Of a stretch of DNA of 64,000 nt, positions 1 to 64,000 are shown piece by piece. The first letter of the stretch is position 1. Each line of letters begins with the position of its first letter. The position numbers and the translations under genes are program-made. The DNA comes from Bergeyella cardium (GTDB lineage: Bacteria; Bacteroidota; Bacteroidia; Flavobacteriales; Weeksellaceae): assembly GCF_003614945.1 (NCBI RefSeq), contig NZ_QYCZ01000001.1, positions 762,001 through 826,000 on the forward strand. Reading direction: 5' to 3'. The notes under the pieces were generated by a model, which made no database searches, was not told where the DNA came from, and saw only the letters and a list, made by a program, of their open reading frames with translations.

Positions 1-62
1 TCCTCACACTAAGCCTCTTTACTACCTATTTATTTTCACAAACCGAAAAAGATATTCTCAAT

Positions 63-389
63 ATGAAAAATAAAACCGATACTACGGCTTTAAAAAAGCT
101 TTCCGAAAACCTAAAAAAGAATAAAATGAGCAAGGAGGAGCTCCAGAGAAAGGCAAAAGAGCTCGGGATTCCCTATTCTGGAAATGCGAATGGGAGCTAT
201 TTTGAGCTTCAGGGGTTTGACCCAAATGGAATGCCTATTTATTACACCACGATGTCTGATGACCATTCCCCTTCCAATGATAGAATAGCCCCGCAATCCC
301 CTTCTAACCCTAAAAAGTCTAACCTAAATAACTGCAAAAAAGCCCTAAAAAAGAGCCGAAAGGCAAAAAAAAGCAGGCATAAGAATTAA
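63..389 (+). CDS. small Lys-rich protein resembling an orphan S8-protease prodomain
   Basis: The frame encodes 108 residues. The middle (about 28-65) has the pattern KAKELGIPYSG...FELQGFDPNGMPIYYTT, which resembles the region just before the catalytic domain in many flavobacterial secreted subtilisin-like (S8) proteases. No signal peptide precedes it and no Asp/His/Ser catalytic domain follows. The last 30 residues are a low-complexity Lys/Arg/Ser/Asn tail. A good terminator follows at once. It may be a remnant of a protease gene or a free-standing inhibitor-like prodomain. The S8 likeness is from memory of the family and was not tested by search. Confidence 0.5.
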   Translation: MKNKTDTTALKKLSENLKKNKMSKEELQRKAKELGIPYSGNANGSYFELQGFDPNGMPIYYTTMSDDHSPSNDRIAPQSPSNPKKSNLNNCKKALKKSRKAKKSRHKN

Positions 390-422
390 AAATTAGATTT
401 ATTTTATCAACTGATTTTCTCG

Positions 423-452
423 CCCTCTTAATAAAAGAGGGTTTTCTTATTT
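423..452 (+). terminator. rho-independent terminator
   Basis: The stem CCCTCTT/AAGAGGG has a short AT loop and is followed by TTTTCTTATTTC. It lies 34 bases after the stop of the small upstream gene. Confidence 0.75.
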
Positions 453-483
453 CTTATCGTTTGGAGCAAAAATGAAATAAGTA

Positions 484-614
484 CTCCCCACGCACCGTAG
501 CCGGTGATGCACTTAAAAATAATTGCTCCCCACGCCAGTGGGCTGTTGGGAAGAAAAATGAAAAAAAGGCCTCACCAGCTACGGTGTGCTCCCCACGCCA
601 GCGGGTCGGGAGGG
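484..614. repeat. hairpin-rich intergenic repeat cluster
   Basis: CTCCCCACGC occurs three times (near 484, 527 and 589). Two copies continue as CAGyGGG. CACCGTAGCCGGTG (493-506) is self-complementary, with a CACCG/CGGTG stem, and is also a 13/14 inverted match to CACCAGCTACGGTG (573-586). The stretch is much more GC-rich than other spacers here and has no credible reading frame. Its function is unknown. Confidence 0.55.
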
Positions 615-640
615 AAAATAAAATAATTGAGCAGATTAAT

Positions 641-648
641 TACCTTTG
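641..648 (+). promoter_or_regulatory. -7 box of the yciO-yaaA-prmC operon
   Basis: TACCTTTG matches the Bacteroidota -7 consensus TAnnTTTG. It ends four bases before the ATG at 653, so transcription would start at or next to the start codon. Confidence 0.6.
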
Positions 649-652
649 CACT

Positions 653-1264
653 ATGGCAAAAATCATTAAAATATACCCAGAAAACCCTCAGGAGCACTTG
701 ATAGATGAGGTCGTAAAGGCTTTGCAGCAGGGCAAGCTCATCATTTACCCATCGGATACGGTCTATGCCTTAGGCTGCAATATTTTTGATATCAAGGCGA
801 TGGAGAGATTGGCTCAAATCAAGAAAATAAAACTCGAAAAAGCCCATTTTTCCATTATTTGCAATAATCTGAGCCACCTTTCGGAGTTCACAAAACCCAT
901 AGATACCGCTACTTTCAGGTTTTTGAAAAGCCATATACCGGGCAACTTTACCTTTATCTTGGAGGCGAATAAAAGCCTCCCCCTAGCCTACAAAGGCAAG
1001 AAAACTATTGGGATTAGGGTGCCCGACCACCCCATACCGCAGCTTATCGTAGAGAAAATGGGCTATCCCATCGCCTCTACTTCTATCAAGGATGAAGATG
1101 AGGTGCTCGAATACTCCACAGACCCCGAGCTCATCGCTGAGAAATACGACCATCTTGTGGATATCGTGATAGACTCAGGCTTTGGCGGCAATATCGCCTC
1201 TACAATTGTCGATCTCACTTCCGGAAACCCCGAAATTATCCGACAAGGAAAAGGAATTCTCTAA
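653..1264 (+). CDS. yciO: YciO-type Sua5/YciO/YrdC family protein
   Basis: This 203-residue protein belongs to the family of threonylcarbamoyl-AMP synthases, which act in tRNA t6A formation. Its wording is closest to the YciO branch: YPSDTVYALGC (about 32-42), PGNFTFIL, KKTIGIRVP and a final IIRQGKG all align with E. coli YciO. The KxR motif of TsaC/Sua5 is replaced by KIK, as expected for YciO, whose physiological role is less certain. The ATG at 653 is preferred over an upstream in-frame ATG at 584, because that one precedes the promoter box and would run through the GC-rich repeats. It is first in an operon with yaaA (18-base gap) and prmC. Confidence 0.85.
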   Translation: MAKIIKIYPENPQEHLIDEVVKALQQGKLIIYPSDTVYALGCNIFDIKAMERLAQIKKIKLEKAHFSIICNNLSHLSEFTKPIDTATFRFLKSHIPGNFTFILEANKSLPLAYKGKKTIGIRVPDHPIPQLIVEKMGYPIASTSIKDEDEVLEYSTDPELIAEKYDHLVDIVIDSGFGGNIASTIVDLTSGNPEIIRQGKGIL

Positions 1265-1282
1265 TTTTTTAAACTATTTTTA

Positions 1283-2041
1283 ATGAAAATCATATCCTCA
1301 CCCGCCAAATTGATGAAGCTCAACGCTCATCAGAGCATACTTACGCCTACTACGCCCAGTTTCATAAAAGAAGCCGAGCTTATACAATCTCATTTGAGGG
1401 AGAAAAGCCCTAAATTTCTTTCCGAACTGATGGAAATCTCCCAAAAACTCGCCGATGAAAACTGGGAAAGAAACCAAAAATGGTCACCAGCTCCAGATTC
1501 TGAGCACAGCAGCTCTGCCCTCTACACCTTTACGGGAGAAGTCTATAAAGGCCTCGATGCAGATAGCCTCGCCCCACAAGCGGTGGAGTATTTACAGGAA
1601 AATTACAGGATTCTCTCTGGGCTTTATGGCTTGCTAAGACCCTCTGACCGCATAATGCTCTACCGCTTAGAAATGGGCAGGGCTTTCCAGTTTGAAGGCT
1701 ATAAAAACCTCTATGATTTCTGGTCCGAAAGGCTCACCCATCACTTCAATTCCGAGCTGGAAGAAGGCGAAGCTATCCTCAATTTAGCCAGTGCAGAGTA
1801 CAGCAAGGCACTAAACAGAAAGAATTTAAAAGGAAAATGGATAGACTTTGAATTTTATGAAATGAGCTCAGGAAAACCTAAAACCATCGTAGTCTATACC
1901 AAGCACGCCAGAGGGCTGATGATAAGATTCTGTGCCCAAAACCAACTAAAAACCTTAGAGGAAGTAAAGGCTTTTAACGATGGTGGCTATCTCTTAGATG
2001 ATGAGCGCTCAACCGATTCCAAACTCGTCTTTATAAGGTAG
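1283..2041 (+). CDS. yaaA: YaaA (DUF328) peroxide-stress protein
   Basis: The 252-residue protein starts with MKIISSPAKLM, the family signature. It keeps LSGLYGLLRPSDRIMLYRLEMG (about 112-133), NLASAEYSKAL and the C-terminal KHARGLMIRF block. In E. coli YaaA limits free iron and oxidative DNA damage during peroxide stress; the fold is linked to DNA binding. Length matches the family. The gene sits three bases upstream of prmC and is almost certainly cotranscribed with it. Confidence 0.93.
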   Translation: MKIISSPAKLMKLNAHQSILTPTTPSFIKEAELIQSHLREKSPKFLSELMEISQKLADENWERNQKWSPAPDSEHSSSALYTFTGEVYKGLDADSLAPQAVEYLQENYRILSGLYGLLRPSDRIMLYRLEMGRAFQFEGYKNLYDFWSERLTHHFNSELEEGEAILNLASAEYSKALNRKNLKGKWIDFEFYEMSSGKPKTIVVYTKHARGLMIRFCAQNQLKTLEEVKAFNDGGYLLDDERSTDSKLVFIR

Positions 2042-2044
2042 AAT

Positions 2045-2887
2045 ATGACGCTCAATAGCCTTAAAAATCGTTATCAAACCGAGCTTTTACCTTTTTATAC
2101 TCCCACCGAAAGCGCGTTTATCCTGTATCTTCTCGTAGAAAAGCTATTGCATTGGCAGAGGTACGAGCAGCGCCTCCATTCCGATGAAGAGCTCCCGCAA
2201 GAAATAGCTTCTCAGCTCAAAAACCACCTTGATGAGCTCAAAAATCACCGACCATATCAGTATGTTTTAGGTGAAACCCACTTCTTTGGGCTTAGATTCT
2301 TTGTAGAAGAAGGCGTCCTCATCCCTCGTCCTGAAACGGAAGAGCTCATAGAGCTCGCTTTAAAAAAGATAAAGGAAAAATTCGCCAGTCGCCCCCTTAG
2401 GATATTGGAAATAGGCACAGGAAGTGGGATTATCCCCATTAGTTTAAAGAAAAACCTCCCAAATGCAGAGATTTTCTCTATTGATATTTCTGAAAAAGCC
2501 TTGCAGATTGCTCAAAAAAATGCCCTTAGTAACGAGGTGGAAGTCCATTTTATTCAAACCGATTACCTCTCTACCGATTTTGCAGAAAAGTTTGATGTCA
2601 TCATCTCCAATCCGCCCTATATCGCCAAAGAAGAGGCAGCAGAAATCCTTCCTTCGGTTAAAAATTATGAGCCTCGGCTCGCTCTTTTCTCACCTACCGA
2701 AGACCCGCTCGTATTTTACAGGAAAATTGCCCAAGATGCTACTCAAATACTCAGTGAGGAGGGATTGATTTTTCTTGAAATAAACCAAAAACTCGGGCAG
2801 GAGACCCTCGAGCTTTTTCATCGGTTTAATGCTCATCTATTGTCTGATTTATCCAACAATCATCGCTTCATCATTGCGGAAAATTAG
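2045..2887 (+). CDS. prmC: PrmC (HemK), release-factor glutamine N5-methyltransferase
   Basis: This cytoplasmic enzyme methylates the Gln of the GGQ motif in release factors RF1 and RF2 using S-adenosylmethionine. The 280 residues have an N-terminal helical domain (about 1-85) with the family motif RPYQYVLGETHF (69-80) and IPRPETE (93-99). The SAM-binding EIGTGSG (122-128) and the catalytic NPPY (189-192) follow. Its stop TAG overlaps the stop of the convergent tatC gene, leaving no room for a terminator between them. Confidence 0.95.
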   Translation: MTLNSLKNRYQTELLPFYTPTESAFILYLLVEKLLHWQRYEQRLHSDEELPQEIASQLKNHLDELKNHRPYQYVLGETHFFGLRFFVEEGVLIPRPETEELIELALKKIKEKFASRPLRILEIGTGSGIIPISLKKNLPNAEIFSIDISEKALQIAQKNALSNEVEVHFIQTDYLSTDFAEKFDVIISNPPYIAKEEAAEILPSVKNYEPRLALFSPTEDPLVFYRKIAQDATQILSEEGLIFLEINQKLGQETLELFHRFNAHLLSDLSNNHRFIIAEN

Positions 2888-3699
2888 ACTCCTAACCCTC
2901 GTTTTTGTACCCGTTTATACACTCTTGCCGATAGCATTACGCTAAATTCATAGAGAATCAGCAGGGGGAAAGCCGCAGCCAGCATACTTAGCACATCAGC
3001 AGGGGTTACGATTGCCGCTACCGTCATTATGAGGACGATGGCGTGCCGTCTGTAAGTTCGCAGGAACATTGGGGTGAGGATTCCGATGTTGGTAAGGAAA
3101 TAAACGATAACAGGGAAGAGGAAAAGCACACCCATTCCGAGTACGACTTGGAGGAAGAGGGTAGTATAATCAGATAAATCGAACAGCTGCTCTATCGAGC
3201 CAGAGATTTTGAATAGCAATCCGAAATTAATCGCCAGTGGGAGGATTAAAAAATAGCCCGTAAGCACTCCAATGATGAATAATACCCAGATGAAATTAAT
3301 CATAAAGGCAGAATTTTTCTTCTCGTTTGGGTGCAGAGCAGGGCTTACAAACCGCCATATTTCCCAGACAATATACGGGAATGCGGCTACGATCCCACCA
3401 AAGATAGAAACCGCCATCATTACATTAAATTGCTGGAAAAGTTTCTTCTGCTGTACTCGGAATTCATCAGGCAGGTGGAAGCTATCGCTCCCCACAAGCT
3501 CGCGAGAGAGGTAGTTAATCAAACGAAAGGTAGGGAAGTCATTCTTCGTAGGGCCAAAGAATACATTATCCATCAGCCACTCTATATTAAAGCCTATGAT
3601 GATTGCCCCGATAACAATCGCTATAATACTGCGGATGAGATGCCCCCTCAGCTCGCCTATATGCCCCCAAAAAGACATTTCTTTCTCTGAACTCATCAA
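2884..3699 (-). CDS. tatC: Sec-independent protein translocase TatC
   Basis: TatC is the inner-membrane receptor of the twin-arginine export pathway for folded proteins. The 271 residues begin with SFWGHIGELRGHL, the conserved N-terminal segment that contacts the signal peptide. About six membrane segments follow, with FRVQQKKLFQQFNV in the first periplasmic loop and the SPALHPNEKK cytoplasmic loop typical of the family. The basic tail YKRVQKRG is cytoplasmic. No tatA or tatB lies in this window. The ATG at 3696 is an equally possible start. Confidence 0.95.
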   Translation of the reverse strand: MMSSEKEMSFWGHIGELRGHLIRSIIAIVIGAIIIGFNIEWLMDNVFFGPTKNDFPTFRLINYLSRELVGSDSFHLPDEFRVQQKKLFQQFNVMMAVSIFGGIVAAFPYIVWEIWRFVSPALHPNEKKNSAFMINFIWVLFIIGVLTGYFLILPLAINFGLLFKISGSIEQLFDLSDYTTLFLQVVLGMGVLFLFPVIVYFLTNIGILTPMFLRTYRRHAIVLIMTVAAIVTPADVLSMLAAAFPLLILYEFSVMLSARVYKRVQKRGLGV

Positions 3700-3748
3700 T
3701 TCTATTTTTAGATTTTGCGAAAATAATTATTTCTATTCATTTCCGCAT

Positions 3749-3782
3749 TAAAAAACTCAGTTTTTGAGGTCAAAACTGAGTT
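3749..3782 (-). terminator. terminator of fabI
   Basis: On the minus strand the stem CTCAGTTTT/AAAACTGAG is followed by a run of T. It lies between the fabI stop and the tatC start. Confidence 0.85.
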
Positions 3783-3817
3783 GGGATAAAGTATTTTTTA
3801 GAATTAAAGGGTTGAGA

Positions 3818-4633
3818 TTATTCTTCTCTTTCGCTGTATCTATCGACAATCTTTTGAGAAACGCCTGTATTGCTAAACCCACCATCGTGGAAGAGGTTTT
3901 GCATCGTTACTTTCCTCGTAAGGTCAGAGAACATCGCTATACAGTAGTTGGCGCACTCCTCTGCACTTGCATTTCCGAGTGGAGACATATCTTCTGCATA
4001 TCCGAAGAAGCCACCAAAGCCCTTAATACCACTGCCGGCAGTAGTCATCGTAGGGGATTGGGATATGGTATTCACCCTTACCTTTCGCTCTCCCCAATAG
4101 TATCCAAAACTCCTCGCAATGCTTTCAAGAAAAGATTTATTATCCGCCATATCGTTATAGTCAGGGAAGGTTCTCTGCGCTGCGATATAGGTCAGTGCGA
4201 GGATGGAGCCCCATTCATTCATACAATCTTTCTCGTAGGCTACTTTCATCACTTTGTGGAAGGAAACTGCAGATACATCCCAGCCTTTTTCTAGCCAGTC
4301 GTAGTTCAGTTCTGTGTATTTTTTCCCTTTTCTCACATTTACAGACATCCCGATGGAGTGGAGGATGAAATCTATCTTTCCAAACTTGGCAATAGCTGCA
4401 TCAAAGAGTTTTTCAAGGTCTTCTACTGAGGTAGCATCGGCTCCTATGACTTCTGCGCCTGTCTTTTCTGCCAATTCGTTCAGCTCTCCCATTCTCAGGG
4501 CTATTGGAGCATTAGACAATATAAACTCCGCTCCTTCTTCATAGCATTTTTCTGCTACTTTCCACGCGATAGACTGGTTGTTTAGCGCTCCGAAGATAAT
4601 TCCTTTTTTGCCTTTTAGTAAGTTATAAGCCAT
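3818..4633 (-). CDS. fabI: enoyl-ACP reductase FabI
   Basis: FabI performs the last reduction of each fatty-acid elongation cycle, using NADH on trans-2-enoyl-ACP. The 271-residue short-chain dehydrogenase has the FabI-type nucleotide site GIIFGALNNQSIAW (11-24), HSIGMS (92-97), Tyr149 and the Tyr159-x6-Lys166 pair that serve catalysis. The start MAYNLLKGKKG is chosen because longer in-frame starts lie beyond the promoter box. Fatty-acid synthesis inhibitors such as triclosan target this family; susceptibility cannot be read from sequence alone. Confidence 0.96.
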   Translation of the reverse strand: MAYNLLKGKKGIIFGALNNQSIAWKVAEKCYEEGAEFILSNAPIALRMGELNELAEKTGAEVIGADATSVEDLEKLFDAAIAKFGKIDFILHSIGMSVNVRKGKKYTELNYDWLEKGWDVSAVSFHKVMKVAYEKDCMNEWGSILALTYIAAQRTFPDYNDMADNKSFLESIARSFGYYWGERKVRVNTISQSPTMTTAGSGIKGFGGFFGYAEDMSPLGNASAEECANYCIAMFSDLTRKVTMQNLFHDGGFSNTGVSQKIVDRYSEREE

Positions 4634-4656
4634 TATTCTTAATTTTTTAATGGGAA

Positions 4657-4687
4657 CAAATGTAATGATTTTGAATGAGTGGAACAA
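4657..4687 (-). promoter_or_regulatory. fabI promoter
   Basis: On the minus strand TTG (4687-4685) and TACATTTG (4664-4657) are spaced by 20 bases. The -33 part lies inside the T-run of the terminator of the upstream protease gene. Confidence 0.65.
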
Positions 4688-4720
4688 AAAACAGCCAGAA
4701 ACTGATGTTAGCTTCTGGCG
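4684..4720 (-). terminator. terminator of the M48 protease gene
   Basis: On the minus strand GCCAGAA/TTCTGGC is followed by TGTTTTTTG. It starts shortly after the protease stop and overlaps the fabI promoter. Confidence 0.8.
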
Positions 4721-4726
4721 GGTTGT

Positions 4727-5530
4727 TTATTTCTTTTTTGTAGGGAGGGTAATCTCTCCTGGGTCATTCCAAAGTCCGTCTTTTTTCGCTTTTTTCTTCA
4801 CTGCTTCGGCTCTTTTTTCACTATCTGGGTGGGAGCTCATCATTTTTTGGAATGTAGTAGGCTTTTCTTTGGTGAGTAATGCAAATTTCTTAAATGCGGT
4901 ATAGGCACCCATTACATTATAGCCGTGTTTCTTCATAAATTCGTAGCTGTAATCATCGGCTTGAGATTCCTGCTTTCTTGAGTGTGAAGAGTCTAGCATT
5001 GCACTTGCTAAAGTACCGAGCTGGCTATCGTTGAGCTTCTGTACGGTACTGGATGCCATAGATGCAGCGTCTAATGCTGCTGCTTTCAGATAAGCGGACT
5101 TAATCGCATCTTTGGTATCTTCATTCTTCACATGCCCGATTTCGTGCCCGATAATCGCCAATAGTTCATCATCAGTCATAATATCCATCAATGAAGAGAA
5201 TACCCTCACGCTACCGTCTGCACACGCAAAAGCATTGATGTCGGTTACCAAATACACTTTGTAGTTCAGCGTAAGCCCGTCCTCGTTTTTGTGTTTTGCG
5301 AAGAGTTTGTTCAGCCTTTTGGTGTATGGGCTTTTTGCATTGGCTACTTTGTTGTGTTCATCCATCCAATCTACTGCTTCTTTGGAAAGTCTCTTTGCAT
5401 CTTCGTTGGAGAAGCTAAGAGCTTTTACACCTTTTGAAGCGGTGTTGATAACTTTGTCTAACTTGATTTGAGCATTTGAAAGTGTTACTGCTCCCATTGC
5501 AATTAATGCAGAAAATACTACTTTTTTCAT
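4727..5530 (-). CDS. M48-family zinc metalloprotease, exported
   Basis: The 267-residue protein starts with a cleavable signal peptide (1-20, ending SNAQ). The zinc motif HEIGH is at 129-133 within DDELLAIIGHEIGHVKNEDT. The third-ligand segment SRKQESQADDYSYEF follows about 60 residues later. Architecture and size match the LoiP/YggG-like periplasmic M48 peptidases, which take part in envelope protein quality control. The substrate is unknown. It is transcribed alone, with its own promoter and terminator. Confidence 0.9.
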   Translation of the reverse strand: MKKVVFSALIAMGAVTLSNAQIKLDKVINTASKGVKALSFSNEDAKRLSKEAVDWMDEHNKVANAKSPYTKRLNKLFAKHKNEDGLTLNYKVYLVTDINAFACADGSVRVFSSLMDIMTDDELLAIIGHEIGHVKNEDTKDAIKSAYLKAAALDAASMASSTVQKLNDSQLGTLASAMLDSSHSRKQESQADDYSYEFMKKHGYNVMGAYTAFKKFALLTKEKPTTFQKMMSSHPDSEKRAEAVKKKAKKDGLWNDPGEITLPTKKK

Positions 5531-5544
5531 CTTTTTTTTGCTTT

Positions 5545-5552
5545 CAAAGATA
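5545..5552 (-). promoter_or_regulatory. -7 box of the M48 protease gene
   Basis: TATCTTTG on the minus strand, with TTG 21 bases upstream (5576-5574). The ATG lies 14 bases downstream of the box. Confidence 0.6.
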
Positions 5553-5607
5553 AAGATTTCTTTATGATATGAGCAAAAAAAGTTGCGAATTTTTTATTTT
5601 CTCTCTG

Positions 5608-5615
5608 TATATTTG
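5608..5615 (+). promoter_or_regulatory. -7 box of the lipoprotein gene at 5634
   Basis: TATATTTG with TTG at 5583-5585. It forms a divergent promoter pair with the M48 protease gene. Confidence 0.6.
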
Positions 5616-5633
5616 CCCATTAATGATTAAGAA

Positions 5634-6395
5634 ATGATAATTTTTAGAGGAAATTTTTTAGTATTCTTGTTTTTATCTGGCTTGCTTTTTATTTCCTGTC
5701 AGAGTGATAAGAAATCAGAGGTAGATATTACAATCAGTATAATGAATGCTACTGCAAAGAAGCTCAATGACCCTACACTCAGCCTGCAAGAAGTGAAGAG
5801 GGTGGGCGAGAATGAGATTTTGATGCGCTTCCAATCTAAAATCAATGCCGATAAAGCCAATTCTGATGTGATGAGAGAATCACTCCTTAGCCTTGTAGGG
5901 AAAATCATCTGGTCTGATAAACAAAATATCAAAATGCTAAACGATGGCATTAATTTCAAGGTTGAAGTGAAAGATGATTCTGGTAAAGTCATTATCTCTG
6001 AACTCATAAATAAAGCCAATATCCAAAACGAGAGAACCAACCCAACCACCCAGAAACACAATGAGGTGAAGCAGATGCTCGAAGTCTTTAATAACAACCT
6101 CCCGATTGTAGATTCCGCCTCAGGAGTGAAGATTACCCAGATTTCCGTAGGTGTGCAGAACGACCTAATCTATACCGCGATAGTTCCCCACTCGATAAAA
6201 CAAGCCGTAAAAAGACCCGAAGCAAAGAGCATCATAAAAGAAGATATGTCTAAAAACTCAGCACTGAAAAAAATCCTCACCGATATGAAGCCCTACGATA
6301 TCTCCACCCTCAAATACCAGTACCGAGACGAGAACGGAGCCCTGCTACAAGAGGTAGAAATGACAGAGAGGGATTTTTCTTCGCAGCAGCCGTAG
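5634..6395 (+). CDS. hypothetical lipoprotein
   Basis: The 253-residue protein has a signal peptide ending in LLFISC, so Cys22 is the likely lipidated residue. The mature part starts with SDKK and is rich in Lys, Asp and Asn with no cysteine or recognisable catalytic motif. No family is recognised. It lies alone between the divergent M48 protease gene and hemN. It may be a periplasmic or outer-membrane-anchored protein. Confidence 0.75.
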   Translation: MIIFRGNFLVFLFLSGLLFISCQSDKKSEVDITISIMNATAKKLNDPTLSLQEVKRVGENEILMRFQSKINADKANSDVMRESLLSLVGKIIWSDKQNIKMLNDGINFKVEVKDDSGKVIISELINKANIQNERTNPTTQKHNEVKQMLEVFNNNLPIVDSASGVKITQISVGVQNDLIYTAIVPHSIKQAVKRPEAKSIIKEDMSKNSALKKILTDMKPYDISTLKYQYRDENGALLQEVEMTERDFSSQQP

Positions 6396-6462
6396 TATAG
6401 TGGATAATTTGAAAATTACTTTCCAATCAAATTTAAAAGTAGTCAGAGTTTTAGATTTTTTT

Positions 6463-6535
6463 TAAAACCTCCATAGTATTAAAAGTAATGAGATTTTTAT
6501 TTTATAGTAGCAGCCTTACGCTGTGGGAGGTTTTA
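6463..6535 (+). other. long inverted repeat before hemN
   Basis: TAAAACCTCC (6463-6472) and GGAGGTTTTA (6526-6535) are perfect 10-base complements. The loop contains a second small hairpin, CAGC/GCTG (6511-6523), next to the right arm. T-rich sequence follows. It may end transcription of the upstream lipoprotein gene or be an upstream structure of the hemN promoter, whose -7 box starts eight bases later. Confidence 0.45.
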
Positions 6536-6542
6536 ATTTTAG

Positions 6543-6550
6543 TACTTTTG
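6543..6550 (+). promoter_or_regulatory. -7 box of hemN
   Basis: TACTTTTG ends four bases before the hemN ATG, suggesting a leaderless mRNA. Confidence 0.6.
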
Positions 6551-6554
6551 CCGG

Positions 6555-7913
6555 ATGAATTCGCTAATAGATAAGTATAATATACCTGGACCCAGATATA
6601 CTTCTTATCCTACGGTTCCGTTTTGGGACGAGGGGGGCTTCTCGCCAGAGAAATGGAAGGAATCTGTGGTTCATTCCTTTAATGAAACTAATGACTCGGA
6701 GGGGATTTCCCTCTATATACACCTCCCTTTTTGCGAGGTTCTCTGCACTTTCTGCGCCTGCCACAAACGGATTACGAAAAGGCATTCGGTGGAGGAGCCC
6801 TACATAGACACTGTGCTTAGAGAATGGGCGCTTTACCTTGAATTATTCACCAAAAAACCTAAAATCAAGGAGCTTCACCTTGGAGGGGGGACGCCGACTT
6901 TCTTCTCGCCAGAAAACCTGAGGAGATTACTGGAGGGGATTTTTGAGCAGTCGGAAATCGCCGGAAATCCAGAGTTCAGCTTTGAAGGCCACCCGAATAA
7001 TACCACCAAAGAACACCTGCAAACGCTCTATGATTTGGGATTTAGGCGGTGCAGCTTCGGGGTGCAGGACTATGATTTGAAGGTTCAGAAAGCCATCAAC
7101 AGGATACAGCCCTTTGCTAATGTTCAGAAGGTTACCGAATGGGCTCGGGAGGTGGGCTACCTGAGTATTTCCCACGATTTGGTCTTTGGGCTGCCTTTCC
7201 AGACTTGGGAGTCTATGAACGATACGATAAGGCAAACAATGGCGCTGAAACCCGATAGGCTGGCATTCTACTCGTATGCCCATGTACCTTGGATAAAGGG
7301 AGTAGGGCAGAGGGGCTTTGATGAAAATGACCTACCGAGCGGCGAAGAGAAACGGAAACTCTACGAAAATGGGAAGAAACTCCTCGAGCAGCTTGGCTAT
7401 AAGGAAGTGGGGATGGATCACTTCTCTTTGGAGAGCGATGACCTCTATCAATCAATGCTCACGGGGAAGATACACCGTAATTTTATGGGCTATTCATCGA
7501 GCAGAACCCAGCTGATGATCGGTTTGGGGATGAGTGCAATATCAGACTCGTGGTATGCTTTTGCTCAGAATGATAAATCGGTAGAAAGCTATCAAGAGCA
7601 GGTAGGGGAGGGGATCATCCCCGTATTCCGAGGGCATATCCTCACCGAAGAAGACCTTATCATACGGAAGCATATCCTGAACCTGATGTGTACATTAGAA
7701 ACCTCTTGGGATGAGGATAGCCACCTCCCCGAGCTCGACAATGCGATGGAAAGATTGCAAGAAATGCAGAGCGATGGGCTGGTAGAGCTGAGCCGAAACC
7801 GCATCAGAATAACCGAAAAAGGCAGAGCATTTACCCGAAATGTAGCAATGGCTTTTGACCTGAGAATGTTGCGCAACCAGCCCGAAACCCGAATATTTTC
7901 TATGACGGTATAG
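6555..7913 (+). CDS. hemN: oxygen-independent coproporphyrinogen III oxidase HemN
   Basis: HemN is a cytoplasmic radical-SAM enzyme that decarboxylates coproporphyrinogen III to protoporphyrinogen IX without oxygen in haem synthesis. The 452 residues contain YIHLPFCEVLCTFCAC with the 4Fe-4S cysteines C60, C64 and C67 (CxxxCxxC). LHLGGGTPTFFSP, RCSFGVQDYDLKVQKAINRIQP and the C-terminal HemN domain follow. The N-terminal YNIPGPRYTSYPT is typical of true HemN rather than the HemW chaperone. Length agrees with E. coli HemN. Confidence 0.96.
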   Translation: MNSLIDKYNIPGPRYTSYPTVPFWDEGGFSPEKWKESVVHSFNETNDSEGISLYIHLPFCEVLCTFCACHKRITKRHSVEEPYIDTVLREWALYLELFTKKPKIKELHLGGGTPTFFSPENLRRLLEGIFEQSEIAGNPEFSFEGHPNNTTKEHLQTLYDLGFRRCSFGVQDYDLKVQKAINRIQPFANVQKVTEWAREVGYLSISHDLVFGLPFQTWESMNDTIRQTMALKPDRLAFYSYAHVPWIKGVGQRGFDENDLPSGEEKRKLYENGKKLLEQLGYKEVGMDHFSLESDDLYQSMLTGKIHRNFMGYSSSRTQLMIGLGMSAISDSWYAFAQNDKSVESYQEQVGEGIIPVFRGHILTEEDLIIRKHILNLMCTLETSWDEDSHLPELDNAMERLQEMQSDGLVELSRNRIRITEKGRAFTRNVAMAFDLRMLRNQPETRIFSMTV

Positions 7914-7949
7914 CCCGAGTATCCCATTAGCAGATTTTCATAAATACAT

Positions 7950-7957
7950 TATATTTG
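7950..7957 (+). promoter_or_regulatory. -7 box of the polyprenyl synthase gene
   Basis: TATATTTG, followed immediately by a small hairpin GGGGttttattCCCC that would sit at the 5' end of the mRNA and could protect it. Confidence 0.55.
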
Positions 7958-7994
7958 TGGGGTTTTATTCCCCATTCATCAAAATCTAAAACTT

Positions 7995-8972
7995 GTGTCT
8001 AATATTATAGAAGAAATAAAGCGACCGATAACCATAGAAATGAAACTCTTCGAGGAGAAGTTCTATGAATCTATGAAGAGCAGCGTACCTCTGCTGGATA
8101 AAGTAACCCGCTTTATCGTAACCACCAAGGGCAAGCAAATGCGCCCGATGTTTATCTTCCTCTGTGCAAAACTCTTGGGAGAAGTGAATAGCAAAACCTA
8201 CCGCGGCGCCTCTATGATAGAGCTGATACACACCGCTACCCTTGTACACGATGATGTGGTGGATGAGAGCTTTAAAAGGAGAAACTTCTTCTCCATAAAT
8301 GCCCTTTGGAAGAATAAAATCGCTGTGCTGGTAGGGGATTATCTGCTCTCCAAATCGGTACTTCTCTCTACTGACCATAAGGATTATGACCTGCTTTCGG
8401 TAATTTCTAGAACCATCAGGGAAATGTCCGAAGGAGAGCTTCTTCAGTTAGAAAAAGCGAGGAAATTAGACATTACCGAAGAGGTTTATTATGAAATCAT
8501 TCGCCAGAAAACCGCTACTCTGATTGCCGCTTGCTGCGAAATAGGCGTGCTTTCTAACGGCGCCGATGAGGTTTTAGCAAAGAAAATGCAGGATTTTGGT
8601 ACTTACACAGGTATGGCTTTTCAGATAAAGGATGACCTTTTTGATTATTTGAGCTCAAATATCATTGGGAAGCCTGTGGGGATAGATATTAAGGAACAGA
8701 AGATGACGCTGCCGCTCATCCATACATTAAAAAACGCCAGCGAGAGCGACAGGAAGTACTATTTTAACACCATTAAAAGGTATAACAACGATAAAAATCG
8801 AGTGAAAGCACTGATAGATTTTGTAAAGAAATCTGGGGGGCTGGATTATGCCATCGGAGTGATGAAAGACTTCCAGCAGAAAGCGAAAAATATCCTCGAT
8901 GAGTTCCCAGACTCCGATGCGAAGAAGTCCCTCCTCCTGATGCTGGACTATGTTATTGAAAGAAAATTTTAA
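7995..8972 (+). CDS. polyprenyl diphosphate synthase (IspB/HepT-like)
   Basis: This all-helical prenyltransferase condenses isopentenyl diphosphate onto an allylic primer. The 325 residues have the first Asp-rich motif DDVVD (86-90), GKQMRP (46-51) and the second motif QIKDDLFDY near residue 210. The class matches enzymes that make the menaquinone side chain. Chain length cannot be read safely. The start is GTG in SNIIEEIKRP context, as no ATG lies at the expected family start. The HMG-CoA reductase gene elsewhere in the window would feed the same isoprenoid pool. Confidence 0.9.
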   Translation: MSNIIEEIKRPITIEMKLFEEKFYESMKSSVPLLDKVTRFIVTTKGKQMRPMFIFLCAKLLGEVNSKTYRGASMIELIHTATLVHDDVVDESFKRRNFFSINALWKNKIAVLVGDYLLSKSVLLSTDHKDYDLLSVISRTIREMSEGELLQLEKARKLDITEEVYYEIIRQKTATLIAACCEIGVLSNGADEVLAKKMQDFGTYTGMAFQIKDDLFDYLSSNIIGKPVGIDIKEQKMTLPLIHTLKNASESDRKYYFNTIKRYNNDKNRVKALIDFVKKSGGLDYAIGVMKDFQQKAKNILDEFPDSDAKKSLLLMLDYVIERKF

Positions 8973-8999
8973 ACCCAACCCTCTCTATAATTAAACAAG

Positions 9000-10220
9000 A
9001 TGAAAGACTTAGTAAAGATATTGATTCTCCTTTTTGCATTCATAAATCAAGGAATCAAGGCAGAAAATTACCCCGATGGATTATCTAATGGTACGCTAAA
9101 CATCAATGGGAAAGATGTTCCAGTGAAGATATTTGCTACGACCAATCCCGCTACACTCGATGAGTTCAGTGAGAAGGATGTAAAGGCGAGCACCCTTATT
9201 TTTCTCAATGAAGATATGAATAAATATGCGTCTATGCTCTATCCGAAATTCTCTTCATTGGGCTATCAGGCGCTGGACAAGAAATTCCTCCCTACCGATG
9301 ACCTCAATCGATACAAATACCTCTACAAACCATTGCAGAAAGAAGATGAAATCGTAGGAGGAAAGGTAGTGCTTCACACTCCATTCTTTGTTTGGAACCC
9401 CGTGAAAGGCATTCAGCTGGGCGGTTTTATGCTTCATTTTTATAGTTTGATGTTCGTTCTTGCCTTTGGTCTTGGTTTTAAGGTAATGGAGAAAATGTTT
9501 AAGATAGATAATGTGGATGCTAAATATCTGGAGCCACTGTTTATATTAACCATTGTAGGTACGATACTTGGTGCTCGTTTGGGGCATGTTTACTTTTACG
9601 AACCCGAGCTGGTAAAGAAAGATTTTTGGGCAGTATTCCTCCCTATACGCACCCAACCGAAGTTTGAATTTACAGGATTTTCGGGATTAGCGAGCCACGG
9701 AGCTACGATTGCGCTCATCCTGACTACGCTTTATTATTCATTCAAGGTTATTAAGAAAAATCCGCTTTGGGTGTATGACAGGCTTGGGATTGTGGTAGCC
9801 CTTGGGGGGACTTTTGTGAGGATTGGGAACTTTATAAACTCTGAAATCATCGGGAAAATTGCCAGCGAAGACTCTCCTTTTGCCGTGCTCTTCCCGCAGA
9901 TGAGTGAAGAATACGGAGCTACCGTACCGAGATACCCTTCTCAGCTCTTCGAAGCGGTGGGATATATCACTCTTTTTGCCATTCTCTGGTGGCTTTATAA
10001 TCATACCGATAAGAAGTATCAGCAAGGTTGGTTGTTTGGGTTTTTCTTTATCGTGCTGTGGTCTATCCGCTTCTTCGTAGAATTCCTAAAAGAACCACAA
10101 GGTGATGAATTTATCACTCTTGGAACGCTAAATACCGGTCAGGTATTATCCATTCCGTTTATACTGATTGGAGTGATACTGATGCTCGTCTCTAAAAGAT
10201 TTAGCCTAAGTAACCGCTAA
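9000..10220 (+). CDS. lgt: prolipoprotein diacylglyceryl transferase with N-terminal extension
   Basis: Lgt moves diacylglycerol from phosphatidylglycerol to the lipobox Cys of prolipoproteins in the inner membrane. The core motifs GARLGHVYFY (191-200), ASHGA (231-235), RIGNFINSE (274-282) and YPSQLFEA are present with about seven membrane spans. The protein has 406 residues, over 100 more than usual. A predicted signal segment (1-21) and a soluble stretch (about 22-125) precede the Lgt domain and resemble nothing I know. The many lipoproteins in this window are its presumed substrates. The stop overlaps that of the convergent gene. Confidence 0.92.
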   Translation: MKDLVKILILLFAFINQGIKAENYPDGLSNGTLNINGKDVPVKIFATTNPATLDEFSEKDVKASTLIFLNEDMNKYASMLYPKFSSLGYQALDKKFLPTDDLNRYKYLYKPLQKEDEIVGGKVVLHTPFFVWNPVKGIQLGGFMLHFYSLMFVLAFGLGFKVMEKMFKIDNVDAKYLEPLFILTIVGTILGARLGHVYFYEPELVKKDFWAVFLPIRTQPKFEFTGFSGLASHGATIALILTTLYYSFKVIKKNPLWVYDRLGIVVALGGTFVRIGNFINSEIIGKIASEDSPFAVLFPQMSEEYGATVPRYPSQLFEAVGYITLFAILWWLYNHTDKKYQQGWLFGFFFIVLWSIRFFVEFLKEPQGDEFITLGTLNTGQVLSIPFILIGVILMLVSKRFSLSNR

Positions 10221-11278
10221 TTGTATCCCGTACTAACGGGTTTTAGGTAGATGAGCTTGTGGTGTGGAAGAAGGTGAGGATGGAATATTTTGATATAATC
10301 TTTGAGCATTAAATCTACTCGTATAGCACCGCTTTCAAAGGCATCATTGGCAGCGCCATTCATTGCTCCGGATAGGGAATAGATTTCCCCTTTTTGATAA
10401 ACACTGAGCTTTTCATAGTTGGGATTAATGCTTATAAGTTCGCTTTTATGCTTATGATTGCCTACATTCACCCAGTATTCAGCGTCTTTTGCTCTTATGA
10501 AAACCTCCTCAAAGCTCATTGGTACGCTGGTGTCTTGTTCGTTTTCTTTAAGGATGTAGTTTGCGCCAGCGTCTTTCAGATAATTGGCAGTAAAGGTTTT
10601 TCCCCCTGCTAAAAACCATTGATTTCCGTACATTTCATTGACGAGAACTTTGGGTTTTTCCTTTTGCTCCTGTGCGAGCTTGGAGAGCTTTTCGTATTCC
10701 TTTTTTATCTCTTCAAAACGGAGGCTTGCTTCTTTTTCCTTGCCCAGCAATTGCCCAAAAAGATTGATGATATTGGCTTTGTCTAATGGTTTTTGTTCAA
10801 GGTATTCATCTATAAAGATAACTTGTATATCGTTTTTTCTAAGGATGTTGTAGGTGTTTTCAAAGCTTTCGATATAGTTGGTAAAAATGGCATCTGGTTT
10901 ATAGGAGAGGATTTTCTCTATGTTGTACTTCTGGTCATTTCCTATATTTTGGATTTTCTTTTGAGTGATGAGTGCTCTTATTTTTTCGGAGAATACATAT
11001 TCTGGGCTTGCAATTCCATTGATTTTGTCCTCTGCCTTAATCTCTAAGATATACCCTGTAAGGCTGGCATTAAGGAGCATTATCTTTTTGAAAGGAAGTT
11101 TGGATTGTGGGATTTTATATTTGAATTTTCCAGATTTAAACTCAAAGAAATCTTTATTTTCCGAGTAGGAAATCCTTTCTGAAACTCTTACCCAGTCTGA
11201 ATCTGATATTTTTTTACTCTCATTCTTACAGCTTAAGACGATGAGAAGGCTAATGATGAAAAAAAAATTTGCATTCAT
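10217..11278 (-). CDS. ABC transporter substrate-binding lipoprotein (BtuF/FhuD type)
   Basis: The 353-residue protein has a lipoprotein signal (LLIVLSC, Cys17) and the fold pattern of helical-backbone metal receptors: IQNIGNDQKYNIEKILSYKPDAIFTN, INLFGQLLGKEKEA and NYEKLSVYQKGEIYSL. These proteins capture cobalamin, haem or ferric siderophores for an ABC importer. The permease and ATPase are not adjacent, and the ligand is not evident. An imperfect -7 box, TTCCTTTG, lies four bases before the start codon. Confidence 0.85.
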   Translation of the reverse strand: MNANFFFIISLLIVLSCKNESKKISDSDWVRVSERISYSENKDFFEFKSGKFKYKIPQSKLPFKKIMLLNASLTGYILEIKAEDKINGIASPEYVFSEKIRALITQKKIQNIGNDQKYNIEKILSYKPDAIFTNYIESFENTYNILRKNDIQVIFIDEYLEQKPLDKANIINLFGQLLGKEKEASLRFEEIKKEYEKLSKLAQEQKEKPKVLVNEMYGNQWFLAGGKTFTANYLKDAGANYILKENEQDTSVPMSFEEVFIRAKDAEYWVNVGNHKHKSELISINPNYEKLSVYQKGEIYSLSGAMNGAANDAFESGAIRVDLMLKDYIKIFHPHLLPHHKLIYLKPVSTGYN

Positions 11279-11302
11279 CTTTCAAAGGAAGGAATTTTAT
11301 TA

Positions 11303-11310
11303 TATATTTG
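11303..11310 (+). promoter_or_regulatory. -7 box of tRNA-Arg
   Basis: TATATTTG, 15 bases upstream of the mature tRNA. It is divergent from the substrate-binding lipoprotein gene. Confidence 0.65.
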
Positions 11311-11325
11311 CAAACCGAAAGTTCA

Positions 11326-11399
11326 GGACGCGTAGCTCAATTGGATAGAGCGTCAGATTACGGCTCTGAAGGTTGAGGGTTCGACTCCTTCCGCGTTCA
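11326..11399 (+). tRNA. tRNA-Arg (ACG)
   Basis: The 74-base cloverleaf can be drawn fully. The acceptor is GGACGCG/CGCGTTC with discriminator A, the D stem GCTC/GAGC, the anticodon stem TCAGA/TCTGA with loop TTACGGC giving anticodon ACG, and the T arm GAGGG-TTCGACT-CCTTC. CCA is not encoded. Confidence 0.96.
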
Positions 11400-11407
11400 C
11401 TTTTAAC

Positions 11408-11436
11408 AAAAGCTCACCTTGGTGGGCTTTTTTATT
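11408..11436 (+). terminator. terminator of tRNA-Arg
   Basis: AGCTCAC-cttg-GTGGGCT followed by TTTTTTATTTT. Confidence 0.85.
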
Positions 11437-11473
11437 TTGTGTGTATTTTATTCTTAGGATAAAGCCAGCGTCT

Positions 11474-12622
11474 CTACAGCTCTATTTTTTTCATTGCTTC
11501 TAATATCATTTTTATTTTATCCTTACAATCATTCAGAAAATTATCACTATTAATAATATCCCTTTCCCAAACATCAACAGTTAGGTTTGATATGTATTCA
11601 TAGAATGGCCACCATTTATTTTCTTTACAAGAAGAAATACCCAAATCCGCTAATTGCTTATGAAGATTATTTCTTTTTTCAGGAGAAAGATTATAAATGT
11701 CTGGATCATTGCTTAATCCATAGTAATAATAACCTTTTTCAAAAGAGAACCCTATCCAGCATTCTTCTGGCCAAAGAGGATTTCTTAAATAAAAACCTAC
11801 ATAAGCCTCTTCACTTGTCTCATAATGATATTCTAACCCATTTTGCTTTGCAAACTCTTCCATTTTGGGATTAAAATACTTATTTATGATAGTATCATAA
11901 GTTGCTAAATAGTTATTATAAATTGTTTTTGCAGCTTTCAGATTTTCTATTTCTGATAAGATTTCTGTTATTTCCTCTTTGTTTTTATTATTCATATCTT
12001 GATTTGTTAGTTCTTTTAGGTGATTTATGTATTGAATGATGGTTTCTCGTACAATGGGAAAGCGAGAAGCAATTGCAACGCATTTTTCAAGCCAATTTAT
12101 TATGGTTTCTTTATATGAGATTGTTGAATAAAGAACTTCTCCTCCACTTTGTTCAGAGGCTTTACATCCCCCAAGAGTCAAGTATAATATCTGATATTTT
12201 CCTTTTTGATATTTACTTTCAGCGTATTCGTTATATCTTTTTAGTTGCTCCCATTGATCATCTGCGTATATTTTATTCTCGATAATAATAGCCTTTTGTC
12301 TTTGTTCGTCCTCTATAAGAATATCTATTCGTCCTTTTGGGGTTGAGTATTCTGTATATACTTTTGCATTTTCATAGCTGAAATCTTTTACTAAAAAATC
12401 ATTCTCTAATATATCTATAAAACATTCAAGAAATTGTGATTTTAATCCATGCGTCCCATTAGGGTTTAAAAATTCTGCGATAATTGCTGAATGTGTATTT
12501 TCATAATGATTCACACCACAAATACGAAATATATTAAATCTACCACCTACTGCCTCCAATATTTCTGCATTTTTCTTACTAATGATAGATACTTGATTTA
12601 GTAGATTCTGTATTTTATCCAT
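11474..12622 (-). CDS. PD-(D/E)XK nuclease superfamily protein
   Basis: The 382-residue protein has the N-terminal block ENTHSAIIAEFLNP...HG (41-59) typical of the PDDEXK_4 family. The nuclease core follows: Asp100 in GRIDILIED, then Glu115-x-Lys117 in AIIIENKIYADDQWEQLKRY with Gln123/Gln126. The C-terminal half (about 200-382) has aromatic-rich blocks such as ECWIGFSFEKGYYYYG. It is AT-rich relative to neighbours. Such proteins are often found in defence or restriction-like contexts; the role here is not established. It follows a membrane-protein gene on the same strand with a 46-base gap. Confidence 0.85.
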   Translation of the reverse strand: MDKIQNLLNQVSIISKKNAEILEAVGGRFNIFRICGVNHYENTHSAIIAEFLNPNGTHGLKSQFLECFIDILENDFLVKDFSYENAKVYTEYSTPKGRIDILIEDEQRQKAIIIENKIYADDQWEQLKRYNEYAESKYQKGKYQILYLTLGGCKASEQSGGEVLYSTISYKETIINWLEKCVAIASRFPIVRETIIQYINHLKELTNQDMNNKNKEEITEILSEIENLKAAKTIYNNYLATYDTIINKYFNPKMEEFAKQNGLEYHYETSEEAYVGFYLRNPLWPEECWIGFSFEKGYYYYGLSNDPDIYNLSPEKRNNLHKQLADLGISSCKENKWWPFYEYISNLTVDVWERDIINSDNFLNDCKDKIKMILEAMKKIEL

Positions 12623-12668
12623 TATTTCTTTTGTTTTTATATTTTATAATTAGTTAAATAAGTTTGTA

Positions 12669-13085
12669 TTATTTTTTATTCTTTATATCTTTTCTACCAT
12701 AACCTCTACAATCTAAATCAACTTTTAGTAACCCAGAAGAACCCACAATTGTAATTCCTAAAATAATATAAATAATATTCATATCTATATTTCCAATAAA
12801 TATAGCCCAACAAACTGTACCTATAAGACTGATAAAACCTAATATTTCCATATAAGAAAGGATAATTAGCATTATTTTCTGGAATTTATTCATTTCATAT
12901 TTGTGCTGGAAGATTATAGAATAGGTAAGAAAAGATAGAATAGGCGCTCCTACGCCTACAGCCCATATTTTCCAGGTATATGCCATAATTCCAATAGCCA
13001 GAAGTAATATGCTGAGTATAATAACAGCACTTACACACCTTAAGAAGAAATTGATTATATTTTCCATAGTTTTTTTATTTTTCAA
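12669..13085 (-). CDS. hypothetical four-helix membrane protein
   Basis: The 138-residue protein has about four hydrophobic spans (around 15-35, 40-58, 65-88 and 95-115) and a Lys-rich C-terminus. No family is recognised. An internal ATG seven codons in (13067) is an alternative start. It lies directly upstream of the PD-(D/E)XK gene and is likely cotranscribed. The base composition is AT-rich like its partner, which suggests the two arrived together. Confidence 0.6.
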   Translation of the reverse strand: MKNKKTMENIINFFLRCVSAVIILSILLLAIGIMAYTWKIWAVGVGAPILSFLTYSIIFQHKYEMNKFQKIMLIILSYMEILGFISLIGTVCWAIFIGNIDMNIIYIILGITIVGSSGLLKVDLDCRGYGRKDIKNKK

Positions 13086-13188
13086 ATTGTTTTAAGTTAA
13101 ATACTAATTCTTCGCCTAATTGCTCGAGTCTCAGCCTGCCAACTTCCTGTGTAACGAAGTCTAAAACTCCATGTGTGATAGTTGGCAT
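13075..13188 (-). CDS. possible 37-residue ORF, perhaps a gene remnant
   Basis: A closed frame from ATG (13188) to TAA encodes 37 residues starting MPTITHGVLDFVTQEVGRL. It overlaps the start of the membrane-protein gene by 11 bases. The composition looks protein-like, but no ribosome site or family is recognised. A second start-less open stretch lies just upstream (13213-13323). Confidence 0.3.
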   Translation of the reverse strand: MPTITHGVLDFVTQEVGRLRLEQLGEELVFNLKQFEK

Positions 13189-13452
13189 CTGTTAACTAAC
13201 CGCTAATTATATTTATTGGTTTGTATACAGCTCCCAGTAAAGCATACTCTCTACATCATCATATTCTGGTGAGATACCTTTATCCTTACATCCCGCGAAG
13301 ATACATACTTTTTCAGTGAATAACTATCTAGCCTTCCCCAGAAAAGACTTTATCTTTAGTTGATGGGCTTTTTTGTTTAGAAAGCTTATATAGTGCAATG
13401 CCATTAGAAAAAATATAGCCTTTATGATGCTAATTTTATAGTTTTTTAGTTA
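13189..13452. other. intergenic stretch with coding debris
   Basis: No intact gene is seen. On the minus strand, 13213-13323 is open and reads like coding sequence (TEKVCIFAGCKDKG...YWELYTNQ), but it lacks a plausible start. The stretch up to the tRNA-Leu terminator shows no further recognisable signal. It may be what remains of a replaced accessory gene. Confidence 0.35.
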
Positions 13453-13487
13453 CAAAAAAAGCATAAAGTGAGAACTTTATGCTTTTC
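13453..13487 (-). terminator. terminator of tRNA-Leu
   Basis: On the minus strand GCATAAAG-ttctca-CTTTATGC is followed by TTTTTTTG. Confidence 0.85.
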
Positions 13488-13493
13488 AACTTG

Positions 13494-13575
13494 TACCCAG
13501 AGCCGGGATCGAACCGGCACGCCTTGCGGCATTGGTGTTTGAGACCAACGCGTCTACCAATTCCGCCATCTGGGC
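13494..13575 (-). tRNA. tRNA-Leu (CAA)
   Basis: The 82-base class II tRNA has acceptor GCCCAGA/TCTGGGT, anticodon stem TTGGT/ACCAA with loop CTCAAAC (anticodon CAA), a long variable arm with TGCCGCAAGGCG, and the T loop GGTTCGATCCC. CCA is not encoded. Confidence 0.95.
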
Positions 13576-13648
13576 TACTTTTCAGAATTGTGAGCGCAAA
13601 GATACATTTATTTTTAAAATACACAAGCCTTTATTGATACTATAAACC

Positions 13649-14413
13649 TTAAAAATTTATTTCTAAACCGTCGTATGCAAGGTGCATAGCAGCAGGGAGC
13701 TCTTTTTCTACATCATCATAGAAGCCTAATGTATGGCTAATATGTGTAAGATAAGCTGTTTTGGGTTTTAGCTCTTCCACAAGTGAAATTACTTCTGGCA
13801 ATGTGAAGTGAGAATGATGTTTGGGCGCTTTCCTCAGGCAGTTAATGATGAGTACATCAAGGTTTTTAAGTTTTTCTTTTTCTTCTTTGGGGATAGCACT
13901 TGCATCGGTTATATAGGCGAGGTTCTTTATTTTATAGCCCAATATTGGGAGCTTTCCGTGGATTATATTAATGGGAATAATCTCAGCATCTAATACATTG
14001 AAAGACTTTTTGATGATATTAAGTTCAAAAGATGGAGCTCCAGGGTATCTATCATCGCTGAAAGCATAAGGAAATCGTTTTTGTATCTCATCGGCAACCC
14101 TTTCGGAGCAATAGATAGGCATATCCGAAGCATTTTTAAAGATGAGTGGGCGGAGGTCATCCAACCCTATAATATGGTCATTATGTTCGTGGGTAATGAG
14201 TACGGCATTGAGGCTATCTTCATTATTATTGAGCATTTGCTGGCGAAAGTCAGGACCACAATCAATTAAAATTTTATTTCCCGTATCAGTAGTAATGAGA
14301 GCAGAAGTTCGTAATCGTTTATCTTTTGGGTTATTGGAGAGGCAAACGGGGTGTTTGGAACCAATCACTGGAACGCCTTGTGAGGTTCCAGTGCCAAGAA
14401 ATTTTAGCTTCAT
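13649..14413 (-). CDS. MBL-fold metallo-hydrolase, PhnP-like
   Basis: The 254-residue protein starts KLKFLGTGTSQGVPVIG and carries the metal motif HEHNDH (75-80), ILIDCGPDF and YITDAS. This pattern matches PhnP-type phosphodiesterases, which open cyclic ribose phosphates, and relatives annotated as lipoyl synthesis-associated hydrolases. The substrate here is unknown. The start at 14413 is chosen because the family begins at this Met; the longer in-frame start overlaps the promoter region of the divergent gene. Confidence 0.88.
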   Translation of the reverse strand: MKLKFLGTGTSQGVPVIGSKHPVCLSNNPKDKRLRTSALITTDTGNKILIDCGPDFRQQMLNNNEDSLNAVLITHEHNDHIIGLDDLRPLIFKNASDMPIYCSERVADEIQKRFPYAFSDDRYPGAPSFELNIIKKSFNVLDAEIIPINIIHGKLPILGYKIKNLAYITDASAIPKEEKEKLKNLDVLIINCLRKAPKHHSHFTLPEVISLVEELKPKTAYLTHISHTLGFYDDVEKELPAAMHLAYDGLEINF

Positions 14414-14458
14414 ACTTTGAAGAATAAATATTTTTGGTAAATTTACAAAAAATATAAA

Positions 14459-15886
14459 ATGTCGTTGCAAAAACAGAATTTAACTGCTAAACAGAAGGCT
14501 TTAATTATCAATCTTGATCCCAATATTTATGGGACTTTTGCTGAAATAGGTGCTGGTCAGGAAACTGTAAGGCATTTTTTTAGGGCTGGTGGGGCTTCGC
14601 AGACCATTGCAAAGGCTATGTCTGCCTACGATAAAGATTTCAGCGATGCCATCTATGGTAAAGAATCCAAAAACAGATATGTAACCCAGAACCGATTGAG
14701 AAAGATGCTCAGATACGAGGTGGGGCTTATAGAAGAGCGAATCTCTCGCGATAAAATGCCTAGCAGGAAGTACTTTGCCTATGCCAATACGGTTACTACC
14801 ATCAATTTTACTAAGACACTGAAAGGGCACGGTTGGGTAGGCATCAGGTTCCAGTCAGAAACTCAGAAGGAGTACAACGAAATCGTCCTCCATATCAGAT
14901 TTAAGGAAAATGATGCTACCTACCAGCAGGAAACACTCGGCAAATTGGGCGTTAATCTCATCTACGGCGCATTCAATTATTATGATAACCCAAGGAAGCT
15001 CATTGATTCTCTATATGATTCTATCCCAAAGGATAATATTGAGATTGATATGATAGACTTTTCGGGACCAGACTTTAAATATGTAGATAATAGATTGATG
15101 TCTTTGCAGCTCGTGAAGTCGGGTATGACCGAAGCGGTAATCTTCACTCCTGAAGGTACCAATGTACTCTCTGCCGACCTCCTTTACAAGAAGAATATCT
15201 TTGCTGTTCGTGGGAGCTTCCGTCCTGTAACCCTCGTTAATATAGATATGTTCCTCAATGGTTTGGAGATGTTTATGGAAGATGTAAAATGTAGCGAAGA
15301 TGATGTAGAAGTCCTCTTTGAAATCACTACGGCAAACCTCCGTGCAGCAGGGGATATTGATGAGAGAGACTTCCTTGATAGGGTAGATGTACTCGGCAAG
15401 CTCGGTTATAATGTGATGATTTCTAATTACTCCGAATACTATCGCCTGACCGACTATCTCATCGGCTATACCAATCAGAAAATTGGTATTGCAATGGGGG
15501 TAAACAATCTTTTAGATGTCTTCAATGAGGATTATTATGAGGATCTCTCTGGTGGTATTTTGGAGGCATTCGGAAAGCTCTTCAGGAAAGATGTCTGCGT
15601 CTATCTCTACCCTTACAAAGACCCTGTTAGCCATCAAGTACTCACTTCCGCTAATCTGAAAGTTGGTGCCAATCTCAAAGAACTCTACAAATATTTCATC
15701 CAGAACAAGCGGATTGTCGATATTACCAATCATAATACCGCCTACTCCGAAATCTATTCTCGAGAGATTCTGAAGAAGATTGCAATGAGGGAAAAAGGCT
15801 GGGAAAATCAGCTCCCTGCAGGTGTTGCCGATATGATTAAGGAGCGCCGAATGTTCGGCTACCGCGATGAAATTTCCTTTGACTAA
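14459..15886 (+). CDS. conserved 475-residue protein of unknown function
   Basis: The protein begins with SLQKQNLTAKQKALIINLD and has the block YGTFAEIGAGQETVRHFFRAG (about 21-41). It reads as a soluble, well-conserved cytoplasmic protein, without signal peptide, membrane segments or a catalytic motif I know. Relatives are widespread in Bacteroidota as I recall and are sometimes labelled nicotinate-nucleotide adenylyltransferase. The HxGH nucleotidyltransferase signature is absent, so that label is not supported. Codon use is that of a well-expressed core gene. Confidence 0.85.
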   Translation: MSLQKQNLTAKQKALIINLDPNIYGTFAEIGAGQETVRHFFRAGGASQTIAKAMSAYDKDFSDAIYGKESKNRYVTQNRLRKMLRYEVGLIEERISRDKMPSRKYFAYANTVTTINFTKTLKGHGWVGIRFQSETQKEYNEIVLHIRFKENDATYQQETLGKLGVNLIYGAFNYYDNPRKLIDSLYDSIPKDNIEIDMIDFSGPDFKYVDNRLMSLQLVKSGMTEAVIFTPEGTNVLSADLLYKKNIFAVRGSFRPVTLVNIDMFLNGLEMFMEDVKCSEDDVEVLFEITTANLRAAGDIDERDFLDRVDVLGKLGYNVMISNYSEYYRLTDYLIGYTNQKIGIAMGVNNLLDVFNEDYYEDLSGGILEAFGKLFRKDVCVYLYPYKDPVSHQVLTSANLKVGANLKELYKYFIQNKRIVDITNHNTAYSEIYSREILKKIAMREKGWENQLPAGVADMIKERRMFGYRDEISFD

Positions 15887-15956
15887 TCAGCGGGTCTGGA
15901 GCGTATTTATTAGCACCGAGCCAGTGGTTTTATGCAAATAAAGTAAGCTAAAGATA

Positions 15957-15987
15957 CTAAGAGAGGACTATTTTAGCCCTCTCTTAG
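15957..15987 (+). terminator. hairpin after the 475-residue gene
   Basis: CTAAGAGAGG and CCTCTCTTAG are perfect 10-base complements separated by 11 bases. The T-run after it is weak. Confidence 0.55.
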
Positions 15988-16049
15988 TCTTGAAATCGAT
16001 CCTACAAGTGAGATCTTAGTTAAGGACAAGAATTACTCTCTTTTGAAAT

Positions 16050-16086
16050 AAAAAAAACGAGACAGTTATGACTCGTTTTTCTTTAT
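16050..16086. terminator. bidirectional terminator
   Basis: AAACGAG/CTCGTTT with A-rich and T-rich flanks on both sides, placed between two convergent genes. Confidence 0.75.
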
Positions 16087-16099
16087 ATATTAGGACACT

Positions 16100-16132
16100 G
16101 TAGCCAGTGGGTGTAACCGCCCGCTGTGCTAC
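16100..16132 (-). other. hairpin overlapping the HMG-CoA reductase stop
   Basis: GTAGC-CAGTGGG and CCCGCTG-t-GCTAC form a two-part stem. The right arm includes the stop codon of the reductase gene. It could act as a 3' mRNA end structure. Confidence 0.45.
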
Positions 16133-17454
16133 TGCTTCCTTCTGCTATTAAGCTCGGTTATTACTTCGTGGTGGGAGACGGTTTTGTCTTTAAAATATTC
16201 TATGAAGTATTTTTTTTCTTCTTCGGTAGCGTTGAACTGGTTCAGGATATTGAGCAAGTGCATTTTCATATGTCCTTTTTGTATTCCTGTGGTTACTAAT
16301 GACCTTAGTGCGGCAAAATTTTGTGCAAGTCCAGAAACGGCAAGTATGCTCATCAGTTCTTGTGCAGAGGGCTTGCCGAGGAGTGCAAGGGAGAATTTTA
16401 CGAGAGGGTGAAGATTGGTCAGCCCGCCCACTATTCCTATGGAAATTGGTAGGTCTATCCAGAATTTAAATATGCCACCATCTGTACTGCAATGCGTAAG
16501 GGAGGAGTATTTTCCATCTTTGGAGGCATAGGTATGGGCGCAGGCTTCCGTTGCTCGGAAATCATTTCCCGTTGCGATAACTACTGCATCTACCCCATTC
16601 ATAATTCCTTTATTGTGAGTTGTTGCTCGGTAGGGTTCTATTTCGGCAATGGTTACCGCTTGTTTAAACTTCCATGCAAATTCTTCTGGTGAGATTCCAG
16701 AGTCGTCTTTCAGGTCTTCAATTTTACAGGAAACCTCTGCTCGCACGATGCAGTTGGGCGTATAGTTGGAGAGGATATTCATCACTACCTGCAATGAGTT
16801 TTTCTCGTCATCATTAAAGTTTTCATCGTTTAGGACTTCCTCTTTTAATGTCCTCCCGAACTGCTCTAAGCAGGAGTTGATAAAATTAGCACCCATAGAG
16901 TCCTTAGTATCAAAGCTCGCTTTCAGCTGGTAATAATTATTAAGCTCTGCAGTCTTGTCAATAAGCTGAATATCCAGAATGCCACCACCTCTCTTCCTCA
17001 TATTTGTGGTAATGTTTTCCGTTGCTTCAAAGAGTTTCTGTTTCAGTTTAAAATTGAAAAAATGAAGCACTTTTACAGGTTCTGCATTAAGGATAAAGTG
17101 GGTATGCCCCAGCTTTTCTGTATTGATAATAGTCGTTTTAAACCCTCCTTTGTCTAACCAGAATTTTGCAGATTTTGCAGCTGCAGCTACTACGGAACTT
17201 TCTTCCACCACCATTGGTAGAGCGAGGAGTTTTCCATCTATAAGGAAGTTTGGAGCTATGCCGTAGGGCATATAGAAGTTAGAAATGGTGTTTTCGGAGA
17301 ATTCTTCGTGTAGTTTTTGCAGAGGCTCGTCATCATTCCAGTATTGTTTCAGAATTTTCTCATATTCTGTATTTCCATTGAGATATTCGCTTGTGAGCCA
17401 GTTTATTTTTCCTTGTTTATCCAGCTTGGAAAAGCCTTCTATGGGTTTTATCAT
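16129..17454 (-). CDS. mvaA: class II hydroxymethylglutaryl-CoA reductase
   Basis: The enzyme interconverts HMG-CoA and mevalonate, the committed step of the mevalonate route. The 441 residues fit bacterial class II enzymes: ENTISNFYMPYGIAPNF (54-70), catalytic Glu in VVEESSVVAAA (82-92), THNKGIMNGVDAV with the active Lys, ATGNDFRA with the active Asp, and a C-terminal QKGHMKMH with the catalytic His. It suggests isoprenoid synthesis by mevalonate rather than the MEP route. No other mevalonate gene is in the window, but a polyprenyl synthase is. Confidence 0.94.
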   Translation of the reverse strand: MIKPIEGFSKLDKQGKINWLTSEYLNGNTEYEKILKQYWNDDEPLQKLHEEFSENTISNFYMPYGIAPNFLIDGKLLALPMVVEESSVVAAAAKSAKFWLDKGGFKTTIINTEKLGHTHFILNAEPVKVLHFFNFKLKQKLFEATENITTNMRKRGGGILDIQLIDKTAELNNYYQLKASFDTKDSMGANFINSCLEQFGRTLKEEVLNDENFNDDEKNSLQVVMNILSNYTPNCIVRAEVSCKIEDLKDDSGISPEEFAWKFKQAVTIAEIEPYRATTHNKGIMNGVDAVVIATGNDFRATEACAHTYASKDGKYSSLTHCSTDGGIFKFWIDLPISIGIVGGLTNLHPLVKFSLALLGKPSAQELMSILAVSGLAQNFAALRSLVTTGIQKGHMKMHLLNILNQFNATEEEKKYFIEYFKDKTVSHHEVITELNSRRKQ

Positions 17455-17522
17455 TACTGTATTTGTTGTTTAGGGCGGTAAATATAAGGAGTTTTTTTGT
17501 TTAGCGAGTGGATATTATTATC

Positions 17523-17530
17523 TACATTTG
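17523..17530 (+). promoter_or_regulatory. -7 box of the methyltransferase gene
   Basis: TACATTTG, 20 bases before the ATG at 17551. Confidence 0.55.
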
Positions 17531-17550
17531 CTGTCTAAATTAAAATAATT

Positions 17551-18336
17551 ATGAATAGAGAAAGCACTTTAAATGAAAAGCAGGGGCACTGGATTCTTGC
17601 TAAGCTTGGTAAGAAAGTGCTTCGCCCTGGAGGTAGGGAGCTCACAGAGACTCTTATCCGAAAAATGAATATTCAGCCTTCAGATGATGTTGTGGAGTTT
17701 GCTCCTGGGTTGGGCTTTACAGCAAATATTACCTGTTCGCATCAGCCCAATTCTTATACTGGGGTAGATATTAATGAAGAAGCAGCAAAGCTCGCTCGAA
17801 AGAGTATAAAGTATAGCAAAGCTAAAGTTATTATTTCCGATGTATCACAGACTACTTTGCTTAGTGGTTGTGCTACCAAGGTCTATGGTGAAGCAATGCT
17901 CACGATGCAAACTTTGGAGAATAAAAAGGCAATTATAAAAGAAGCCTTCCGCCTTTTGAAGCCTGGTGGATATTATGGAATACACGAGCTCGGTATACGA
18001 CCAGATGAGGTAGATGAAAGCGTAAAAGAAGAGATTTTTAAGGGATTAAGTTCTAATATCAGGGTACACGCCAGACCTATGACTACTGCCGAGTGGGTAG
18101 AGCTCCTTACCGAGCAGGGCTTTAGTATTGTGAGTATAGACCACAACCCTATGCACCTCTTAGAAGGTAAGCGAGTACTTCAAGATGAAGGCTTTTGGCG
18201 CACAATGAAATTTTTGTTTAATCTTCTCAGATTTCCAGATTTAAGGAAAAGAGTCCTCAATATGCGTTCTGTATTCAGAGAATATGATAACCACCTTGAC
18301 GCCGTAGCGATAGTTGCACAGAAACCCTTAACATAA
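17551..18336 (+). CDS. class I SAM-dependent methyltransferase
   Basis: The 261-residue protein has the SAM-binding motif VVEFAPGLGFTANI (about 47-60), an acidic strand end (GVDINEEA) and a post-motif EAFRLLKPGGYYGIHELG (about 131-148). A Met/Leu-rich C-terminal part follows. It resembles small-molecule or lipid methyltransferases rather than RNA enzymes; the substrate is unknown. It is followed ten bases later by a crotonase gene and probably shares its transcript. Confidence 0.85.
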   Translation: MNRESTLNEKQGHWILAKLGKKVLRPGGRELTETLIRKMNIQPSDDVVEFAPGLGFTANITCSHQPNSYTGVDINEEAAKLARKSIKYSKAKVIISDVSQTTLLSGCATKVYGEAMLTMQTLENKKAIIKEAFRLLKPGGYYGIHELGIRPDEVDESVKEEIFKGLSSNIRVHARPMTTAEWVELLTEQGFSIVSIDHNPMHLLEGKRVLQDEGFWRTMKFLFNLLRFPDLRKRVLNMRSVFREYDNHLDAVAIVAQKPLT

Positions 18337-18346
18337 GACAATACTA

Positions 18347-19129
18347 ATGATAGACACAGCATTTGTAACCTCAAATATACAAGACGGAATAGCCGAAATC
18401 ACTTTCGGAACACCCAAATCAAACGCTCTACCACTTCACATTATGGAAGAGCTTGCAAGTACACTGCTATCGGTAGGAGAGCAGGATGAGGTAAAAGCAA
18501 TCCTCCTGAAATCCTATGGTGAAAAAGCCTTTTGTGCGGGTGCCAGTTTTGATGAACTTCTTGCTGTAGAAAACCTTGATTCTGCAAAGCGATTTTTTTC
18601 GGGTTTTGCTAAAGTTCTCAGTGCGATGAAGAACTGTACCAAACCTATAGTAGTAAGGGTGCAGGGTAAGGTAACAGGTGGGGGAGTGGGCATAGTCTGC
18701 GCTGCCGATTATTGTCTCGCTACCGAAGATGCTGCCCTTGCCCTTACCGAGCTCAATATCGGCATAGGACCTTTTGTTATTTCGCCTGTTGTAGAGCGGA
18801 AGATAGGTATATCGGAGATGACTGCTATGAGCCTTGATGCCGAGTTTCGTACGCCTCATTGGGCAGTGCAAAATCATATTTATCAGCATATTTTCCCATC
18901 TGTACAGGTGTTGGATGAGTATCTTCATCGGTTTATGAAAAAACTTGCTCAAAAAAGTACAAAAGCCCTTTGTGAGATAAAAAAGCTCTCTTGGAAAGGT
19001 ACTGAGTATATGGATGAACTGATGATTTCCCGTGCTTTAATCAGTGCTGAACTCCTCCTCAAGCCCGAAGCCCGAAAGTCCATTCTCTCAGTGCGAGAAA
19101 AGCTCCGAGAAAAGCAGGGGAGAGAATAA
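18347..19129 (+). CDS. enoyl-CoA hydratase/isomerase family protein
   Basis: The 260-residue crotonase-fold protein has the oxyanion-hole segments AFCAGASFDEL (about 62-72) and VTGGGVGIVCAADY (about 106-119), then LTELNIGIGPFVISP. The usual catalytic Glu is plausible in TELNIG. Such enzymes hydrate or isomerise CoA thioesters in fatty-acid or aromatic catabolism. The precise substrate is not evident. It follows the methyltransferase gene with a ten-base gap. Confidence 0.88.
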   Translation: MIDTAFVTSNIQDGIAEITFGTPKSNALPLHIMEELASTLLSVGEQDEVKAILLKSYGEKAFCAGASFDELLAVENLDSAKRFFSGFAKVLSAMKNCTKPIVVRVQGKVTGGGVGIVCAADYCLATEDAALALTELNIGIGPFVISPVVERKIGISEMTAMSLDAEFRTPHWAVQNHIYQHIFPSVQVLDEYLHRFMKKLAQKSTKALCEIKKLSWKGTEYMDELMISRALISAELLLKPEARKSILSVREKLREKQGRE

Positions 19130-19186
19130 AGCACCGATGAGGTTTAATACTCATCTTTATCTTTTAAGTATTCGTAATGATTAAAT

Positions 19187-19232
19187 CATCTGCTCCAATG
19201 GAAAGAAGATTCTATTGGAGCAGATTTTTTAT
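19187..19232 (+). terminator. terminator of the crotonase gene
   Basis: TCTGCTCCAAT/ATTGGAGCAGA is followed by TTTTTTA. Confidence 0.88.
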
Positions 19233-19310
19233 GCTATAATTTGATGTTTATCTCGCTTTATCAGACTTGTAATCTCCCTATAAAGATTTGCCTAAAAACA
19301 CTAGATATTG

Positions 19311-19318
19311 TACTTTTG
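19311..19318 (+). promoter_or_regulatory. -7 box of valS
   Basis: TACTTTTG lies about 130 bases before the valS ATG, implying a long AT-rich leader (about 19323-19446) in which I see no clear T-box or riboswitch. Confidence 0.5.
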
Positions 19319-19446
19319 CTCAGCAATTTTGTGATAAAATTTAGGGAATATTATTTAAAATTAAAGTTTGTTCATAAATCTTTATTTATTATTCCTTTAT
19401 TGATGACAGACTATTAAATATTAATTTAAGAATAACATATTATACA

Positions 19447-22059
19447 ATGATTTCAGATAAATATAATCCTCAGGAAACAGAGCAGAAATGGTACAATTAC
19501 TGGTTAGAAAACAAATACTTCCACTCTGAGCCAGATAGCCGACCGCCTTACACCATCGTGATTCCCCCGCCGAATGTTACGGGGATTCTTCATATGGGGC
19601 ATATGCTCAATAATACGATACAGGATGTACTCGTAAGAAGGGCAAGGATGAAAGGCTTTAATGCCTGCTGGGTACCAGGTACCGACCACGCTTCCATTGC
19701 TACCGAAGCTAAGGTCGTTGCTAAACTCAAATCTGAGGGGATTAATAAATCTGATATTTCCCGCGAAGAATTCCTAAAGCACGCTTGGGATTGGACGAAT
19801 CAATACGGAGGAACTATCCTCGAGCAACTCAAAAAGCTCGGTTGCTCCTGCGACTGGGACAGAACTCGCTTTACCCTCGAAGATAAACTCTCCCAACAGG
19901 TGATAAAATCCTTTGTGGATTTGTATAACAAGGGACTTATCTACAGAGGATACAGGATGGTGAACTGGGATCCAGAGGCGAAAACCAATATCTCTGATGA
20001 AGAGGTTATATTCAAAGAACAAAACGGAAAACTCTACTACCTGAAATACAAAATAGAAGGTTCGGAGGACTTCCTCACTGTGGCAACGACCCGTCCAGAG
20101 ACCATTTTTGGAGATGTGGCGGTTTGTATTAATCCAAATGATGAGCGATATGCTCACCTGAGGGGCAAAAAGGTCATCGTGCCTATCGTTAATCGAGCGA
20201 TTCCGATTATAGAGGACGATTATGTGGATATTGAGTTTGGTACGGGAGCGCTCAAAATCACGCCTGCCCACGATACCAATGACTATGAAATCGGTATCCG
20301 CCATAGCCTTCCGATGATTGATGCTTTGGATGATGATGCCAATCTCAATGAGCACGGGCTTCATTATGCAGGGAAAAATCGCTTTGAGGTAAGGAAGCTC
20401 ATCTCAAAAGAATTGGAAGAAAAAGACCTCCTCTTAAAAGCGGAGGATTATGTAAATAAAGTGGGAACTTCAGAGCGAACGGGTGCCGTTATCGAGCCAA
20501 AAATCTCTCAGCAGTGGTTCCTCAAAATGTCAGAAATCGCCAAGCCAGCACTTGATGTTGTGATGAATGATGAAATAAAATTCCACCCAGAGAAGTTTAA
20601 AAACACCTATAAACACTGGATGGAGAACATTCGCGATTGGAATATCTCCCGCCAGCTCTGGTGGGGACAGAGAATCCCTGCGTACTACTACGGTGATGGT
20701 GAGAATGATTTCGTAGTGGCAGAAAATAGCGAAGAAGCCTTAGCTTTAGCGAGAGAAAGGGCGAATAATCCTCAACTTACCGCAGAAAATCTGAAACAAG
20801 ATGAGGATGCACTCGATACTTGGTTCTCCTCTTGGCTTTGGCCGATGTCTGTATTTGATGGACTTCTTGCCCCAGAAAATAAGGATATTAACTACTATTA
20901 CCCTACGGCAGATTTGGTTACAGGACCAGATATTATTTTCTTCTGGGTGGCTCGTATGATTATGGCGGGGCTGGAGTGGAAAGGCGAAGTTCCGTTTAAG
21001 AATGTGTATTTTACGGGAATTGTAAGAGATAAGCAGAGACGAAAAATGTCTAAATCTCTCGGGAACTCCCCAGACCCTCTCGAATTGATAGAAAAATACG
21101 GTGCCGATAGCGTTCGTGTAGGGATTTTGTTGAGCTCTGCAGCGGGGAATGATCTCCTTTTTGATGAAGACTTAATGCTTCAAGGGAGGAATTTTGCCAC
21201 CAAGATTTGGAATGCCTTCCGACTTACACAAGGCTGGAGTAAGGAGAATAAACCCTCTTCCGATGCTGAGCAGCAGACGATTGCTTGGTTTGAAAATCAG
21301 ATGAATAAAACCATCAGCGAAATCAATGACCAGTTTGAGAAATTCCGAATTTCAGATGCGCTGCATTTGCTTTACAAATTGATTTGGGACGACTTCTGTT
21401 CGTGGTATTTGGAAGCGGTGAAACCCAATTTTGGGGAAAGTATTTCTCAGGAGGTTTATAACCAAACTATCAGGTTCTTTGAGGAACTGATGAGACTTCT
21501 TCATCCATTTATGCCGTTCCTTACGGAGGAGCTTTATCAGCATATCGCGGAGCGAAACACATCAGAAGCGCTGGTTATCGCCCAGCAGAAAAATGCAGAA
21601 AGCTTTGATGAAAACATCATCTCTGCGTTTGATACAGCGAAAGAAATCATCTCTGGAGTGAGAAATTACCGCCAGAGCAAAGGAATTTCGCCAAGGGAAG
21701 AAGTGGAATTATTCACCAGCGAAAGCTCTTTTGCGAATGAAAATGTAATCAGAAAACTGGCAAACATCTCTGAAATTCATTATTCCGAGAAAACGGATAA
21801 GCCGAGCTTTACTTTCCTAGTGGGAGCGGTGGAAATCTCTGTTCCGCTGAGCGAAAACTTAGATTTAGGCGAAGAAAAAAAGAAAACCGAGGAAGAATTG
21901 GCTTACCTGAAAGGCTTTTTGGTTTCGGTGGAGAAAAAACTCAGCAATGAAAAATTCGTAGCCAATGCAAAGCCCGAAATCGTAGAAAACGAACGCAAAA
22001 AACAAAAAGATACCCTCGAAAAAATCACAATCTTGGAGGAGAAGTTGAAGGGATTTTAA
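19447..22059 (+). CDS. valS: valyl-tRNA synthetase
   Basis: This class I synthetase charges tRNA-Val. The 870 residues contain PPPNVTGILHMGHMLN (the HIGH motif), the CP1 editing domain with TTRPETIFGDVAV, and RRKMSKSLGNSPDP (the KMSKS loop). DVVTGPDII-like LVTGPDIIFFWVARM, an anticodon-binding domain and a C-terminal coiled coil (about 805-870) follow. Length agrees with bacterial ValRS. Confidence 0.97.
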   Translation: MISDKYNPQETEQKWYNYWLENKYFHSEPDSRPPYTIVIPPPNVTGILHMGHMLNNTIQDVLVRRARMKGFNACWVPGTDHASIATEAKVVAKLKSEGINKSDISREEFLKHAWDWTNQYGGTILEQLKKLGCSCDWDRTRFTLEDKLSQQVIKSFVDLYNKGLIYRGYRMVNWDPEAKTNISDEEVIFKEQNGKLYYLKYKIEGSEDFLTVATTRPETIFGDVAVCINPNDERYAHLRGKKVIVPIVNRAIPIIEDDYVDIEFGTGALKITPAHDTNDYEIGIRHSLPMIDALDDDANLNEHGLHYAGKNRFEVRKLISKELEEKDLLLKAEDYVNKVGTSERTGAVIEPKISQQWFLKMSEIAKPALDVVMNDEIKFHPEKFKNTYKHWMENIRDWNISRQLWWGQRIPAYYYGDGENDFVVAENSEEALALARERANNPQLTAENLKQDEDALDTWFSSWLWPMSVFDGLLAPENKDINYYYPTADLVTGPDIIFFWVARMIMAGLEWKGEVPFKNVYFTGIVRDKQRRKMSKSLGNSPDPLELIEKYGADSVRVGILLSSAAGNDLLFDEDLMLQGRNFATKIWNAFRLTQGWSKENKPSSDAEQQTIAWFENQMNKTISEINDQFEKFRISDALHLLYKLIWDDFCSWYLEAVKPNFGESISQEVYNQTIRFFEELMRLLHPFMPFLTEELYQHIAERNTSEALVIAQQKNAESFDENIISAFDTAKEIISGVRNYRQSKGISPREEVELFTSESSFANENVIRKLANISEIHYSEKTDKPSFTFLVGAVEISVPLSENLDLGEEKKKTEEELAYLKGFLVSVEKKLSNEKFVANAKPEIVENERKKQKDTLEKITILEEKLKGF

Positions 22060-22070
22060 ATATAAAAGAC

Positions 22071-22078
22071 TAATATTG
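22071..22078 (+). promoter_or_regulatory. possible -7 box of the ATPase/nuclease-like pair
   Basis: TAATATTG differs from TAnnTTTG by one base. It lies just after the valS stop and 31 bases before the ATPase start. Confidence 0.35.
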
Positions 22079-22109
22079 CAGTTATAATTTTTTAAATAAT
22101 AAGAAAATT

Positions 22110-23363
22110 ATGAGAAGTTTAACTATAAAAAATATAGGTCCTATAAAATATATTCATTTTAAGATAAAAAAAGTAAATATATTTATGGGAAAGCAAAGTA
22201 GTGGTAAAAGTACTATTGCTAAACTTTTGAGTTTTTGTAGCTGGATAGAGAAAGATGTTTCTTTTCACCAGTCTTTTAAAAAGTATGCAGATGATTCTGG
22301 AGACTTATCTCCAAAATTTATAACAATAATTGAAAACTTTCATAAAATGGAGGGTTATTTTAAAGAAAATAGCGAAATTCATTATAAGGGAGATGCAATA
22401 AGTATTATTTATAAAGGAAAAAAAGGAACTTTAAAATGGTTAGAAAAGGGGCGTTATAAATATAAGAGGCCTAAAATATCCTATATCCCTTCTGAGAGAA
22501 GTGTAATTATATTACCAGAAATGGAGAAACTGGATCTTCCCAATAATTATTTGAGAAGTTATCTATATGATTGGCTTGATACAAGAAAAAGCTATACTCC
22601 TAATAATAAATTTTCTTTATTAGATACTAATATTAAATATTATTTTTTAGAGGAAGAAAGAGAAAATCGTATTGAGGGTAAAAACTACAGTATACAACTA
22701 TCACAATCTTCAAGTGGTATGCAATCTTTAACCCCATTGCTTACAATGGTAGATAATTTAATCTCTAATTTATATACTAATGAAGTAGATTATTCATATG
22801 AATTTAGAAATATAAGGAGTATGGTTAGTAGATCACTTATGGCAAAGTTTGTAATTAATCCTATTCTGAAAACTGATATTGATGAAAATGATGAAAAGTA
22901 TAGTAATTATTTAGAGGAGGCTCTGAATAAAAAAAATGATAAATTGATTAGAAAGTATAGTCAAATAATGGAAAACTTATTTGAATACCATCGCACCAAT
23001 CTAATTATAGAAGAGCCTGAGCAAAACCTCTTCCCAGCAACACAAAAGAAATTAGCATATAAACTATTAGAGTATATTAATAACAGTGAATATGATCATA
23101 CTCTTATGCTTACTACTCATAGCCCATATATCTTGTATGCTATTAATAACTGTATTCTTACTTATTTGGTAAGAGACAAGGCAGAAGAAGAATTATCTAA
23201 TATAAAATCAGCTATATCCCCTGATGATATTAATTTGTTTGAAATAGAACAAGGAATAAAGAAAGACATAAAAAAGGACAATGGACTGATAGGAGATAAT
23301 TATTTTGATAAAATAATGAAGGAAGTAATGGATGATTTTTACCAATCTCTAAATTATCTTTAG
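22110..23363 (+). CDS. OLD/AAA_15-like ATPase
   Basis: The 417-residue protein starts with the SMC/OLD-type strand RSLTIKNIGPIKYIHF. Walker A is GKQSSGKST (27-35), a signature-like LSQSSSGMQSL lies mid-protein, Walker B is LIIEEPEQNLFP (about 297-308) and the switch segment is TTHSPYILYAINN (about 332). This layout is that of ABC-class ATPases found in OLD nucleases and several antiphage systems. No TOPRIM domain is fused. It is clearly AT-rich compared with valS. Its stop is three bases from the start of the next gene, so the two form an operon. Confidence 0.88.
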   Translation: MRSLTIKNIGPIKYIHFKIKKVNIFMGKQSSGKSTIAKLLSFCSWIEKDVSFHQSFKKYADDSGDLSPKFITIIENFHKMEGYFKENSEIHYKGDAISIIYKGKKGTLKWLEKGRYKYKRPKISYIPSERSVIILPEMEKLDLPNNYLRSYLYDWLDTRKSYTPNNKFSLLDTNIKYYFLEEERENRIEGKNYSIQLSQSSSGMQSLTPLLTMVDNLISNLYTNEVDYSYEFRNIRSMVSRSLMAKFVINPILKTDIDENDEKYSNYLEEALNKKNDKLIRKYSQIMENLFEYHRTNLIIEEPEQNLFPATQKKLAYKLLEYINNSEYDHTLMLTTHSPYILYAINNCILTYLVRDKAEEELSNIKSAISPDDINLFEIEQGIKKDIKKDNGLIGDNYFDKIMKEVMDDFYQSLNYL

Positions 23364-23366
23364 GCT

Positions 23367-23966
23367 ATGATTAAAGCTAATATACAACAACACTTTTCTC
23401 ATCATAAAATCGAGTCTTTTGTAGGAGATGTTTTTATTGTAGATTATACAAATCAAGATAAATATAAAAAAATACCTAATAGTAGAGGAACTAATCTATT
23501 GACCAAAGCACCTGTGGATGAAAAATATTTGCAAATACAAAATCCAAATAACCTTGGTATAGTAGGAGTGATTTTTGATAATAAAAGTTTTATAGATGAT
23601 AGTACAGGGAATACTAAATCCCAGTGTGAGACTTGTTTATTCCCAAATAAAAGTAACTCAAAAAGCTGGATATTATTTGCAGAATTAAAATATGGAGCTA
23701 ATGAAAAGAATAATCCTGATGATTTTCAAAAAGCAAAAGAACAACTTGAAGCAACAAGAAGCTATTATTTTGATAAACGAGTTTTTACTAAAACTAATAC
23801 ATGCTACTTTGTAATATCTTTACCTAAACAGGAAGAGCCTTTTCCTAATTTTAGATTGACACAAGATGAATTAATTGATCTTAAATCGGATTATAATATT
23901 GTGTTAAGAGCTACTAATTTTATTAAAGTTATTAATGATACACAATTATTTCTAGGGAAAAATTAA
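23367..23966 (+). CDS. ATPase partner with a possible PD-(D/E)XK core
   Basis: The 199-residue protein has no firm family match. Residues 87-130 read QCETCLF...SKSWILFAELKYG...FQKAKEQLEAT. This resembles the nuclease layout C(D/E)xxL-x(n)-FxELK-x(n)-KAxxQLxxT, with Glu88, Glu106, Lys108 and Gln126 as candidate catalytic residues. The usual first Asp would be Glu88, a weakness of the reading. It is AT-rich like the ATPase gene and directly follows it. If correct, ATPase plus nuclease would be a two-gene defence-like module. This is inference from motif shape. Confidence 0.6.
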   Translation: MIKANIQQHFSHHKIESFVGDVFIVDYTNQDKYKKIPNSRGTNLLTKAPVDEKYLQIQNPNNLGIVGVIFDNKSFIDDSTGNTKSQCETCLFPNKSNSKSWILFAELKYGANEKNNPDDFQKAKEQLEATRSYYFDKRVFTKTNTCYFVISLPKQEEPFPNFRLTQDELIDLKSDYNIVLRATNFIKVINDTQLFLGKN

Positions 23967-24061
23967 ACTCCCAAAATCTCTGTAGAAAAAATTTCCTTAG
24001 TTTTGAAAAATAAAATTAAAACCAATAACTATTTAGTGAATGAAAAATAAAAAATTTCCAT

Positions 24062-24271
24062 CTACTAATTAGTTAAAAGGAGAAAATGAACAAAAACGGG
24101 CTTCCACTAATTAGTGAAAGGCAGAAAATGAACAAAAACGGGCTTTCACTAATTAGTTAAAAGGAGAAAATAAACAAAAATGGGCTTTCACTAATTAGTG
24201 AAAGGGAGAAAATGAACAAAAATGAGCTTCCACTAATTAGTTAAAAGGAGAAAATAAACAAAAGCAGCCAA
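24062..24271 (+). repeat. five 42-bp tandem repeats with ACTAATTAGT palindromes
   Basis: Units start at 24062, 24104, 24146, 24188 and 24230 (the last one incomplete). Each contains ACTAATTAGT, a perfect 10-base palindrome, followed by an AAAGG-GAAAATxAACAAAAA A-tract region and a short GGGCTT. In unit 4 the palindrome extends to 20 bases. The 42-base period equals four turns of B-DNA, so all palindromes face the same side. No spacers are present. Very short frames inside the units look incidental. Confidence 0.9.
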
Positions 24272-24303
24272 TAACTAAAATATAATTTTAAAATTACATA
24301 CAA

Positions 24304-25017
24304 ATGAAAAAGTTACTTACAACAGCCAGAATCACCGAAGTTGGTGATACAGCCCACAGATTAGTAAGCCTCTACAAAAGCACTGCAACGCTTAAAGATG
24401 AGGCATTTTTGAAACCTCTATTCGTAGAGATGGAGGAAAAAGCCAACACCCTAACCGAAGCCGTGAAAAGAGATGCCGTTATTTCCCAATTGGAGAACGC
24501 AGACGCCAAGAGAGATGGCGCAATCCGAGTGCTGGACAGGTTATTAAAAGGCTACAAAACCATTCCTTTGGATACCCTAAAAGCCTATGGAGTACAGCTC
24601 TCAGCGGTCTTTAAAAAATATGGAGTGAAGATGGTGGGCGAGAACTATTCTTCCCAATCCAACCTTGTAGATTCCTTGCTCAAAGACCTTTCAGCAAGTG
24701 ATTTGGTGGAGGCTGTTGCAGGGTTGCCAGGCGTAGCGGAAGCGATTGCAAACATTAGAACGGCACAGGAAGAATTTACTAAAATCCGTGCTAACTATGA
24801 CAAAGAATTAGCACAGAAAGGGAGTAAAGAGACGGCAACCAGCCTTAGAAAACCACTTTTGGAGCTGATAAATAATAAACTTCTTACTTATCTTGCCGCA
24901 ATGAAAATCGCCAATCCAACCAAGTACAAGGTATTCTCAGAAGATGTAGCAGTCATCATCACCAGTGTAAATGAAACCATCAAAGCAAGAAAGAAAAATA
25001 AGGAAAAAACACCCTAA
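24304..25017 (+). CDS. DUF6261-type helical protein
   Basis: The 237-residue protein is nearly all helical by composition, has no signal peptide and ends in a basic tail KARKKNKEKTP. Its phrases (VGDTAHRLVSLY, AKRDGAIRVLDRLLKGYKTIP) match the Bacteroidota DUF6261 family as I recall it. Function is unknown. The base composition returns to that of core genes, and it is preceded directly by the 42-bp repeat array, which may regulate it. Confidence 0.75.
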   Translation: MKKLLTTARITEVGDTAHRLVSLYKSTATLKDEAFLKPLFVEMEEKANTLTEAVKRDAVISQLENADAKRDGAIRVLDRLLKGYKTIPLDTLKAYGVQLSAVFKKYGVKMVGENYSSQSNLVDSLLKDLSASDLVEAVAGLPGVAEAIANIRTAQEEFTKIRANYDKELAQKGSKETATSLRKPLLELINNKLLTYLAAMKIANPTKYKVFSEDVAVIITSVNETIKARKKNKEKTP

Positions 25018-25033
25018 GTTCACCTAAAATTAT

Positions 25034-25064
25034 AAGGAGAGATAATCTTGTCTCTCCTTTTTCG
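25034..25064 (+). terminator. terminator of the DUF6261 gene
   Basis: AAGGAGAGA/TCTCTCCTT with a TTTTTCG tail. Confidence 0.88.
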
Positions 25065-25095
25065 TTATTTACTCGTAAATAAACACTATTAAAGT

Positions 25096-25833
25096 ATGAG
25101 ATTGAAATTTTTGTTATTCATTATCACTATTTTAATTTTTAATGTAAAGGGTCTTGCTCAGGTAACAGACTCTTTATCTTTGGTAGAGAACAGCCGACCG
25201 AAGTTTAAACCCAAAGACCTCTACTTCCCTGTAGGGCTGATGGTTTTAGGTACCGCATCGGAGATAGAGATAAAGAATGAAGTGCACAGGTTTAGGAACA
25301 AGCAGCTACCTTATTTCAGATATAAGTTTGATGATTATCTGCAATTTGCACCCGATGCCGCTACTTATGGCTTTGAAGCCCTCGGAATGAAGCCTCGCAC
25401 CGATTGGAAAAACCGAATGGCAATACACATCAAGGGACATCTCTTTACACTGGCTACGGCTCATTTAATGAAAAATTTAATCGATAATAAGCGTCCCAAC
25501 GGTGCCCGAATGTCCTTCCCCTCAGGGCATACGGCCTATGTTTTCAGTGGTGCTACTATTCTCGCTATGGAGTACGGGGAAAATCACCCTTGGGTACCCT
25601 ACGCATCATACGCTACTGCTTCCGTTGTGGGGATGATGAGGATAGCAAATAACAGGCACTATATCAGCGATGTGCTCTTCGGCGCTGGACTTGGGATATT
25701 GGCTATGAAGCTCGCTTATTGGACTCACAAGTACAAATGGAACCGCCCTAAAACCGAAAAAGATGACCCTTTCCAAGGCGTGGTCTATAATATTAATCCA
25801 ACCGATGATACTACGATAGATGAAGAGAATTAA
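25096..25833 (+). CDS. PAP2-family phosphatase, exported
   Basis: The 245-residue protein has a signal peptide (1-21, ending GLAQ) and the three acid-phosphatase motifs: DNKRPNG (130-136), PSGHT (142-146) and MRIANNRHYISDV with the catalytic His and Asp. PAP2 enzymes remove phosphate from lipids such as undecaprenyl or phosphatidylglycerol phosphates at the outer face of the membrane. It overlaps the next PAP2 gene by 14 bases. Confidence 0.88.
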   Translation: MRLKFLLFIITILIFNVKGLAQVTDSLSLVENSRPKFKPKDLYFPVGLMVLGTASEIEIKNEVHRFRNKQLPYFRYKFDDYLQFAPDAATYGFEALGMKPRTDWKNRMAIHIKGHLFTLATAHLMKNLIDNKRPNGARMSFPSGHTAYVFSGATILAMEYGENHPWVPYASYATASVVGMMRIANNRHYISDVLFGAGLGILAMKLAYWTHKYKWNRPKTEKDDPFQGVVYNINPTDDTTIDEEN

Positions 25834-26842
25834 AATTTGCTTCCTCCTAATAGGAGCACTGGCGTATGCTCAGGAGAATGATAGCCTTTCCATTAATACC
25901 ACTCCTGCTGATACTGTGCAGATTGAGAGAGAAATTCCCCCGATGGATAAAGCCGCTCAGCATATAAAAATCTCCGATACCGAGACCTATATTTACCAAA
26001 AGCCCAAGCTCTGGGATGTTGTGAATAAGCTCCCCAGAAACTTTGTGAATACCGCTGTAGATGCAGTTTCAGCACCGTATTATCCGTATGGTCTGGCAGC
26101 TTTGGGGGCTACCGCTGCACTTATCCCTGCCGACCCTTGGCTTATCAGGGAGAGTAGAAATTTTAGTGAATCTATCGGGTTTAATGAAGCTCATACCTAT
26201 AAGAAATTAGGATTTTTGAAGATTATCCCTGCTGATGTAAACTCAGCTCTGTATTTCGTGGGCAATGGTACTACTTTTATTCTTATCAGTGGAGGGCTTG
26301 CTACTTATGGGCTCCTGAAAAACGATTATAGAGCGGTGAGCACTTCTCTGCAACTGATTGAGAGTATTGCGTTGTCGGGCTTATTCGTTCAACCGATAAA
26401 GAGGCTTTCGGGTAGGGAAAGCCCTTTCATCACTGCTGAGGCAGGCAGATGGCATAGCCATTGGACATTTGCACCGAGCTTTTCAGCCTATCAAAAAGAT
26501 ACTCCAAAGTATGATGCAATGCCCTCTGGACACCTTACGACGGCAATGGCAGCGCTCACGGTACTTACTGAAAACTATCCAGAGAAAAAATGGCTGAAAC
26601 CCGTTGGATACTCACTACTCGCATTGATGTCTTTTGAGATGATGCAGAGTAAGGTACATTGGGCATCTGATTATCCTATTGCACTCTTCGTAGGCTACCT
26701 TATCGGGAAGAATATTGCAAAGACGCGGATTACCAAAGTGAAGAATGCTTCTGCTCTCTCCGAAGAGAAGAAGCTCAGCATCCGACTTTCAGGAGGGGTA
26801 TACGGAAGCTATCAGATGATAGGGGTGAATATTAGTTTTTGA
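25820..26842 (+). CDS. second PAP2-family protein, exported
   Basis: The 340-residue protein has a signal peptide (1-18, ending ALAYAQ) and a PAP2 domain in its second half: PIKRLSGRESPF, MPSGHLTTA (about 233-241) and SKVHWASDYP with His and Asp. The Arg of the third motif seems replaced (MMQSKVHWASD), so activity may differ. An N-terminal stretch of about 100 residues precedes the domain. The overlap with the upstream PAP2 gene suggests translational coupling. Confidence 0.85.
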   Translation: MKRIKICFLLIGALAYAQENDSLSINTTPADTVQIEREIPPMDKAAQHIKISDTETYIYQKPKLWDVVNKLPRNFVNTAVDAVSAPYYPYGLAALGATAALIPADPWLIRESRNFSESIGFNEAHTYKKLGFLKIIPADVNSALYFVGNGTTFILISGGLATYGLLKNDYRAVSTSLQLIESIALSGLFVQPIKRLSGRESPFITAEAGRWHSHWTFAPSFSAYQKDTPKYDAMPSGHLTTAMAALTVLTENYPEKKWLKPVGYSLLALMSFEMMQSKVHWASDYPIALFVGYLIGKNIAKTRITKVKNASALSEEKKLSIRLSGGVYGSYQMIGVNISF

Positions 26843-26862
26843 TTAAGAGAATATAGATAAAA

Positions 26863-26893
26863 GTTTAGGCTCACCCGCAGGGTGAGCCTAAAC
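26863..26893. terminator. bidirectional terminator
   Basis: A perfect 14-base stem, GTTTAGGCTCACCC against GGGTGAGCCTAAAC, has a three-base loop. It lies between convergent genes. Confidence 0.85.
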
Positions 26894-26932
26894 CATTTTG
26901 CTGCATTGCAAGTCTCTGACTAAATCAGCAGA

Positions 26933-27379
26933 TTAGTTCTCTGCAGTATACTTTTTTACACCCTCTATATAGAGCGCTTTTTCAGCTGCATCGTATTTGT
27001 AATGTTCGTCTGCAAAGGTGTTTTCACTTGTTTTATCGAGGATTTTATTATCATCCGTTAGGAAAACTTCTACCTTAGACTTATCATCATTAAAGACTAC
27101 AAATGCACTGATTACTGCTTCTCCTTCCTTTTGCTCGATAGGGTTGAGGCGTAGAGCATCATCAAATAAGCGCAGGCAGGTTTGTTTTAAGTTACTCCAA
27201 GTCTCTCCAGTAGATGGGTTACAGCCGTGCTCATCTTGATCACCACCTGTCGGCCTCTCTTGTGCTACTACTGAGGTATCTTCTGGGGTATTTTCATTAC
27301 TTACTTCCGTTTGTGCTGGTTTGTTGCACGCCCATAGCATCGCTGATGCCACTACCGAGCTGAAAACAATCTTTTTCAT
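26933..27379 (-). CDS. hypothetical lipoprotein
   Basis: The 148-residue protein has a lipoprotein signal (SAMLWAC, Cys18) and an acidic Ser/Thr/Glu linker (19-45). A compact domain follows, starting DEHGCNPSTGETWSNLKQTC. Its pattern GCxxSxGxTWSxLKxxCxRxF recurs in other Bacteroidota lipoproteins as I recall, with a likely Cys-Cys bridge. Function is unknown. It is monocistronic. Confidence 0.75.
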   Translation of the reverse strand: MKKIVFSSVVASAMLWACNKPAQTEVSNENTPEDTSVVAQERPTGGDQDEHGCNPSTGETWSNLKQTCLRLFDDALRLNPIEQKEGEAVISAFVVFNDDKSKVEVFLTDDNKILDKTSENTFADEHYKYDAAEKALYIEGVKKYTAEN

Positions 27380-27406
27380 TTTATGATGTATTTAATTATT
27401 TGCGGA

Positions 27407-27414
27407 CAAATATA
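27407..27414 (-). promoter_or_regulatory. -7 box of the lipoprotein gene at 27379
   Basis: TATATTTG on the minus strand, 27 bases before the ATG. Confidence 0.55.
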
Positions 27415-27443
27415 ATATTTCATTCAACTTATAAAATTATTAT

Positions 27444-27451
27444 TACCTTTG
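27444..27451 (+). promoter_or_regulatory. -7 box of the DUF1573 gene
   Basis: TACCTTTG, 29 bases before the ATG at 27481. It rules out the in-frame ATG at 27400, which lies upstream of it. Confidence 0.6.
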
Positions 27452-27480
27452 CTTTTATTAAACTTAAAAATATCATCGTT

Positions 27481-27861
27481 ATGAGAAAAGGATTTTTCAT
27501 TGGATTATTTATAGCAGGCTTTACAACAATAGCTACAGCTCAGACTATTACATTTGATAAAACCATTGTAGACTATGGTACAATAAAGAAAGGAAGCGAT
27601 GGAAACCGAGAGTTCGTAGTGAAGAATACAGGGGATAAACCACTTATCATCAGTAATGTGAAACCTGCTTGTGGATGTACTACACCAACTTGGACGAAAG
27701 AACCTATAGCTCCAGGGAAAACAGGGAAAATATCTGTACACTACAATACCAACCTTGTGAATCCATTTAAAAAAGTTATAGAGGTCTTCTCAAATGACCC
27801 AAATAACAGCAGAGCAGTGGTTTATATACAGGGAATAGTAGAAGATACAGTTAAGAAATAA
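27481..27861 (+). CDS. DUF1573 (ASH-like) exported protein
   Basis: The 126-residue protein has a signal peptide (1-20, ending ATAQ) and one Ig-like DUF1573 domain with the family signature VKNTGDKPLIISNVKPACGC (about 43-62), then SVHYNTN and VFSNDPNN. These small domains are periplasmic or surface proteins of unknown function in Bacteroidota. It is monocistronic with its own terminator. Confidence 0.88.
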   Translation: MRKGFFIGLFIAGFTTIATAQTITFDKTIVDYGTIKKGSDGNREFVVKNTGDKPLIISNVKPACGCTTPTWTKEPIAPGKTGKISVHYNTNLVNPFKKVIEVFSNDPNNSRAVVYIQGIVEDTVKK

Positions 27862-27888
27862 GATTTAATAGTTATATGTAATGCAGTG

Positions 27889-27930
27889 GAACGGCAATCA
27901 AATGATTGCCGTTCTGTTTTAGTTTTTTTC
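27889..27930 (+). terminator. terminator of the DUF1573 gene
   Basis: GAACGGCAATC/GATTGCCGTTC is followed by TGTTTTAGTTTTTTT. Confidence 0.88.
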
Positions 27931-27932
27931 TC

Positions 27933-27940
27933 TATTTTTG
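27933..27940 (+). promoter_or_regulatory. -7 box of udk
   Basis: TATTTTTG, 15 bases before the udk ATG and directly after the upstream terminator. Confidence 0.55.
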
Positions 27941-27955
27941 CTAAAATAATTTTAA

Positions 27956-28570
27956 ATGCTTGTTATAGGAATTGCCGGTGGTACAGGTTCTGGGAAGACT
28001 ACCGTAGTTAATAAAATTTTACAACAACTCAATACAGAAGGTGTAAATGTCCTTTCTCAGGATAATTATTATCACGATAATCAGCATCTTTCTCTTGCCG
28101 AGCGAGAGGCATTGAACTACGACCACCCAAAGTCCATAGATTTTGAACTCCTGGTAAAAAATGTAAAACAGCTTAAAAATGGGGAGAGCATCGAGCAGCC
28201 TGTATATAGTTTTGTAACCCATTCCAGAACGGGAGATTTTGTCTTGGTAGAACCTAAAAATGTCCTTATCGTAGAAGGGATTTTAGTACTTACGAATAAA
28301 GAACTCTTGAAGGAATTTGACCTTAAAGTATTCGTACATACCGATTCTGATGAAAGGCTCATCCGAAGAATCCGAAGAGATACACAGGAAAGAGGTAGAG
28401 ACTTGGAAGAAGTATTGCACAGGTACCAAACCACACTGAAGCCTATGCACCAAGAGTTTATAGAGCCATCTAAAAATGATGCCGACCTTATAGTGCCTAA
28501 TATGAAACATAATAATGTAGCTATTGACTTTTTAACCACAGTTATAAACAATTCATTGAAGAAATCCTAA
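27956..28570 (+). CDS. udk: uridine kinase
   Basis: The enzyme phosphorylates uridine or cytidine in pyrimidine salvage. The 204 residues contain the P-loop GGTGSGKTT (8-16), SQDNYYHD, NYDHPKSIDFELL and RRIRRDTQERGRD, all typical of Udk. Length fits. It is first in an operon with an FtsB/DivIC-like gene three bases downstream and a THUMP-like methyltransferase gene. Confidence 0.95.
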   Translation: MLVIGIAGGTGSGKTTVVNKILQQLNTEGVNVLSQDNYYHDNQHLSLAEREALNYDHPKSIDFELLVKNVKQLKNGESIEQPVYSFVTHSRTGDFVLVEPKNVLIVEGILVLTNKELLKEFDLKVFVHTDSDERLIRRIRRDTQERGRDLEEVLHRYQTTLKPMHQEFIEPSKNDADLIVPNMKHNNVAIDFLTTVINNSLKKS

Positions 28571-28573
28571 GAG

Positions 28574-28915
28574 ATGAGCACGGATAATCCTACAAATAAA
28601 ACTTCTGCTTTTAAGTATATACAGCGGTATGTGCTCAATAAGTATGTCATTACTTTTGTGCTTTTTTTAGTTTGGATTATTTTATTTGATAATAGCTCTT
28701 TACTCGTTATTAATGATCTTAATTTGGAGATTAAGAAGTATGAATCTCAGCTTGAACATTACAAGAGTGAATATGAGAAACATACTCTTTTCTATAATAC
28801 TCTGATGGAAAATAAAGATGAAAAAGAAAGGTTTGCTCGTGAAAATTATTTTATGAAGAAACCTGACGAAGAAATCTTTATCCTTGTAGCTGATAGTGTT
28901 AATGTGAAAAACTAA
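28574..28915 (+). CDS. FtsB/DivIC-like septum formation initiator
   Basis: The 113-residue protein has a short basic cytoplasmic N-terminus and one membrane span (about 25-45). A periplasmic coiled coil (about 48-85) follows, then KERFARENYFMKKPDEEIFIL, the typical motif after the coil in this family. FtsB/DivIC proteins join FtsQ and FtsL in the divisome. The gene starts three bases after udk. Confidence 0.85.
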   Translation: MSTDNPTNKTSAFKYIQRYVLNKYVITFVLFLVWIILFDNSSLLVINDLNLEIKKYESQLEHYKSEYEKHTLFYNTLMENKDEKERFARENYFMKKPDEEIFILVADSVNVKN

Positions 28916-28930
28916 ATCCTATGAATAGCT

Positions 28931-30070
28931 ATGAAAAATTACTTAAAAACCGAAGTTCAAGATTACATTAATAAGAATATTGATGTAGATATTGTTGATT
29001 TACTTCTAAGAAAATCTCCTTTTGATGATATTTCAATACAGGAGATTGCTCAGCAGGTTAAAGGCAAGCAGATATGCAGAAAGAAATTTCCTTTTCTGGA
29101 TAGAGAGAATATTATTTTTCCACCGCATCTTAATTTGGAACAGTCCAGCTCCGAGTCGGCAGCAAGGTACAAAAGCCGTCTTGTAAAAGGGAAGACTTTC
29201 CTCGACCTTACCTCTGGTTTTGGTATAGATGCCTATTTTCTCTCTCAGAATTTTGAAGAAACTACACTCGTGGAGCGAAATTCTAAGCTGTTGGATATCG
29301 TAAAACACAATTGGGCAGTGCTGGGTAGAGATGCTCATTTTGCCAACTCTGAATTAGAGACCTTTCTCAGTGAAAATGATAAGAATTTTGATGTTATTTT
29401 TATAGACCCTGCGAGGCGAAGTGCAGATGATAAAAAGGTTTTCTTATTAGAAGATCTTTCACCGAATATTTTGGAGATTCAGAAGCAGCAGGCTCGTATT
29501 TCAGACAAAACTCTTATAAAACTCTCACCACTTATTGATATTTCTTACCTCATTTCTGTAATTGAGCATATTAGTGAAATCCATATTGTAGCAATAAAGA
29601 ATGATGTAAAAGAAGTTTTGGTACTGATAAATAAAGGGACTAAATATCCTAAAATCTGCTGTGTAAATCTTGAAACCGATGAAGCTCCTTTTGAGTTTGA
29701 GTATGGGGATTCAGCAGTTTGTGTGAGTTATTCCCAACCTCAGGCTTATCTGTATATTCCGAATAATGCCATATTGAAATCTGGTGCATTTTTAGAGGTA
29801 GCCAAGCAGTTTTCATTGAGCAAACTCCACCCGAATACTCATCTCTATACTTCTGGTGAAAAGTTTGAGAATTTTCCAGGCAGGATATTGAAAGTAACGA
29901 AAATTAACCCTAAAACATTAGAACGAGGAGATAAATATAATATCATCTCTAAAAACCATCCACTAAAACCTGATGCTATAAAAAAGAAGTACAAAATATC
30001 AGATGGAGGGGAGCGTTACCTTGTTTTTACTCAAAGTGTTGCTGGTATGGAAGTCCTGCTGAGTGAGTGA
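28931..30070 (+). CDS. THUMP-like domain class I SAM methyltransferase
   Basis: The 379-residue protein has an N-terminal helical part, the SAM motif FLDLTSGFGIDAYFLSQ (about 90-106), an acidic strand and the catalytic-like DPARRSADDKKVF (about 159-171). A C-terminal THUMP-like domain ends with GGERYLVFTQSVAG. This is the Bacteroidota THUMP_like family, presumed to modify RNA; the substrate is not known. Its stop codon directly abuts the stop of the convergent lptC gene with no base between. Confidence 0.88.
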   Translation: MKNYLKTEVQDYINKNIDVDIVDLLLRKSPFDDISIQEIAQQVKGKQICRKKFPFLDRENIIFPPHLNLEQSSSESAARYKSRLVKGKTFLDLTSGFGIDAYFLSQNFEETTLVERNSKLLDIVKHNWAVLGRDAHFANSELETFLSENDKNFDVIFIDPARRSADDKKVFLLEDLSPNILEIQKQQARISDKTLIKLSPLIDISYLISVIEHISEIHIVAIKNDVKEVLVLINKGTKYPKICCVNLETDEAPFEFEYGDSAVCVSYSQPQAYLYIPNNAILKSGAFLEVAKQFSLSKLHPNTHLYTSGEKFENFPGRILKVTKINPKTLERGDKYNIISKNHPLKPDAIKKKYKISDGGERYLVFTQSVAGMEVLLSE

Positions 30071-30670
30071 TTATTTCTTCGTCTGTGGGATTTCCTTTGC
30101 ATTAAAATCACCAGAATTGTTATAAAAACTGTATTCTGAAAAATCATCTTTTGCCACCATACCGTTGGCTCCTACAAGGGTATTCCCTTTATTATCCATT
30201 ACGAATACAGTATCCTGAGTTTGCATTTGCCGTTTTTCTCTATCCCAAAAAATGGTTTTAGTCGCAAATGAAGTCCCATCATTGGTTATGATTTTTACAT
30301 TTCCTTTGGCTTCGTAGGAATTCTTTTTTTCGTAGAATATAGCATAATCTGCCCATATTTTACCAGGTATTTCAGGCTTTTTCTTATCAAAATATTCCAG
30401 ATAGAAACCTTTTTTTGCTTTTACATAGGGGGAGTCTATCAGTTCATATTTTTCTATAATTGGGGCTTTAAATCTCAGGCTTATTTCTCCAGAATCTTTT
30501 TGTATGAGATAGGTATTGTAGAGTATTTGGGAGGGGAAATCTTTCTTTTGATTATTAGATACATCGGTATTGTTGTCCTCACAGGAGGTAAAGACAAAAA
30601 ATATAGCAGAGCTGGCTGCTGCAACTACTATATTTTTATATGTTGATTTCTTTCTCAAAATATTAATCAA
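30071..30670 (-). CDS. lptC: LPS export protein LptC, lipoprotein-like form
   Basis: LptC bridges LptB2FG in the inner membrane to periplasmic LptA during lipopolysaccharide transport. The 199 residues have a hydrophobic segment ending VFTSC (Cys30), so the flavobacterial form may be lipidated. The beta-jellyroll pattern follows: YNTYLIQKDSGEISLRFKAP, GFYLEYFD, WADYAIFYEKKNSYEAKGNV and FATKTIFWDREKRQM. Its start overlaps the end of the upstream outer-membrane-protein gene by eight bases. Confidence 0.88.
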   Translation of the reverse strand: MINILRKKSTYKNIVVAAASSAIFFVFTSCEDNNTDVSNNQKKDFPSQILYNTYLIQKDSGEISLRFKAPIIEKYELIDSPYVKAKKGFYLEYFDKKKPEIPGKIWADYAIFYEKKNSYEAKGNVKIITNDGTSFATKTIFWDREKRQMQTQDTVFVMDNKGNTLVGANGMVAKDDFSEYSFYNNSGDFNAKEIPQTKK

Positions 30671-31955
30671 ATTCTACTTTTCTGAACCAAAGGTCGGAGA
30701 AGTTTAATCCTATTTTCAAGTTGATAAAAGTTTGGTTTATCAAGTTGTTTTGCGTAGTTCCTCTTTTTCCGAGCTCAATTCCTATATCAAGGGAGCTTCG
30801 TTTGTTGATATTTGCATCCGCAAAGGGGAAGGAGGCTCCTGCGGTTACTGCAAATTCATTGATGAAGTTGCCCGAGCCTTGATTGCTTGGGTTGAGTTTT
30901 AATCCACCTCTTTCGTAATAAGCACCAAATCTATAAATTACTCGAGAGAAGTAGTTTCGGAAGTTGTTATAGTTCGGGAGATACCACCCACCAGCAGAGA
31001 TTTTATATGAATCTTCATAATGGAAAGGCTTGCCCATAAACTGTACATCATTACCACTTTTGTAATCAAACTGCGTAGAGGCAAACCACTTGGCATCATT
31101 ACCATAGCCTACCCCGAAAGTAGCTCTCTGCGGGAGATAATTATTTCCAGTGCTCGTCTTTTGGTCGAGAATTGTTTCATTCATTTTTTCATTAGAAGAG
31201 AGGTAGTAATAAGTACTGTTGGTATAATCTACGCTTGATTTTCCTGTAGAACCAAAAGTATAAGTAGCACCGAAAGTGAGTTTTCTATCGTTTTTCAGCT
31301 TTTTCTGATATACCGCTCCCGTTGTAAAGTTGAAGCTCTTAATGGTATTCGTTGTAGAATAGCCATTGATAAGTACTGCATCTGAATATGAAATTTCTTC
31401 CAAATCGGTAAGTTTTCCGAAGTGATAATTTGCTTTAAAACCTAATGAAAAATTAGGATTAATGGTATAAGAAACCGCTCCTTGAACCAATGACACCATA
31501 CCGCTACCAGAGAATTTATTGAGCTTGTAGTGGCTAGTGCTCGCACCCTCACGGTGTACGATAGTATATCCTTTGGAGCTATAAGGCTGATAGCCCAAAC
31601 CGAACTTCAATTTCTTTGTGATGGGGAATGCAAATGCAATATTAGAAAGGTAAGTGGAGTGCTTTTTCGTGTTCATATCTCCATAGTTGGAGGAGAAGTA
31701 GTTGTTCTCATTCGTACCTTCAATGGATAAACTCGTTAGTCCATAATTCTGATTCGTTGCTGGGTTATCAAAATTAAATTTCCCATTAAAATCATTGATA
31801 TAAGCTGCAGAAATCCCTCCCATAGAGGAAATATCCACTGAGTTGTCATATTTCACATCACCGATTCCATACGCTGCATAAGGGGAATTGCCTATACTCT
31901 GTGCGTTGAGCGAGTATGCTACCAGGCAAGAAGTCAGTACGATTGCTTTTTTCAT
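30663..31955 (-). CDS. putative outer-membrane beta-barrel protein
   Basis: The 430-residue protein has a signal peptide (1-19, ending SLNAQS). Alternating hydrophobic and aromatic strands follow, with many Gly-Tyr pairs such as KLKFGLGYQPYSSKGYT and RKLTFGATYTFGS, characteristic of a barrel related to FadL/OmpP1-like proteins. The last residues are LWFRKVEFD. The start at 31955 is chosen for the signal peptide. Its gene is directly followed by lptC, a flavobacterial arrangement I recall. The ligand is unknown. Confidence 0.8.
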   Translation of the reverse strand: MKKAIVLTSCLVAYSLNAQSIGNSPYAAYGIGDVKYDNSVDISSMGGISAAYINDFNGKFNFDNPATNQNYGLTSLSIEGTNENNYFSSNYGDMNTKKHSTYLSNIAFAFPITKKLKFGLGYQPYSSKGYTIVHREGASTSHYKLNKFSGSGMVSLVQGAVSYTINPNFSLGFKANYHFGKLTDLEEISYSDAVLINGYSTTNTIKSFNFTTGAVYQKKLKNDRKLTFGATYTFGSTGKSSVDYTNSTYYYLSSNEKMNETILDQKTSTGNNYLPQRATFGVGYGNDAKWFASTQFDYKSGNDVQFMGKPFHYEDSYKISAGGWYLPNYNNFRNYFSRVIYRFGAYYERGGLKLNPSNQGSGNFINEFAVTAGASFPFADANINKRSSLDIGIELGKRGTTQNNLINQTFINLKIGLNFSDLWFRKVEFD

Positions 31956-32201
31956 TCTTTGTACTCTAAATTGAGGTGCAAATATCATAATTTCCATTGA
32001 ACTAAGAAAACCCTCACCCGTTAAAGTTTCTTAACAGGCTGCGCCTGCTGTATTTAGGTGATAAACCATAGGAAGTAATTGTGGCTTTGAAAAATTTTCC
32101 TTTGAATGAATATTAAGTTATACTTTAGCATTAGGGATATATTTTAAGTTAAAAGACTACTGCTAAACATCAAATGGGTTATTTAAAAAAATATTATTTA
32201 G

Positions 32202-32209
32202 TACATTTG
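32202..32209 (+). promoter_or_regulatory. -7 box of the ZIP transporter gene
   Basis: TACATTTG, 19 bases before the ATG at 32229. Confidence 0.55.
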
Positions 32210-32228
32210 CCGTCTTATTTTTGGTAAA

Positions 32229-32960
32229 ATGGTTCATTTTATACTTATTCTCAGTGTGGTTTTAGGAGTTGTGCTCGGTGGTTTTTTCGGGAAAAATGAA
32301 AAATTAGCAAAACAGCTCCTTATTATAAGTGCCGGATTTCTTATTACCATTTGTCTGAATGAGGTTTTTCCTTTGGTTTATGGTGAGCATTTTCGCAGTG
32401 AGGAGGCGCATTTTCACGGTGAGGGAGCGCATTCCAGCATAGGTTTGTTTGTAGTGGCGGGGGTTATTTTGCAGATGTTTTTGGAAAGCATTACTAAGGG
32501 CTTTGAGCACGGGCATATCCATCATCATAATGAGGAAGAGGGGAGGGCTATTCTGCCCTCGGCATTGGTTGTTGGGCTGTTTATCCACGCGTTTATAGAG
32601 GGTATTCCTCTTGCGGGGGATAAGGTTTCAATGGCTTATCTATTAGGGATTGCAGTTCATAACCTACCGATTTCTTTCGTATTAGGAGCCTTTTTATTCA
32701 GCAAAAAATGGACACTTCCATCAGTATTGGTTGTTTTGCTTTTTGCGCTTGCATCGCCTGCGGGGGTGGTTTTAGGCAAGTATTTTAATCCGAATTGGCA
32801 ACCTTATTTCTTAGCTTTGGTAGGGGGGATTTTTATTCATATCTCTTCGGTTATTATTTTTGAAAGCAATAAAAACCACAGGATGGACTGGGCTAAAATC
32901 ATTTTGGTAATGCTTGGAGTAGCCTTAGCATATCTTACTCATCTGGCGCATAGCCATTAA
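32229..32960 (+). CDS. ZIP-family metal transporter
   Basis: The 243-residue membrane protein has about eight spans. A His-rich stretch with HGHIHHHNEEE lies between spans 3 and 4. The metal-site helices carry GLFIHAFIEGIPLA and GIAVHNLPISFVLGA, the ZIP signatures in spans 4 and 5. ZIP proteins import zinc or other divalent cations into the cytoplasm. A final HLAHSH tail is also His-rich. No zinc-uptake repressor box could be assigned. Confidence 0.9.
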   Translation: MVHFILILSVVLGVVLGGFFGKNEKLAKQLLIISAGFLITICLNEVFPLVYGEHFRSEEAHFHGEGAHSSIGLFVVAGVILQMFLESITKGFEHGHIHHHNEEEGRAILPSALVVGLFIHAFIEGIPLAGDKVSMAYLLGIAVHNLPISFVLGAFLFSKKWTLPSVLVVLLFALASPAGVVLGKYFNPNWQPYFLALVGGIFIHISSVIIFESNKNHRMDWAKIILVMLGVALAYLTHLAHSH

Positions 32961-32988
32961 TTTTTTCCTTAGAATATAATAATTATCT

Positions 32989-32996
32989 TATTTTTG
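32989..32996 (+). promoter_or_regulatory. -7 box of hpt
   Basis: TATTTTTG, 16 bases before the ATG at 33013. Confidence 0.55.
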
Positions 32997-33012
32997 TGCT
33001 TTGAATTTTAGA

Positions 33013-33570
33013 ATGAAAACAATACAAATTCACGATAAAGAATTCGTGCCCTATCTTACGAATGAAGAGCTGCAAAGGGAAATAAAAGCCCTTGCAGAGA
33101 GAGTTTATGAAGATTATAAAAATGAAGTACCCGTATTTATCGGAGTTCTCAACGGTGTCTTTATGTTCTTCTCAGATTTTATGAAATATTACCCTGGCGA
33201 ATGCGAAGTGGCATTCCTGCAAGTGAGTTCATACAATGGTGGACTACAATCTACAGGGATTGTTTATAAAAAAATGGATTTAACCAAGGATGTGGAAGGT
33301 AGGCATATCATACTGATGGAAGATATCGTAGATACGGGGAATACCATTGAGAGCCTGTTTGAGTATTTTAAAAGTACTCAGCGACCAAAATCCTTGAAAG
33401 TAGCTTCGCTTCTACTGAAACCCGAAGTCTTCAAAAAGAATTTTACAATAGACTATGTAGCAAAGGAAATCCCCAATAAATTTGTACTTGGCTATGGTCT
33501 GGACTATGACGAAAGAGGCAGAAACCTCCCCGACCTCTACCAATTGGCAGAGGGTAGGATAAATCATTAA
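33013..33570 (+). CDS. hpt: hypoxanthine phosphoribosyltransferase
   Basis: The enzyme salvages hypoxanthine or guanine with PRPP. The 185 residues have the PRPP loop HIILMEDIVDTGNTIE (about 96-111), VFIGVLNGVFMFF and VLGYGLDYDERGRNLPDLY, all canonical. The start MKTIQIHDKEF is chosen over a TTG four codons upstream, which is too close to the -7 box. The usual flavobacterial partner adk lies downstream, separated here by a toxin-antitoxin pair. Confidence 0.94.
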   Translation: MKTIQIHDKEFVPYLTNEELQREIKALAERVYEDYKNEVPVFIGVLNGVFMFFSDFMKYYPGECEVAFLQVSSYNGGLQSTGIVYKKMDLTKDVEGRHIILMEDIVDTGNTIESLFEYFKSTQRPKSLKVASLLLKPEVFKKNFTIDYVAKEIPNKFVLGYGLDYDERGRNLPDLYQLAEGRINH

Positions 33571-33583
33571 AAAGTGAAATGTA

Positions 33584-33799
33584 ATGAATATTATAATTGA
33601 GATAAAAGACAGAGAAAAAGACTTCATTTTAGAGTTCTTAAAACGAATGAAAATTGATTTTAAAACCTCTGAAGAAATAGAAATTCCACAGGAGAAAATG
33701 AAAAAGGAAATTGCTCTTGCGGAAAAACAATTGAAGCAGGGGAAAGTAACTCGTCTAAAATCAAAAGAAGAAATCAATGCCTTTTTTGAGAGTTTATGA
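33584..33799 (+). CDS. antitoxin of a YoeB-type pair
   Basis: The 71-residue protein is acidic at the start, with [14 protein letters not shown], and helical at the end, with [20 protein letters not shown]-like wording that recurs in Bacteroidota antitoxins. It overlaps the toxin gene by four bases (ATGA), the normal coupling of such pairs. It lies 13 bases after hpt, so it may be cotranscribed with it. Confidence 0.8.
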
Positions 33800-34071
33800 G
33801 GTTTGATATTATCTTTTCAGATCTTGCAAAGGAGCAAATCTCTGAATTTAAGAGAACAAATCTTACCAGCTATAATAAGATTAAAAAACTTATTATGGAG
33901 TTAGGAGAACATCCCACAACCGGGACAGGAAAACCTGAAAAATTAAAAGGAGATTATTCTGAATATTGGTCTCGCAGGATTAATAAAAAAGACAGGCTTA
34001 TATATAAGATAAATAATGATGAGGTTTATGTTTTTATTTTATCTGTATATGGTCATTATGACGATAAATAG
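33796..34071 (+). CDS. Txe/YoeB-family mRNA interferase toxin
   Basis: The 91-residue protein matches YoeB across its length. It has the Glu near [24 protein letters not shown] with the active Arg, DRLIYKI, and the terminal YGHYDDK with the catalytic His. YoeB cleaves mRNA in the ribosomal A site. The pair is inserted between hpt and adk. Confidence 0.92.
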
Positions 34072-34119
34072 ATTAACGATTAAAAAAAAGAAAATATTTA
34101 AAATAAAGTATTTACAAAA

Positions 34120-34698
34120 ATGATAAACATTGTACTCTTTGGGCCTCCAGGTAGTGGAAAAGGAACGCAGGCACAGAACTTAATCCAAAAGTTTAATCTG
34201 AAACAAATTTCCACAGGAGATTTATTCAGATATAACATCAAAAATGAAACAGAACTCGGCAAGCTTGCAAAATCTTATATAGATAGAGGGGAATTGGTTC
34301 CAGACCAGGTAACTTGCGATATGCTGAGAGAAGAAGTCCAAAAACCTACCGATACCAACGGGTTTATTTTTGATGGTGTTCCGAGAACTGTGGCCCAAAC
34401 AGAAGCTGTAGAAAAAATAGTGAAAGAAGTTCTCGGCTCCGAAATCAGCATCTGCCTCGCTCTAATGGTTGAAGATGAAATCTTGGTACAAAGACTTCTA
34501 AAAAGAGGAGAAACCAGCGGTAGAACCGATGATGCCGATGAAAATATCATCAGAAACAGAATAAAAGAATACTATGCAAAAACTGCCGAAGTAGCAGAGC
34601 TCTACAAGAAACAAGGGAAATATGTAGAGATAAACGGCGTAGGAGAAATAGACGAAATCTCCGAAAAGCTATACGCAGAAGTAGAAAAAATGAAGTAA
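34120..34698 (+). CDS. adk: adenylate kinase
   Basis: The enzyme interconverts ATP+AMP and 2 ADP. The 192 residues have the P-loop GPPGSGKGT (8-16), STGDLFRYNI, the AMP-site segment FDGVPRT and RGETSGRTDDADENIIRNR. The LID is the short, non-zinc type. In most adenylate kinases the AMP segment is DGFPRT; here Phe is Val, a mild change. It ends with a terminator before the obgE promoter. Confidence 0.96.
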   Translation: MINIVLFGPPGSGKGTQAQNLIQKFNLKQISTGDLFRYNIKNETELGKLAKSYIDRGELVPDQVTCDMLREEVQKPTDTNGFIFDGVPRTVAQTEAVEKIVKEVLGSEISICLALMVEDEILVQRLLKRGETSGRTDDADENIIRNRIKEYYAKTAEVAELYKKQGKYVEINGVGEIDEISEKLYAEVEKMK

Positions 34699-34718
34699 AA
34701 TTTATTCATTGTATTTAT

Positions 34719-34752
34719 AAAAGAGTTGCTCATTTGGGTAGCTCTTTTGTTT
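34719..34752 (+). terminator. terminator of adk
   Basis: AAAAGAG-tTGCT and AGCtCTTTT pair around a short loop, followed by TTTATTTAT. Confidence 0.7.
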
Positions 34753-34774
34753 ATTTATCATCGCTTTATTTTTA

Positions 34775-34782
34775 TATCTTTG
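34775..34782 (+). promoter_or_regulatory. -7 box of obgE
   Basis: TATCTTTG, 68 bases before the ATG. Confidence 0.55.
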
Positions 34783-34850
34783 CCCGCTTTAAGGCTGTAA
34801 TTAATCTTAAGTCTGGGGGCTTTTGGTCTAATATCAACGAATAATTTTTT

Positions 34851-35837
34851 ATGTCAAACTTTGTAGATTATGTAAAAATCCATTGCCAGTCGGGGCACGG
34901 AGGGGCTGGTTCAGCTCACCTTAGGAGGGAGAAGTACATCCCGAAAGGCGGTCCTGATGGTGGCGATGGCGGAAGAGGTGGGAATATCATTATGAAAGGG
35001 AATGCCCACGAATGGACGCTTCTCCCTCTCAGATATACTCGGCATATAAAGGCTGGGAGAGGGGAGAATGGCGGTAAAAGCCAGCTCACAGGTGCCGATG
35101 GCGAAGATGTCTATATAGAAGTGCCGATTGGTACCATTGCGAAGAATGAAGACGGAGAGATATTAGGCGAGATAATGGAAGATAAGCAGGAAATCATCTT
35201 AATGAAAGGTGGGAAAGGCGGCTTGGGCAATGAGCATTTTAAATCTGCAACTAATCAGACTCCTCGTTATGCGCAACCTGGGCTTCCGGGTGAGGAGGGA
35301 TATATTACTTTTGAGCTTAAAGTCCTTGCGGATGTAGGTTTGGTCGGCTTTCCTAATGCAGGTAAATCCACGCTCCTGTCGGTTGTCTCTGCGGCTAAGC
35401 CCAAAATTGCAGATTATGCTTTCACTACCCTTACGCCTAATTTGGGCATTGTAAATTACCGAAATTATAAGTCTTTCGTGATGGCAGATATCCCTGGTAT
35501 TATAGAAGGAGCTGCCGAAGGCAAAGGGCTTGGGCATCGTTTTTTAAGGCATATAGAAAGAAATTCGGTACTCTTGTTTCTCATTCCTGCCGATGCCGAA
35601 GATCATTACCAAGAGTTTAAAATTCTGGAGAATGAACTTAGAGAGTACAATCCCGAACTCCTACATAAGGATTTCGTTATCTCTATTTCTAAAGCAGATT
35701 TACTCGATGACGAGCTAAAAAGAGAAATCTCCGCAGAATTTCCAGAGAATAAACAGCCATTATTCTTTTCGGGGGTTACAGGCGAGGGGCTTACGGAGCT
35801 TAAAGATGTCCTCTGGAAAACTTTAAACCAAGATTAA
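34851..35837 (+). CDS. obgE: GTPase ObgE/CgtA
   Basis: Obg is a ribosome-associated GTPase for large-subunit assembly and stress control. The 328 residues have the glycine-rich Obg fold (1-158; for example [12 protein letters not shown] and [11 protein letters not shown]), then the G domain with GFPNAGKST (about 165-173), the switch DIPGIIEGA and SKAD. It lacks a long C-terminal domain, as is usual in Bacteroidota. Confidence 0.96.
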
Positions 35838-35850
35838 TTTCATTTTATGA

Positions 35851-35875
35851 GAGAGGCTTAGGCTTCTCTTTTTTA
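35851..35875 (+). terminator. terminator of obgE
   Basis: A seven-pair stem (GAGAGGC with GCTTCTC, one wobble) followed by TTTTTT. Confidence 0.7.
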
Positions 35876-35921
35876 GTAGTAGTAGCTTAATAATTGAAGC
35901 CGTGTTACCAGTGTTAAGAAG

Positions 35922-36809
35922 CTACTTATTGCTAAATTTTTTAAGCTCTTGGAGGGAGCCGTTGAAGACATTGAGATCTACTTTTGTATTAATGCCATAG
36001 ACAATGCCCTTTTCGGAGAATTGCCAGAGATCCCAGTGGTCGGTAGGGGAAGGCTGGAGTACATTGTTATAATTGGCAAGCCAAAGGGGATAACCTTCAA
36101 ACTCGCCACGCAAAAAGTCCTTATAGTAGTAATAATAGGTGTAGATGATGGGCTTCTTACCGTAGTGATTTTCTATAATATTGCACCATTTCTTGAGGTC
36201 GGCAATGAGCTGTTCTTTTGATCTCCTCCTTGGGATTTTCTCTATATCGAGCACGGGAGGGAGGTCATCTGCTTCAAGGTGAACCGTAGCAATAAAGTTT
36301 TTTGCCTGCTGGGCAGGGTCTTCATCGGCGCGGTAGAAGTGGTAAGCACCGCGGATTTTGCCGTGCTTTTGGGCTTTCATCCAAAAATCAGCGAAGTGTT
36401 TATCGGTACTGGCATTGCCCATCGTAGCCCTTAGCACAACGAAATCAATCGAAATAGCTCCGCCCGCAATCGTCATACTGTCCCACTCAATGTCCTCTTT
36501 TCTTTGATAATGAGAAATATCTATTCCGAAGACTTTATCGTGATGTTCAGAGATGATTCTCTCCATTCTCATCGTTTCATACGGGGTGTTTTTGAGTACA
36601 GAATGCTCTTTTTTAATCCTAAAATAGGAGGAATAATAGTACCCGAGGGTCGTTCTGTAATAAAATCCGATAGAGAAAAGCCCAATGAGCAGAAACACTA
36701 AAAGGAGGTGTCTTTTCTTCCAAAAGCGTTTGTTTTTCTTATTCTTTTTTCGATGGGTATTAGGCTTTTTAGCACTTGTCTTTTTCCTCTTGTGGGCTGT
36801 TTTCTGCAT
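35922..36809 (-). CDS. GH25-family lysozyme, membrane-anchored
   Basis: The 295-residue protein has a very basic cytoplasmic start (1-33) and one span (about 34-50). A glycoside hydrolase 25 domain follows from about 93: FGIDISHYQ, VVLRATMGN, GAYHFYRADEDP, LPPVLDIEK with the catalytic Asp/Glu pair, and DHWDLWQFSEKG. GH25 enzymes cut the MurNAc-GlcNAc bond of peptidoglycan. The anchor keeps it at the outer face of the inner membrane. It starts 19 bases after the lipid-kinase gene and is probably cotranscribed. Confidence 0.92.
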   Translation of the reverse strand: MQKTAHKRKKTSAKKPNTHRKKNKKNKRFWKKRHLLLVFLLIGLFSIGFYYRTTLGYYYSSYFRIKKEHSVLKNTPYETMRMERIISEHHDKVFGIDISHYQRKEDIEWDSMTIAGGAISIDFVVLRATMGNASTDKHFADFWMKAQKHGKIRGAYHFYRADEDPAQQAKNFIATVHLEADDLPPVLDIEKIPRRRSKEQLIADLKKWCNIIENHYGKKPIIYTYYYYYKDFLRGEFEGYPLWLANYNNVLQPSPTDHWDLWQFSEKGIVYGINTKVDLNVFNGSLQELKKFSNK

Positions 36810-36827
36810 ATTTATCCTGTGATTTTT

Positions 36828-37682
36828 TTATTGCAAAATACGAAGGCTTTGTTTGGAAACTTTAATGCTAACAGGGGAGGAAATACTCACCGCATCACCG
36901 TCTATATGCCAGAGGTCGGAGGAAGCATTTATCTCAATTTTTTCTGTACAGAGGTATTTGATGTAGCGGTTGCCCCTCAGTTTTTTGGTGAAAAGTCGGC
37001 AGGCGAAGATAGACGAGTACCAGAACGGAAACTTCTTGACGAGTGCAAGGTCTATCTTACCGTCATCTATAATCGCCTGCGGTGCGATGTAGGCATTATT
37101 CCCAAACTGACGGGTATTGGCAATATTGAGCATCATATAGCTGCCATTGAAGTTCTCAAAGTGGGAATCTGAAAAGGAAACCTCTACGCTTTTAAACTGA
37201 AAATAGGTCTTGACCGTTGTTTTTATATAGTTGAAAAATCCCCGTGAAGTCTTCTCAAAATTATGGGCCACAGCGCTGTCGAGCCCCACACCAGAGACAT
37301 TTATACAGAAATAATCATTGATTTTTACCGTATCTATTTTCTTTGAATTGCCTTTTTGGAGCTTTTCTATAAGCTTTTTTAGATTGGTATTGAAGCCGTT
37401 TTCTCTTGCAAAGCCATTACCCGACCCCATTGGATAGACCGCGAGGATTTTCTCGGAATTGACCAGTTGCTGCGCAATGGAGGAGATGGTGCCATCGCCA
37501 CCAGCAGCTACAAAAATATCAATATGCTCCCAGTTCTCAGAGATGAAGCGCTCTGTATCCTCTTTTGTACGAGAAATAAGTACGGTGGGTTGGTCTATGC
37601 GTTGGTTGATTTCCTTTAAAAAAGGTTCGTATTGCCCTTTCGAGGAATTGGGGTTGATAATAAAAGCGGTTCTGCTAATCAT
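36828..37682 (-). CDS. diacylglycerol-kinase-family lipid kinase
   Basis: The 284-residue protein has the DAGK catalytic motif AAGGDGTISSIAQQL, then YPMGSGNGFARENG and a C-terminal beta domain ending in VSISSPVSIKVSKQSLRILQ. These soluble enzymes (DgkB/YegS type) phosphorylate diacylglycerol or related lipids. The start MISRTAFIINPNSSKG is chosen because the longer frame reads through the promoter and a G10 tract. Confidence 0.9.
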   Translation of the reverse strand: MISRTAFIINPNSSKGQYEPFLKEINQRIDQPTVLISRTKEDTERFISENWEHIDIFVAAGGDGTISSIAQQLVNSEKILAVYPMGSGNGFARENGFNTNLKKLIEKLQKGNSKKIDTVKINDYFCINVSGVGLDSAVAHNFEKTSRGFFNYIKTTVKTYFQFKSVEVSFSDSHFENFNGSYMMLNIANTRQFGNNAYIAPQAIIDDGKIDLALVKKFPFWYSSIFACRLFTKKLRGNRYIKYLCTEKIEINASSDLWHIDGDAVSISSPVSIKVSKQSLRILQ

Positions 37683-37687
37683 AGCGA

Positions 37688-37695
37688 CAAATATA
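37688..37695 (-). promoter_or_regulatory. -7 box of the lipid-kinase operon
   Basis: TATATTTG on the minus strand, five bases before the ATG, again suggesting a leaderless mRNA. Confidence 0.6.
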
Positions 37696-37763
37696 GGGAT
37701 TTTTGGAGAGGCATTGTTTAATATTTTTAGGAGTATAATATGGATATAAAGAGGCTTAAAACA

Positions 37764-37773
37764 GGGGGGGGGG
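37764..37773. repeat. G10 homopolymer tract
   Basis: Ten consecutive G lie about 70 bases upstream of the -7 box of the lipid-kinase gene, next to a hairpin (37780-37807, CAGCCACT/AGTGGCTG). Confidence 0.9.
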
Positions 37774-37844
37774 AGCCTACAGCCACTCACAATACTGTAA
37801 GTGGCTGAAAAAATTAAAACTTTAAAATTAATTTTATACAGAAC

Positions 37845-38045
37845 CTAACTGCATTTTCCGTCTTTCTTCACACCCAATTTATTCAGAATCATATACATCA
37901 TACACCAGTTTGTGGTAGCGTGAATCAGCATATTAAGCCCTACAAGTCCTATGAGCCAGAACCCGTTTGGGTTTATGAAAATTCCTAACAGGAGGCCGAT
38001 TAAGATTAAAGTTCCTGCAATGGCATGTACAATTCTTGTTTGCAT
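37845..38045 (-). CDS. DUF2892 (YgaP transmembrane-like) protein
   Basis: The 66-residue protein has two hydrophobic segments (about 8-28 and 30-50) and MQTRIVHAIAGTLILIG, GLNMLIHATTNWC and a C-terminal GVKKDGKCS. It matches DUF2892, which in E. coli YgaP is fused to a rhodanese. It is the last gene of the tolC-adaptor-RND operon (79-base gap). Cys residues in the second span and tail could carry sulfane sulfur. Confidence 0.88.
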   Translation of the reverse strand: MQTRIVHAIAGTLILIGLLLGIFINPNGFWLIGLVGLNMLIHATTNWCMMYMILNKLGVKKDGKCS

Positions 38046-38124
38046 AATGTTTTGTTTTAAAGTTTAATTTTAAAAATATATAATTGAAGGTTATGAGTTT
38101 TAGATTTTAAGTTTTCAAGGTTAG

Positions 38125-41100
38125 TTATTCTTCCGACAGGTCGCATTCTTTTTTGGAGATACTCTTCCATTTTTTGCGTTCTACCATATAATATACCAGT
38201 GGGACTACAACTAAAGTAAGCAGGGTAGAGACAATAGCTCCGAATACTAATGAAATTGCCAGTCCTTGAAAAATAGGATCAAAGAGAATAATCATTGCAC
38301 CGATGACAACGGCTCCAGTTGTGAGCAAGATAGGAGTAGTTCTCACGGCTCCTGCTTCTATGATAGCTTGTTTCAGCCCCTCGCCTTGCTCCAAGCGAAT
38401 TTCAATAAAATCGATGAGTAATACAGAGTTTCTTACCATTACTCCTGTAAGGGCAATCATCCCAATAAATGAAGTTGCAGTAAAGAATGCATCTAAAAGC
38501 CAATGGCCGAGTACAATTCCAATAAGTGAAAGAGGGATAGCAATCATCATTACAAACGGGGTTTTGAAATTCTGGAACCAACCGACAATCAGCATATAAA
38601 TAATGATAAGGACTACGGCAAAAGCTACAGCAAAATCACGGAAAACTTCGAGTGTAATTTGCCATTCTCCATCCCATTTTATGGTATAGTCAAAATCGCT
38701 ATTGGGCTGCCCCATATACAGTTCATTTAGTTTATAACCATTGGGGATTTTAATGTGTTTGAGCTTTTCATCCATTCCGAGAATAGCGTATGCAGGGCTT
38801 TCTAATGCTCCCGCCATATCTGCCATTACATAAACTACGCGTTGCTGGTCTTTGCGGTAAATACTTTTTTCTACTTCTTTCTCTTCTATTTTTACTAAAT
38901 CCGAGACGGGAATCATTCCTATTTGTCCTTTTACTTTTAGGCTGGTTATATCCTGAATATTGGCCTTGTCGGCATCATTAAGCCTCATAACGATATCAAT
39001 CGGATAAACAGATTTTTCATCGTACAGATTTCCAATAGGATATTCTCCCATTAAATAGGTTATATTTCCTACAATCTGCTGAGGAGCAACTCCGTTTAAC
39101 ATTGATTTTTCCTTATCAGGAATTATTTTGAACTCTTTCTGACTGTCCTCAATTCTCGTATCAATATCTACGACATCATCGGTTTTTTGGAGGATTTTTT
39201 CAATCTCTTTTGCTATGCGCATCTGCTCATCGTAGTTTGGTCCATAAACTTCCGCAACGATGGTTGATAAGACAGGTGGTCCTGGGGGAACTTCTACGAT
39301 TTTTACATTTGCATTGTATTTTTTTGCAATTTTTTGAATCTCGGGGCGAATATTTTTTGCAACATTGTGGCTCTGCTCTGAGCGCTCTTCTTTTCCTTTT
39401 AAATTTACCTGAATATCTGCTGTATTACTCGCTCCTCGCATATCATAATGGCGAACCAAACCGTTAAAGGTAATCGGTGCTGATGAACCTACATAATTTT
39501 GATAATTCACTACTTCTGGAACGGTTTTCAGATACTGTGCAATGTCTTTGGTTAAGGCATTGGTTCGCTCTAAAGTGCTCCCTTCGGGCATATCAATAAC
39601 CACTTGGATTTCATTTTTATTATCAAATGGAAGTAGTTTTACGGCTACCCATTTCGTAAAAAATGCAGATACGGAAACCAGTAATAAAACAGCGGTAATC
39701 CCCAGCATTAGCCATCTTTTAGATGTGGAGTTTAAGAGTGGGAGCTCAATCTTTTTATAGATTTTGTAGATTTTTGAAGTTTCCAGACCTCGCTCTTCTT
39801 TATGCTCCTGCTCATCTTTTACTCGGAGTAAATGATAACCTAAATAAGGAGTAATGGTGAGTGCTACGAAAAGGGAAAGCATCATCGCAATAGATGCACC
39901 GATGGGCATAGGAGACATATAAGGTCCCATCATCCCAGAAACGAAAGCCATTGGTAATATTGCTGCAATTACAATAAATGTTGCTAAAACAGTTGGGTTG
40001 CCCACTTCGTTGATTGCATAAATAGCTGCCTGCTTAAACGGGAGTTTCTTCATATGAAAATGCCGGTGCATATTTTCTGCAATGATGATACTGTCATCTA
40101 CTACAATTCCCACCACAAAAACAAGAGCAAAAAGAGTGATTCTATTGAGTGTATAACCGAGGATGTAGTAACTGAAAAGCGTGAGAGCAAATGTTAGTGG
40201 AACGGATAAAAATACTACCAGCCCACCTCGCCAGCCCATTGCCAGCATTACCAGAACAGTAACGGCAATAATGGCAACACCAAGGTGCATTAGAAGTTCA
40301 GAAACTTTATGTGAGGCGGTTTCTCCGTAATTTCGTGTTACTTCTACATAGACTTCATCAGGAATCAGTGTTTTTTTGAGGTCATCTACTTTGGAAATGA
40401 TGCGTTCAGAAATTTTCATTGCATCGGCACCTTTCACTTTGGAAACAGAAAGCGTTACTGCGGGGTATTCAGACTTGAATTTCTTCCCATTTTGGGTAGC
40501 ATTTCCATAACCAAAACTCACATAGTTTACAGGAGCTGAAGCGCCATCTGAGATTTTGGCAACCTGTTTTAGATATACAGGCATATTTTGTGAAGTCCCT
40601 ACCACGAGGTTTTCTACATCTTCCTGAGAATTGAGAAACTGCCCTGTTGTAAGCATAAATTCTGTATCCCCAGAATTAAATTTTCCAGATTGAGAACTTC
40701 CATTATTTGCCTGAATCATTTGCATAATGCCTAGTGGGTCTATGCTTAGCTCTGCCATTTTATCCTTATCCAGTGTTACAGAAAGCTGTCGGTTTCGTCC
40801 ACCGATTACATTGGTCTGGGAGACATCCTTGATTTTTTTGATTTCGGAAGCTACTTCTTCTCCAATCTGTCGAAGTTCGTAATCATTATATTTATCGCTC
40901 CAAAGTGTGAGTCCTAACATTGGCACATCATCTATAGAGCGGGTTTTTACCATTGGAGGCATCACTCCTTTCGGGAAAATATCCTGATGTTTCATCAATT
41001 CATCATAGAGTTTTACATATGAGCGCTCTGTATCTTCACCTACCAAAAACTGAACGATAATCATTCCCTGTCCATTCATTGCCATAGAGTGTAAATGCTC

Positions 41101-41346
41101 TACACCTTTGATGTTGGAAATAATCTTTTCCAAAGGTTTAATCACACGGTTCTCTACTTCCTGAGGATTAGCTCCGGGGTAACCGACCATAACATCTGCC
41201 ATCGGAATTACAATTTGAGGTTCTTCTTCTCTGGGAATTAAAGTTGAGCTATACACACCGATAATCATCAGTGCTATCATCAGCAAAATCGTGAGTTTTG
41301 AATTGATAAAAAACGCGGCAATACGTCCTGAGAATCCTTTTTCCAT
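38125..41346 (-). CDS. RND efflux permease
   Basis: The 1073-residue inner-membrane pump has the RND layout: twelve spans, two large periplasmic loops (after spans 1 and 7) and the proton-relay segment FVVGIVVDDSIIIAENMHR in span 4 with paired Asp. GYPGANPQEVENRV and GMIALTGVMVRNSVLLIDF are further family blocks. It resembles the branch often next to DUF2892 genes in other bacteria rather than AcrB itself. The substrate is not known. It works with the adjacent adaptor and TolC proteins. Confidence 0.94.
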   Translation of the reverse strand: MEKGFSGRIAAFFINSKLTILLMIALMIIGVYSSTLIPREEEPQIVIPMADVMVGYPGANPQEVENRVIKPLEKIISNIKGVEHLHSMAMNGQGMIIVQFLVGEDTERSYVKLYDELMKHQDIFPKGVMPPMVKTRSIDDVPMLGLTLWSDKYNDYELRQIGEEVASEIKKIKDVSQTNVIGGRNRQLSVTLDKDKMAELSIDPLGIMQMIQANNGSSQSGKFNSGDTEFMLTTGQFLNSQEDVENLVVGTSQNMPVYLKQVAKISDGASAPVNYVSFGYGNATQNGKKFKSEYPAVTLSVSKVKGADAMKISERIISKVDDLKKTLIPDEVYVEVTRNYGETASHKVSELLMHLGVAIIAVTVLVMLAMGWRGGLVVFLSVPLTFALTLFSYYILGYTLNRITLFALVFVVGIVVDDSIIIAENMHRHFHMKKLPFKQAAIYAINEVGNPTVLATFIVIAAILPMAFVSGMMGPYMSPMPIGASIAMMLSLFVALTITPYLGYHLLRVKDEQEHKEERGLETSKIYKIYKKIELPLLNSTSKRWLMLGITAVLLLVSVSAFFTKWVAVKLLPFDNKNEIQVVIDMPEGSTLERTNALTKDIAQYLKTVPEVVNYQNYVGSSAPITFNGLVRHYDMRGASNTADIQVNLKGKEERSEQSHNVAKNIRPEIQKIAKKYNANVKIVEVPPGPPVLSTIVAEVYGPNYDEQMRIAKEIEKILQKTDDVVDIDTRIEDSQKEFKIIPDKEKSMLNGVAPQQIVGNITYLMGEYPIGNLYDEKSVYPIDIVMRLNDADKANIQDITSLKVKGQIGMIPVSDLVKIEEKEVEKSIYRKDQQRVVYVMADMAGALESPAYAILGMDEKLKHIKIPNGYKLNELYMGQPNSDFDYTIKWDGEWQITLEVFRDFAVAFAVVLIIIYMLIVGWFQNFKTPFVMMIAIPLSLIGIVLGHWLLDAFFTATSFIGMIALTGVMVRNSVLLIDFIEIRLEQGEGLKQAIIEAGAVRTTPILLTTGAVVIGAMIILFDPIFQGLAISLVFGAIVSTLLTLVVVPLVYYMVERKKWKSISKKECDLSEE

Positions 41347-41382
41347 AAAAAAAAATTTTTAGTATTTAATAAGGTAGTTTGA

Positions 41383-42471
41383 TTATTTCAATTCTACTCT
41401 TGCTCCGTTAAACAATCTCCCATTGGAAGTGAGAATATAGGGTTCATCAGCCTTTAATCCAGAAAGTATTTCCACTTGCTCTCCGAAAGTTTTGCCTACT
41501 TTTACCCATCTTAAAATTGCGGTATTTTGGGAGCTTAGTACATAAACTCCAGTAAGCTGACCATTTTCTACCAAAGCAGATTTAGGTATCTGTATGCTTT
41601 CCTGAAAGTCTTGATTGGCTTTTCCGGAATATTTAAAGGGAAATTCTACATTGACAAACATTCCAGCCAAAGCATCCGATGAATCCATAATATTGATTTT
41701 AACCATATACTGTCCGCCTGTATTAGCTGAAGATTTACTGATTTCTGAAACTTTCCCCGAAATTCTTTTATTCAATGATTTTAATATCACCTGAACCTGC
41801 ATTCCATTCGTAATCTGATTGATGTTCTGCTCAGAAACCAATACTTGAGCCTGTAAAGACGAAGGTGATTCTATCGTTAAAAGTGGCATTCCAGGATTTG
41901 CCATATCGCCCTGTTCCACATATTTTGCGGTAATAATCCCTGAAATTGGAGCGGTAATATGAGTATAGCGGTATTGAGCATTCACTTCATTTTTCATTTG
42001 ATGGACAGCATCCAGACCAGCTTTTGCCATTTCGTAGCGTGCTTTCATATCGTCAACTTCCTTTTGTGAGGCACTTTGTGTCTTATAAAGATTTACAAAA
42101 CGCTCATAATCTTTCTTTGCAATATTATAACTCGCTTGGGCTTGAGAAATCTGAGCATTAATCTGACCACTCTTAGCCTGAATATCGCTCGCATTGATGG
42201 AGACTAATAACTGCCCAGCACGGACATTTTGCCCAATCTCGGCTCTCATTCCCGTAATATATCCCATCATTCTGGTAGAAACATTTACTGAGTTTTTGGC
42301 AACGAGTTTTCCACTTGCTGTGGCATGGGAAGTTCCATTACTTGTGTTCGGTCTATTTACCGTAACACTAATGGGTTTGTCATTAAATGCTGCATTTTGT
42401 TTTTTGTCGGTGGTGCAACTCTGATTGATGAGCGCTCCTAAAATAATTGCGGTATAAATGTATTTTTTCAT
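41383..42471 (-). CDS. RND efflux periplasmic adaptor, lipoprotein
   Basis: The 362-residue protein has a lipoprotein signal (LINQSC, Cys19), then a barrel-sandwich lipoyl half (RMMGYITGMRAEIGQNVRAG), a helical hairpin (about 100-165) and a second lipoyl half. A beta-barrel follows, with VSEQNINQITNGMQVQV and KSALVENGQLTGVYVL. It links the RND pump to the TolC-type channel. Confidence 0.93.
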   Translation of the reverse strand: MKKYIYTAIILGALINQSCTTDKKQNAAFNDKPISVTVNRPNTSNGTSHATASGKLVAKNSVNVSTRMMGYITGMRAEIGQNVRAGQLLVSINASDIQAKSGQINAQISQAQASYNIAKKDYERFVNLYKTQSASQKEVDDMKARYEMAKAGLDAVHQMKNEVNAQYRYTHITAPISGIITAKYVEQGDMANPGMPLLTIESPSSLQAQVLVSEQNINQITNGMQVQVILKSLNKRISGKVSEISKSSANTGGQYMVKINIMDSSDALAGMFVNVEFPFKYSGKANQDFQESIQIPKSALVENGQLTGVYVLSSQNTAILRWVKVGKTFGEQVEILSGLKADEPYILTSNGRLFNGARVELK

Positions 42472-42571
42472 AGTAGATTTTTTTTATTTCTTAGACGGTT
42501 TCCCTCTAATAATGATATTTAATAAAATGAATTAAACATTAATTTTTTATGACTAAATCTTTATAATGGTA

Positions 42572-43879
42572 CTATTTTTTCAGAAATTCCAGATAGGCAA
42601 AGGCAGTGTTATACTCAAAGATCGCTTGCTGATATTCCAATTCTTTCTGAGACATTAAGGTTTCAGCAGAGAGGAGGTCGGCCGATTTTTCCAGCCCCTG
42701 CTCATAGCGATTTTTTCGGATTCTGTATGCTTCCTTGCTTTGCTCCCAGGCTTTTTGGGTAAATATGATTTTAGAATTCGCATCTTGCACAGCACGACTG
42801 GCTTTGGAGAGTTCCAGCTCACTTTGTTTTGTGTATTGCAAGAGTTCAGCCTGTGTTTTTGAGACTTCAGATTTATATTTTTCAGATTCGGATTTTGATT
42901 TTAATCCATCAAAAATATTCCACGATAGCTGTAGCCCGACCAAATATCCATTAGCATCAAATTGAGCGAATTTGTTATCGTAGATTTCCCAGCTTCCAAA
43001 GGCATTCAGACGAGGGAGGAATTTAGATTTTGAAGATTTGATAAGCCATTTATAGGCTTCCAGAGATTTATTGTATGCTTCCAAATCCTTCCGATGAATA
43101 TTGAGTCTTAAATCCTCAGAAATTAGCCCTTCTTGATATTTCAGAGGTTCTGTTGGTTTAAGAATCTTGCCATTAGAATTTTCGTTTAGAAGGAAATAAA
43201 GATAGTCGGAAGCATTTTTTATGTTAGACTTCGCTATTTGAATCTGGCTATCAATCTCACTGAGGCGTACATCCACATATAAGATTTCGGACTTCTGAAT
43301 CATTCCATTTTTGAAATAATTATCCATCATTTTTCTATTGGCGAGTGTTGTAGCTCTTGCATTCTCCAATGTTTTGAGCATTTTGTAGGCAAGCTGGAGC
43401 ATCATATAGGATTTTCTTAGCTCATACTGGATGTATTCTTTGGTGCGCTCCGCTTTTATTTTTAGTATATCGGCTTTTACCTTTCCTGCTTTCTTCTGAA
43501 GTATTGCGTCCATATTAAAAATCGGTTGTTCTATTTCCACTTTTGTCCCAAAGTTAGAGATACTTTTGGGGTTGTTAAGTTTCATAGGGTCAAAATCCAT
43601 TGCGCTGACTCTCTCCTGATTTAGTTTTGAACCAAAAGTCATCAGAGGGTTATTGGTATTAATAAATGTATAGGATGCTGTGATATTGGGAAGATACATT
43701 GCCCTTGTTCCTAAAAGTTCGGTCTGTGCTATATCTGCTTCTTTTTGTGCCAGTTTTATTTGGAGGTTTTCATCTAATGATTTAGCTTCAATTTCTGATT
43801 GTGAAATTTGAATAGTGTCCTGTGCCTTCCCCTTAGAATAAATACTTAATGCTAAAACAGAGAAAAGAATATATTTCAT
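42572..43879 (-). CDS. TolC-family outer-membrane efflux protein
   Basis: The 435-residue protein has a signal peptide (1-19, ending KGKAQ) and two repeats of the TolC alpha-barrel/beta-barrel fold, for example NLQIKLAQKEADIAQTEL and VGLQLSWNIFDG, with long coiled helices. It is the first gene of a four-gene operon (tolC, adaptor, RND, DUF2892). A shared operator-like motif and a -7 box lie just upstream. Confidence 0.93.
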   Translation of the reverse strand: MKYILFSVLALSIYSKGKAQDTIQISQSEIEAKSLDENLQIKLAQKEADIAQTELLGTRAMYLPNITASYTFINTNNPLMTFGSKLNQERVSAMDFDPMKLNNPKSISNFGTKVEIEQPIFNMDAILQKKAGKVKADILKIKAERTKEYIQYELRKSYMMLQLAYKMLKTLENARATTLANRKMMDNYFKNGMIQKSEILYVDVRLSEIDSQIQIAKSNIKNASDYLYFLLNENSNGKILKPTEPLKYQEGLISEDLRLNIHRKDLEAYNKSLEAYKWLIKSSKSKFLPRLNAFGSWEIYDNKFAQFDANGYLVGLQLSWNIFDGLKSKSESEKYKSEVSKTQAELLQYTKQSELELSKASRAVQDANSKIIFTQKAWEQSKEAYRIRKNRYEQGLEKSADLLSAETLMSQKELEYQQAIFEYNTAFAYLEFLKK

Positions 43880-43895
43880 TTTTCTTAATTTTTAG

Positions 43896-43903
43896 CAAAA
43901 GTA
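43896..43903 (-). promoter_or_regulatory. -7 box of the tolC-RND-DUF2892 operon
   Basis: TACTTTTG on the minus strand. No TTG-type -33 element is found at the usual distance, consistent with activator dependence. Confidence 0.65.
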
Positions 43904-43925
43904 TACTGGTGAAATCTCCTGTACA

Positions 43926-43940
43926 GTGATAAATGTTACA
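43926..43940 (-). promoter_or_regulatory. putative Crp/Fnr-type operator
   Basis: TGTAACATTTATCAC on the minus strand, centred about 42 bases before the predicted transcription start. The same motif (14/15 identical, with the same 22-base gap to the -7 box) precedes the rhodanese gene. Confidence 0.6.
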
Positions 43941-44180
43941 TAAGAATGACTCCTCCTCGCATCTGTATGAATAATTTATGTTGAAAAAAAACTATTGTTA
44001 TTGTCTATGTATGTAATAGCCTGAAGAAAAATGTAGCGAACTTACTGGAGAAAAAAGGCAGTGGAGACCTTGCAAATATGGCAATTTATGACTTTTCTGA
44101 AAACAGCCTATTTCTATCTAAGTAAAAAAAGAAAACTTTATTAAAAAGTTCCAGTTAGGCTGAATCTCTGCAAAATGAAT
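43941..44180. other. intergenic stretch without a clear gene
   Basis: AT-rich. One plus-strand frame (about 43985-44125) is open but lacks a start unless the A8 tract at 43984-43991 is shifted. No RNA gene is recognised. A terminator follows. Confidence 0.4.
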
Positions 44181-44214
44181 AAAACCCCTCGCTTATAGAA
44201 GTGAGAGGTTTTTA
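44181..44214. terminator. terminator of era
   Basis: AAAACCCCTC/GAGAGGTTTT with T-rich sequence on both strands, just past the era stop. Confidence 0.75.
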
Positions 44215-44244
44215 ATTTTAGACTGAGGGTGAATAATAATGATA

Positions 44245-45120
44245 CTACCTATACCCAAAATTCTTTAAATCTCGATCACTTTTGCGCCAATCCTTCTTCA
44301 CTTTTACAAAGAGATTAAGGTGTATTTTCTTCGCAAAGAACTTCTCAAGGTCAAGCCGTGCCTCCGTACCCACTCTCTTAATCGCCTCACCCTTATGACC
44401 AATCAATATCCCCTTCTGCGTCTCCCGCTCTACATAAACAATAGAATCTATGAAGATAATCCCTTCCTTTTCCTTAAAAAGCTCCGTAACTACCTCTACC
44501 GAATACGGAATCTCCTTCTCATAATTCAGTAAAATCTTCTCACGAATCGCCTCATTTACAAAAAATCGCTCAGGTTTATCCGTAAACTGATCCTTATCAT
44601 AATACGGCGGGTTCTCTGGAAGCATCGTCTTGAGCTTCGGGAGGATAATCTCCGTATTAAAGGCATTCAATGCCGATATCGGGAGTATCTCCGCCTTCGG
44701 AATCCTCTCGTGCCACTCCTCTACGAGCCCCTCTAACCGCTCCTGATCGGTCTTATCCACCTTGTTCAAAAGAATAAGAACAGGAACAGGAATTTTATTC
44801 AGCTTTTCAATAAGAAACTCCGATGCAGGAGCCTCATCCGTAACATCTACAATGAAAAGAAACACATCCGCATCTTGTAGCGAGTCCTTCACAAAATCCA
44901 TCATCCTCTCTTGTAGCTCATACTTCGGATCCAGCACGCCAGGCGTATCAGAAAATACAATTTGTACATCCTCTTCATTATAAATACCAAAGATTCTGTG
45001 CCTTGTGGTCTGTGCTTTTTGGGTAACAATGGCAAGCTTCTCGCCCATCAGCTGGTTGAGGAGAGTAGATTTCCCCGCATTAGGCTTACCGACTATATTT
45101 ACAAATCCTGCTCTGTGCAT
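44245..45120 (-). CDS. era: GTPase Era
   Basis: Era binds the 3' end of 16S rRNA during small-subunit assembly. The 291 residues have GKPNAGKS (11-18), the switch DTPGVLDP, NKVD, and the C-terminal KH domain with VERETQKGILIGHKGEAIKRVG (22 residues in two blocks). The start MHRAGFVNIV is chosen since the longer frame reads upstream of the promoter box. Confidence 0.96.
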   Translation of the reverse strand: MHRAGFVNIVGKPNAGKSTLLNQLMGEKLAIVTQKAQTTRHRIFGIYNEEDVQIVFSDTPGVLDPKYELQERMMDFVKDSLQDADVFLFIVDVTDEAPASEFLIEKLNKIPVPVLILLNKVDKTDQERLEGLVEEWHERIPKAEILPISALNAFNTEIILPKLKTMLPENPPYYDKDQFTDKPERFFVNEAIREKILLNYEKEIPYSVEVVTELFKEKEGIIFIDSIVYVERETQKGILIGHKGEAIKRVGTEARLDLEKFFAKKIHLNLFVKVKKDWRKSDRDLKNFGYR

Positions 45121-45140
45121 ATCTCTAAAATCTAAGGGAG

Positions 45141-45148
45141 CAAAGGTA
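45141..45148 (-). promoter_or_regulatory. -7 box of era
   Basis: TACCTTTG on the minus strand, 20 bases before the era ATG. Confidence 0.6.
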
Positions 45149-45234
45149 ATGAAATTATCATATTCACCCCTCAAATGCTGATATATCTAAATAAAATGCC
45201 TCAAAATCCTTCCGAAATATTCAATAATAAGCCT

Positions 45235-45242
45235 TATCTTTG
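45235..45242 (+). promoter_or_regulatory. -7 box of the alcohol dehydrogenase gene
   Basis: TATCTTTG, 16 bases before the ATG at 45259. It is divergent from era. Confidence 0.55.
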
Positions 45243-45258
45243 AACGAAAATTTATATT

Positions 45259-46422
45259 ATGCTGAATTTTGAATTTAAAAACCCTACAAAAATTATATTC
45301 GGACAAGGCGAAATCGCCAAACTCTCTACCGAAATCCCCAAGGGAGCAAAAATCCTGGTGCTTTATGGCGGAGGAAGCATAAAATCAAACGGAATCTATG
45401 ATGAGGTGATGAATGCACTCTCTGGTCGCCAAGTTTATGAATACGGAGGTATCCCCGCAAACCCCGAGTATGAGGTATTATTAGGAGCACTGGAAATTAT
45501 TAAGGATAAGGAGATTAGTTTCCTCCTCGCCGTAGGCGGAGGCTCCGTAATCGATGGTACAAAATTCCTCGCGGCAGCCGCTAAATATGATGGAACCCCT
45601 TGGGACATCCTCTCAAAACCTATTAGAACATTAGAGGGAGAGGCTTTGCCTTTCGGTACCGTGCTCACCCTCCCTGCAACAGGCTCCGAAATGAATTCTG
45701 GCTATGTAATCTCACGAAGAAAGACCCACGAAAAGCGCTCGTCTGGTGGTCCAGGCTCTTTCCCCGTCTTTTCTATCCTCGATCCGAATGTGGTTAAGTC
45801 CATACCCCACCGCCAGCTCGCCAATGGTATTGCCGATGCCTATACTCACGCGTTAGAACAGTATATGACGGTCATTTCTGATGCCGATCTTCAAGATAGA
45901 TTTGCCGAAAGTGTCCTCATTAGCCTGCAAAATACCGCCCCTAAGCTCCTACAGCAAGATTTTGACTATCATACTGCGGCCAACTATATGTGGTGCTGCA
46001 CTATGGCGCTCAATGGGCTCCTCCAAAAAGGTGTGGTAACCGACTGGGCTGTACACGCCATAGGTCACGAGCTTACGGCATACTTTGGCATAGACCACGC
46101 ACGCACTTTGGCGATTATCGCCCCTTCTCACTACCATTATAACTTTGAATATAAAAAAGAAAAACTCGCTCAATACGCCGAAAGAGTCTGGAACATCACC
46201 GAGGGTAGCCTCGAAGACAAAGCAAAACTCGCCATCGAGAAAATGGAAGCATTTTTCCATAGCTTGGGCATAAAAACCAAGCTATCAGACTATACCAAAG
46301 ACTATAAAGGCACCGCCGAAAGGATAGAACAGGCTTTTATAAACAGAGAATGGCTCGGCATTGGTGAGTTTAAGCGCATCACTCCACAAGATGTAAAAAA
46401 AATCGTGGAGATGTCCTATTGA
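45259..46422 (+). CDS. iron-containing alcohol dehydrogenase (YqhD-like)
   Basis: The 387-residue enzyme has the NAD(P) site AVGGGSVIDGTKFLA (about 91-105), ATGSEMNSG, and the metal ligands in ADAYTHALEQY and HAIGHELTAYFGIDHA. The order and the FKNPTKIIFGQG start are those of the YqhD/butanol-dehydrogenase branch, which reduces aldehydes, often with NADPH. The physiological substrate is unknown; aldehyde detoxification is plausible. Confidence 0.92.
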   Translation: MLNFEFKNPTKIIFGQGEIAKLSTEIPKGAKILVLYGGGSIKSNGIYDEVMNALSGRQVYEYGGIPANPEYEVLLGALEIIKDKEISFLLAVGGGSVIDGTKFLAAAAKYDGTPWDILSKPIRTLEGEALPFGTVLTLPATGSEMNSGYVISRRKTHEKRSSGGPGSFPVFSILDPNVVKSIPHRQLANGIADAYTHALEQYMTVISDADLQDRFAESVLISLQNTAPKLLQQDFDYHTAANYMWCCTMALNGLLQKGVVTDWAVHAIGHELTAYFGIDHARTLAIIAPSHYHYNFEYKKEKLAQYAERVWNITEGSLEDKAKLAIEKMEAFFHSLGIKTKLSDYTKDYKGTAERIEQAFINREWLGIGEFKRITPQDVKKIVEMSY

Positions 46423-46452
46423 TTTAATTATCGTCATTTTATTTAATAATTG

Positions 46453-46489
46453 GGAGTGTTTTATTATAATGATAAAACGCTCCTTTTTT
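46453..46489 (+). terminator. terminator of the alcohol dehydrogenase gene
   Basis: GGAGTGTTTTAT/GATAAAACGCTCC followed by TTTTTTA. Confidence 0.88.
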
Positions 46490-46523
46490 ACTCATAATAG
46501 AAGAAAAATTTAAAACTTCTACT

Positions 46524-46531
46524 TATCTTTG
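46524..46531 (+). promoter_or_regulatory. -7 box of the BadF-type kinase gene
   Basis: TATCTTTG, 30 bases before the ATG. Confidence 0.55.
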
Positions 46532-46561
46532 GCACATTAGCTTATAAAAATACTTTATATA

Positions 46562-47425
46562 ATGATACTTTTGGTAGATAGTGGCTCCACAAAATCAGAC
46601 TGGGTATTCCTGAGCAGGCAGGGAGAGATGATTGCGAAAACCAGCACCCAAGGGATAAACCCCAATGTAATAAATGTACAAAATATCCCCTCAGATTTAT
46701 CCCAAAACGAGGTCTTGATGAGGTATAAAGATGGGGTTTCTTATCTCTTTTTTTATGGTTCAGGCTGCGGAATCGTAGATAATCAGCAAAAAATGAAAAA
46801 TACCCTACAAAAATTCTTCCCAAAAGCACTCATTGAGGTGAAAGACGACCTAACAGCAGCCGCTTACTCTGCTTACAGAGGAAATCCTGCCATAGTGGGC
46901 ATACTTGGGACAGGCTCAAACTCCTGCTTCTTTGATGGTAAGAATATCGAGGTAAAACTGCCTTCCCTCGGGTATATCCTCAGCGATGATGGCGGGGGAG
47001 CTGCCTTAGGTAAAGCCATTCTGAAACACTTCTTTATGAAAAAGCTCCCCACAGATTTAGAACGGGACTTCACAGAGATCTACCACCTGAAAATTGAGGA
47101 CTTTATTAAAAATATCTACCATAATCCGAAGGCAAATGCCTACCTGGCAGGGTTTAGTAAGTTCCTGCACGAGAAAAAAGAGCATCCTTTTATTCAAAAA
47201 CTCTTAAAGCAGGAGTTTTCTAATTATTTTGAATTTCAAATATTGCCCTATCCAGAGGCTAAAACCTGTGAAATCAACTTCATTGGTTCTATTGCCCATT
47301 ATTATGAGGATATTCTAAGAAATATTGCGAGAGAACATAGGCTAAACATCGGTCAAATTGTGCAAAAGCCTATCGATAACCTTATAAAATATCATAAGGA
47401 CTATATTTTTGGTAGATTAAATTAA
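46562..47425 (+). CDS. BadF/BadG/BcrA/BcrD-type N-acetylglucosamine kinase-like ATPase
   Basis: The 287-residue ASKHA-fold protein has the phosphate-1 loop LLVDSGSTKSDWVFL (3-17), VGILGTGSNSCFFDG (about 118-132) and LGYILSDDGGGAALGK (about 139-154). In Bacteroidota this branch is annotated as an N-acetylglucosamine kinase for recycled wall sugars. The sugar specificity is not visible from sequence. Confidence 0.88.
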   Translation: MILLVDSGSTKSDWVFLSRQGEMIAKTSTQGINPNVINVQNIPSDLSQNEVLMRYKDGVSYLFFYGSGCGIVDNQQKMKNTLQKFFPKALIEVKDDLTAAAYSAYRGNPAIVGILGTGSNSCFFDGKNIEVKLPSLGYILSDDGGGAALGKAILKHFFMKKLPTDLERDFTEIYHLKIEDFIKNIYHNPKANAYLAGFSKFLHEKKEHPFIQKLLKQEFSNYFEFQILPYPEAKTCEINFIGSIAHYYEDILRNIAREHRLNIGQIVQKPIDNLIKYHKDYIFGRLN

Positions 47426-47498
47426 TCTTTTCATCATAATTAAGCGACTGTAAAAGATAATTTTATAAAATAATCACATAAAAAGTATAGATTTTTTT

Positions 47499-47527
47499 TT
47501 GAAATAAGGGGAAAAATACTATTTTTG
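47499..47527 (+). promoter_or_regulatory. promoter of the tRNA(CAT) gene
   Basis: TTG (47499-47501) and TATTTTTG (47520-47527) with 18 bases between them. Confidence 0.65.
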
Positions 47528-47569
47528 CACCACAATAAACGAAACAGAGCAGAAGAATGTTAGTTTCGA

Positions 47570-47643
47570 GGTCCTATAGCTCAGTTGGTTAGAGCACCTG
47601 ACTCATAATCAGGTGGTCCCTGGTTCGAGCCCAGGTGGGACCA
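47570..47643 (+). tRNA. tRNA-Met or tRNA-Ile2 (anticodon CAT)
   Basis: The acceptor is GGTCCTA/TGGGACC with discriminator A, the D stem GCTC/GAGC, the anticodon stem CCTGA/TCAGG with loop CTCATAA, and the T arm CCTGG-TTCGAGC-CCAGG. Position 1:72 is paired G-C, so it is not an initiator. Elongator Met or lysidine-modified Ile cannot be told apart by eye. CCA is not encoded. Confidence 0.95.
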
Positions 47644-47654
47644 CTTTACAATCC

Positions 47655-47692
47655 AAGTGTTTATGTATCTACATAAGCACTTTTTTATTTTA
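47655..47692 (+). terminator. terminator of the tRNA(CAT) gene
   Basis: AAGTGTTTATGT-atct-ACATAAGCACTT followed by TTTTATTTT. Confidence 0.9.
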
Positions 47693-47717
47693 GAATACGA
47701 ATCCTTTATTATACTTG

Positions 47718-48329
47718 ATGATGAATATTGATGAAATAATAAATTCAGAGTTCAGGAGAGAAATGGAACAAAATGGCGAGATAAAATCATTCCCAGCAGG
47801 TTCTGTTATTCTCAATGTAGATTCGTATGCTCATTATATCCCATTGGTGCTTTCAGGAAGCATAAAGGTAATCCGAACCGAAGAAGATGGTAGAGAAATT
47901 TTACTCTATTATATTACACCTGGCGAGAGCTGTATCGTTTCTATCCTTGCGGGGATGAGGCGGGACAAGTCCAAAGTAAAGGCAGTAATAGAAGAAGATG
48001 CGGAGATTTTAATGCTTTCTCAACAAAAGGCAAAAGAATGGATTAAAAAATATCCAGAATGGACGGATTTCGTTTTTAATTTATATCACAAACGCTTTGA
48101 GGAGCTTTTAGAAGTGGTAAATTCCGTTGCTTTCCAAAAAGCAGATGCCAGGATACTGAGCCTGCTATATCAAAAATCACAACTTTATAAATCAAAAGAA
48201 CTCTCCGTAACGCATCAGCAGCTTGCAGATGAGCTGGGAATCACCCGTGAAGCCGTTAGCCGCGTATTAAAGCAAATGGAAAACGAGAATCAAATCAGTC
48301 TCTCCCGAAATAAAATCACATTATTGTAA
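47718..48329 (+). CDS. Crp/Fnr-family transcription regulator
   Basis: The 203-residue protein has an N-terminal cyclic-nucleotide-binding-fold domain (about 18-125: GSVILNVDSYAHYIPLVLSG, VIRTEEDGREILLYYI, TPGESC) and a C-terminal winged helix with ELGITREAVSRVLKQME (about 175-190). It lacks the clustered cysteines of FNR, so it is not an obvious 4Fe-4S sensor; a Cys in TPGESC and haem or small-ligand sensing remain possible. Its stop overlaps an operator-like motif, and the rhodanese gene follows. It is the likely regulator of that gene and of the RND operon. Confidence 0.88.
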   Translation: MMNIDEIINSEFRREMEQNGEIKSFPAGSVILNVDSYAHYIPLVLSGSIKVIRTEEDGREILLYYITPGESCIVSILAGMRRDKSKVKAVIEEDAEILMLSQQKAKEWIKKYPEWTDFVFNLYHKRFEELLEVVNSVAFQKADARILSLLYQKSQLYKSKELSVTHQQLADELGITREAVSRVLKQMENENQISLSRNKITLL

Positions 48330-48339
48330 CATTCATCAC
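48325..48339 (+). promoter_or_regulatory. putative Crp/Fnr-type operator
   Basis: TGTAACATTCATCAC includes the stop codon of the regulator gene and ends 22 bases before the -7 box of the rhodanese gene. It is 14/15 identical to the motif before the tolC operon, at the same spacing. Confidence 0.6.
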
Positions 48340-48361
48340 TTATCCACTTTTTAAGACACAG

Positions 48362-48369
48362 TAAATTTG
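48362..48369 (+). promoter_or_regulatory. -7 box of the rhodanese gene
   Basis: TAAATTTG, 25 bases before the ATG. No TTG-type -33 element is seen. Confidence 0.6.
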
Positions 48370-48394
48370 CATTATAATTTTTAATTCAGCAATT

Positions 48395-48715
48395 ATGATA
48401 AATGCAATAAAAGGTCTTTTCAATTGGGAAAAAACAGATTTTTCAGAACTTGTGAAAAACGGCGCTATCATCCTTGATGTGAGGAGTGAGGGGGAGTTTA
48501 AATCTGGACATATCAAGGGAGCGATGAATATCCCTGTTACTTCACTTGCAAATAATCTTAAAAAATTGAAAGATAAATCTAAACCCGTTATTACCTGCTG
48601 TGCTTCTGGCATACGAAGTGCCTCTGCGAAAATGATTCTCAAAAATAATGGCTTTACACAAGTTTATAACGGCGGTAGCTGGATAAGTCTTAATAATAAA
48701 ATTTTACTTAAATAG
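48395..48715 (+). CDS. rhodanese-like sulfurtransferase
   Basis: The 106-residue single-domain protein has the persulfide loop TCCASGIRSASA with catalytic Cys69 (CxxGxRSxxA) and the family strands AIILDVRSEGEFKSGHIKGAMNIPV. Such proteins carry sulfane sulfur, for example in cyanide, sulfide or persulfide handling. There is no signal peptide. It matches the rhodanese half of E. coli YgaP, whose other half (DUF2892) sits in the RND operon. Confidence 0.92.
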   Translation: MINAIKGLFNWEKTDFSELVKNGAIILDVRSEGEFKSGHIKGAMNIPVTSLANNLKKLKDKSKPVITCCASGIRSASAKMILKNNGFTQVYNGGSWISLNNKILLK

Positions 48716-48728
48716 GCACAAAGCAAAA

Positions 48729-48755
48729 GGGGAGCTTATAAAACTCCCCTATAAA
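48729..48755. terminator. terminator between rhodanese and the LRR gene
   Basis: GGGGAG/CTCCCC with A/T-rich flanks. The T-run is better on the minus strand. Confidence 0.55.
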
Positions 48756-48779
48756 ATGTATAATAAATAAAACTTTTTA

Positions 48780-50174
48780 TTAATTTTTCTTTTCTACCAG
48801 TTTGTTTGCATATTCTTTCCAGCCATCAACATTTTTATATCTTCCCAAACTTCCTGCAGGTATATAGATGTTTTCAAGTGCGGTTCCATCAAAGCTATGA
48901 TTTTTCTGTGTTTCAGATTTTGTAACCATTATTGGTGGATATGCTCTCTCACAATATACTTTTTGCAGCTTGGTACAATTAGTAAATGTCTCAAAGAATA
49001 TTTCTTCCACACTTGCAGGTATTGTTATTGTTGTTAGATTGCTACAGCCTTTGAATGCTTTTGCACTGATTCTCTTTAAATTTTTTGGGAGTGTTACGCT
49101 ATTCAAGCTTGAGCAGTCCTCAAAAGTAGAAGAATCTACATCATTTAAGTTATCAGGTAATACGATATTTTCCAATGAAGTATTACCATAAAAAGCCATC
49201 AATCCAATATGTGTTATATTATTTCCGAGGCTTATATTTTTCAGATTATTACACTGGAAGAAAGCGGAATCTCCTATAGAGGTTACTCCAGCGGGTATAG
49301 TTATGCTGTTGAGCCCATAGCACCTTCTGAAAGCTCTGTTTCCAATTGTTTGTAAGCTATTCGGAAGAGTTACTGTGTTTAATTTTGTACAGCCGTTAAA
49401 TGCTGAATTTCCAATTTTTGTTAGATTTTCGGAGAATACAATTTTTGTTAGGTTTTCGTGTAAGTTAAATGCATCTTCTCCAATTTCAGTAACGAATTTT
49501 AAAGCATCTATCGTATTGAAGTTTACCTCTGTGGTCTGGCTATTTGTCCATTTTAGCAATACTCGCCCATCAGCACTTAGCTTATAGTCTGGAGAATAGG
49601 AGGGTACATTTACTTTTATATTAAGATTAAGAGATTGATTTCCTCTTTTATCTAAAATTGTAATATTTTCCAAACCTTGAGTATGTCCAGTAATCTTTAG
49701 AGTTTGTTTATCCTCCGAAAGCTCCAGTGTCGCTATATTGCTCGTCCCAATTTCATATATACCATTACCACTAATTTTTACAGTAGCAGATTCGTTTATA
49801 TTAATCGTTACTTCGTTGGGAGTTATACTGAATTCTTTTCCAGTTACTTCTACTTTTATACTTATTGTAGTATTTGCTTTTTTATCTGTGATTTTTATGC
49901 TTGTACTTCCTACACTTATTCCCTTTAAGTGAAGCTCATCCTTTATCAGTTTTGTTTCTACAATGTTCATACTTTCATCACTTTGATTAATTTTGTAGTC
50001 CCCATTTCCTGATATCTTTATTATTTGTGTCTCATCTAAGTTTAGATTTACCGTAGATGTATCTACATTAAAATCTTTTATAACTTCTTGTGTGTTATTA
50101 TCTTCTCTTGAGCAACTTACTATTGCAGATGAGCTAATCAATAATCCAAGCACTAAATAAAATAACTTTTTCAT
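48780..50174 (-). CDS. BspA-type leucine-rich repeat surface lipoprotein
   Basis: The 464-residue protein has a lipoprotein signal (SSAIVSC, Cys21). Two Ig-like repeats of about 80 residues follow (for example VNLNLDETQIIKISGNGDYKI and VTININESATVKISGNGIYEI). Next comes an array of BspA/LRR_5 repeats (about 225-440) with the period GNSAFNGCTKLNTVTLPNSL. Such proteins are surface-exposed adhesins or glycan/protein-binding modules. A final segment (FDGTALENIYIPAGSLGRYK) is typical of the family end. The ligand is unknown. Confidence 0.9.
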   Translation of the reverse strand: MKKLFYLVLGLLISSSAIVSCSREDNNTQEVIKDFNVDTSTVNLNLDETQIIKISGNGDYKINQSDESMNIVETKLIKDELHLKGISVGSTSIKITDKKANTTISIKVEVTGKEFSITPNEVTININESATVKISGNGIYEIGTSNIATLELSEDKQTLKITGHTQGLENITILDKRGNQSLNLNIKVNVPSYSPDYKLSADGRVLLKWTNSQTTEVNFNTIDALKFVTEIGEDAFNLHENLTKIVFSENLTKIGNSAFNGCTKLNTVTLPNSLQTIGNRAFRRCYGLNSITIPAGVTSIGDSAFFQCNNLKNISLGNNITHIGLMAFYGNTSLENIVLPDNLNDVDSSTFEDCSSLNSVTLPKNLKRISAKAFKGCSNLTTITIPASVEEIFFETFTNCTKLQKVYCERAYPPIMVTKSETQKNHSFDGTALENIYIPAGSLGRYKNVDGWKEYANKLVEKKN

Positions 50175-50350
50175 TGGTTCTTTACTTTAAATATTAATTA
50201 AATTTTTTTTCATTTAAATACTAATAATATCTTTTTTATAGAAAGAGAGTCTTGTTCTTAAAAAGAAAACTGTGTTTCTTGTATTCAAAACATTTGAAAT
50301 AATAATGTCTTTATAAAATGAAACACAGTCTCTGTAAAAAAGGATAGTTC

Positions 50351-51397
50351 TTATTCTCTTAGTGTAAATTTTGTATCGCTCAGCGTTTTTAGGAAGGCGA
50401 TGAGGTTGGTTTTCTCTTCCTCGGAGAGTGGGATTCCTACTTTTCCTGTGGTGGCAGTGTATTTCCTCATCTCTGGGTCAAGGTTTTTTTCATTAAGAAC
50501 ACCATTGTCAAAGTAATCGAGTACCTCTCTAAGGGTTTTAAACTGACCAAAACTACCATAAGGTGCTGTATATTCTATATTTCGAAGCGTTGGTACTCGA
50601 AATGCCATATAGTCTTCGTCTTTGCCCGTTACTCTGGCTCTCCCTGCCTCTTCTACAATATCTGGATGTACGGGGAAGCCGATGTTTCTGAAAGTTTCAT
50701 CTGTTTGCAGAGGACCGGCGTGGCAAGAAGCGCATTTGTTTTGGAAAGTCTCATATCCTTTCTTTTCAGTTTCGGTAAATGCTACTCCTTCGTTTCTCAT
50801 CACTTTATCATACTTCGAGTCCGAAGAAATCAGGGTATACATAAATTGCGCTAAGCTATTGAGGATTCTCTCGCGATCTATGGTTTCATCGCCAAAGGCT
50901 TTTTTGAAGGCCGTTTTATAATTTTCATCATCTTTAATTTTATCAATCACCTCAAAAATGGTGGAGCTCATCTCTTCGTGAGTGATAATCGGAGTAATGG
51001 GTTGCTCTTTAAGGTTATTTACCGCACCGTCCCACATATATTTGTAGATAAAAGCCATATTTTGGATAGGAGGAGTATTTCTGAGACCTATTCTTCCCTC
51101 TACACCTACTGCTCTAGGCTTATTATCTGCGTAAGCAAAACTTGGGATGTGGCAAGTGGCGCAGGAAATCTCATTGCCTTGGCTGAGTCGTGGGTCATTA
51201 AATAATTTTTTTCCCAGTTCTACCCCATATTTTGTAGGGTAGGCTTGGTTGATAAAGCTGTTTAGCTCGGGGAAGTTACTTGGGATTTTAATCTCCAGTT
51301 TGGGATTCGTATCGTTAATCGGTTTTTCTGAATTATCGCTACAGCACGAGCTTGCGAATAAGCAGAATGTACTCAGTACTAAAAAAGTATTTTTCAT
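50351..51397 (-). CDS. MauG/MbnH-like di-haem cytochrome c peroxidase
   Basis: The 348-residue protein has a lipoprotein signal with Cys18/Cys19 and two c-type haem sites: CATCH (79-83) and CASCH (about 222-226). The rest matches the CcpA/MauG fold, for example GRIGLRNTPPIQNMAFIYKYMWDG and FRVPTLRNIEYTAPYGSFGQF. The gene directly follows an MbnP-family gene, and MbnH is the di-haem partner that oxidises a Trp of MbnP in known copper systems. A generic peroxidase is the alternative. Confidence 0.88.
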   Translation of the reverse strand: MKNTFLVLSTFCLFASSCCSDNSEKPINDTNPKLEIKIPSNFPELNSFINQAYPTKYGVELGKKLFNDPRLSQGNEISCATCHIPSFAYADNKPRAVGVEGRIGLRNTPPIQNMAFIYKYMWDGAVNNLKEQPITPIITHEEMSSTIFEVIDKIKDDENYKTAFKKAFGDETIDRERILNSLAQFMYTLISSDSKYDKVMRNEGVAFTETEKKGYETFQNKCASCHAGPLQTDETFRNIGFPVHPDIVEEAGRARVTGKDEDYMAFRVPTLRNIEYTAPYGSFGQFKTLREVLDYFDNGVLNEKNLDPEMRKYTATTGKVGIPLSEEEKTNLIAFLKTLSDTKFTLRE

Positions 51398-51424
51398 TGT
51401 TAAGAGCGTTTTAATCGTTTCGTT

Positions 51425-51460
51425 TCAAAAAAAGCCCAACCTGAGAAAGCTGGGCTTTAT
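51425..51460 (-). terminator. terminator between the MbnP-like and di-haem genes
   Basis: On the minus strand AAAGCCCA/TGGGCTTT is followed by TTTTT. It could uncouple the two genes or allow partial read-through. Confidence 0.75.
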
Positions 51461-51487
51461 ATAAAATTTTAGTTAATAATGAATATA

Positions 51488-52363
51488 TTAATGTTCTACC
51501 TTGGAAACAGAGAACATACCCATATAGTTGGCGTCTACATAGCTACCATCTAGGTTTCTACCTTCACCAGCCAAGTTATTTACCACAGGAATCATACTCT
51601 GCGTATGATGTACCGTTGGTATATTACCAGATAGCGTAATTTTAGTTTTACCATTTAATAATTTGTCCCAGTCTGCATTAATAGTAATAGTAGGAGAAGA
51701 TTTAGGTGTTACATTCATTTTAGATGGTAATTCTAATGTAACATCTCTAAATGCATCTACACCAGGTACATAAGTTCTTGGATCATCTCTTGTTCCTTTT
51801 ACAGTACTTCCTGTGTGTATGGATAGTGGTTTATTTTCATCTCCATAAGTTCCTTCTAATTTAGTAAATCTATAACCATTACCCCATTCCCAGTGCATTT
51901 TTGTATCGTTAGCACCAGCAGCTGCATAGAAGTTAGGGAATTTCTGTTGATCCAATGTATTGAGTGAGCTTTTTACACCAAAACCTAAGATAATTTTGTT
52001 GTACTCTCCTAATTCAATACCTTCTAATACATAGCTAAGGGTCTCAGATTTAGCTAAATTTACTACCGTAGCACCTTTATCAAGGTTATCTACATTATAA
52101 GGAACCTTTGTACCATCAGATTTTACTAAATAGATATCACTGATGACATACTTAACCTCAGTAAATTTAATTTTCTGATTGTTGGAAGTATATTCTGTTC
52201 CTAATGCAAGAGGAGTACTTCCCATTACATTATTAAATTTCAGAGTAACATTATTTGATGATTGCTGAGGAGGTGCTGGAGAATCATCATTGTTACTACC
52301 ACTACAAGCAACTAATGTCGTTGCTACAAAAGCACCCAGAAGGATTTTCTTAAAATCTGTCAT
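51488..52363 (-). CDS. MbnP-family lipoprotein, probable copper-binding
   Basis: The 291-residue protein has a lipoprotein signal (TTLVAC, Cys20), a Gln/Ser/Asn linker, and the MbnP domain with KFTEVKYVISDIYLVKSDG, GVKSSLN and KMHWEWGNGYRFTKLEG. The HWxWxxGYRF segment includes the Trp pattern conserved in this family, where a Trp is converted to kynurenine to help bind copper. The neighbouring di-haem gene supports this. The assignment rests on motif memory, not on a search. Confidence 0.85.
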   Translation of the reverse strand: MTDFKKILLGAFVATTLVACSGSNNDDSPAPPQQSSNNVTLKFNNVMGSTPLALGTEYTSNNQKIKFTEVKYVISDIYLVKSDGTKVPYNVDNLDKGATVVNLAKSETLSYVLEGIELGEYNKIILGFGVKSSLNTLDQQKFPNFYAAAGANDTKMHWEWGNGYRFTKLEGTYGDENKPLSIHTGSTVKGTRDDPRTYVPGVDAFRDVTLELPSKMNVTPKSSPTITINADWDKLLNGKTKITLSGNIPTVHHTQSMIPVVNNLAGEGRNLDGSYVDANYMGMFSVSKVEH

Positions 52364-52501
52364 TTTACTTAAAAATTTAATGTTATATATAATTTTCTAT
52401 TTACTTACTCAAGGATATTGAATATTTATTTTTTCTTTTTTTGATATTAAAATATAAATTGTGATTTTGAGTGATTATTGATTTTGGTTTTTAAAAAGAA
52501 A
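52364..52501. other. AT-rich leader of the MbnP-like gene
   Basis: On the minus strand a weak -7 box, TATCCTTG (52417-52410), lies 46 bases before the start. No coding frame is seen. Confidence 0.4.
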
Positions 52502-52502
52502 A

Positions 52503-52583
52503 GAGTATGAATATCCAAACCGATACTTGGTTAGTTCTTATTTGTTCATCTATGAATGTCGCTTTATAGGGATATTCATACTC
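52503..52583 (-). other. branched hairpin structure with U-rich tail
   Basis: GAGTATGAATATCC (52503-52516) and GGATATTCATACTC (52570-52583) pair over 14 bases without mismatch. The loop can form two small hairpins, TTCA-taga-TGAA and AACC-aagtatc-GGTT, giving a three-way junction. On the minus strand the stem is followed by TTTTCTTTTT. It could be a terminator-like 3' end, a small RNA or a 5'-leader element of the MbnP-like gene. Confidence 0.5.
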
Positions 52584-52593
52584 CAATCTCTTA

Positions 52594-52748
52594 CTTTTAG
52601 ATAGATACCTAAAAGAAAATTGAATAAAATTTATACTTGTTTCTATGAAATTTTTGGATATATTATTTGATATAAACCTCCAGAATAGAACTATTTGGCT
52701 AGAATAAATCTATTGGGCATACAAATAATACACTTAGGAAAAAATGAA
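52594..52748. other. AT-rich spacer
   Basis: Contains a seven-base inverted repeat, CTTTTAG/CTAAAAG (52594-52615). No gene is seen. Confidence 0.4.
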
Positions 52749-53120
52749 TTAAATAGAAGTAGGTGGGCGTAGATCCCTTTTAATGAATAATTTTGAGATA
52801 AGTCTTTCTTTATAGAAAGGAATATTTTTTTGTTCAGAAAATTTAGGATTTAGGATTTTAAAATCATCATCAGTAGAAGGGATGATAAGTTCAATCGTTT
52901 TATAGATACTGATTTTTTCAAGATTGTCATCAGCAGTATTGCTAAGCTCTTTTTTTAGATGGCACTGCCCGTGGCAATTGAGACTTGGCTTGGATTTATT
53001 AACGCAATACTCCTTTTCTATATAGTCTTGGTTTAGCTTAAAGTGTATAACAACTAAACCTCGCTGGAAGGTTACCAGCAAGATTAGTGCAATCATCAGT
53101 ATGCTAAACAGTTTTTTCAC
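52749..53120 (-). CDS. small Cys-rich anchored protein of the copper-type cluster
   Basis: The 123-residue protein has an N-terminal hydrophobic anchor (about 5-28). It then has YCVNKSKPSLNCHGQCHLKKEL (about 39-60, in two blocks), a Cys/His pattern (C-x9-CxGxCHLxK) I recall from Flavobacteria next to metal-related outer-membrane genes. It could bind copper. The start is GTG, four bases after a perfect -7 box. It lies upstream of the MbnP-like gene on the same strand. Confidence 0.7.
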   Translation of the reverse strand: MKKLFSILMIALILLVTFQRGLVVIHFKLNQDYIEKEYCVNKSKPSLNCHGQCHLKKELSNTADDNLEKISIYKTIELIIPSTDDDFKILNPKFSEQKNIPFYKERLISKLFIKRDLRPPTSI

Positions 53121-53124
53121 GCCC

Positions 53125-53132
53125 CAAATATA
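53125..53132 (-). promoter_or_regulatory. -7 box of the Cys-rich protein gene
   Basis: TATATTTG on the minus strand, four bases before the GTG start. Confidence 0.6.
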
Positions 53133-53307
53133 TAGAGTTTTATTTTATCTGAAAAATGATAATAATCATATATATCTTTTGAAGATGTTATTAGAGAGTT
53201 AAATATGAATAAACCAATATAGCTTTTTCTTTTGTTAAAAAGACTTCTTAAAATTCTATTATTTTTAAAAAGCTAGCCAAAGATAGGGTTTTAGCCCTAA
53301 TAAAATG

Positions 53308-53315
53308 TATATTTG
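53308..53315 (+). promoter_or_regulatory. -7 box of the bestrophin gene
   Basis: TATATTTG, 19 bases before the ATG at 53335. It excludes the in-frame ATG at 53305. Confidence 0.6.
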
Positions 53316-53334
53316 TTGGTATTTTTTTAGAGAG

Positions 53335-54264
53335 ATGATTATAAAGAAACCTAATAGTTGGATTAGTTTGCTGTTTATCTGGAAGGGCTCTATCCTTAGG
53401 AAAGTATGGAAGAGATTGTTCATTATTACACTGTTTGCGGTGATTGTCCTTTATTTTCGAGGGCATATTTATGATTATAAAGTACATCTTAACCCTACAA
53501 TATTCACGCTTATAGGTCTGGCATTAGCAATATTTATGGGCTTTTGTAACAGTGCAAGCTATGATAGATTCTGGGAAGGGAGAAAGCTATGGGGAGCATT
53601 GTTAAATGATACCCGCTCCCTTACCCGACAGGTTTTAGGCTATATAAAAGAGGAAAATGAGGTAGATAGAGAAGAGAAAAAAGCATTTATAAAAATGATT
53701 TCGGCTCTTTGTTGGGCATTAAACTATCAGTTACGGAAAAAGGAGGCTAGTCATACGCAGGAGCTTCAAAGGTTGCTGAGTAAAGAGGTATATAATGAGA
53801 TACAAGAGAAGAGATTTAAACCCATTGCTATAATGGATATAATGGCGAGATGGTTATATAAAAAATATGAGGAGGGGAGGATAGACAGTATTGTTTTGGC
53901 TCAGATGGACAGGCAAATGAATGAGTTTTCTACTATTATAGGAGGTTGCGAGAGAATCTCAAATACGCCCTTGCCTTTCCCTTACCGATTGCTCCTGCAC
54001 CGTACGGTTTATCTTTATGCTTTTTGGCTACCGTTTGGGCTTGTAGATGTTGTAGGACTAATGATGCCTGTCATTGTATTGCTTATCTGCTATACTTTTG
54101 TAAGCCTTGATGCACTGATACAGGAGATTTCCGAACCCTTTGGAGAAGAGGAAAATGACCTCGCATTGGACAGCATCTGCCAGACTATTGAGTTTTCTAT
54201 AAATGAACAGATCGGAATAGACCAAACTCATCAGCCAGAGAATAATGACTATTTTGTGAAGTAG
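53335..54264 (+). CDS. bestrophin/YneE-family anion channel protein
   Basis: The 309-residue membrane protein has the bestrophin order. It has a start with two spans, FTLIGLALAIFMGFCNSASYDRFWEGRKLWG (in two blocks) with the conserved RFWEGRxLWG, and a central helical stretch. The closing spans contain TPLPFPYRLLLHRTVYLY and FGLVDVVGLMMPVIV. Bacterial bestrophins form pentameric channels that pass anions or cations. A helical cytoplasmic tail ends with EPFGEEENDLALDSIC. Confidence 0.9.
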   Translation: MIIKKPNSWISLLFIWKGSILRKVWKRLFIITLFAVIVLYFRGHIYDYKVHLNPTIFTLIGLALAIFMGFCNSASYDRFWEGRKLWGALLNDTRSLTRQVLGYIKEENEVDREEKKAFIKMISALCWALNYQLRKKEASHTQELQRLLSKEVYNEIQEKRFKPIAIMDIMARWLYKKYEEGRIDSIVLAQMDRQMNEFSTIIGGCERISNTPLPFPYRLLLHRTVYLYAFWLPFGLVDVVGLMMPVIVLLICYTFVSLDALIQEISEPFGEEENDLALDSICQTIEFSINEQIGIDQTHQPENNDYFVK

Positions 54265-54343
54265 AGAGAAGGCAAAAGCATTTTAATTAAATTTGTGAGA
54301 AAAAATTTATAAACCTTAGAAAAAAGTTTTTTACTGAAACATA

Positions 54344-55261
54344 ATGACAGCTTTTTTAACGATATTAGGATTTAATTCGGCTATACCTACCGCAAATTCA
54401 TTTCCCACAGCCCAGCTTCTGGAGATGGCAGATCGCAGCTTTCTCATCGATTGTGGGGAAGGAACCCAAGTACAGCTCCGAAGGGCAAAGGCTAAATTCT
54501 CAAAGATTAATCATATTTTCATCTCTCATTTGCACGGTGATCATTGTTTTGGGTTGCCGGGGCTCATCGCCTCGCTTCGCCTGCTCGGTAGGGAAACTCC
54601 CCTCTATGTCTATGGGCCCAAAGGCATCAAAAAGATGCTCGAAACCATCTTCAGTATTACCGAAACTCATCGCGATTTTGAGGTCATCTATACCGAATTA
54701 GAAGCTCATCATTCACAAAAAATCTACGAAGATAGCAGGGTAGAAGTTTATACTATTCCGCTAGACCACAGGATTTATTGTAATGGATACCTCTTCCGAG
54801 AGAAACCAAAACCCCGCAACCTGAATATGGACGAGATAAGGAAGTATGATGAAATAGAAGTCTGCGATTATCAAAACTTAAAAAACGGGAAAGATTTCCA
54901 GCTAAAAGATGGATATATCCTGAAAAATGAAGTCCTCACCCTGCCGCCGAAACCGCCCCTCTCTTATGCTTTTTGCAGCGATACCCGATTTAAGGAAGAT
55001 ATTATCCCCATCATCAAAGGCGTAGATTTACTTTACCACGAAGCTACATTCCTCAAAGACCTGAAAGAAATGGCGGACTACACCGGGCACTCCACCGCCG
55101 AAGAAGCCGCAACCATCGCACAAAAAGCAGGGGTAAAGAAGCTCCTGCTTGGGCATTTCTCCAACAGATACTCCGATTACTCCGTATTTACAGACGAGGC
55201 GAGGGGCATTTTCCCAGAAACCTACCTCCCAAAAATGCTCGAAAGAATAGAAATTGGATAA
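54344..55261 (+). CDS. rnz: ribonuclease Z
   Basis: RNase Z removes the 3' trailer of tRNA precursors, which matters here because no visible tRNA gene encodes CCA. The 305 residues have the metal motif SHLHGDH (61-67), NSFPTAQLLEM, DCGEGTQVQLRRAKAKFSKI and HSTAEEAATIAQKAGVKKLLLGHFSNRY. The length fits the bacterial short form. Confidence 0.94.
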   Translation: MTAFLTILGFNSAIPTANSFPTAQLLEMADRSFLIDCGEGTQVQLRRAKAKFSKINHIFISHLHGDHCFGLPGLIASLRLLGRETPLYVYGPKGIKKMLETIFSITETHRDFEVIYTELEAHHSQKIYEDSRVEVYTIPLDHRIYCNGYLFREKPKPRNLNMDEIRKYDEIEVCDYQNLKNGKDFQLKDGYILKNEVLTLPPKPPLSYAFCSDTRFKEDIIPIIKGVDLLYHEATFLKDLKEMADYTGHSTAEEAATIAQKAGVKKLLLGHFSNRYSDYSVFTDEARGIFPETYLPKMLERIEIG

Positions 55262-55310
55262 CTTGTTTATAATAAGGAAAATATAATTAAATTATATAAA
55301 ATCAAGAATA

Positions 55311-56630
55311 ATGAATATTAAAAACTTAATTATAGGATTTGGTAAGGCAGGAAAAACCCTTGCTTCATACTTAGCAGATAAAGGTGAGGAGGTAGTACTC
55401 ATAGAAAAATCAGAAAAAATGTATGGGGGAACTTGTATCAATGTAGGTTGCATTCCGACAAAGACTTTGATTAGTCAGGCAGAGAAAAATATCCCTCTTT
55501 CAGAAGCTGTTGCTCATAAAAATAAACTCATTACTTTCTTGAGGGCTAAGAATTTTGAGAAATTAGATAATCACAATAAGGTAGAGGTAATTACGGGTGA
55601 AGCTCGTTTTATTGGGGCAAAAACTGTGGAAATCATTAGCCCCGAAGGGAAGTCTATTGCAGAATATACAGCAGAAAGGATTTTTATTAATACAGGTACC
55701 AAGTCCTTTATTCCTCTTATTGATGGGGTAAATGTTTCAGGAATATATGATAGTACTTCGATAATGGAGCTGGAAAATCTCCCTAAAAAATTGTGTATAG
55801 TGGGAGGAGGTTTTATAGGATTGGAGTTTGCCTCTATGTTTGCAGATTTTGGTAGTGAAGTGGTTATCCTTGATAATGGAGAAATATCCCTCCCAAGAGA
55901 GGATAGAGATATGGCAGAAGCTATTGTGCAGAGTCTTTCAAAGAAGGGTATTGATATTATTAATAAAGTTGCAGTACAGAAATTTGAAGAAAAAGAAAAT
56001 GGCGTATTGGTAAAGTATAATGATACTGAGCTCTATGCAGATGCGGTTTTAGTAGCCACTGGTCGTATTGCCAATACTGAGAATCTGAACCTTGATAAAG
56101 CAGGTATAGAAACCGATACAAGAGGTTTTATAAAAGTAAATGACCAGCTTCAAACGAATATAGAAGGAGTATGGGCGTTAGGAGATGTAAATGGAGGCCC
56201 TCAGTTTACTTATATCTCTCTCGATGATTTTCGTATTATTAAAAATCAGTTGTCTGGAGGTAAGTACAATTCCAGACAGGAGCGTAAAGACTTTGCTTTT
56301 TCCGTATTTATAGACCCTCCTTATGCTCATATAGGGCTTAAAGAGAAAGATATAGATTTGACCAATCCTTATATTAAAGTACAGAAACTTCCTGCAGGGG
56401 CTATTCCAAAAGCAAGGGTACTCAGCAAGACCGATGGACTATTAAAAGCAATCGTAGATACTCAAACTGAAAAGATCTTGGGTTGTACGCTTTTCTGTGC
56501 TGAGGCTCACGAACTTATTAATACAGTAAAATTGGCTATGGATAATGAGTTGAGCTATAAAGTGCTTAGAGACCAAGTGTTTACTCACCCCACAATGTCT
56601 GAGGCTCTTAATGATTTATTTAATATATAA
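55311..56630 (+). CDS. rclA: RclA-like FAD disulfide oxidoreductase
   Basis: The 439-residue protein has the FAD site LIIGFGKAGKTLASYLA, the redox pair GGTCINVGCIPTK (Cys42, Cys47) and a second nucleotide site with VGGGFIGLEFASMF. The RclA-specific region is GPQFTYISLDDFRIIKNQL and VLRDQVFTHPTMSEALNDLF. RclA reduces hypothiocyanous acid and protects from neutrophil oxidants. Mercuric reductase and lipoamide dehydrogenase are relatives, but they lack the TYISLDD wording. Confidence 0.9.
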   Translation: MNIKNLIIGFGKAGKTLASYLADKGEEVVLIEKSEKMYGGTCINVGCIPTKTLISQAEKNIPLSEAVAHKNKLITFLRAKNFEKLDNHNKVEVITGEARFIGAKTVEIISPEGKSIAEYTAERIFINTGTKSFIPLIDGVNVSGIYDSTSIMELENLPKKLCIVGGGFIGLEFASMFADFGSEVVILDNGEISLPREDRDMAEAIVQSLSKKGIDIINKVAVQKFEEKENGVLVKYNDTELYADAVLVATGRIANTENLNLDKAGIETDTRGFIKVNDQLQTNIEGVWALGDVNGGPQFTYISLDDFRIIKNQLSGGKYNSRQERKDFAFSVFIDPPYAHIGLKEKDIDLTNPYIKVQKLPAGAIPKARVLSKTDGLLKAIVDTQTEKILGCTLFCAEAHELINTVKLAMDNELSYKVLRDQVFTHPTMSEALNDLFNI

Positions 56631-56637
56631 AGTATAA

Positions 56638-57420
56638 ATGAACGAAAATTTAAGTCTTGAAGAGCTAAGGGATTTTTTAAACGAAAAAGTCGAAAAATAT
56701 AACTGCCCTAAGTTTGTAGAGACCGATCCAATACAAATACCTCACCGCTTTGAGCTGAAACAAGATATAGAGATTTCAGCTTTTTTGACGGCGATAATTA
56801 CCTTTGGGAAACGGAGCTCCATTATAAAATCTGCTGATAAAATGCTCGATTTTATGGGGAATTCTCCTTATGATTTTGTGATGGATTTTACGGAAGAGAA
56901 TTTAGAGAGAATAGGGAATAGAGCTATTCACAGGACTTTTTCAATGGAGGATTTTCGGTTTTTCTTGACTTCTCTTCGGAGGATTTATTCTGAGAATGAG
57001 AGCATGGAAAATTTATTTTTGCTAAAAGAGGGCGAGACGAATTTCTATCACGCTTTGGAGAGATTTAGATCTAATTTTTTTGGTGGAGATTATTCGCATA
57101 GAAGTACGAAACACATTGGCTCCACTTATAAAAATTCAGCAGCAAAGCGACTGATGATGTTTCTGCGCTGGCTCGTACGAAAGGATAATAAAGGCGTGGA
57201 TTTAGGGATTTGGAGTGCACTTTCTCAGCAGTATTTATCACTTCCGTTTGATGTGCATGTGGGGAATATTTCTCGACAACTCGGAATTTTAGAACGAAAA
57301 CAAAACGATTGGAAAGCGGTGGAAGAGCTCGATAAAATCATTAGAACCTTTGATGCTAAAGACCCTGCGAAGTACGATTTTGCACTGTTTGGATTGGGAG
57401 CAATGGAGGATTTTAATTAA
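56638..57420 (+). CDS. TIGR02757/DUF2400 family protein
   Basis: The 260-residue protein matches the Bacteroidota TIGR02757 family by its wording (IPHRFELKQDIEISAFLTAIITFGKRSSI and LFLRWLVRKDNKGVDLGIW-like MMFLRWLVRKD). It is helical and cytoplasmic, with a central KHIGSTYKNSAAKRLMMFLRW. A helix-hairpin-helix relation to DNA glycosylases is possible but I cannot confirm it. It follows rclA by seven bases and probably shares its transcript. Confidence 0.8.
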   Translation: MNENLSLEELRDFLNEKVEKYNCPKFVETDPIQIPHRFELKQDIEISAFLTAIITFGKRSSIIKSADKMLDFMGNSPYDFVMDFTEENLERIGNRAIHRTFSMEDFRFFLTSLRRIYSENESMENLFLLKEGETNFYHALERFRSNFFGGDYSHRSTKHIGSTYKNSAAKRLMMFLRWLVRKDNKGVDLGIWSALSQQYLSLPFDVHVGNISRQLGILERKQNDWKAVEELDKIIRTFDAKDPAKYDFALFGLGAMEDFN

Positions 57421-57433
57421 AAAAGAAAAAACA

Positions 57434-57859
57434 ATGTTTAGCAAGGAAGAATCGGCAAGGATGAGGCAGGAGTTTTGGACTTCTTTTGGGAAATCTTTTC
57501 CTCGAAAATGGATTTTATATAATACTAAAATCAAGGGTTTTAGCTTTAAATTTCATTTTGACACCAAAAAAGCGATGGTTTTAGTTGTGATAGAGGGGAA
57601 TTTGGAGCATCGGATTCGATATTTCGAGAAAATGCAGTCTTTGGAAAATCTTCTAATGGATTACTGGGAGGATGCGGTTTTTTCGGATAGTTTTGAGCTG
57701 GAAAACGGAAAGGAAATCTCCTGCGTATTTGTAGAAAAATATGGTGTATCTATCCATAATAAGTCAACTTGGCAAGAGACGATGAATTTCCTTCACGAAA
57801 AAATGCTGAAATTGGAAGAATTTTGGCTGGAATATGAGGATTTTTTCAGAGATGAATAA
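57434..57859 (+). CDS. DUF4268 domain protein
   Basis: The 141-residue protein starts [19 protein letters not shown], has a central [18 protein letters not shown] and ends with an acidic helix [15 protein letters not shown]. This is the DUF4268 pattern of Flavobacteria, with unknown function. The Met at 57434 is preferred over one 28 codons upstream, which overlaps the previous gene. It follows the TIGR02757 gene by 13 bases. Confidence 0.82.
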
Positions 57860-57903
57860 TCCTTATCAAAAACAAAATATTTTGTTTGGCGTGTTTATAT
57901 TTT

Positions 57904-57911
57904 CTATCTTC
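57904..57911 (+). promoter_or_regulatory. -7 box of fsa
   Basis: TATCTTCG is a one-mismatch -7 box, with TTTG about 19 bases upstream. It lies 34 bases before the ATG. Confidence 0.4.
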
Positions 57912-57945
57912 GTCCCTTAGATTAAAAAAAGTAAATTATCATACA

Positions 57946-58599
57946 ATGAAATTCTTTATTGATACTGCAAATTTAGAGCAGATTAAAGAGGCAAGAGACC
58001 TCGGTATTTTAGATGGCGTTACGACTAATCCGTCCCTTATGGCAAAGGAGGGTATCAGCGGGAAAGATGCTGTAAAAGCCCACTATAAAGCGATTTGTGA
58101 GCTTGTAGATGGAGATATCTCCGCAGAGGTTCTTTCCACTACTTACGATGAAATGATTGCAGAAGGGCAGGAGCTTGCAGCAATACACCCGAATATTGTA
58201 GTAAAAATCCCAATGACCAAAGACGGAGTAAAGGCTCTGAAATATTTCAGCGAGAAGGGGATTAAGACCAATTGCACTCTTATATTTTCTCCTGGTCAGG
58301 CTCTTTTAGCGGCGAAGGCGGGGGCTACTTATGTCTCTCCATTCCTCGGCAGGTTAGATGATATCTCTACCGACGGGCTTGCATTGATTGAAGACATCAG
58401 GATTATTTTTGATAACTACGGATACAATACTGAGATCCTAGCGGCATCTATCCGCCATTCTATGCATATTATCAACTGCGCGAAGATAGGTGCAGATGTA
58501 ATCACTTCGCCTCTTGCACCGATACTCTCCCTGCTTAAACATCCCCTTACGGATAATGGACTGGCACAGTTCATCGCAGATTCTAAGAAATTAGGGTAG
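57946..58599 (+). CDS. fsa: fructose-6-phosphate aldolase / transaldolase, short form
   Basis: The 217-residue TIM-barrel enzyme belongs to the FSA/TalC group. It starts with [16 protein letters not shown], has [13 protein letters not shown], the Schiff-base Lys in NIVVKIPMT (Lys87), [26 protein letters not shown] and the C-terminal [21 protein letters not shown]. Transaldolase and aldolase members look alike; which reaction it performs is not decided. The longer in-frame start lies inside the promoter region. Confidence 0.92.
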
Positions 58600-58610
58600 C
58601 CTATAGCGAT

Positions 58611-58645
58611 TGGCTTCTAGCTTTTAGCTATTAGCCAGAAGCTAC
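58611..58645 (+). terminator. hairpin after fsa
   Basis: GCTTCT/AGAAGC with inner AGCT palindromes. The T-run is weak. Confidence 0.35.
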
Positions 58646-58668
58646 TTATTGCCTAAAGCTAAAAACTT

Positions 58669-58676
58669 TATCTTTG
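58669..58676 (+). promoter_or_regulatory. -7 box of the flippase gene
   Basis: TATCTTTG, 17 bases before the ATG. Confidence 0.55.
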
Positions 58677-58693
58677 CCCAATAGTTTTCAGGT

Positions 58694-60154
58694 ATGAGTG
58701 TAGTTGCGAGGCAGAGTTTTAAATATACTTTAATTGGTTATTTTGGATTTTTGTTGGGGACTTTTTCAGCAGTTTTTGTCTTCAATAGAGATTTTGAGTT
58801 CTATGGCAAGCTGCGTTTTATAATGAATTCTGCGGAGTTTATCGCACCATTTATCATATTAGGTGTGTCTTATTCTAATGTAAAATTCTTCTACCACGCC
58901 CATAAAGACGGCAGACACCATAATATGCTTTCGCTTTCTTTGGTAGTTGTCTTCATCAATTTTTTTATTTTCCTGCTGGGGGTAGGCTTAGCGCCGATTG
59001 CATTTCCAAAAATAAAGCAGCTTGAGTTCTGGAATTACAAATTCTACATTCTCCCCCTCGTGCTGATGCTCTCAATCAGCCCCGTTTTCAATAAGTTTAT
59101 CTCCAATTACAAAAGAGTCGCCATCAGCAATGTTTTTGATAACCTGTTCCCAAAAATCGCTAATCTTCTGGCGTTTTCACTCTTCTTTTTTTGTGGTTTT
59201 TCACAGGTTATTTCATTTACAACCTTCCTTGCGGTTTTCTTTTTTTCTATGATAGGCTATGCACTCTATGCCCAAAGATTAGAACCGATTCGTCTGGATT
59301 TTTCAACCGATTATTTTAGAAAAAACCATCTTTGGAAGGACTTTTCAAGCTATAGTTTTTTTGGTTTCTTGGGAACTTTTGGTAATCAGCTCACGATAAA
59401 CAATCAAATGGTAGGCGAATTTCTCGGTATGGAAGATATGGGCGTCTATTCCATTCTTTATTCGCTAATTTCCCTCGTCTCAATCCCTCAGCTTGGGCTC
59501 TTCAATGTATCCGCACCGATGATCAATCAATATCTTAATGAAAAGAAATACGGAGCACTGGATGCTTTTTATAAAAAATCTTCGCTTTATCTTTTCTTTT
59601 TGGGTGCGGTGCTTTTCTCGTGTATCGTTGTGGGGTTTCCCTTCCTCGCTTTGCTGATGAAAAATGGAGCTCTACTGCTTTACTACCAACCGGTGGTTTG
59701 GATCTGGGGATTGGCTGTTTTATTTGACCTTGCAACGGGCTTTAATGGCAATATCCTTTCCCTCTCTCAATACTACAAGTTTAATATTTTGGTAATGATT
59801 CTTCTCTCAGCGCTTACGGTGAGCCTTAATCTCTATTTCATTCATTACACGGAGCTAAGGCTTGTCGGTATAGCGATCTCCACAGCGATTTCCCTCACAA
59901 TATATAATGTCATAAAAGTAGCATTTAATTACTGGAAGTTTAAGGTTCAGCCTTTTGGTATAGAGATGATGTATGGTACGATTATTTGTACAATTTCGAT
60001 GAGTGTAGTAATGATTTTACCTAATGCACCTCATCATTTCATTAATCTTATCTATAAACCTACCCTTGCACTCATTCTCATTTTTATTGCAAATTGGGCA
60101 TTTAGACTCATCCCGATGAATGAGCTTCTAAAGAAATTTCAGAGGAAGAATTAA
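58694..60154 (+). CDS. polysaccharide flippase (Wzx/MATE-like)
   Basis: The 486-residue protein has about 12-14 hydrophobic spans with short loops, a start SVVARQSFKYTLIGYFGFLLGT typical of Wzx/MurJ-like oligosaccharide flippases, and a basic C-terminal tail (ELLKKFQRKN). Such proteins move lipid-linked sugars across the inner membrane. No glycosyltransferase or capsule genes are adjacent in the window, so the glycan is unknown. Confidence 0.87.
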   Translation: MSVVARQSFKYTLIGYFGFLLGTFSAVFVFNRDFEFYGKLRFIMNSAEFIAPFIILGVSYSNVKFFYHAHKDGRHHNMLSLSLVVVFINFFIFLLGVGLAPIAFPKIKQLEFWNYKFYILPLVLMLSISPVFNKFISNYKRVAISNVFDNLFPKIANLLAFSLFFFCGFSQVISFTTFLAVFFFSMIGYALYAQRLEPIRLDFSTDYFRKNHLWKDFSSYSFFGFLGTFGNQLTINNQMVGEFLGMEDMGVYSILYSLISLVSIPQLGLFNVSAPMINQYLNEKKYGALDAFYKKSSLYLFFLGAVLFSCIVVGFPFLALLMKNGALLLYYQPVVWIWGLAVLFDLATGFNGNILSLSQYYKFNILVMILLSALTVSLNLYFIHYTELRLVGIAISTAISLTIYNVIKVAFNYWKFKVQPFGIEMMYGTIICTISMSVVMILPNAPHHFINLIYKPTLALILIFIANWAFRLIPMNELLKKFQRKN

Positions 60155-60252
60155 ACTTTAAGAAAAAAATAACAGCGAGTATTGAGGTGCGTACATTATA
60201 ATGTTTTATTTTAGCGGTTAATAAAACTAATCAACCATAAAACTTAAATACT

Positions 60253-60776
60253 ATGTTTGCAAACATTTATCCAGTAACGATTGTTTTTGTTATTTTTTTT
60301 GTTTAAGGCTTGTTTCTCTTTTTATTTCCATACGAAATGAGAAGAGAATAATAAGAGAAGGAGGTGTTCAGTATGGGAAGTTTAATTCTTTATTGCTTGC
60401 CAGTACTCATATTCTCTTTTATTTTTCGTGTCTTTATGAGGCTTATCAAAAGCAGAATTTACAAATTAATACTACTTCAGAGGTCGGTATTGCTGTTCTT
60501 ACCTTCGCTTACCTAATGCTTTTTTATGTCATTTATCAGTTGGGCAGTGTATGGACGCTTAAAATCTATATCCTTAAAAATCATAAGATAAAGACTTCCT
60601 TTCTTTTTAGGTATGTGAAACATCCTAATTATTACCTTAATATCATTCCAGAATTAATTGGTATTGCTCTTTTGTGTAGAGCTAATATCAGTTTTGGCAT
60701 ACTTTTTCCGATTTATTTAATTATTCTGGGGATAAGAATTTACCAGGAGGAAAGAGCAATGAAAAATTTATATTAA
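60253..60776 (+). pseudogene. ICMT-family methyltransferase gene with a frameshift in a T8 tract
   Basis: The frame starting MFANIYPVTIVFVIFF ends at a TAA just after T8 (60293-60300). In the next frame the same protein continues without a break as LRLVSLFISIRNEKRII, then GGVQYGKFNS, and on through a membrane protein with VKHPNYYLNIIPELIGIALLC. That last block is typical of isoprenylcysteine carboxyl methyltransferase relatives. One added T would restore about 174 residues. It may be a true pseudogene, a phase-variable gene, a slippage site or a sequencing error. Confidence 0.8.
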
Positions 60777-60793
60777 CTATAATAACTAAACAA

Positions 60794-61468
60794 ATGAAAA
60801 ATTTAAAAGTTTTTAGCTTGATTTTAATGGCAGTAATGCTGTTTCAGGCGTGTGGAAGTTCAAAGACAAGTGTATATTGGGTAGATGCTTATAGGGCAGA
60901 CTGCTCAGGAGTGGGTAAAATGCAGTGCTTGAAAGTCTATAAAGGAAATGATTTAGATAAAGCCCAATGGGAGCTCATCTATTCACCTATTGAGGGCTTT
61001 AAGTTTGAGGAAGGTTTCTTTAAAAAGATTGAGGTAAGGGAAGAAAAACTCAATCCTAAGGATGTCCCAGCAGATGCCCCTTCTGTACGATATACTCTGG
61101 TGAGAGAATTGGAAAAAGTAAGCGATTTTAAAACTCAGTTGGATGGTCAATGGCTCTTAGAGGCTGTTAATTCTAAAAAATTAGGAGATGATTCTATGTT
61201 CCCGATGAATATAGACCCTTTCCAGAACAAAGTTAATGGCTCCGATGGTTGTAATCATTATATGGGAGGCTTTAGCAAGCTCAATTCCCGAGAAATGGTA
61301 TTTAGTCCGCTGGCTACTACATTCCGACTTTGTGAAGATATGCAGGTTCCAGATGCTTTTTCACAGGCTATTTCTCAGGTGGCAACCTATAAAGTAGATG
61401 AGCACACCCTTTATATGTATAATAAACAAGGCAAAGAGGTTCTCAGATTCGGAAAGGTAACAAGATAA
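60794..61468 (+). CDS. META/DUF4377 domain lipoprotein
   Basis: The 224-residue protein has a lipoprotein signal (MLFQAC, Cys20) and a DUF4377-like domain with DAYRADCSGVGKMQCLKVYKG. A META (HslJ-like) domain follows from about 110: LDGQWLLEAVNSKKLG, NKVNGSDGCNHYMGGFSKL and ATTFRLCEDMQ. META proteins are envelope stress proteins of unclear function. It ends at a strong terminator and lies 17 bases after the broken ICMT gene. Confidence 0.87.
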   Translation: MKNLKVFSLILMAVMLFQACGSSKTSVYWVDAYRADCSGVGKMQCLKVYKGNDLDKAQWELIYSPIEGFKFEEGFFKKIEVREEKLNPKDVPADAPSVRYTLVRELEKVSDFKTQLDGQWLLEAVNSKKLGDDSMFPMNIDPFQNKVNGSDGCNHYMGGFSKLNSREMVFSPLATTFRLCEDMQVPDAFSQAISQVATYKVDEHTLYMYNKQGKEVLRFGKVTR

Positions 61469-61491
61469 GTACTTCAGCGATGAGATGTACA

Positions 61492-61530
61492 AAAAAGAGG
61501 AATAATCGGATTATTCCTCTTTTTAATTTT
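61492..61530. terminator. bidirectional terminator
   Basis: AAGAGGAATAAT/ATTATTCCTCTT with TTTTAATTTTT to the right and A-rich sequence to the left. It lies between convergent genes. Confidence 0.88.
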
Positions 61531-62268
61531 TCAGGCTTGCTTGCCTTCGTTCCAGTAATAGGAGTCTGGATAAATCCTCTGCCCGAAAATCGCAGTGCCC
61601 ACGCGTACTATCGTTGCGCCTTCTTCTATTGCGGTTTCCAGGTCGCCACTCATTCCCATAGACAGCTCATTCATTTCTACATTTGGGAGGTTAAGGGCAA
61701 TGATGTCTTGCTGTATTTTTCTCAGCAGTTGGAAACATTTTCTCACCTCTTCGGTTTCGGCGCTGAAGAGCCCTATGGTCATTAGCCCCTTTATTTTAAG
61801 GCGAGGGAGTGCTGCTACTTTTTTTACGAGTGCTATGGCTTCGCTTGGGTGCACACCGAATTTACTCTCCTCATCAGAGGTATTTACTTGGATAAAAACC
61901 TCTATCGTTTTGTCTTCAAACTCTAATCTTTGCTGGAGTTTCTCTGCAAGGTCCAGCCTGTCCACAGATTCTACGCAGGAGATGCCATAGCGAAGGATTT
62001 CCTTGATTTTATTCGTTTGCAAATGCCCAATGAAATGGCTGGTGTGGGGGGTATCTTTCAGGGCTTCGTATTTTTCTTTTACTTCTTGCACTTTATTTTC
62101 TGCAATGAGGGTTTGCCCAGCTTGCAGAGCGATTTTTATCCTCTCTGGGTCTACTGTTTTTGTAGCGAGGAGGAGTTTTACTTCGCTTGGGTTTCTTCCT
62201 GCTTTCTCACAGGCGTTTTTTATTCGGGTAAGGATAGCTTCGAGGTTGTGTAGTAGGTCTTCTTTCAT
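61531..62268 (-). CDS. yggS: YggS-family PLP homeostasis protein
   Basis: The 245-residue TIM-barrel protein has the PLP Lys in LLLATKTVD (Lys37), SHFIGHLQTNKIKEILR and ELSMGMSGDLETAIEEGATIVRVGTAIFG, the family signature. It buffers pyridoxal 5'-phosphate and has no fixed catalytic reaction. It starts seven bases after the AAA-ATPase gene on the same strand, so they form an operon. Confidence 0.94.
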   Translation of the reverse strand: MKEDLLHNLEAILTRIKNACEKAGRNPSEVKLLLATKTVDPERIKIALQAGQTLIAENKVQEVKEKYEALKDTPHTSHFIGHLQTNKIKEILRYGISCVESVDRLDLAEKLQQRLEFEDKTIEVFIQVNTSDEESKFGVHPSEAIALVKKVAALPRLKIKGLMTIGLFSAETEEVRKCFQLLRKIQQDIIALNLPNVEMNELSMGMSGDLETAIEEGATIVRVGTAIFGQRIYPDSYYWNEGKQA

Positions 62269-62275
62269 TGTTTAT

Positions 62276-62986
62276 TTAATTTTTTTCGTTTTCCCATTGG
62301 TTGATGAGCAGCCCTTTCACTAAGGTCAGGGTATAATCTTTGGCTTCGGCGTAGGAGATTTTGTATTTCCTCTCAATGTTCTGAAAGTCTTTGGGGAAAG
62401 GCTCCAGCAGTGTGTCGTAGTACCGATTTAATAGCTCATCCGAAGGCATTTCAAACTTGATTTTTAGCTGAAATCTCCTCAGCAGGGCTATGTCTATAAT
62501 CTCTGGGTGGTTGGTCGCGCAGATGAGCAGAGCCTCTTTCGGGAAGTAGTCTATGAGCTGGATGATGGTATTTACCAATCGCCTCATTTCCCCTACATCT
62601 TTATCATCGCTGCCTCTGGCTTTGCCTATTTGGTCAAATTCATCGAGGAAGAGGATAGCCTTTTCCCTCGCTGCTTTGTCAAAAATCTGCTTAATATTCT
62701 GGGAAGTCTCCCCAATCCGCGAGCTCACGATATTGCTCAGGTTCAGGATGAGAATCGGTTTATTTGTAGCGGTGGCTATTGCTTTTGCCGTCATCGTTTT
62801 TCCGCAGCCTGAGTGCCCAAACAGGAAGATTTTATTATTAATCGGTATGCCGTATTCGCTCAGTTTATCGGCGTATTGGTGCTCCTTAATCAGTTGGTTT
62901 ATCGTCTCTTTATTTTTATTGCTAAGGAAGACTTCATCGAGGTCAATCTTCTCCTTATCGTCTATCAGCAGGTTAAAAATATTCAT
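62276..62986 (-). CDS. AAA+ ATPase
   Basis: The 236-residue protein has Walker A GHSGCGKT (57-64), Walker B ILFLDEFDQIG (about 111-121), a pore-like FNLL start and sensor/Arg-finger segments ICATNHPEIIDIALLRRF. It is one AAA domain with a short N-terminal helix and a C-terminal helical tail. This class (AAA, CbbX/SpoVK-like short forms) is often found in accessory regions. The substrate is unknown. It is the first gene of an operon with yggS. Confidence 0.85.
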   Translation of the reverse strand: MNIFNLLIDDKEKIDLDEVFLSNKNKETINQLIKEHQYADKLSEYGIPINNKIFLFGHSGCGKTMTAKAIATATNKPILILNLSNIVSSRIGETSQNIKQIFDKAAREKAILFLDEFDQIGKARGSDDKDVGEMRRLVNTIIQLIDYFPKEALLICATNHPEIIDIALLRRFQLKIKFEMPSDELLNRYYDTLLEPFPKDFQNIERKYKISYAEAKDYTLTLVKGLLINQWENEKN

Positions 62987-63049
62987 TGTTTTGTTTTACT
63001 GCGGGCAATTTACTAAAAAAAGCCCATTAGCCCAATTGAGCTTGATAGC

Positions 63050-63154
63050 CATCGCTCAAATTTTGACCCTCATCGCATTAAATCAGTGCGCCATCGCATT
63101 AAAATAGAGGTCTGAGGCATTAAAATAGAGCGTTATCTTATTAACCTTACTAAG
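63050..63154. repeat. degenerate 21-bp tandem repeats
   Basis: Five units start at 63050, 63071, 63092, 63113 and 63134 with consensus cATCGCATTAAAatagag. The period is two DNA turns. They lie upstream of the AAA-ATPase/yggS operon and upstream of the DUF2911 gene. The remaining spacer to 63316 shows only the DUF2911 promoter. Confidence 0.6.
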
Positions 63155-63268
63155 AATTGTAGTGATTTTGATGAAAATCGGTATTAAATACGCCTTTTAT
63201 TTATTAAATTGATACTTTAAGAAGGTGGATTACTCAGCTAAGGCATTAAAGTTTTAATCAGGCCGCCC

Positions 63269-63300
63269 TTTGGAGGATTTTTGATTATTTAATACCTTTG
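63269..63300 (+). promoter_or_regulatory. promoter of the DUF2911 gene
   Basis: TTTG (63269-63272) and TACCTTTG (63293-63300) with 20 bases between them, 16 bases before the ATG. Confidence 0.6.
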
Positions 63301-63316
63301 AGGAAAAATTAGATTA

Positions 63317-63919
63317 ATGAAAAAAGCAGCTTTAATAGTCTTCGTGGGGGTGTTTTTATCCCTCTCAAATGCACAGACTTACTCCATTCCCGCAGCCAGC
63401 CCAAGGCAAGTAATAGATCAGCAGTTCTCCATCTCAAAAATAACGGTAGATTACGGTAGACCAGGCGTAAAGGGGAGGAAAATCTTCGGAGATTTAGTGC
63501 CTTACGGCAAAGTTTGGAGGGCAGGAGCCAATTCGTGTACAAAAATCAGCTTCGGGCAGAATGTAATTTTCGGCGGTAAGGAGCTCAAAGCGGGTACTTA
63601 CGGTCTTTACATCATCCCGCAACCCAATCAGTGGCAGGTGGTTCTCAATAAAGATTTCCAAAGCTGGGGTGCTTTCTCCTTTGATGAAAAACTCAATGTA
63701 CTGGAGACTGTCATCCCCGTAGAAATCACAAAAACACCCACCGAGTGGTTTACGATAGACTTCCTACCCAATGGAAAAGAAGGAATGCTGATGCTGATGG
63801 CTTGGGAGAATGCTAAAATTTCTGTCCCGATAAAAGTTTCAAACCCAGAAGTGGTCTCCAAAATAGAGGAGAAGCTCGGTGAAGCCAGAAAAATTGAAAG
63901 AGAAGGCAATAAAAATTAA
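63317..63919 (+). CDS. DUF2911 exported protein
   Basis: The 200-residue protein has a signal peptide (1-19, ending SNAQ) and the DUF2911 signatures YGRPGVKGRKIFGDLVPYGKVWRAGANSCT (in two blocks), LKAGTYGLYIIPQ and WFTIDFLPNGKEG. It is a periplasmic beta-rich protein of unknown function, common in Bacteroidota. A basic Lys/Arg-rich tail closes it. Confidence 0.88.
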   Translation: MKKAALIVFVGVFLSLSNAQTYSIPAASPRQVIDQQFSISKITVDYGRPGVKGRKIFGDLVPYGKVWRAGANSCTKISFGQNVIFGGKELKAGTYGLYIIPQPNQWQVVLNKDFQSWGAFSFDEKLNVLETVIPVEITKTPTEWFTIDFLPNGKEGMLMLMAWENAKISVPIKVSNPEVVSKIEEKLGEARKIEREGNKN

Positions 63920-63928
63920 TGAATACAC

Positions 63929-63970
63929 AAAAATACCTCTGAAAATCTCAGAGGTATTTTATTTTTTACT
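63929..63970. terminator. bidirectional terminator
   Basis: AAAATACCTCTGA/TCAGAGGTATTTT with TTTTTT to the right and A-rich flank to the left. It ends the DUF2911 gene and probably the minus-strand gene that enters from the right edge. Confidence 0.88.
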
Positions 63971-64000
63971 TGGCGAAGAACTCCATTAGGTCTATGTAGT
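63966..64000 (-). CDS. C-terminal end of a truncated minus-strand gene
   Basis: The minus strand reads ...YIDLMEFFAK and stop. It has the look of a real C-terminus and abuts a terminator, but it is only 11 residues, so no family can be named. Confidence 0.5.
   Translation of the reverse strand, partial: YIDLMEFFAK

Follow-up and report, generated by a model that had tools for sequence, protein, structure and literature searches.

A Crp/Fnr-type regulator and its candidate reactive-sulfur regulon, with class II promoter geometry, in Bergeyella cardium and other Flavobacteriales

In the 64,000-nucleotide stretch of Bergeyella cardium DNA analyzed here (contig NZ_QYCZ01000001.1, positions 762,001 to 826,000, hereafter the window), two nearly identical operators precede a rhodanese gene and an operon for an RND efflux pump (Table 1), and the Crp/Fnr-family protein encoded directly ahead of the rhodanese gene very probably reads both of them. 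Sites of the same type in relatives point to a reactive-sulfur regulon in several Flavobacteriales families. The explanation that we favor as a whole, with reasonable confidence, is that this Crp protein would activate both promoters in response to a persulfide or polysulfide signal received at Cys72.

TABLE 1 Features of the window discussed in the text; both operators are predicted from sequence
Feature	Positions	Strand	Remarks
DUF2892/YgaP-like transmembrane protein, 66 aa	37845-38045	-	PF11127; final gene in the operon
RND inner-membrane pump, 1073 aa	38125-41346	-	Pfam ACR_tran
RND periplasmic adaptor, 362 aa	41383-42471	-	TIGR01730 RND_mfp, above cut-off
TolC-type outer membrane efflux protein, 435 aa	42572-43879	-	Pfam OEP
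-7 box TACTTTTG, tolC promoter	43896-43903	-	22 nt after operator 1
Operator 1, TGTAACATTTATCAC	43926-43940	-	Upstream of tolC
Crp/Fnr-family regulator	47718-48329	+	Pfam HTH_Crp_2 and cNMP_binding; single Cys72; helix TREAVSRVLKQ
Operator 2, TGTAACATTCATCAC	48325-48339	+	Between crp and the rhodanese gene
crp stop codon TAA	48327-48329	+	Bases 3-5 of operator 2 (TG-TAA-C)
-7 box TAAATTTG, rhodanese promoter	48362-48369	+	22 nt after operator 2
Single-domain rhodanese, 106 aa	48395-48715	+	PF00581

Both 15-mers described in the earlier note were located at the coordinates and on the strands given there, with a single difference between them (14 of 15 bases alike), and the coordinates also confirmed an exact 22-nt gap from the end of each site to the TAnnTTTG box at both promoters. 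The further claim that the second copy starts in the stop codon of crp held only as to the overlap, for the site begins two bases earlier. Since orthologous sites likewise start 2 bases before the stop, the stop codon, whether TAA or TGA, provides bases 3 to 5 of the half-site TG-TRA-Y. The absence of a TTG −33 element was correctly reported for both promoters, but TTG is rare in the background too, at 0 to 4.5% for any one position among 154 background TAnnTTTG candidates; its absence thus says little, and it was dropped as promoter evidence.

Scans of the 1.96-Mb genome itself set these two sites apart. The sequence TGTAACATTNATCAC occurs exactly twice, and allowing up to two mismatches raised the total to 9 matches versus 16 for the reversed control, so that the seven inexact matches are not enriched; each of the seven falls across an open frame of 171 to 611 codons. 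The full pattern, TGTRAYN4RTYAC followed after 20 to 24 nt by TAnnTTTG, gave two exact matches, which are the two operators, and none in the reversed control. When two mismatches were allowed in the spacing-22 pattern, four matches were obtained (the operators and two more) versus eight in the control, and the weak extra sites, being fewer than in the reversed control, were dropped.

The analysis was extended to 148 genomes of the family to which the own genome, Chryseobacterium, Epilithonimonas and Kaistella belong. TolC orthologs were detected in 43 of the 148 (own genome included), and among the 30 loci fetched from these 43 genomes, again with the own genome included, the exact motif plus 22 nt plus TAnnTTTG lies upstream of tolC in all 30, so that the absence of the motif upstream of orthologous operons, which the earlier note had set as a refutation, was not observed. 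Directly after crp, a site and its box stand at the stop codon in the same register in 34 of the 37 distinct orthologs besides the window's, these being 67 to 75% identical to the window protein, while L032, L034 and L035 have no site at the stop codon; among the three exceptions, the site lies 173 nt downstream in G117 and 159 nt downstream in G035, and in G125 the sole site is elsewhere, before a TauE gene. In 22 named loci (≤20.6 kb each) and the window, 57 sites were counted, with copies on the minus strand included, versus 4 in the reversed control. Moreover, with spacings of 20 to 24 nt, the 148 family genomes yielded 273 matches versus 13 reversed controls. Genomes with a close Crp ortholog (E ≤ 1e-85; n = 30, own genome counted) have at least one site in 30 of 30 cases and at least two in 27, and the other 118 family genomes have at least one match in 67 cases and at least two in 35, some of them with divergent Crp homologs that are likewise encoded beside sites. 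Across the whole order, the exact pattern was found in 51 of 196 genomes, with two reversed-control matches overall.

These results bear on the objection that the two sites resemble each other by chance, or through promoter architecture without a common regulator. It is true that 15-mers with up to three mismatches are common in the window (12 observed versus 6.9 expected), but a zero-order model predicts 0.013 copies of the spacing-22 pattern per genome, the full pattern stands only at the two operators genome-wide, and both the retention of the site at every fetched tolC locus and the excess of family matches over reversed controls speak against chance. Given the low expectation and the conservation in relatives, this possibility is refuted and its remaining probability is practically negligible.

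In class II activation by CRP, the site is centered at −41.5. The TAnnTTTG box of Flavobacterium psychrophilum is reported at −12 to −5 (PMC9723704), and because of this position and the 22-nt spacing the operator center comes to −41.5 in the window as well, with transcription predicted to start near 43891 for tolC and, by the same reasoning, near 48374 for the rhodanese gene. The spacing is fixed: wherever a TAnnTTTG box follows a site at 8 to 44 nt in the 22 named loci and the window, the distance is 22 nt (44 of 44 boxes). Judged by sequence and predicted start, the class II placement suggested earlier is upheld, the promoters appear to have a Crp-type class II geometry, and activation by the Crp protein at both of them is quite likely. 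Alternatively, the protein might be a repressor over the −33 region that is released by sulfur species, like CstR, SqrR and BigR; the site does cover the expected place of a −33 element, and CstR and SqrR/BigR are described as repressors in PMC8148161 and PMC9774590. However, a repressor would tolerate varied positions, against the invariant spacing and the −41.5 center seen here, and the lack of TTG at the promoters is a further, weak point on the same side, so that we regard repression as quite improbable.

The earlier suggestion that the Crp protein is the likely regulator is supported by linkage, co-occurrence and helix-operator covariation. With the regulator as the query, only one other Crp-like protein was found in the own genome, and it was ruled out as the regulator of these sites by its 20% identity and its different helix, TPEFLSKM. 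For the covariation, 111 crp-like genes were reduced to 49 distinct regulator-site pairs by removing duplicates, and five distinct C-termini that have a helix but lack a site in the interval from −2 to 2000 nt downstream were left out. Of 37 sites linked to regulators with the R-E-x-x-S-R helix, 36 contain a GTGA half (one such half in 35, two in 1), and all 12 sites linked to R-V-x-x-S-R regulators have GTAA in both halves and no GTGA, counts that are uncorrected for the tree and come from rows that are related by descent and not phylogenetically independent. The exception (G034) is a Glu-helix regulator whose site has no GTGA half, and L250 and L266, which are R-E cases from beyond the family, fit the rule. 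The tolC sites obey it in 29 of 30 genomes: a GTGA half is present in 20 of the 21 genomes with a close ortholog and in 0 of the 9 without, and in all nine of the latter the best-matching Crp homolog shows the Val helix and the pocket Cys. In the exceptional genome, G011, a Val-type Crp is also found on the tolC contig.

With PF00027 and PF13545 both above their gathering scores, the regulator belongs to the Crp/Fnr superfamily. E. coli CRP has a TGTGA-type half-site, a center at −41.5 and an R-E-x-x-(G/S)-R recognition helix, and it contacts cAMP through Gly71-Glu72 and Arg82-Ser83. The window system is alike in half-site, center and helix, and the protein is alike in fold and domains; unlike that of E. 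coli CRP, its promoter box is of the Bacteroidetes TAnnTTTG type. In a HMMER alignment to chain 4bh9 (E. coli CRP), the regulator has Ile73-Val74 in place of Gly71-Glu72 and Lys84 for Arg82, with Ser85 kept, and it scores 60 bits with the NCBIfam CRP model versus a cut-off of 266. Thus, with the cAMP-contact Glu replaced by Val74 and this score, an identity as a cAMP-dependent CRP was rejected. FNR-like oxygen/NO sensors belong to the same superfamily and share the class II geometry, but FNR has N-terminal cysteines for a 4Fe-4S cluster and a TTGAT site, whereas the window protein, with a TGTRAY site, has no N-terminal cysteine cluster and one Cys, at position 72; FNR was therefore rejected as well. 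In addition, no CsoR, ArsR or sigma54-activator domain was found in the regulator among the 11 Pfam families listed. All 38 distinct orthologs, with the window protein counted among them, have Cys72, which forms their only conserved Cys column, and a Cys occupies the equivalent position in all aligned homologs of 31 to 39% identity, most of them encoded beside sites. This residue is predicted to lie in the pocket equivalent to the cAMP-binding one of E. coli CRP, and a structure model of moderate quality (mean pLDDT 73.9, pTM 0.49) agrees with a Crp-type fold and puts Cys72 just before helix 73-81.

The sulfur context had been missed in the earlier note and is an addition made here from the genes that follow the sites. 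The first downstream genes, chosen heuristically and clustered, were collected for 150 non-identical sites from relatives and the window, with contexts identical over 120 nt counted once. They comprise 35 single rhodaneses, 30 TolC proteins, 19 MBL-rhodaneses, 15 TauE exporters, 9 Tll0287-like proteins, 8 flavoproteins resembling sulfide:quinone oxidoreductase (SQR), 4 DUF5777 proteins, 3 YeiH-type transporters, 3 CoA-disulfide reductase (CoADR)-rhodaneses, 3 small unnamed proteins, 2 FixG/CcoG-like and 2 DUF2202 proteins, and the singles include cytochrome bd subunit I, a DsrE-like protein and a ferritin-like protein. Of the 150 first genes, 80 belong to the five clusters concerned with sulfur (rhodanese, MBL-rhodanese, TauE, SQR-like and CoADR-rhodanese). 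Because sites and crp guided the choice of loci, these counts portray the regulon and should not be read as an unbiased survey. For the MBL-rhodanese cluster, the representative sequence matched PDB chains 3tp9 and 3r2u and, more weakly, the persulfide dioxygenase ETHE1, and for the SQR-like cluster it matched sulfide-quinone reductases of solved structure. Among 30 loci fetched order-wide, the first gene is an MBL-rhodanese in 15, TolC in 3, TauE in 1 and Tll0287-like in 1, and the other 10 have no match to the earlier first-gene set. Since the same site in relatives precedes rhodanese, MBL-rhodanese, SQR-like and TauE genes, the sites appear to mark a reactive-sulfur regulon. In the own genome, the regulon consists of the rhodanese, the pump and the DUF2892 protein only; an MBL-rhodanese query returned rhodanese domains and no persulfide dioxygenase match there, and an SQR query, run without a positive control, returned no match.

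In the mechanism that we propose, a sulfur species, most likely a sulfide-derived persulfide or polysulfide, would modify Cys72, the single invariant pocket cysteine of the Crp protein, and the protein dimer would bind the half-palindrome TGTRAY-N4-RTYAC before the rhodanese gene and the pump operon, activating from −41.5 in the class II manner at two promoters that have no recognizable −33 element. Sulfane sulfur or its products would in turn be moved or expelled by the rhodanese, the DUF2892 membrane protein and the pump; the first two resemble the two parts of the YgaP fusion. Binding, an activating rather than a repressing action, the signal, the part played by Cys72 and the pump cargo are inferred, and our assurance differs among these parts: a sulfur species as the signal, at which the invariant pocket Cys alone hints within the regulator, is a somewhat better than even prospect, Cys72 as the sensor stands at about an even chance, and a sulfur species as the pump cargo is doubtful.

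A Crp fold could plausibly sense in this way, judging from the persulfidation of a Crp-like protein in Acinetobacter baumannii and the activation of PrfA by glutathione, both reported in PMC7315123. In that paper, the A. baumannii protein (A1S_1182), which shares 50% identity with E. coli Crp, is highly persulfidated under sulfide, with the functional effect stated to be unknown, and its conserved Cys is described relative to the ligand pocket; the window protein is thus similar as a Crp-family member with a conserved pocket Cys. A point against the proposal is that SqrR forms an intramolecular tetrasulfide (PMC9774590), which the window regulator, with one Cys, cannot do.

The same protein and sites might also serve a different signal, such as NO, oxygen/redox, sulfite, a small-molecule thiol or metal stress, with the sulfur genes forming just one part of what it controls. 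Another signal than sulfide is possible because the regulon in the own genome includes only the rhodanese, the pump and the DUF2892 protein, SQR (by a query without a positive control) and MBL-rhodanese being undetected there. Moreover, sites also precede genes for cytochrome bd subunit I, FixG/CcoG-like, ferritin-like and DUF5777 beta-barrel proteins, and activation by glutathione is itself an example within the Crp family (PrfA; PMC7315123). On the other hand, the five sulfur clusters, with the 30 TolC genes besides, dominate the first-gene set, at loci selected for their sites and crp, and the distant homologs that were aligned, most of them encoded beside sites, retain the pocket Cys; we therefore regard a different signal as improbable and retain a sulfide-derived species as the preferred signal. 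The broader proposition, that Flavobacteriales have Crp/Fnr persulfide sensors with a pocket Cys, activation from −41.5 and a dedicated reactive-sulfur RND exporter, is offered tentatively, at somewhat less than an even chance.

Sulfur-stress regulons as such are already known, and what would be new here is one under a Crp/Fnr activator. According to PMC7315123 and PMC8148161, the targets of CstR, SqrR/BigR and FisR include persulfide dioxygenase, sulfurtransferase, SQR and a TauE-type exporter, target types similar to those found here. Unlike CstR (CsoR-like), SqrR/BigR (ArsR) and FisR (sigma54), however, the window regulator belongs to the Crp/Fnr family and has a single conserved Cys, and unlike the regulons described in those sources, its core regulon contains an RND pump. 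OxyR, PerR, OhrR and MarR family members, reported as sulfane-sulfur sensors, belong to other protein families. Among the literature matches listed, no title names a Crp/Fnr protein as a sulfane-sulfur sensor, and neither such a regulon nor a Crp/Fnr regulator of one was found, a weak absence with the slash spelling uncovered; the matches listed also include no Flavobacteriales counterpart of reactive-sulfur sensing by CstR, SqrR/BigR or FisR. If the reading is true, it would represent a new class of persulfide sensor, with an operator half-site that doubles as the regulator's own stop codon. The regulator, operator, promoter geometry and target list are now open to direct testing, and the helix-operator covariation provides a simple rule for predicting the targets of these Crp paralogs.

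The pump shares 75 to 85% identity, mostly 80 to 85%, with its orthologs in the relatives compared. In the reading proposed here, a well conserved RND pump would be tied to sulfur stress instead of drug efflux. RaeB of Riemerella anatipestifer is similarly an RND pump with an adaptor and an outer membrane factor in Flavobacteriales, but it adjoins a TetR regulator (PMC5727081); the identity of the two pumps was rejected on this neighbor, so that they are set apart by gene context and not by sequence. The gene order crp-rhodanese-tolC-adaptor-RND-DUF2892 was found on one strand in 15 of the 22 named loci, with part of the block in three more (L043, L050 and L052) and neither tolC nor the pump adjoining crp in four (L051, L054, L058 and L059), and this single-strand block is the ancestral order. 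In the window, the block is broken by era, an iron alcohol dehydrogenase, a BadF-like ATPase and tRNA-Met, and the pump operon is inverted relative to crp-rhodanese, with an operator kept on both halves. The tRNA-Met gene (47570-47644) is directly upstream of crp, in the segment that parts crp-rhodanese from the pump operon. At one locus examined (L041:10988-11422), an OsmC-type (SACOL1771-like) protein is encoded between the rhodanese and tolC genes; in the window, no OsmC-type gene is beside either operator.

Several minor observations concern the sites and their variants. Directly after the tolC operator, TGTACA is found at 43920-43925, and TGTRCA occurs at that position in 16 of 27 distinct tolC sites versus 1 of 33 distinct rhodanese sites, so that it may be a second element next to the tolC operator. 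Two genomes, G061 and G073, encode 57%-identical Crp paralogs that have the pocket Cys and an R-A-V-V-S-R helix, with no site in the genome, and their operator may differ. In G059, G102, G110, G119 and G132, a recurrent site TGTGATACTGGTTAC (or GATTAC), with a spacing of 20 to TAACTTTG, is probably the target of a different Crp-type protein. A separate Crp paralog, with the site TGTGACTTTAGTCAC (L184, L152 and L231), likewise has the regulator's stop codon inside the operator, and in L184 a DUF5777 gene is downstream of this site.
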